Origin: Chloroflexota bacterium
GTDB lineage: Bacteria; Chloroflexota; UBA5177; JANWHV01
DNA length: 5,668 nucleotides
Reading direction: 5' to 3'
NCBI GenBank assembly: GCA_025450255.1
Contig: JANWHV010000062.1
Coordinates: 1 to 5,668 of the forward strand
This document shows, in pieces, positions 1-5,668 of the stretch (positions within the stretch are counted from its first letter, which is position 1; each line of letters opens with the position of its first letter). Position numbers and translations under genes: made by a program. Under the pieces are notes generated by a model. It saw only the letters and a list, made by a program, of their open reading frames with translations, did not search any database and was not told where the DNA came from.

Positions 1-82
1 ACGGCGCGTGCAGGCCAAAGGCGCTGCGAAGCGGCGGATCCGCCATCGCAACTGGAACGATCCGCATCTCAACAATCTTCAT
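1..82 (-). CDS. Glucarate-dehydratase-like enolase-superfamily protein, N-terminus only (gene runs off the left edge)
   Basis: Twenty-seven codons are visible, starting at an ATG at 82 and read leftward off the window. The peptide begins MKIVEMRIVPVAMADPP and continues to LRSAFGLHAP. A short beta strand followed by a DPPL(R/L)(N/S)xxGxHxP segment is, from my knowledge of the family, the N-terminal capping-domain signature of the glucarate dehydratase branch of the enolase superfamily. Those enzymes dehydrate acid sugars to 5-keto-4-deoxy or related 2-keto-3-deoxy acids. The start is supported by a GGAG five bases upstream of the ATG. It lies 80 nt after the stop of another superfamily member, the dehydratase at 163-1302, on the same strand, so it is probably the third gene of the operon. 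The gap holds a loose 7-bp inverted repeat (116-122 with 149-155) but no clear terminator. All catalytic residues lie outside the window, so substrate and activity cannot be judged. Confidence 0.75.
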   Translation of the reverse strand, partial: MKIVEMRIVPVAMADPPLRSAFGLHAP

Positions 83-162
83 TGCTTCTCCATCGTGCCT
101 TTCCTTCGCCCGTGACCGGCCCCCAATATCAGGGCGGCACGGCATCGCGGGCCGGATTCGGG

Positions 163-1302
163 TTACGCCTCCGAGCGCTGAATGGTCGCGTCGTCACGGG
201 TCATGACCTCGGGACGAAGACGAATGCCCAGGCCAGGCCCTTCGGGCAGATACATGTAGCCCTGGCGAAGGATCGGCGTACCCTCGACCAGGTCGGCGTA
301 AAACGGATCGTAGAGAACACGTGTTGTTTCCATGATGTAGCCGTTTGGCACGTTGAGTAGGACATGCGCCGCCGCGTAGAGGTTCACGGGACCGGAGTTG
401 CCGTGCGGAGCAAGGGGGATACCGTAGGTTTCGGCCATCGTCGCCATCTTCTTCAACTCGGTTATCCCACCGGTCCAGCTAATGTCACCGATCATTACAT
501 CCGTGCCGTGCAACTCGAGCAGGCGGCGCATTTGGTGGCGGGTAAATAATCGTTCGCTGCCCGCGATGGGAAAGGGCGATTTGGCGCGCAAGTCTGCCCA
601 CACCTCGGGGTTGTCTTGCCAGAGCAAATCCTCAAGCCAATGGATGGGGAGGCCCTCCAGAGCACGCGCGATCTTGACGGCGCTGGTCAGGTTCCAGAGT
701 CCATGCGCCTCGATCATGATTTCCATGCGGTCGCCGAATTCGTGGGCCACGGTTTCAATTCCGGCCATCCCTTCACGGAGCTGCGCGGCAGAGATCGATT
801 GGCCATGGCTCTCACGCGCATAGCTATCGAACGGCGTCACCTTCATACAGGTGATGCCGGATTCCAACAACTCGTTCGCCAGGCGCACCGGATCGGTGAT
901 GGCAAGGTCGAAATCGGAGCGCCCGCCAAAGGTGCCGCAGGTATTGTAGATTCGGATGCGCTCGCGGCTTGGGCCGCCCAGCAAAGCGTAAATCGGTTGG
1001 CCCGCGACCTGGCCGAGGATATCCCACAGCGCGATATCAATCGCCGAGATGGCGCGCAACTCGGCGCCGGAGTAGCCATGATAGGCGGCGAAATTGAACA
1101 TGGTGTTCCACAAGGACTCGATGTGGAGCGGATCGGCGCCAAGCAGGTAGCGACGCGCCAGGTCGTGGACGATAGGAGCGGTACGCGCGTCGGGTGTCTG
1201 ACCCAGACCGACTAGCCCGCTATCGGTGTAGACGAGGACGAAGATGAACGGAGGATGGTCGAATCGGCCAAGGTGAATGGTCTCGATCTTTGTGACCTTC
1301 AT
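163..1302 (-). CDS. Mandelate racemase/muconate lactonizing enzyme family protein, probable acid-sugar dehydratase
   Basis: This is a full-length member of the enolase superfamily (379 aa). These cytoplasmic Mg2+ enzymes abstract a proton alpha to a carboxylate; most relatives of this shape dehydrate sugar acids such as galactonate or mannonate. The capping domain spans about residues 1-115 (MKVTKIETIHL at the start) and the barrel about 120-345. Visible active-site candidates are K154 in CMKVTPFD, metal ligands E198 (in IEAHG), E224 (in WLEDL) and E250 (in GSERL), H200 two residues after the first ligand, the D273/H300 dyad (GDISWTGG and APHGNSG) and E325. The ExH pattern plus the Asp-His dyad fits the galactonate/mannonate dehydratase-like branch better than the mandelate racemase KxK branch. 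The first ligand is Glu rather than the more usual Asp. The ATG at 1302 lies 2 nt past the aldolase stop. An in-frame GTG at 1308 overlaps that stop by 4 nt and sits 5 nt (against 11) from the GGAAGGGG ribosome site, so it is a real alternative start. The exact substrate is unknown. Confidence 0.9.
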   Translation of the reverse strand: MKVTKIETIHLGRFDHPPFIFVLVYTDSGLVGLGQTPDARTAPIVHDLARRYLLGADPLHIESLWNTMFNFAAYHGYSGAELRAISAIDIALWDILGQVAGQPIYALLGGPSRERIRIYNTCGTFGGRSDFDLAITDPVRLANELLESGITCMKVTPFDSYARESHGQSISAAQLREGMAGIETVAHEFGDRMEIMIEAHGLWNLTSAVKIARALEGLPIHWLEDLLWQDNPEVWADLRAKSPFPIAGSERLFTRHQMRRLLELHGTDVMIGDISWTGGITELKKMATMAETYGIPLAPHGNSGPVNLYAAAHVLLNVPNGYIMETTRVLYDPFYADLVEGTPILRQGYMYLPEGPGLGIRLRPEVMTRDDATIQRSEA

Positions 1303-1304
1303 GC

Positions 1305-2042
1305 TCACTCGTGCCCCTTCCGGGCCCTCTGCCACCCCGCATACTCACCCAACGTGCCGGCATCGGGTGGATAGACGCCGATGATACTGCTGCCGCCCCT
1401 GATCTTGGCGAGGATGAACTCCTCACGCTGCTCCTGTGCGAAGGCGTCGTGGGCGACATCTTCGGCGATGGCACGGGGGATGACAATGACGGCCTCGCTA
1501 TCGCCCACGATGACATCGCCGGGCAGCACGGCGACACCGCCGCAGGCGATTGCTCCATTGATCTCGACCGGATGATGGATGGTGAACGAGATATTGGGGT
1601 GCTGCCCGCGTGCATAGGTGGGTAGGTCAATGGCACGGATGGCGGGGGTATCGCGAAACGCGCCGTCGGTCACGATGCCGGCCGCGCCGCGCTGCCTGAT
1701 CCGCTCGGTGAGAATGTTCCCCAGCGAACCGGCACGTATATCGCCGCGGGCGTCGATGACAAGCACGTCGCCTGGGCCAACCTGCTCCACGGCGATACGT
1801 TGCTTGTTGACCAGGTTGTCGAAGTCGGCGCCAGGCTCGAGATCCTCACGCGATGGGATATACCGTAAGGTGACGGCCTGGCCAGCCATGCGGGTCTCTG
1901 GACGCAGTGGGGTAACACCATACATCACGAGTTGCTTATAACCACGCCGGTGGAGCTGGCTGCTGAGCGTGGCGGTGCTGACACGACCAAGCATCTCAAG
2001 CACGCCAGGCGCGATGCGGTCGACGGTATCCATCTCAGCCAT
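1305..2042 (-). CDS. RraA-family protein, probable class II pyruvate aldolase (HMG/CHA aldolase-like)
   Basis: The 245-residue protein has the RraA/menG-like fold known from 4-hydroxy-4-methyl-2-oxoglutarate aldolase and from the RNase E inhibitor RraA. Supporting motifs, in order: STATLSSQL helix (22-30), GPGDVLVID (89-97), AGSLGNILTERI (104-115), which in aldolase members forms the pyruvate-carboxylate loop, DGAFRD (126-131) with R130 (substrate) and D131 (divalent metal), and LPGDVIVGDSEAVIVIP (173-189). R130-D131 being intact argues for aldolase or decarboxylase chemistry rather than only the RraA regulatory role. The family cleaves 4-hydroxy-2-oxo acids to pyruvate plus an oxo compound. 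The ATG at 2042 is preceded by GGGAG 4 nt upstream; a second in-frame ATG at 2033 has poorer spacing. It is the first gene of the operon, directly followed by a dehydratase, so I infer that it splits the dehydratase product. The shared promoter at 2158-2194 lies upstream, about 108 nt before the start codon. Confidence 0.9.
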   Translation of the reverse strand: MAEMDTVDRIAPGVLEMLGRVSTATLSSQLHRRGYKQLVMYGVTPLRPETRMAGQAVTLRYIPSREDLEPGADFDNLVNKQRIAVEQVGPGDVLVIDARGDIRAGSLGNILTERIRQRGAAGIVTDGAFRDTPAIRAIDLPTYARGQHPNISFTIHHPVEINGAIACGGVAVLPGDVIVGDSEAVIVIPRAIAEDVAHDAFAQEQREEFILAKIRGGSSIIGVYPPDAGTLGEYAGWQRARKGHE

Positions 2043-2090
2043 GCTTCTCCCATCCCCGACAGCCCTGCCGGCTCCTGGTCATGTACGCCC

Positions 2091-2104
2091 CAACCTTCTG
2101 GTTG
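2091..2104 (-). other. Small perfect stem-loop in the 5' leader of the aldolase/dehydratase operon
   Basis: CAACC and GGTTG form a perfect 5-bp stem around a 4-nt loop, halfway between the predicted transcription start (about 2151) and the aldolase start codon at 2042. The leader otherwise matches no riboswitch that I recognise. A stem this short can arise by chance, so a function is not established. Confidence 0.25.
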
Positions 2105-2157
2105 CGTGCGATCGCAATACGCCAGACCACGCGGTAACTACTGACGGAACACTGAAC

Positions 2158-2194
2158 AATATATACATACCTGTTACATTGCGCAAATGTTACA
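2158..2194 (-). promoter_or_regulatory. Promoter of the aldolase/dehydratase operon with TGTAACA direct-repeat operator (copy A)
   Basis: Read on the minus strand there is a -35 TTGCGC (2186-2181), a 17-bp spacer and a -10 TATATT (2163-2158), a good sigma-70-type promoter directed at the aldolase gene; the start point would be near 2151. Two perfect TGTAACA heptamers (2194-2188 and 2178-2172) flank the -35 box with a 16-bp period. The downstream heptamer fills the part of the spacer next to the -35 box. The same arrangement recurs at 3526-3562 (30 of 37 positions identical) and 5613-5649 (25 of 37). A protein bound here would touch the face used by sigma region 4, which suggests repression or a closely coupled activator. 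The cognate regulator is unknown. Confidence 0.8.
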
Positions 2195-2430
2195 TGATCA
2201 TGGAAGCGCTCACCAATGACGAGGACAAGTGAACAGCCGTGGTCGCCGCCGCGGCGGAGCGGGTGCATCTCGCCCGCCCCGTTCCAATTGCGCCTGCGAT
2301 GTGTCCCCTGGTCGCGACCACCGTGGCATGTTGGCTGGTCGCTCAACAGTGCCATGCGGCCGGCGGCCGGCATCGCGGCGGCGCACACATGCGGATCACC
2401 CTCATTGATATCCCCGAGGGCGGCGGATCG
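2195..2430. other. Intergenic stretch without a supported gene; GC-rich hairpins
   Basis: No open frame here has a ribosome site or a recognisable protein; the frames crossing it are compositional. It contains a 12-bp palindrome CCGCCGCGGCGG (2246-2257), a second 12-bp palindrome TGGTCGCGACCA (2309-2320), a longer stem-loop at 2322-2356 and a 7-bp tandem duplication GCGGCCG (2356-2369). It separates the 3' end of the membrane-protein operon from promoter copy A. Confidence 0.5.
2322..2356 (-). terminator. Candidate terminator-like stem-loop after the membrane-protein operon
   Basis: TGGCATGTTG (2324-2333) pairs with CAACA (2344-2348) plus TGCCA (2350-2354) across a 10-nt loop, with one bulged G at 2349, and a G-T and a C-G pair may extend the base. 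It lies about 75 nt past the stop of the small membrane gene and upstream of the next promoter, which is the expected place for a terminator. There is no U-run after it on the minus strand; the next bases run into the palindrome at 2309-2320. It may act as a U-less terminator or as an RNA 3'-end stabiliser. Confidence 0.35.
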
Positions 2431-2634
2431 CTAGGTGGCCGCGCGTAAGCGCCGCCAGAGGCTGGCGGTCAGGAATAGTATCACCACCACGGGCAGCAGC
2501 CACCATGCGCCGATCTGCGCGTGCGATAGCGCGCCCACCGCTATCAGCGCCACGGCCACCGCCGCGGCAATTGTCCAATCGTCTCCGACGACGAAGTCGA
2601 ACCAGAACCGGCCAAATGCAATCACATAGGACAC
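2431..2634 (-). CDS. Small two-helix membrane protein, partner of the upstream ExxE membrane protein
   Basis: This is a 67-residue protein of unknown function. An N-terminal amphipathic stretch carries FGRFWFDFVVGDDW (residues 7-20), rich in aromatic and acidic residues. Two hydrophobic segments follow (about 20-37 and 42-59) and then a positively charged tail RRLRAAT, suggesting that the C-terminus stays in the cytoplasm. The start is GTG at 2634, with a GGGAG ribosome site 6 nt upstream that overlaps the TAG stop of the preceding gene (stop at 2645-2647). That placement points to translational coupling. The 10-nt gap and shared strand put it in one operon with the polytopic protein, so a role as accessory subunit or assembly factor is a reasonable inference, not shown by the sequence. 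I believe that short proteins with an RFWxDFxxGDDW-like start occur in other GC-rich bacteria, but I cannot name a family. Confidence 0.75.
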   Translation of the reverse strand: MSYVIAFGRFWFDFVVGDDWTIAAAVAVALIAVGALSHAQIGAWWLLPVVVILFLTASLWRRLRAAT

Positions 2635-2644
2635 GATATTCTCC

Positions 2645-3391
2645 CTACGCCGCCACGCGCAATGGTAGCAAGCGTTGCCGCCGCAGTGCGTTTACCAGTA
2701 GGTAGGCGGAGACGCCATATATCGCCAATATGCCGAGGATTGCCAGGTCTGATCCTGGCCACTGCGCCCCCGCGCCTTCCGCCGCCCAGAACGTGCCGAA
2801 CGAGGAGAGAAGCAGCCCTACCGCGAACTTGAGCGTATTCTCGGGTACGCGGCTGAGCGGCGCATGCACGGCGACGCCGGCTACGAGCACCAAAACGAGC
2901 GCCGCCGCCGCGCCGACCGCCGCGAGCGGTACCTGATGCGCCGCGGCGCCAAAAGTCACGACGATGAAGGCTACCTCAAGCCCCTCCAACAAGACACCCT
3001 TGAAGCAAAGGGTAAAGGCATACCAATCCAGTCCCGCCCGCACTTCTTTTTCATGGGTCCGGCCCGCTTCAAGGCCCTTCTGATACAGTGCGGCCTCATT
3101 GCGCAGCGCCTGGACGCCGCCGGCCCGCAAAATGGCCTTGCGCAGCCACTGTAATCCGAAGACGAGCAAGATTGCGCCCACGACCAAGCGCAAGGCGTCG
3201 ATCGGTACGCGCGTCAGTGCCGGCCCCAGTATTGCCACAATCGCCGTCAGGGCAACCAACGCCACCCCGACCCCGATGAGCGATGATCGCCATCCTCGGG
3301 TGACGCCACATGCCAGCACGATGGTTAACGCCTCCACCATCTCAACGGCAGATGCCAGAAAACTGGCCAGTACCAGGAATACGCCGCTCAT
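2645..3391 (-). CDS. COG4280-like polytopic membrane protein with two ExxE motifs in tandem repeats, possible cation transporter
   Basis: The 248-residue protein has about six to seven membrane segments (roughly 4-29, 36-58, 66-83, 122-148, 154-177, 184-205, 215-235) and a charged loop at 85-121. It is an internal duplication. Residues 16-85 carry VEMVEALTIV, later TRVPIDALRLVVGAILLVFG; residues 135-206 carry LEGLEVAFIV, later SRVPENTLKFAVGLLLSSFG. Each half therefore has one membrane-embedded ExxE (E17/E20 and E136/E139). Paired acidic motifs in two repeated halves are the design of GDT1/UPF0016 cation exchangers, and the second motif resembles the REGLE of FTR1 iron permeases, so metal-ion transport is plausible; substrate and direction are unknown. 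The ATG at 3391 has a near-ideal ribosome site (GGAGGTGA, GGAGG ending 7 nt before the ATG). It is the first gene of a two-gene operon behind promoter copy B. Confidence 0.85.
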   Translation of the reverse strand: MSGVFLVLASFLASAVEMVEALTIVLACGVTRGWRSSLIGVGVALVALTAIVAILGPALTRVPIDALRLVVGAILLVFGLQWLRKAILRAGGVQALRNEAALYQKGLEAGRTHEKEVRAGLDWYAFTLCFKGVLLEGLEVAFIVVTFGAAAHQVPLAAVGAAAALVLVLVAGVAVHAPLSRVPENTLKFAVGLLLSSFGTFWAAEGAGAQWPGSDLAILGILAIYGVSAYLLVNALRRQRLLPLRVAA

Positions 3392-3467
3392 CCGTTCACC
3401 TCCCTTTCTCCGCTATCGTCTCTCTACGCTCCACGTGCGCCTCACTTCTTGCTCTTTACGATGTATG

Positions 3468-3491
3468 CCAGGTCGGGCATCATGCCCCTGG
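3468..3491 (-). other. Stem-loop in the 5' leader of the membrane-protein operon
   Basis: GGGCA (3475-3479) and TGCCC (3483-3487) form a stem with a 3-nt loop. It is extended, after a 3-nt bulge, by CCAG (3468-3471) pairing with CTGG (3488-3491). It sits about 30 nt into a predicted leader of roughly 127 nt, between promoter copy B and the ATG at 3391. Because the gene may move a metal ion I looked for the manganese (yybP-ykoY) riboswitch core, and the conserved GGGGAGUA element is absent. It is either a leader structure of unknown role or chance. Confidence 0.35.
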
Positions 3492-3525
3492 TGGCGCTAC
3501 GCGTCAATCACATGGACACGGGATT

Positions 3526-3562
3526 AGTATAGACACACTTGTTACATTTTGCAAGTGTTACA
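3526..3562 (-). promoter_or_regulatory. Promoter of the membrane-protein operon with TGTAACA direct-repeat operator (copy B)
   Basis: On the minus strand there is a -35 TTGCAA (3554-3549), a 17-bp spacer and a -10 TATACT (3531-3526), the strongest sigma-70-like promoter in the window, pointing at the gene starting at 3391. Perfect TGTAACA heptamers at 3562-3556 and 3546-3540 lie 16 bp apart around the -35. A 7-bp inverted repeat (ACACTTG at 3535-3541, CAAGTGT at 3552-3558) overlaps the same site, so a symmetric operator is an alternative reading. That inverted repeat is degraded in copy A, whereas the downstream heptamer is exact in all three copies, which is why I favour the direct repeat. 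Expected start near 3519. It begins only 33 bp past the stop of the dehydrogenase gene with no obvious terminator between, so read-through from upstream is possible. Confidence 0.8.
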
Positions 3563-3594
3563 GTTTCGATTCTATCGCCAAACTACGGTAGAGG

Positions 3595-4626
3595 CTAGCG
3601 CGCGGCATCGACTCTGTCGTGAGGCGGTTCGCCGCGCGCCACGCGGAGGATGTTCCTGGCGCACTGCTCGGTGATGTAGCGCATGGCCTCGTGCGTCCTG
3701 CCGGCGATATGCGGCGTCGCGATGCAATTCGGAAGCCGGATGAGCGCGGGCGATGCCGGAGGCTCTGCATCGAAAACATCCAGCGCGGCCCCCGCGATCG
3801 TACCGTGCGTCAACGCGTGATACAGATCCGATTCATGCACCACCGCTCCACGGGATACGTTTATGAAGACAGCGGTCCGTTTCATGCGTTGAAACAGATT
3901 GGCGTCGAACAGCCCAGATGTCTCCGCCGTGAGTGGCGCCGCCAGGCACACCACGTCCGCTTGCTCGACCAGGTCGCGCAATGGCCTGCACGATACGCCC
4001 AGCGCCTGGTCCTCCGCCGCTTCCAGCGGATGGGGTTTGCAATACAACACCGGCATCTCGAAGGCCCGCGCGCGCGCCGCGACTGCCCGTCCGATGTGAC
4101 CAAAGCCTATGATGCCGAGTGTCTTCCCGCTAAGCTCGAAAACGCCCTGCCGCAGCAGTTCAGCCTGATCCCATCGGCCCTGACGCATGGAGGCGATTGC
4201 CTGGTACAGCCGCTTGTAGAGGGTGAGGAGCAAGCCAAAGAAATGCTCTGCCACGGCGGTCGCGTTGCCTCCTGGCACGTTGGCTACCGGTATGCCCGCC
4301 TGTCTTGCCGCCGACAGGTCGACGCCGTCGATCCCCGCGCCCCATTTTTGCAAGAGCCGTAGATTCGACGCCTGGTCAAGCAGCTCCCGCCCAATCTCGA
4401 CCCCGCTGAAAATAAGGTAATCGGCTCCATGGACGGCCGCACCCACGATTTCCTGCCCGTCATCAGGCGCGAGCACGGTAATCGTCGCCATGGGAAGATA
4501 CTCGGACAGCAAGGGGCGCGCCACCTGGGCGAGATGTTGGGGCATCCACAGCAGCAAACGCGGCGTCGTGCCGCTCCCACTCGTATCATCAGGGCTCTGG
4601 GCGGACGAAATACGTGCCAACGGCAC
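3595..4626 (-). CDS. D-isomer-specific 2-hydroxyacid dehydrogenase family protein
   Basis: This NAD(P)-dependent oxidoreductase interconverts 2-hydroxy and 2-oxo acids, in the fold of phosphoglycerate, glyoxylate and hydroxypyruvate reductases. With the GTG at 4626 as residue 1 (343 aa), it shows the KWGAGIDGVD substrate loop (94-103), dinucleotide motif GFGHIG (174-179), catalytic R259 (NVSRGAVV), E288 (DVFDAEPP) and H306 (TPHIAG), so the active site is complete. The residue that normally ends the second Rossmann strand as Asp in NAD enzymes is replaced by CKPHP (about 196-200), which hints at NADP use. The frame stays open upstream to 4911, but that part overlaps the ChrB-like gene and has an Arg/Ser-rich, non-protein-like composition. 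The GTG at 4626 lies 4 nt past the upstream stop; TTG at 4557 or ATG at 4545 would also work, the ATG probably cutting into the first strand (RLLLWMP). It is cotranscribed with the ChrB-like gene by spacing; its substrate is unknown. Confidence 0.85.
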   Translation of the reverse strand: MPLARISSAQSPDDTSGSGTTPRLLLWMPQHLAQVARPLLSEYLPMATITVLAPDDGQEIVGAAVHGADYLIFSGVEIGRELLDQASNLRLLQKWGAGIDGVDLSAARQAGIPVANVPGGNATAVAEHFFGLLLTLYKRLYQAIASMRQGRWDQAELLRQGVFELSGKTLGIIGFGHIGRAVAARARAFEMPVLYCKPHPLEAAEDQALGVSCRPLRDLVEQADVVCLAAPLTAETSGLFDANLFQRMKRTAVFINVSRGAVVHESDLYHALTHGTIAGAALDVFDAEPPASPALIRLPNCIATPHIAGRTHEAMRYITEQCARNILRVARGEPPHDRVDAAR

Positions 4627-4630
4627 GCGC

Positions 4631-5275
4631 CTACCGTGCGCCGCGACGCGCCTTCGCCCGAGCGATCGGCACCACTGAGGTGCGGTTGCTCTCGGCGAGT
4701 ACGCTCGGTCCATCGTTTTGATGGCCGGCTTCATCACCGCGCTGCGCGGCGAAGACTCGCTCCTCGAACTCCTCCAGCAGTTTCTCACAGCGTGCGATCC
4801 AGTCCCGCGCCTCGTCGCGACGCGACGCCCCGAACCAGTCGCGTTCCACCACGCGCTCGTACCAGCCGCGTATCTTATCCAGATCCTGGCGGATCTCCTC
4901 GGCTTCCCCATAACTGAAGTTCTTGCGGAAAATCTCGAACTCGATCTCCTTGGTGAAGTTCACTTCGCAGTTCTCGATGATCTCACCATATTGCATGTTG
5001 CTCTGCTTGAGGAAGCCGTTTATTACCTTGGCCTCCTCCTCGGCCGGTAGGGATCGCATGGGCAACAGGTGATAGTCACCGCCAAATGACTCGATGCGCG
5101 CCGTAATGCGCTGCAAATGAGCGAGGATTGGGCGAGAGCTTGGGATAATGCAGACGCTCTGCTGCAAATACAGGACGCCGATGCGCTTCAACTCGCGCCA
5201 AATACCGACGCGAGCAGCGGTCGGCTTGCTGGGCACCTGATAAATCAACAGATAATAGAGGCGGTGACGCTCCAT
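4631..5275 (-). CDS. ChrB N-terminal-domain protein (free-standing, possible transcriptional regulator)
   Basis: Residues 7-178 match what I know of the ChrB N-terminal domain: YYLLIYQVPSKPTAARVGIW, then RELKRIGVLYLQQSVCIIPS, then a long helical part (PAEEEAKVINGFL at 77-89, FRKNFSYGEAEEIRQDL at 116-132, ARCEKLLEEFEERVF at 161-175). ChrB proteins are linked to chromate resistance, and in one studied system ChrB acts as a chromate-responsive regulator. The opening strand-helix-strand with QxSV resembles the ferredoxin-like fold of PaaX and Cas2 proteins. At 214 aa it has only the N-terminal part; the C-terminal catalytic-looking half of full ChrB is missing, and residues 179-214 are a low-complexity basic tail ending ARAKARRGAR. 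No chrA is in the window. The ATG at 5275 has only a weak site (AGGGGG, 11 nt upstream). Promoter copy C lies about 340 bp upstream, pointing away. A regulatory role is inference. Confidence 0.8.
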   Translation of the reverse strand: MERHRLYYLLIYQVPSKPTAARVGIWRELKRIGVLYLQQSVCIIPSSRPILAHLQRITARIESFGGDYHLLPMRSLPAEEEAKVINGFLKQSNMQYGEIIENCEVNFTKEIEFEIFRKNFSYGEAEEIRQDLDKIRGWYERVVERDWFGASRRDEARDWIARCEKLLEEFEERVFAAQRGDEAGHQNDGPSVLAESNRTSVVPIARAKARRGAR

Positions 5276-5362
5276 CGCTGCTCTAACCCCCTACACGCCG
5301 CGCCTCAGGTTCGCGGCCAAGCGCTCAAACACGTAACACGGACCTATACGGAAACGCTACGC

Positions 5363-5380
5363 GTGTGAGGTATTGCACAC
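5363..5380. promoter_or_regulatory. Inverted repeat upstream of the ChrB-like gene, possible operator
   Basis: GTGTG and CACAC arms are perfectly complementary around 8 bp (AGGTATTG). It is a single copy, not related to the TGTAACA boxes. Its position 88-105 bp before the ATG would suit an operator or a leader hairpin, but a 5-bp arm is weak evidence. Confidence 0.2.
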
Positions 5381-5565
5381 CAGGTGCCGAAATCGCTCCC
5401 CCAATGCTAGCATCTCTGTCATCGCGATACAACTGCTGCCCCAATCTTCCACCACAAAGTAGCCGCGCAGTCCAGTTAGCGCGGCACGCACACGGCAATG
5501 GCCCGTCTCCGAGGCTTGCCGCCGAGCCGCTCGTCCCTTGAGCGGGTGTCTCATATGCACAAAGC

Positions 5566-5593
5566 ATTATCTATTATGGACAACCCTCAGTAA
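5566..5593 (-). promoter_or_regulatory. Weak candidate promoter for the ChrB-like/dehydrogenase operon
   Basis: On the minus strand, TTACTG (5593-5588), a 16-bp spacer and GATAAT (5571-5566). The -10 is five of six to consensus but the -35 is poor. It would give a leader of about 280 nt before the ATG at 5275. It lies back-to-back with promoter copy C, which would make 5566-5649 a divergent control region. Confidence 0.25.
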
Positions 5594-5612
5594 TCACTGT
5601 CTCGTGTCTATT

Positions 5613-5649
5613 TGTTACGATTGACAAATGTAACAGGTGTATCTAAGAT
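5613..5649 (+). promoter_or_regulatory. Rightward promoter with TGTAACA-type direct-repeat operator (copy C)
   Basis: On the plus strand there is a consensus -35 TTGACA (5621-5626), a 17-bp spacer and a -10 TAAGAT (5644-5649). The downstream heptamer is perfect (TGTAACA, 5629-5635). The upstream one is degenerate (TGTTACG, 5613-5619), again 16 bp away. Spacing of every element equals copies A and B, so the same regulator probably binds here. It should drive a gene just beyond the right edge, divergent from the ChrB-like gene. The degenerate upstream box next to a perfect -35 suggests weaker control or a stronger basal level. Confidence 0.7.
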
Positions 5650-5668
5650 AGTTTGAAGCGGATACGCG

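Follow-up and report, generated by a model that had tools for sequence, protein, structure and literature searches.

Genes of the locus and the repeated promoter

The stretch of DNA analysed here, called the window, is a contig of an uncultured Chloroflexota bacterium and is 5,668 nucleotides long. It contains six genes and three copies (A, B and C) of a repeated promoter. The genes are the following:

163..1335, reverse strand: MR_MLE enzyme, second gene behind copy A (possible alternative start at 1302)
1305..2042, reverse strand: RraA-like protein, first gene behind copy A
2431..2634, reverse strand: small membrane-like ORF of 67 aa, downstream of the permease
2645..3391, reverse strand: OFeT_1/FTR1-like permease, 248 aa, putative target of copy B
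3595..4491, reverse strand: D-2-hydroxyacid dehydrogenase, between the chrB_N gene and copy B (start at 4491 picked by eye)
4631..5275, reverse strand: ChrB_N-domain protein, 214 aa, single domain, likely repressor of copies A, B and C

The best NCBIfam match of the MR_MLE enzyme is galactonate dehydratase, under the cut-off of that model. The permease matches PF16955 with 42.2 bits (cut-off 26.9) and two ExxE motifs (E17-E20 and E136-E139) can be read from its sequence; it shares the family match and the motifs with the FTR1/OFeT iron permeases (PF16955), and iron transport here is putative. The gene behind copy B had been described as a putative transporter, and its membership of the OFeT_1 family agrees with a putative ion transporter. 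Permease relatives match two families, PF16955 and PF01169, with scores near the cut-offs, and those on plasmids are annotated as 'TMEM165/GDT1 family'. The nearest named relatives of the window permease are from 'Chloroflexota bacterium' (87-88% identity). The 67-aa ORF has no Pfam or NCBIfam match; small genes like it were also found by eye downstream of permease relatives (L121, L123 and L127). The dehydrogenase and chrB_N genes are possibly co-transcribed, and the end of the latter lies 1.1 kb from copy B. No chromate transporter gene (chrA) was found among the six window proteins, the search ending at position 5668.

The repeated promoter has the following copies and, in copy B, the following hexamers:

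2158..2194, reverse strand: copy A, with the layout of copy B, before the RraA-like/MR_MLE operon; weak -35
3526..3562, reverse strand: copy B, sigma-70-like promoter with two abutting 16-bp units, before the OFeT_1-like permease
3526..3531, reverse strand: -10-like hexamer of copy B, TATACT, 17 nt from the -35
3549-3554, reverse strand: -35-like hexamer of copy B, TTGCAA, overlapped by unit 1
5613..5649, forward strand: copy C, with the layout of copy B (TTGACA-17-TAAGAT), directed out of the window; its target would lie past the window end

The initial annotation had recognised copies A and B as one promoter, and an ungapped comparison bears this out, with 30 of 37 positions identical. Copy C, absent from that annotation, matches B at 27/37 positions on the opposite strand (also ungapped), which makes it the next-best partner of B after A; after these two, the best ungapped partner of B in the window reaches 21/37. 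Both annotated heptamers are present in A and B without mismatch, and in C with one mismatch. The distances to the -35 and -10 hold as well: like hexamers lie 17 nt apart and at equal offsets in all three copies (B, TTGCAA/TATACT; C, TTGACA/TAAGAT, the best -35 of the three; A, TTGCGC/TATATT, with a -35 matching at only 3/6). The best conserved part common to A, B and C is the block AATGTAACA-n-GT, which lies mainly in the -35/-10 spacer.

A 33-nt consensus, derived from the same three copies that it was then scanned for, has exactly three matches in the window at up to 3 mismatches, against none in 200 dinucleotide shuffles. At the same limit it has one match in 399 Chloroflexota genomes, which is part of an array in G126 described below; the 33-nt pattern is found in 0/1 genomes in the order of G055, in 0/7 in its class and nowhere in viral contigs. 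An 18-nt pattern was too loose on genome contigs, where it returned 118 chance-looking stretches. As bare promoters the copies are not above chance, since a promoter scan of the window gives 3 sites against 1.8 +/- 1.4 in shuffles; the three are B, C and one unrelated site, and A falls under the scan threshold. The copies are a real and shared element, probably a regulated promoter. Concerning other modes of control, no RNA family matches the window at E <= 1, which argues against a known riboswitch in the leaders behind A and B (these would be roughly 110-130 nt long).

It had been left open whether the bound protein sees a direct or an inverted repeat. The overlapping inverted repeat ACACTTG/CAAGTGT is real in B (7/7 pairs) but is not a common feature: just 4/7 pairs form in A and 4/7 in C, which makes it an improbable candidate for the common operator. 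The heptamers alone cannot separate the two possibilities, because TGTWACA is its own reverse complement. The shared element is best read as a pair of adjoining candidate operator units of the ChrB_N family, each of 16 bp (TGTWAC-N4-GTWACA), with unit 1 over the -35 and unit 2 in the -35/-10 spacer:

2179-2194 and 2163-2178, reverse strand: units of copy A, 4 and 5 mismatches, right halves degenerate
3547..3562, reverse strand: unit 1 of copy B, TGTAAC-ACTT-GCAAAA, 2 mismatches, overlapping the -35-like hexamer
3531..3546, reverse strand: unit 2 of copy B, TGTAAC-AAGT-GTGTCT, 3 mismatches, filling the -35/-10 spacer
5613-5628 and 5629-5644, forward strand: units of copy C, 3 and 2 mismatches

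Each window unit has one clear half (TGTWAC) and a degenerate second half, with 2-5 mismatches per unit; cooperative binding to two units spaced at 16 bp may compensate for the degenerate halves. The second units begin 2 nt after the -35 in B and C, and 2 or 3 nt after it (tied) in A. A reading as direct repeats only was dropped because stand-alone chrB promoters show single palindromes. A scoring matrix built from 11 plasmid chrB promoters only was used to rank 5653 window positions. Unit 1 of B comes first, units 1 and 2 of C second and third and unit 2 of B eighth, ranks that are to be read with the caveat that the window is GC-rich, so that a motif rich in AT tends to match intergenic DNA; copy A is outside the top 14 matches. 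Such scores are not unusual (the top one is reached in 45% of dinucleotide shuffles and the third-best in 6.6%), and it is therefore the position and not the score of the matches that carries this evidence.

Distribution of the 16-bp unit

The chrB genes of other phyla come from plasmids. ChrB matches occur in 136 plasmid records, of which 60 were listed; 21 of those were picked by hand for variety and 20 were scanned. The record left out, because of the partner of its chrB gene, is an E. coli plasmid (L306), in which, by annotation only, a stand-alone chrB_N gene lies directly before a colistin-resistance gene. The 16-mer is found at up to 1 mismatch close before 15 of the 20 chrB_N genes, which belong to alphaproteobacteria, betaproteobacteria and Actinomycetota; for one of the scanned genes (L320) the start used in scoring was picked by eye, and which codon is the true start is uncertain. 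The stretches fetched for the 15 show no annotated chrA, although the gene of L309 is itself unannotated and the record of L320 is without any annotation. Across the scan, 16/20 chrB genes have no chrA neighbour (2 of those 16 lack annotation), and the four that adjoin chrA, of the chromate type, match the 16-mer poorly (2, 2, 3 and 4 mismatches). In 10 of the 15 the 16-mer lies inside the spacer of the best-scoring promoter, compared with 1.6 +/- 1.2 (maximum 5) in flank shuffles, and this placement parallels that of unit 2 of A, B and C. These 15 genes have diverse neighbours (OFeT_1-like, 'cation transporter', MFS and others), which indicates that the 16-mer goes with chrB and not with one target.

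In two of the plasmid loci (Cereibacter L301 and Roseibium L304), the gene after chrB_N encodes a protein related to the window permease, with 48% identity. Their stand-alone ChrB_N proteins resemble the window system in having a single domain and TGTWAC-N4-GTWACA in the spacer. There are also differences: plasmid promoters have one near-perfect unit whereas the window has two degenerate tandem units, and the gene right behind the operator is chrB on plasmids but not in the window. A stand-alone chrB gene of Bradyrhizobium (L313) has the 16-mer with 2 mismatches; the sequence TGCAACAGGTGTT(G/T)CA occurs twice, about 90 and 55 nt before it, and an MFS transporter follows. By their sequence, these repeats are a variant of the candidate operator.

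In Chloroflexota, the permease is present in 136/400 genomes; the class of G211 (29 genomes) holds no closer relative and viral contigs hold no permease locus. We examined 100 permease loci, taken for the most part in order of match quality. Sixteen of them have a chrB_N gene within the fetched stretch, and in 7 of these 16 it is divergent from the permease. At up to 3 mismatches, the 16-mer is found in the permease promoter of 11/16 chrB_N-linked loci versus 11/79 unlinked ones (Fisher p = 2e-5; five of the 100 loci, with short or N-filled upstream DNA, were left out), and 5/16 linked loci have no site even at 3 mismatches. The association of the 16-mer with chrB_N genes and with the permease is an observation, as are the repeated sites of the window, their layout and the genes. 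The tandem form TGTTACA-N9-TGTTACA occurs in the linked promoters of L203, L229, L242 and L254, and a single 16-bp palindrome in those of L171, L248 and L255. The sole perfect 16-mer among the permease promoters (L238) and one with 1 mismatch (L181) belong to loci unlinked to chrB_N on their stretches. A shared, probably regulated promoter before a putative ion transporter, as first annotated in the window, is supported: related sites precede the permease in part of the other Chloroflexota.

The exact tandem TGTWACA-N9-TGTWACA is found at 13 places in 11 of the 47 genomes of the class of G274, compared with 1 genome for the reversed control. ChrB_N matches are present in 28/47 genomes of this class, 16 of them at >=93 bits, and all 11 tandem-site genomes fall among these 16 (one-sided p = 2.5e-7, with the 93-bit limit set after the list was seen and the value inflated by shared ancestry). 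In a 352-genome sample of the phylum, which overlaps the class, G202 is the sole new genome with the exact tandem; it is at chance level because the reversed control matched 4 genomes in that sample. With so few finds outside, the exact tandem form is so far known from the class of G274 and from this window. Also in this class, 13 of the 17 chrB_N loci showing no permease have the 16-mer at up to 2 mismatches (0.37 expected from shuffles), while the permease-linked chrB genes have an own promoter without the site in 12/13 cases and with it in 1/13. Distant Chloroflexota chrB_N paralogs (L292-L296) have a variant, AGTAACATATGTTAC(C/T), about 50 nt before the gene.

Eight of the 13 tandem places lie 64-430 nt before a permease match. 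The other five are located next to a solute-binding protein and ROK gene (3 genomes), in an array of G126 (1) and next to a pectate lyase (1). The first three (L263, L264 and L265, around 1484-1523) are orthologous arrays with an extracellular solute-binding protein gene on one side and a ROK-family gene on the other, and three heptamers were counted in each of L263 and L265. The array of G126 (L267 1484-1539; G126:C5, around 165757-165795) has four TGTTACA heptamers at a 16-17 nt pitch and is flanked on one side by a permease-like gene that weakly matches a cobalt-ABC permease and on the other by a glucodextranase-like gene. In L268 (G267:C409) a heptamer pair of mixed orientation is located upstream of the pectate lyase, with a glucuronate isomerase nearby; a link to sugar-acid use is possible, or the pair may be there by chance.

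Concerning copy A, no such site was found before the RraA relatives of 29 further Chloroflexota loci, whatever the position of RraA in its operon (29 of 30 loci count; in L340 the gene start is off the stretch). The best 16-mer there has 3 mismatches and the best tandem 4; four loci have p values of 0.03-0.06 singly and the rest are higher. The initial annotation had proposed co-regulation of the transporter with the sugar-acid operon. The part of this that stands is the shared promoter, with copy A before RraA/MR_MLE; beyond this lineage the proposal is not supported, with the site seen in 0/29 RraA loci, and the sugar-acid coupling therefore looks lineage-specific. Within this organism, the sequence of copy A still implies co-regulation with the sugar-acid operon.

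The ChrB_N protein

The ChrB_N protein of the window matches PF20229 with 113.3 bits (cut-off 23), as do 50/50 of its relatives. The ChrB of the TnOtChr transposon of Ochrobactrum tritici is a chromate-inducible negative regulator of chrBACF, and in its full-length form it is reported to be mainly dimeric and to bind its own promoter (PMC3817168). The window protein resembles it as a ChrB-family protein and putative regulator of a transporter operon. The arginine pair near the N-terminus has an equal spacing of five (R18/R23 in O. tritici, described there as DNA-binding, and R22/R27 here), and the operator overlaps the core promoter, as is read for the window copies (PMC3817168). R22 and R27 are invariant in 50 aligned ChrB_N sequences and may be the counterpart of the O. 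tritici pair. The differences are the C-terminal domain with the chromate-response residues R180, R187 and H229, which is absent from the window protein, the target (an OFeT_1-like permease here versus ChrA) and the published inverted repeat of O. tritici, which fits the 16-mer with 3 mismatches only (PMC3817168).

No helix-turn-helix was recognised in the predicted model of the ChrB_N protein, which starts with a Cas2-like strand at residue 7. Among the relatives, 1/50 matches PF04297, a putative helix-turn-helix family (E 7.8e-4). A sequence search with the ChrB_N profile found no solved structure at E <= 1. There is some likeness to the PaaX family: its central Cas2-like domain (PF20803) matches the window protein with 19.4 bits, below the cut-off of 24 (E 0.0012), and 46/50 relatives at E <= 0.01, a weak profile match. 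A Foldseek comparison of the window model with E. coli PaaX (8a39) gives a probability of 1.00 and an E of 0.0099, while none of the fold matches of the model to Cas2 and PaaX has E <= 0.001. PaaX has an N-terminal winged-helix domain, whereas Pfam finds none in the window protein, the N-terminus of which is directly the Cas2-like fold.

Proposed regulation and its alternatives

Based on the evidence above, we consider it likely that the copies are the operator of a ChrB_N repressor. For copy B itself, there is good reason to favour a promoter of the OFeT_1/FTR1-like metal-permease operon that is repressed by a ChrB_N protein, most likely the one encoded on the same contig. If copy B is a working promoter, ChrB_N dimers would bind its two abutting 16-bp units, unit 2 in the spacer and unit 1 over the -35, and would so hide the -35 and spacer of the permease promoter from RNA polymerase. 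A ligand would then free ChrB_N from the site, a metal ion or an oxyanion being the obvious guess. Through copies A and C, the same control would extend to the RraA/MR_MLE operon and to a gene past the window end.

The sugar-acid genes behind copy A invite another explanation, in which a different repressor or activator reads the sites, for example a GntR, IclR, LacI or ROK sugar-acid regulator encoded outside the window, and chrB_N is a bystander. The tandem sites of related genomes beside a ROK gene and solute-binding protein, and the one near a uronate isomerase and pectate lyase, are consistent with it. The site was not seen before the RraA relatives of 29 loci, however, and the 16-mer is tied to chrB_N genes with varied partners in three phyla, so that we regard such a regulator as unlikely. 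Repression by ChrB_N also has to be set against an OmpR-type response regulator that binds direct TGTWACA repeats and for which the 16-bp pitch would be the functional unit. This pitch is exact in A, B and the 11/47 genomes, but it corresponds to one and a half turns, unlike the pitch of 10-11 bp that is usual for repeats of OmpR-type regulators, and stand-alone plasmid chrB promoters have a single palindrome; we give this explanation very little weight.

Slightly weaker still is a purely constitutive promoter with unbound heptamers, its repetition being due to chance or shared ancestry. The -35 and -10 are indeed a common core and neither the promoter-scan nor the matrix scores are above chance. 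The best conserved block, AATGTAACA-n-GT, is nevertheless mainly in the spacer, which sigma-70 is not known to recognise base by base, and related sites are found in other phyla. We regard it as highly improbable that the copies are no operator at all but a dispersed repeat or the termini of a small mobile element: three copies do lie within 3.5 kb, one of them inverted, but the repeats stop at the promoter core (33-35 nt) and tandem sites elsewhere are mostly at the promoter of one gene (8/13 places).

ChrB is known as a chromate switch, and the family as such is not new. In searches of the open-licence literature, we found no published ChrB operator consensus, permease regulon or link between ChrB and PaaX, and no operator or ligand assigned to chrB genes without chrA.

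Returning to repression by ChrB_N, a wider reading is possible, which we put forward tentatively and hold as somewhat less probable than not. ChrB_N could be a family of repressors without a helix-turn-helix that, in three or more phyla, reads one code by means of a Cas2-like fold, namely TGTWAC-N4-GTWACA sited in the spacer of the promoter. Its single-domain members would control metal permeases and other transporters, and in Chloroflexota the code would have become a tandem array that draws in additional operons, the sugar-acid genes of the window among them. With no recognised helix-turn-helix, the DNA contact of ChrB_N is a worthwhile structural question. If the proposal is true, the substrate of the permease family could be revealed via its regulator, and the shared 16-bp code would make ChrB-family regulons predictable from sequence.
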